Shown here piece by piece: positions 1-8,413 of a DNA stretch of 8,413 nt. Source of the DNA: Deltaproteobacteria bacterium RIFOXYA12_FULL_61_11 (GTDB taxonomy: Bacteria; Bdellovibrionota_F; JAHFAK01; YA12-FULL-61-11). The stretch covers positions 1 to 8,413 of the forward strand of contig MGSU01000177.1 of assembly GCA_001799195.1 (NCBI GenBank), read 5' to 3'. The notes below the pieces were generated by a model, which saw only the letters and a list, made by a program, of their open reading frames with translations, did no database searches and had not been told where the DNA came from. The translations under genes and the position numbers were made by a program. Positions within the stretch are counted from its first letter, which is position 1. The number at the start of each line of letters is the position of its first letter.

Positions 1-240
1 GGGCTTCTACCAGCTCACGATAGGCAGCACAACGCTCGGCATCGGTCTCGCCCAGGCCCAACCAAGCCTCCGAGGTGTCGATGCGATCATTGCGTTCGAT
101 CCCCGCGTAGTACCTAAAGCCGCAGTAACGGTAATCGTGCGGCAGCATGCGTTCGGCGCAGTTCCAACGGTTGAGCGCGAGATACCGCTGCACGGTAAGG
201 ATCGTCTCTCTCGTGAGATCTTTCAGCGGAAGAGCCCGGT
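1..240 (-). pseudogene. C-terminal remnant of an IS200/REP-associated (Y1-type) transposase
   Basis: Read on the minus strand, one open frame runs off the left edge. It contains blocks typical of the end of REP-associated tyrosine transposases (RAYT/Y1 family): RYLALNRW, in the place of the family's RYIELNPVRAGMV; then HDYRYCGFRYYAGIE, in the place of the DYRWSSYRAYAG block; then WLGLGETDAERCAAYRELVEA-like spacing, matching the L-G-x(3-5)-R-x-x-Y-R-x-L tail. The N-terminal half, with the HUH metal-binding histidines and catalytic tyrosine, is not present upstream. The frame stays open to an ATG at 322, but residues above about position 225 look unlike the family and run through two hairpins. 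The NPVRAG block is also altered (NRWNCAE). I read it as a 5'-truncated, non-functional fragment whose 3' end lies outside the window. An intact but highly divergent gene starting at 322 is less likely. Confidence 0.55.
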
Positions 241-251
241 GCTGGCAATCT

Positions 252-298
252 CCTCGCCGGGAGCTGGCGAGGGCCGAGGCTGGGTACCTGGCCTCGGC
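252..298. repeat. Two adjacent perfect hairpins beside the transposase remnant
   Basis: Hairpin 1 pairs CCTCGCC (252-258) with GGCGAGG (266-272) across a 7-nt loop. Hairpin 2 starts on the very next base and pairs GCCGAGGC (273-280) with GCCTCGGC (291-298) across a 10-nt loop. Neither is followed by a T-run on either strand, so they do not look like intrinsic terminators. Paired GC-rich palindromes next to a RAYT-type transposase resemble REP/BIME units or transposon-end hairpins; that identity is inference, because only one copy is visible. Confidence 0.5.
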
Positions 299-388
299 TA
301 CTACTCTACGTGCTCGATGCATTGTTCGGGTTGCACTTTGCGGCGAATGATTTAGGCTGGGGCGCTCGGATCTTCACGGGGGTTACCC

Positions 389-1342
389 ATGCTCGACACC
401 AGGATTACAGCGTTGTTCGGTTGTACCCATCCCATCGTCGGCGGCACCATGATGGACCTCTCGACACCGGAGTTCGTTGCCGCCCTATGCAACGCCGGGA
501 CCCTCGGCGTGCTCTGCTCGGCCATGTACCGCACGCGCGAGTCCTTCCGCGAGGCCCTGGAGAAGCTCGGTGACCTCACCAATCGTCCTTTCGCGGTCAA
601 TCTCAACCTCTTCCCCATGTTCTCTCCGGTCGACAACCGCGTCTACCTGGACGAAATGCAGAAGCAGGACGTGGGTATCGTCGAGACCTCGGGCATGAGC
701 GCGCCCACCGAACTCGTGCCGCTCTTCCGCCAGGCAGGGCTGCGTTGGGTGCACAAGTGCGTGGGGGTGCGGTATGCCAAGAAGGTCGCCGAACTCGGTG
801 CGGACGCGGTCACGGTCGTCGGATACGAGAATGGCGGGGCCACCGGGAAATTGGAGATTGGTACCTTCGTGCTGGTACCGGCGACGGTGGAAGCGGTCTC
901 GATACCGGTCATCGGCGGGGGCGGGGTGGCGGGCGGCCGTGGGTTGGCGGCCATGCTCGCGCTCGGCGCCGAGGGAGCCATCGTCGGCACGCGTTTCCTG
1001 CTCTCCGAGGAATGTCCGGTCCACCCGGCACTCAAACGGGCCCTGTGCGAGGCCAGTGAACTCGATACCAATATCATCATGCGTGCGGTCAACTTCCCGC
1101 ACCGGGTGTGGATGAACGAACCGGCCAAGAAGGCCTTCGAGCTGGATCGCCCGGACTGTGATCTGGCCTCGATCATGCCCTACGTCAGCGGCGAGGCTGC
1201 CCGGAGGATGTATCAGAGCGGTGAGCTCGATGCCGGTACCGTGTCCTGTTCCCAGGGCGTGGGCATGATGCGTGAGATCAAACCCCTCAAGATCCTGGTC
1301 GAGGAGATGGTTGGAGAAGCCTCTCGCATCCTGGGGCGCTGA
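389..1342 (+). CDS. Nitronate monooxygenase / 2-nitropropane dioxygenase-family flavoprotein
   Basis: A 317-residue protein, the usual length for the NMO (NPD-like) TIM-barrel family of FMN-dependent oxidoreductases, which includes nitronate monooxygenase, FabK-type enoyl-ACP reductase and NADH:quinone reductases. Landmarks run in family order: RITALFG and PIVGGTM at the N-terminus (residues 5-21), NAGTLG (35-40), RPFAVNLNL (66-74), the GADAV strand, the FMN-phosphate loop IPVIGGGGVAGGRG (172-185), and GAEGAIVGTRF (193-203). The C-terminal ECPVHPALKRAL and HRVW blocks are also typical. The flavin-side loop that normally reads EAGGHxG is here ENGGATG (147-153), so the conserved histidine is replaced by alanine. 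Substrate is therefore uncertain and no specific symbol is given. The start is ATG with a weak GGGGG-type ribosome site about 8 nt upstream. It converges on prkA with a 32-nt gap. Confidence 0.9.
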   Translation: MLDTRITALFGCTHPIVGGTMMDLSTPEFVAALCNAGTLGVLCSAMYRTRESFREALEKLGDLTNRPFAVNLNLFPMFSPVDNRVYLDEMQKQDVGIVETSGMSAPTELVPLFRQAGLRWVHKCVGVRYAKKVAELGADAVTVVGYENGGATGKLEIGTFVLVPATVEAVSIPVIGGGGVAGGRGLAAMLALGAEGAIVGTRFLLSEECPVHPALKRALCEASELDTNIIMRAVNFPHRVWMNEPAKKAFELDRPDCDLASIMPYVSGEAARRMYQSGELDAGTVSCSQGVGMMREIKPLKILVEEMVGEASRILGR

Positions 1343-1374
1343 GGAGAGGTTGCATGCGGCCGGGTAGGGGCTGC

Positions 1375-3636
1375 TCAATTCGTCTTCGGCAACACCTCTC
1401 GGGCGTAAAGGGCCACGATCTTGTCGGCGCAGTGGCCGCAATAACCCTGATGCTCGATCAAACGGTTGCGGAAATCCTCGAAGGTGTCGAGGTCCTCGGG
1501 AGCGACCTTTCCCACCTCGGCCAAGCTGCGCATGGCTTTGCGCAACTTGATCACGAAATCACCTTGATAGTCCTCGAGATACCGTTTGACCGCGGTGAGC
1601 AACTCCGGCTTCTTGACCTTGAGGCGGGCGACCAGCCAACTCATGCTGTCGGCCTCCTGGACCTGGCCCTGCTTATCGCGGATGTCCACGATCAGGGAGA
1701 GCAACCTCGAACGGTAATCCTCGGGTTTGTCCTCGAGGTAACTCTCGATCTTGTCGAGGAATTCTCCGTTCGCGGGGAGGTCCTTCTGGGAAAAGCGGTC
1801 CCGTGAGCTCTCCTTCTTGATCGCCCTGGTCAGCTCCCGCAAGTAACGCTCCAGCACTTGGTTCTTCTCGAGGTCGCCCAAGCCCATGGCCTGTTCGACG
1901 TCCTCGATGAGGAAGCCGTAGTATTCCTTGGTCAGTTTTTCGAGGAACGAGAGGTAATTGTCCAGCTTCTCCGCGGTCTGACCCTTGTCCTCGTTGATGT
2001 TGGCGCGGATCGCGTCCATGGCCAGGAGCGGGTCGATGCACTTGTCGTGGCTGCAACGCTCGGTATGCACGGTGCAGATATCGTTCATGAGCACGAAAGA
2101 AAGCAGGTTCTGGAAATACCGCGGGTCGAAGCCGATACCCAGGCCCTCGCCGTTCTTGGTTGCAACGATCATGGTGGCTCGGACGTCGAGCTGCCTACCT
2201 CCGACCTTGAGGGTGTCTCCGTTGTAACAGCGGTATTTGTCGTAGATCAGGTCGGCGTCATAGCGCTGCGATTCGTACTCTTTCCTGATCTCGAGAGAGT
2301 GGCGGCGGCCCTTCAGACCCGCGATGGCCGTGGTCGCGCTGTCCTTCTCGACTATGTCGTCGGTCAGCCGGCTCATCACCTCGAAACCTGCGATGCAACG
2401 GAAGAGGTGGGGCGAGAAGTGGACCTTGGGATAGACCGTGTGGTTGAACTCCTTCTGGTAGATCTTGGCCTCCTCGTTGGCGATGAGGAGGTGGGGGATG
2501 TCGTAGGTGATCAAGCGCGAATTGAAGGCGTCGTCCTCCAGCGAGAGGAGCATGTCGTACTGGAGCGGGTTGGTGTGCCCGATCAGCACCTCGTCCACCT
2601 CCATCTCCGGGCAGTTCCCCGGCTTGACGATGTGTTCCTGACTGGCGCTCATCAGGCGTTTGAGTTTCTGGCTGAGACCGTACTTGCTGACCCCGCGGAA
2701 GATCTCTTTGACTTCCAGGAGGCCGCGGTTGGCAACGTTCATCTCTCCATCGAGGAAGAACTCCTTGCGCCGCAGGTGGGCGGGACGGGCACCGTCGGGT
2801 AGGGTGTCCACGGCATAACCGACCAGACCCTGGATGTCCTCTTCCATGAGGTTGTCGATGACTCCGATGCCGACGCGGTTCGCCCGGGAGATGCTGGTTT
2901 TCTTGACCCGGACCTCCTCCAGGACCTTGCGCAGGTTGCCCTTGTGCTGCTCTCGCAAGAGATTGTAATGCTCGTTGCAGAACGGGCAGAGGTCCCCCTG
3001 GAGCTTCTGGCCCAGCCATTTCTCGTAGTGCGGTTCCAAGTCGACGCCGTCGGGCACATCGCGTAGCAGTCGGTTGAGGAGGTGCAAGGGTTCTTCGTTG
3101 ATCGGGCAGACGGTGACATTATACTTTTGATTCAAGGTGTTACTTCCCTCGGCAAAGCCCAAGAACTTGTCCTTCTCGCTCCAGTCCAAGGTATAGAACG
3201 ACCCCTTCGCCGTCTTGGAGTATTCCTCGAGGCCGCGTTTGAAGAGGTTGACGATGGTGCTTTTGGCGCTGCCCTTGGGGCCGTGCAGGATCAGGATGCG
3301 ATGGGAGAGCGAGGAGTTGTCGGCGGCCGATTGGAAAAAGGCGATGAGTTCCTCGAGGTTGAGGTCGATGCCATAGACCGCGTTGAGGCCGCGGTCGAAG
3401 GGGTCGTCGAAGAGGTTGTAGCGCAGGAGCTCGCTCTCGCCCAGGCGGATGGTGCGCGTCCCGAAGGACTGGAGCATGGCGTACATGCGGCTGAAAGCGT
3501 TCTGGACCAGAGCAGGATTGCGCCGTATCAGCTCGAGGTATTGCTCGAAGCCGATACAGACGTTCTCGGTCTCGAAATGGTGTTCCGAGGCCTCGGAGAG
3601 CCGGTCGAGGAGCTTGCTGATCTGCTTGTCGGACAT
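1375..3636 (-). CDS. prkA: PrkA-family serine protein kinase (AAA+ P-loop type)
   Basis: Member of the PrkA/YeaG family: an N-terminal AAA-type domain (PrkA_AAA) and a C-terminal PrkA domain. Numbering from the chosen start, the SFEEYL-like segment GFEQYLEL is near 29, FDDPFDRGL near 76, the Walker A loop GPKGSAKST at 119-127, FLDGEMNVANRGLLE near 294, SASQEHIVKPGN near 331, and a Walker-B-like EVLIGHTNP near 349. At about 753 residues it is longer than E. coli YeaG (about 640) and carries Cys pairs (CPFC near 217, CSHDKC, and CGHC near the C-terminus) that could bind zinc. The family block that usually reads PKDEKNQD is here NLMEEDIQ. I chose ATG 3636 because GAGG lies 6 nt upstream and a promoter sits about 24 nt further out; an in-frame GTG at 3648 has no ribosome site. 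The usual partners yeaH/DUF444 and spoVR are absent from this window. Confidence 0.94.
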   Translation of the reverse strand: MSDKQISKLLDRLSEASEHHFETENVCIGFEQYLELIRRNPALVQNAFSRMYAMLQSFGTRTIRLGESELLRYNLFDDPFDRGLNAVYGIDLNLEELIAFFQSAADNSSLSHRILILHGPKGSAKSTIVNLFKRGLEEYSKTAKGSFYTLDWSEKDKFLGFAEGSNTLNQKYNVTVCPINEEPLHLLNRLLRDVPDGVDLEPHYEKWLGQKLQGDLCPFCNEHYNLLREQHKGNLRKVLEEVRVKKTSISRANRVGIGVIDNLMEEDIQGLVGYAVDTLPDGARPAHLRRKEFFLDGEMNVANRGLLEVKEIFRGVSKYGLSQKLKRLMSASQEHIVKPGNCPEMEVDEVLIGHTNPLQYDMLLSLEDDAFNSRLITYDIPHLLIANEEAKIYQKEFNHTVYPKVHFSPHLFRCIAGFEVMSRLTDDIVEKDSATTAIAGLKGRRHSLEIRKEYESQRYDADLIYDKYRCYNGDTLKVGGRQLDVRATMIVATKNGEGLGIGFDPRYFQNLLSFVLMNDICTVHTERCSHDKCIDPLLAMDAIRANINEDKGQTAEKLDNYLSFLEKLTKEYYGFLIEDVEQAMGLGDLEKNQVLERYLRELTRAIKKESSRDRFSQKDLPANGEFLDKIESYLEDKPEDYRSRLLSLIVDIRDKQGQVQEADSMSWLVARLKVKKPELLTAVKRYLEDYQGDFVIKLRKAMRSLAEVGKVAPEDLDTFEDFRNRLIEHQGYCGHCADKIVALYAREVLPKTN

Positions 3637-3666
3637 GCGGTGCCTCACTCGCGCGTGGGATGAACC

Positions 3667-3695
3667 ACCATAGCGGAAAAGCAGCGTCGGCTCAA
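3667..3695 (-). promoter_or_regulatory. Predicted sigma70-type promoter for prkA
   Basis: On the minus strand, TTGAGC (3695-3690) and TATGGT (3672-3667) are separated by exactly 17 nt. Transcription would begin near 3660, giving a leader of about 24 nt before ATG 3636 that includes the GAGG ribosome site. This arrangement argues for ATG 3636 over GTG 3648 as the start of prkA. The two boxes each match 4 of 6 consensus bases. Confidence 0.5.
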
Positions 3696-3742
3696 TGGGG
3701 ATCGGTTGGACGTGGGTAAACCTTCAGTCTTGACTTGGGTAA

Positions 3743-3923
3743 GGGGTCCTGTCGCCTCTCACACCGACGCCGCTGCATCCTGCGCGTCGCTTGGAGGTCC
3801 GCATCCTTGCGGTCGCCCCCACCGTGCTCATGCTTGCGCCCGATGGTGCAGCATCCTGCGCACCACTTGGAGGTGTGCATCCTTGCACCCACCGTGGCGG
3901 GGGTCCCCCGTCGGCGCCACCCC
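3743..3923. repeat. Tandem structured repeat with compensatory stem changes (possible RNA element)
   Basis: Two copies with a 76-nt period. Copy A: CGACGC (3765-3770) pairs with GCGTCG (3784-3789) around an inner GCA-TCC-TGC hairpin, then the spacer CTTGGAGGT, then CCGCA-TCCT-TGCGG (3799-3812). Copy B: TGGTGC (3844-3849) pairs with GCACCA (3860-3865) around the same GCA-TCC-TGC, then the same CTTGGAGGT, then GTGCA-TCCT-TGCAC (3875-3888). Both copies are followed by CCACCGTG. Loops and spacer are identical while five stem pairs change on both sides. GGGGT (3743-3747) can pair with ACCCC (3919-3923) to close the block, and a GC-rich stem (GTGGCG 3894-3899 with CGCCAC 3915-3920) ends it. I do not recognise a named family. 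Bases 3696-3742 and 3957-4041 of this gap show nothing I can name. Confidence 0.7.
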
Positions 3924-3925
3924 AA

Positions 3926-3956
3926 TGTGGTGAAAAACAACCTGCAATTCACCCCA
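3926..3956. repeat. Imperfect inverted repeat (8 of 9 pairs, 13-nt loop)
   Basis: TGTGGTGAA (3926-3934) pairs with TTCACCCCA (3948-3956) with one mismatch around an A-rich 13-nt loop. It begins three bases after the tandem hairpin block and may be its edge or a separate operator. There is no T-run after it, so a terminator is unlikely. Confidence 0.35.
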
Positions 3957-4041
3957 AGACCGAAGGATATTGAACTAGTGGAGGGAGGTGTCTTGGAACA
4001 GATTCTCGTCGACGGATGAGAAGGATCTTCGCACGGGATTC

Positions 4042-4070
4042 TTGATGCCGAGCGGGCTCTCCAGTATGAT
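4042..4070 (+). promoter_or_regulatory. Near-consensus sigma70-type promoter for the PilZ gene
   Basis: TTGATG (4042-4047) and TATGAT (4065-4070) are separated by exactly 17 nt. Each differs little from consensus (4 of 6 and 5 of 6). The expected transcription start, 6-8 nt after the -10 box, is 4076-4078, immediately before the GTG at 4079. The mRNA would be leaderless from GTG 4079, or have a leader of about 23 nt if ATG 4100 is used. Confidence 0.6.
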
Positions 4071-4078
4071 CCCCTAAG

Positions 4079-5356
4079 GTGAGCAACTGGTCTTGCACCA
4101 TGACCCTCGAAGCCCTCAAGCAATTGGCCGAGTCCCTGCCGTATCTCGACAAGCTCCAGGCCAGGGACTACCTCAACGACCTCATACGCTCCGACGAGGA
4201 GGCTTCCAAGGATGCGCCGCTGAGCGGACAGGAAAAGCGCCGAAGCCGTCGTTTCGAGGTCGATATCAGCGCCACGGGCATGGTGTTGCGCGAGAGTATC
4301 CAGACCAATGCCAAGCGTTTCAACACCAAGATCCTCGATCTGTCCCGCGAAGGGGTGCGCTTCCTCACCAGGCAAGCCATAGCCATGCGCGAGCTGTGTA
4401 TCCTCAGCTTCCGCCACCAGCAGCTCGGCTTCAAGAAGATCTACGTGGAGATCCTGCGCATCAAAGAGCAGCAGAAGGGGCAGGACACCATGTACGAATA
4501 CGGCGGCATCGCCGTGGACGAGGGCAGGGTCGAATTGTACCTGGTCTCGCTCGAGCGCGGGAAGCTGCTCGACCAGCGCATCTCCAGCCGCAGTCGCTTC
4601 ACGGTCCTGGCCTATGTCCATTCCTCCTATAAACAAGCCATCACCTCCCTCGAACGCGAGGGGTTCACCGTCCGTTCGGTCGACAGTCGGCAGCGCATTC
4701 TCAAGGAGTTGATGGACACCTCCTGTGATTTGGCCATCCTCGACGTGGACCTCATCGGTCCGGAACTCGACAAGCTGGTCACCTCGCTCAAGCGCTTCCG
4801 TCAAGACCTGATGGTCTTCGCTGTCTGCGGGAATCCCGAGACGCAGAAGGAAGTGCTCGATCAGAAGGGCATCTACGAAGTACTCCATCGCAAGACCTCC
4901 CAGTTCGAACTCGGATACAAGATCGACAAGGCCTTGCGGCACGTCATCATGTCGGACTGGAATTTCCTGACCAAGACCAAATTACGCATGTTGGTCTTCT
5001 GCGGGGACGATCCCACTGCGGCTCGTATCGACGAGCACCTCCACTCCATGCGCTGTTTTACCCTGGTCCATCGCGCCGACCGGCCGGTCGCCGAATTCAT
5101 CCGAGACCGTGGTGTCGGCGAATTCGACTTCTTCTGCTTCGATGTGCAGAGGTTCCTCAAGAATGACTTTGTCAAGCTCTCCACCTTGCTGGAAACCCTC
5201 TCCATCCCAACCATCGCCTTCGATGTCGACGACCACCGCAAGAAGGTCGCGCTCGGCTACCATTTCGACCAGTTCGTCCAACTCCCCCTCTCGGGGGTCC
5301 TGCTCGAAGAACTCCTCCGGGCAGCCTATGTCTCCAAGATGTGGCGCAATCGCTGA
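4079..5356 (+). CDS. PilZ-domain protein fused to two degenerate receiver-like domains
   Basis: A 425-residue cytoplasmic protein without membrane segments. Residues 1-45 look helical. A PilZ domain spans about 52-175, with the c-di-GMP-binding RxxxR motif intact (R54 to R58, in RRSRR) and the DxSxxG motif as DLSREG (87-92). Two segments with receiver-like alternation follow. The first (about 174-290) keeps D222 in LAILDVDL at the phospho-acceptor position and K272 in LHRK, but has lost the acidic pair and the Thr/Ser. The second (about 301-416) starts LVFCGDDP, keeps D355 in FFCFDVQ, but reads FVQLPL where YLTKPF is expected, so the lysine is missing. Likely role: a c-di-GMP effector whose receiver-like parts bind partners rather than take part in phosphotransfer (inference). 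The start could be GTG 4079 or ATG 4100; neither has a well-spaced ribosome site. It is divergent from prkA across the hairpin-bearing gap. Confidence 0.85.
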   Translation: MSNWSCTMTLEALKQLAESLPYLDKLQARDYLNDLIRSDEEASKDAPLSGQEKRRSRRFEVDISATGMVLRESIQTNAKRFNTKILDLSREGVRFLTRQAIAMRELCILSFRHQQLGFKKIYVEILRIKEQQKGQDTMYEYGGIAVDEGRVELYLVSLERGKLLDQRISSRSRFTVLAYVHSSYKQAITSLEREGFTVRSVDSRQRILKELMDTSCDLAILDVDLIGPELDKLVTSLKRFRQDLMVFAVCGNPETQKEVLDQKGIYEVLHRKTSQFELGYKIDKALRHVIMSDWNFLTKTKLRMLVFCGDDPTAARIDEHLHSMRCFTLVHRADRPVAEFIRDRGVGEFDFFCFDVQRFLKNDFVKLSTLLETLSIPTIAFDVDDHRKKVALGYHFDQFVQLPLSGVLLEELLRAAYVSKMWRNR

Positions 5357-5367
5357 AACACGTGTTT
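5356..5367. promoter_or_regulatory. Perfect 12-bp palindrome after the PilZ gene stop codon
   Basis: AAACACGTGTTT is fully self-complementary and begins on the last base of the PilZ gene stop codon. It has no following T-run and no loop, so it fits a dimeric-regulator site better than a terminator. The remaining intergenic bases up to 5552 hold only a weak promoter-like pair (GTGACG 5403-5408, TATGGT 5425-5430, 16-nt spacing) that I do not annotate. Confidence 0.3.
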
Positions 5368-5552
5368 GGGTGGCACCTATCTCCTCATCCCTGCCTGACG
5401 ACGTGACGCCGTTCTTGTTCGACCTATGGTACGTGCTGTAGGCAGCCGAGAAAACCAAATACCCAACAATCAGCGTCAATAGGTAAACCAAGAAACCATT
5501 CCTTGCCTGGGCTGCAGGTCGGATCTAGGACGAGGCCGAGAGAAACTGAAGT

Positions 5553-6038
5553 ATGAGAACCCATATGTTGCGCACTCACCTGATCTTGTTCCTGCTCCTC
5601 TTCGCGCTGCCGATGCAGCTCCACGGCGCGAGCGTACATCTCCCGGTCCGTAGCGAAACCCACGCACCATTTGTGTGTACCAACACCGAAGTCGCTACCG
5701 AGCATGGCGAGCTCGAGACCTTCCAAGGCAAGGTCCGATTGGTCCACTACGGTCTCGTGCCTCGAGAGAACGCTGGGCTCGAGGGTAGAGGACTTGCCTG
5801 CCCCGAGGAGGATGAGCTCGGCTCCCTACTCGAGGGAACTGTACCGGCCCGCTATTCCTATTACTCCGGCAACCCCGGCTATTTTTCCCTCGACCCCCTG
5901 GAGCTGGAGGTCCCGGAGGGCTATGCGCTGTGGTTCGTCCTGGAATACGAGACCTGGACCGGCGACTGCACGACGGGTACCCCCTATCATCTCGTCCTCG
6001 GTCTTCGCACCCGTCCCTTCTTCGTGGAGACCCGATGA
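5553..6038 (+). CDS. Secreted hypothetical protein with Sec signal peptide
   Basis: A 161-residue protein I do not recognise. It begins with a clear signal peptide: two Arg and two His in the first nine residues, a hydrophobic core LILFLLLFALP (10-20), and a likely signal peptidase I site after LHG (about residue 25). There is no lipobox cysteine. The mature part of about 136 residues has three cysteines (C42, C83, C139), is acidic around 84-92 (PEEDELGSL) and is rich in aromatic residues (YSYYSGNPGYFSL, EYETW), suggesting a small beta-rich exported domain. ATG 5553 has only a weak GAGAG site 10 nt upstream; the in-frame ATG at 5565 has none. The stop codon overlaps the start of the next gene (ATGA), which supports it as a real coding sequence. 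Function unknown. Confidence 0.65.
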   Translation: MRTHMLRTHLILFLLLFALPMQLHGASVHLPVRSETHAPFVCTNTEVATEHGELETFQGKVRLVHYGLVPRENAGLEGRGLACPEEDELGSLLEGTVPARYSYYSGNPGYFSLDPLELEVPEGYALWFVLEYETWTGDCTTGTPYHLVLGLRTRPFFVETR

Positions 6039-6262
6039 CCAGGCGGCGCGAGGAGAAGAGACTTCGTCCGATGGTCGAGAGACGGCAAGCTGCATCCGGC
6101 GAGAGCGAGGACGACTGTTTCGTCGATCACTATGAATTCTGCCCCCCGCCAGGTGTAACAGCGCAGCCTCAGCCCACACCGGTACCCGCCGGAGAGGGAG
6201 CTTCGAAGTCGACGGGCGAGCCCGACGAGGTCGAGCGGGGATCCTCGATATCTCCCCTGTGA
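6035..6262 (+). CDS. Small hypothetical protein, ATGA-overlapped with the secreted protein gene
   Basis: A 75-residue reading frame whose ATG overlaps the preceding TGA as ATGA, with GGAG (6026-6029) 5 nt ahead: the classic layout for translational coupling. The N-terminus is strongly basic (MTRRREEKRLRPMVERRQ), the middle has a two-cysteine patch (C28 and C36 in CFVDHYEFC), and the C-terminal half is a Pro/Gln/Glu-rich low-complexity stretch. No signal peptide or known domain is visible. A longer in-frame start at 5930 would lie deep inside the upstream gene and is unlikely. It might instead be a non-coding frame kept open by composition; the coupling signal is the main support. Confidence 0.45.
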   Translation: MTRRREEKRLRPMVERRQAASGESEDDCFVDHYEFCPPPGVTAQPQPTPVPAGEGASKSTGEPDEVERGSSISPL

Positions 6263-6300
6263 CCCCTGGTGCCCGGAACTTCTCCGCGGGGCTGTTCGTC

Positions 6301-6310
6301 GAAGGAGGAG
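6301..6310 (+). promoter_or_regulatory. Very strong ribosome-binding site not aligned with the lipoprotein ATG
   Basis: GAAGGAGGAG is the best Shine-Dalgarno match in the window, yet the lipoprotein ATG at 6330 is 19 nt downstream. Measured from GGAGGAG, an in-frame ATT at 6318 has a 7-nt spacing. An out-of-frame ATG at 6313 has a 2-nt spacing (4 nt from AAGGAGG) and opens a 34-codon frame that ends at 6417, inside the lipoprotein gene. Confidence 0.55.
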
Positions 6311-6329
6311 ATATGGTATTCTTCACCCT

Positions 6330-7163
6330 ATGGAACGGCCCTCTCTCCTCAGCTCTTCCCGAGTGCTCCCCTGGTGGTTGGCGTACTCTTTGTTCCTCTT
6401 GCTCAGTTGCGGCGTAGAGCCCCTGATGGTCGACGACGGGACGAGGACTCCGGTCCACAACCCGGCCGGACCGCCGCAGACGGTGATCCCTCCCGAGCAA
6501 CCAACGCAGACCACGGGAAGTGAACTTCCCTCACCCCAAGAAGGAACCCAGGGAACCGGTACCCTGCCCACCGCGCCCGAACGACCTGCACCTGTCCTGC
6601 CCACCGAAGTCGAGGAAGTCGCGACAACCCCCTCACCGGTCACTGAGGGAACTCCGACCTTTGCGGAGCCCAGGGATCTGGCCGCGCACCTGCTCGAACG
6701 CGCGGCCCACCCCGAGGCCTATCCCGATGCCGGGGTGCTGCGGTTCCGCAACTCGGCCGAGAGCCAGCAGAGCTTGACCCAGTTCGTTGCCGCGGGGGAG
6801 GCGTCCCTGAATGCCTCGAACCGGCCCCGGGCTTCGACCCCTCTCGACTACAAACTGCTCGAGGCCATCCTAGCGGTACTCGAGGCCGGTCTGGACCTGG
6901 AACTCTGGGCCATGACCACCGGAGACCACATGACCGGGAGTGCGCATTACTCCGGTCTGGCGGTAGACCTGAAGAGGGATCTCGCCGTCTACGCGTTCTT
7001 CTTCGAGCAGCGCGTCGAGTTGTGCATCGGGAGTCTGATCACCATGCCGCGGAGTTCCTGGCCCGAGGGAACCCATAACCTCTACAACGGCCAGTACGGC
7101 AATGCGGATGCCAGTGGGCATACCCAGCATGTCCACGTTTCGGTGATGGAGCGTTGTCCCTGA
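6330..7163 (+). CDS. Lipoprotein with M15-peptidase-like zinc motif
   Basis: A 277-residue protein. A lipoprotein signal peptide (hydrophobic LAYSLFLLLSC, lipobox LLSC, acylated C27, then Gly rather than Asp) points to the outer membrane in Gram-negatives. Residues 35-115 are a Pro/Thr/Glu-rich tether. The C-terminal domain (about 165-277) has SAHYSGLAVDL (204-214), which fits the SxHxxGxAxD zinc-site pattern of M15-type D-Ala-D-Ala metallopeptidases exactly (H206, D213), followed by a late HVHV (H267, H269) that can supply the third ligand. This suggests a peptidoglycan-directed zinc hydrolase in the periplasm; the specific bond cut is unknown, and the catalytic acid usually upstream of the last His is not obvious. 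The start may lie at ATT 6318 because the ribosome site is badly spaced for ATG 6330. It converges with the LPP20 gene, 36 nt apart. Confidence 0.75.
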   Translation: MERPSLLSSSRVLPWWLAYSLFLLLSCGVEPLMVDDGTRTPVHNPAGPPQTVIPPEQPTQTTGSELPSPQEGTQGTGTLPTAPERPAPVLPTEVEEVATTPSPVTEGTPTFAEPRDLAAHLLERAAHPEAYPDAGVLRFRNSAESQQSLTQFVAAGEASLNASNRPRASTPLDYKLLEAILAVLEAGLDLELWAMTTGDHMTGSAHYSGLAVDLKRDLAVYAFFFEQRVELCIGSLITMPRSSWPEGTHNLYNGQYGNADASGHTQHVHVSVMERCP

Positions 7164-7168
7164 GGCGA

Positions 7169-7201
7169 GAGGACCCGACGGTCGAGTTCGAGCCGTTCCT
7201 C
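7169..7201. terminator. Imperfect hairpin between convergent genes
   Basis: GAGGA (7169-7173) pairs with TCCTC (7197-7201), and ACGG (7178-7181) pairs with CCGT (7193-7196), leaving a 4-nt bulge. It lies between the ends of two convergent genes, where a bidirectional terminator is expected, but there is no T-run on either strand, so the call is weak. Confidence 0.25.
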
Positions 7202-8207
7202 ACCGACCTTCGCCGAAGACGAAGGCGCCGAGACGTTCGGCCATCTCGCCGGAGGTCTTGGTGATGATGGCGTTGAGGGCTTTCTGACGGGCCTCGGCCA
7301 ACGTGAGGTGGCCCTCCCGGCCGCTGTCGACGACCGAACCGAGGGTCTTCTGGTCCTTGACTGAGATCAGAGCGAAGTCGCTCTGGAAGCGGACGTAGAC
7401 ATAGGTCGGGTCAGGGCGGTCGGCTTTTTCTATGCTGACCGTGCCCTTGACCAGGAGATCTCCCCCCTTGCCGCTGGTATCGACCACGAAGCCGGCCCCG
7501 GTCAGGCCCTCGACCAGGGCAGCGCGGATGGTCTCGGCCTCGTCGCCCGTGACTTCCACGGCGATGATGAAGTCCTGGTAGAGCATGGTCTCGAGCTTGC
7601 CGGTGAGGCTCTCGAGGGTCAGCTCCGTGGGCATGCCCACCCCAGCCTTGGTCACGATGGCGTATTCGGAGTTGGCCGCCTCGCGCTGGAGCATGAGGGT
7701 GATGGCCTTCTTCAGGGCCTTGATGCGTTGGACCTTGTCCGAAGTCGCCTCTGCTCCGACGACCAGCTTGCCTACCTCGTCGTCGAGGTTCGAGATGCGC
7801 TGCATCAGGCTGTTCCTCATCTTGGCGCGGTCGAGGACGGCCAGGGCGTACCACACCCCGCCCTGTTCGAAGGTCTCGGCCACGATCACCCCCTCGAGGG
7901 TCTTGTCGGTGGAGGCCTTGGTCACCTCGTCGAGGGCGGTCGACATCGTCTCGCTCTGGCCTTTGTCGCTGAGCACCTGCAAGGCCTTGGTGTACACCTG
8001 GGTTGTGGAGGCGATATACGTTTTGAAGATCTTGGCGATCTCGGCGCGGGCACTGTCCCTCGCCCCGTCTTCGCTCTGGCCGCGGCCGACTCCGGTCATG
8101 TAGCGATCGAAGGGGTAGCGACCGGAGCTGCCGTGGATCCACTCCGGTGCGCGGGCCGCGCATGCGAGGACGAGGCTGAGGAACAGGTAAGGGATAGACG
8201 CCTTCAT
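7200..8207 (-). CDS. LPP20/FlgP-like family lipoprotein
   Basis: A 335-residue lipoprotein. The signal peptide MKASIPYLFLSLVLAC ends in a lipobox (VLAC, acylated C16). Then comes the LPP20-family start, PEWIHG (21-26), and the signature YMTGVGRGQSEDGARDSARAEIAKIF (about 36-61), which fits the family's tGxG-x-s-x(3)-A-x(3)-A pattern. A second globular part (about 220-330; FIIAVEVTGDEAETIRAAL through VRFQSDFALISVKD) has an alpha/beta pattern like LpoB/TolB-N-type lipoprotein domains. Expected location is the outer-membrane inner leaflet; family members assist flagellar or envelope functions, but the role here is unknown. I chose ATG 8207 because GGAG lies 7 nt upstream and it puts the charged n-region in the usual place. 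ATG 8222 overlaps the upstream stop (TGATG) and remains possible. Same operon as the upstream partial gene. Confidence 0.85.
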   Translation of the reverse strand: MKASIPYLFLSLVLACAARAPEWIHGSSGRYPFDRYMTGVGRGQSEDGARDSARAEIAKIFKTYIASTTQVYTKALQVLSDKGQSETMSTALDEVTKASTDKTLEGVIVAETFEQGGVWYALAVLDRAKMRNSLMQRISNLDDEVGKLVVGAEATSDKVQRIKALKKAITLMLQREAANSEYAIVTKAGVGMPTELTLESLTGKLETMLYQDFIIAVEVTGDEAETIRAALVEGLTGAGFVVDTSGKGGDLLVKGTVSIEKADRPDPTYVYVRFQSDFALISVKDQKTLGSVVDSGREGHLTLAEARQKALNAIITKTSGEMAERLGAFVFGEGR

Positions 8208-8221
8208 GGATCGACTCCGCA

Positions 8222-8413
8222 TCAATTGATCGACTGGTAGGCCAGGAAACGGTGTTGGCCGGGCTTGAGCTCGAGCTTGCCGAGCTGGCGGCCCCAGCCG
8301 TTGGAGAGGAGCACCGAGTAGTCATAGGTGCCGGCCGGCACGGTCAGCCGGGCCATCTGGACCTGGGCCGGCAGGGTTCGCCAGCAACGGAGGTCGGCTT
8401 GTTCGGAGTATTT
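8222..8413 (-). CDS. C-terminal end of an upstream operon gene (COG3014-like, partial)
   Basis: The last 63 codons of a gene entering from the right edge, with stop TGA at 8224-8222. Features: EQADLRCWRTLPAQVQMARLTVPAG early, then alternating hydrophobic strands (TYDYSVLLSNG, KLELKPGQHRFLAYQS) typical of a small beta-sandwich tail. The W-x-T-L-P-A-x-(I/V)-x-x-A-R-L-x-(L/V)-P-x-G pattern resembles the end of COG3014-type lipoproteins, which are often encoded next to LPP20 and LpoB genes; this is from memory of the pattern and is tentative. It is followed 14 nt later by the LPP20 start, consistent with co-transcription. Confidence 0.6.
   Translation of the reverse strand, partial: KYSEQADLRCWRTLPAQVQMARLTVPAGTYDYSVLLSNGWGRQLGKLELKPGQHRFLAYQSIN

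Follow-up and report, generated by a model that had tools for sequence, protein, structure and literature searches.

The locus and its tandem hairpins

The window, that is, the whole stretch of 8,413 nucleotides analysed here, contains the divergent genes prkA and a PilZ-domain gene, and a block of tandem hairpins lies between them, as stated in the preliminary description. The genes start at about 3648 (prkA) and 4079 (PilZ), and the element that holds the block is upstream of both (Table 1). The PilZ-domain protein (4079-5356, + strand) has a weak receiver-like stretch behind PilZ, below the Pfam cut-off. A promoter-like site at 4042-4070 lies outside the element.

Table 1. Features of the mobile elements in the window.
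Feature	Position	Strand	Evidence or remark
Y1/RAYT-type transposase gene fragment, cut by contig end	2..214	-	tblastn 76% over 71 aa to the RAYT of L148
MITE-like carrier, 256 bp, two-module class	3716..3971	+	64 two-ended copies, three size classes
Carrier left terminal inverted repeat, GTAAACCTTCAGTCTTGACTTGG	3716..3738	+	match to family TIR GTAAnnCTTCAGTCTTGGG
Module A, 54-nt double hairpin	3764..3817	+	covariance-model match 3759-3818, 82.8 bits; missing from the 135-bp class
Module A hairpin 1, triloop TCC	3765..3789	+	direct reading, covariation test
Module A hairpin 2, tetraloop TCCT	3799..3812	+	direct reading, covariation test
Module B, 54-nt double hairpin	3840..3893	+	covariance-model match 3835-3894, 79.3 bits
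Module B hairpin 1, triloop TCC	3844..3865	+	direct reading, covariation test
Module B hairpin 2, tetraloop TCCT	3875..3888	+	direct reading, covariation test
Carrier right terminal inverted repeat, ACCCCAAGACCGAAGGATATT on the + strand	3949..3971	-	match to family TIR

The block consists of two copies, A and B, whose starts are 76 nt apart. The outer stem of copy A pairs CGACGC (3765-3770) with GCGTCG (3784-3789) around an inner GCA-TCC-TGC, and is followed by the spacer CTTGGAGGT (3790-3798) and a second hairpin of CCGCA (3799-3803), loop TCCT and TGCGG (3808-3812). Copy B pairs TGGTGC (3844-3849) with GCACCA (3860-3865) around the same inner GCA-TCC-TGC; its spacer CTTGGAGGT (3866-3874) is identical to that of copy A, and its second hairpin is GTGCA (3875-3879), TCCT and TGCAC (3884-3888). 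The 76-nt period, the identical loops and the identical 9-nt spacer described earlier can thus all be read directly. The strand folds better than shuffled sequence both as RNA (z -2.8) and as DNA (z -2.7).

The five two-sided pair changes described between the stems are all present, but three of them depend on a 3-nt register shift, because the outer 5' arms of the two copies lie 79 nt rather than 76 nt apart and lack base-for-base homology. Read in register, copy A in the window has one mismatch (CGCCGC versus GCGTCG). In sister copies of module A whose 3' arm is GCGGCG (e.g., L002), this arm pairs perfectly, in register, with the unchanged 5' arm, and covariation therefore holds in the family. 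A single 5' arm, CGACGCCGC, serves both registers of module A.

The carrier element

A blastn search with the block in its own genome yielded 60 matches at about 40 locations, of which many are contig ends. The assembly is fragmented (342 contigs) and 87% complete. The flanks of these matches contain terminal inverted repeats (TIRs) of the form GTA(A/T)nnCTTCAGTCTTGGG. Searching for this end pattern gave 62 and 60 matches on the two strands versus 2 and 4 for the reversed control, and 64 distinct elements have both ends. Measured from TTCAG to TTCAG, with the GTA(A/T) tip seven bases further out on each side, they are about 135, 188 or 242 bp long: 40 are of 130-139 bp, 18 of 182-192 bp, five of 238-244 bp and one of 166 bp. 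The size steps correspond to zero, one or two inserted 54-nt modules. The window element has two, and the 40 smallest of the 64 are module-free. Within the carrier, CTCAC precedes module A and TTGCGC precedes module B; in L029, a third module type, C, follows GGCGCCAC.

The family has an 8-bp target duplication. Flank identity is 52.7% over exactly 8 bp, while 1000 flank shuffles averaged 28% and never exceeded 33%; by position, identity is 45-58% within the 8 positions and 16-33% outside them. At the window copy a duplication is not detectable, as its flanks agree at 4 of 8 positions. With TIRs at both ends and a target duplication of fixed length in the family, the carrier has the features of a MITE, and the prkA-PilZ spacer is one of the family's many insertion sites, where the element may possibly affect either gene.

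A GTAA tip is typical of IS66-family elements. These elements are also known for 8-bp repeats (PMC3281130). From its TIRs and 8-bp target duplications, the carrier is therefore expected to be moved by a DDE transposase, most likely one of the IS66 type. It has the 8-bp duplication and the GTAA-starting ends, but its inverted repeat is not shared by a set of IS66 transposase genes. The IS66 copy assembled in this genome starts with GTAAGCGCGTAA, which agrees with the carrier TIR over the first four bases only, and we rejected it as a proven partner since the repeats differ past GTAA. No full-length autonomous element with the carrier's own TIRs was found among the TIR matches in this incomplete genome. 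Both results count against the transposition model that we favor below, as does the fragmented state of the assembly. At another locus (L262, G000:C53:14434-16995), IS66 tnpA-tnpB is accompanied by a truncated tnpC, whose frame ends near module-carrying RAYT-type sequence.

Distribution and nesting of the modules

The module itself is repeated throughout the genome. An exact pattern found 52 copies versus none in reversed controls, and a covariance model gave 92 matches at E<=0.1 and 94 at E<=1. Of the possibilities raised in the preliminary description, that of a dispersed repeat family was accordingly right, given the 64 carriers and about 90 module matches in the same genome. Block DNA matched only its own genome among 59 genomes (own included), and the covariance model found no match in the one other genome of the same class that was searched. 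A public genome collection searched with the module pattern contains look-alike hairpins in Rhodanobacter, Dyella, Shewanella, Nitrospira and others. In these (L120-L141), similar hairpin pairs with GCATCCTGC and GGTnnGCATCCnTGC apices lie inside other structured repeats. The covariance model gave at most five weak matches per look-alike genome (E 0.006 or worse); since these are few and weak, we do not claim membership of the same family, and the resemblance may reflect kinship or convergence.

Among the first 56 modules extracted, 48 lie in the carrier (32 in complete MITEs and 16 in contig-cut or hybrid MITEs). Of the other eight, seven are at the 3' ends of transposase genes and the last is at a contig edge. 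The loops of the modules are fixed as TCC and TCCN, the stems are variable yet self-complementary, and the two hairpins are arranged head-to-tail. The palindrome foot is GGAG in 43, GTAG in seven and GCAG in six. At one locus (L230, G000:C287:867-979, 1680-1850 and 3435-3547), three arrays, each a tandem of two or three modules, lie within 2.7 kb of a single contig. In two other genes (L234, L238) modules occur where open frames are present, and these showed no domain.

Modules are also inserted into one another. In L241 and L239 the host of the nested module is module A of a MITE, in L237 it is an A-like module, and in L245, L249, L231 and L232 it is another module type. Each nested module directly follows TCCTGC or a variant of it, and the target bases are not duplicated. 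Because the last four loci, and perhaps also the first three, share descent, we count at least two independent nesting events; that there were perhaps just two weakens the case for a mobile module, as does the lack of a detectable target duplication at the window copy.

Covariation of the stems

The 27 distinct modules have standard pairs at 88.6% of paired positions. Two-sided changes occur in 44 cells versus 17.3 in shuffles, and none of 500 column shuffles reached 44; slid partners, used as a control, gave 1-11 two-sided changes. In one MAFFT alignment the C-type modules are out of place in hairpin 1, an error that lowers the pair counts and does not raise them. When arms were swapped among 15 module types (one of the 15 rows being cut at the wrong place by the parser), own arms paired better than swapped ones (7.7 versus 5.5), and none of 5000 swaps reached the own-arm value. 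The p-values of both tests are optimistic, as the sequences are related and kinship was ignored. The pairing nevertheless exceeds all controls, and stem covariation in the module family is real. The preliminary description took such covariation as a signature of selection on structure. Our tests support selection on the hairpin or its templated maintenance, and a mobile hairpin substrate fits this at least as well as RNA does.

A structured non-coding or cis-regulatory RNA, in which tandem hairpins transcribed from the prkA-PilZ spacer would bind a protein or target through their conserved loops, agrees with the covarying stems, the fixed loops and the RNA folding score. However, a search of Rfam with the block gave no covariance-model match at E<=1, and no promoter-like or terminator-like site was found within the element. 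The copies stand in mobile contexts, including transposase genes and scattered spacers, and the large module-free class of carriers also counts against an RNA function. We therefore consider this option, which had been put forward earlier, improbable. With about 90 copies in the genome, mostly in a short mobile element and partly in transposase genes, the module is better regarded as mobile DNA than as a new RNA gene.

A protein-binding tandem array comparable to BIMEs, bound by gyrase, IHF or Pol I and serving a chromosome function that includes regulation of prkA and the PilZ gene, seems very improbable. Such arrays are known for the REP/BIME sequences of E. coli, and the element does lie in a divergent promoter region. 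However, modules are present in some and absent from other carriers that are otherwise alike, and the same-class genome searched with the covariance model had no match. Protein binding to BIMEs is noted in PMC2817692.

Modules in Y1 transposase genes

The genome has 14 matches to Y1 transposases, which are HUH enzymes. The ORF adjoining a two-module array in L116/L148 encodes a Y1 transposase (Pfam Y1_Tnp, E 1e-9), and close sister genes of this ORF are without the module. The NCBIfam model for REP-associated tyrosine transposases (RAYTs) is reached weakly by the same ORF (30.4 bits, cut-off 80), which counts against the transposition model.

These RAYT-type genes carry the module in frame at their 3' end, either singly or in tandem. 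Their C-terminal tails are 9-11 residues long without a module, 27 residues (+18) with one module (C56, C199, C104 and C306) and 45 residues (+36) with two (C194). In-frame modules occur in three transposase subfamilies, the third represented by a rearranged remnant (C192), and each subfamily also has uninserted sisters. The insertion point is constant, in the SD..KD tail, which could result from recurrent insertion at one site or from gene conversion. In the remnant (L249, G000:C192), one open frame mixes modules with fragments of the N- and C-terminal coding ends in shuffled order.

The modules outside the MITE bear on whether the module is a passive passenger, which has no transposase of its own, is spread only by the MITE and keeps its stems complementary through slippage (quasipalindrome correction) and not selection. 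This is rather unlikely. The large share of extracted modules that lie within the MITE would be expected of a passenger, and the covarying types represent few lineages. However, modules are also found at RAYT 3' ends and elsewhere, they occupy three sites within the MITE, and their loops are fixed. As the module is found without the MITE and at three MITE sites, it has itself been repeatedly moved or copied.

Discussion

The block is best explained as a REP-like hairpin module that Y1 transposases move in single-stranded form and that has multiplied within an IS66-type MITE, an explanation to which we assign a probability of about 70%. A non-autonomous element would have landed between prkA and the PilZ gene, carrying two smaller mobile units, the 54-nt modules, inside it. 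Y1 transposases would recognize the folded, single-stranded form of the module and, during replication, copy or paste it after TCCTGC-type sites. The fixed loops might then be recognition marks and the covarying stems a consequence of needing a hairpin, while the MITE as a vehicle would have amplified module numbers. The repeat family, its architecture, the target duplication, the covariation and the in-frame and nested insertions are directly demonstrated. We infer the acting enzymes from sequence, for the module (Y1) as well as for the carrier (IS66-type), and the hairpin is their presumed substrate.

Single-strand transposition is known from IS200/IS605. It fits the module, which duplicates no target bases, prefers a single short target, has fixed-loop hairpins and is linked to Y1 genes. 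The same has been proposed for REPs (PMC3733652, PMC8266576). More tentatively, the module could be an independent single-strand mini-transposon that targets the position 3' of TCCTGC, including that in its own first hairpin, and so nests within itself. Being exactly 18 codons long, it would stay in frame in the transposase genes that move it, and the unrelated DDE-type MITE would serve as a second vehicle. This possibility is less likely than not.

The module resembles REPs and the REPtron/TIRtron systems in several respects. It is a short palindrome in high copy number, as the covariance-model matches in one genome confirm; its subfamilies differ by alternative complementary stem residues; it flanks or overlaps the 3' end of Y1 transposase genes; and it has intragenic copies. 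REP families with alternative stems, REPs overlapping transposase 3' ends, TIR-flanked relatives of RAYTs and intragenic REPs have all been described (PMC3733652), as have GTAG REP families, REPtrons and TIRtrons, and the RAYT/TIRYT transposases (PMC3733652, PMC8266576). However, the module is a fixed 54-nt pair of head-to-tail hairpins with two loop types, whereas head-to-tail (HT) REP dimers are reported to be absent or under-represented (PMC3733652). Most of its copies ride in an element with TIRs and target duplications, and its foot is mostly GGAG. We rejected strict membership of the GTAG REPs on the scarcity of the GTAG foot (7/56), which also counts against the transposition model.

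Other mobile palindromes show partial likeness. The hairpins of REPINs are inverted relative to each other, while those of the module are head-to-tail. Both consist of two REP-like hairpins, which in REPINs form the mobile unit (PMC3116915). Rickettsia palindromic elements are in-frame palindromic insertions in protein genes (PMC10969869); compared by feature and not by sequence, the module shares the in-frame insertion, but it is 54 nt versus about 150 nt long and its clear in-frame hosts are transposase genes. The carrier resembles IS66-type MITEs in its GTA(A/T) tip, its 8-bp target duplication, its lack of coding sequence and its tens of copies. It differs in that no autonomous element with the same TIRs was found and in that its interior has three sites that accept a second mobile module.

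Collectively, one genome holds filled and empty sites, nested modules, and transposase sister genes that either carry or lack the module. The spread of REP-like palindromes is therefore directly testable here, with candidates for donor, target and enzyme defined. Riding in a MITE would offer a hairpin repeat a route to higher copy numbers outside its transposase gene.
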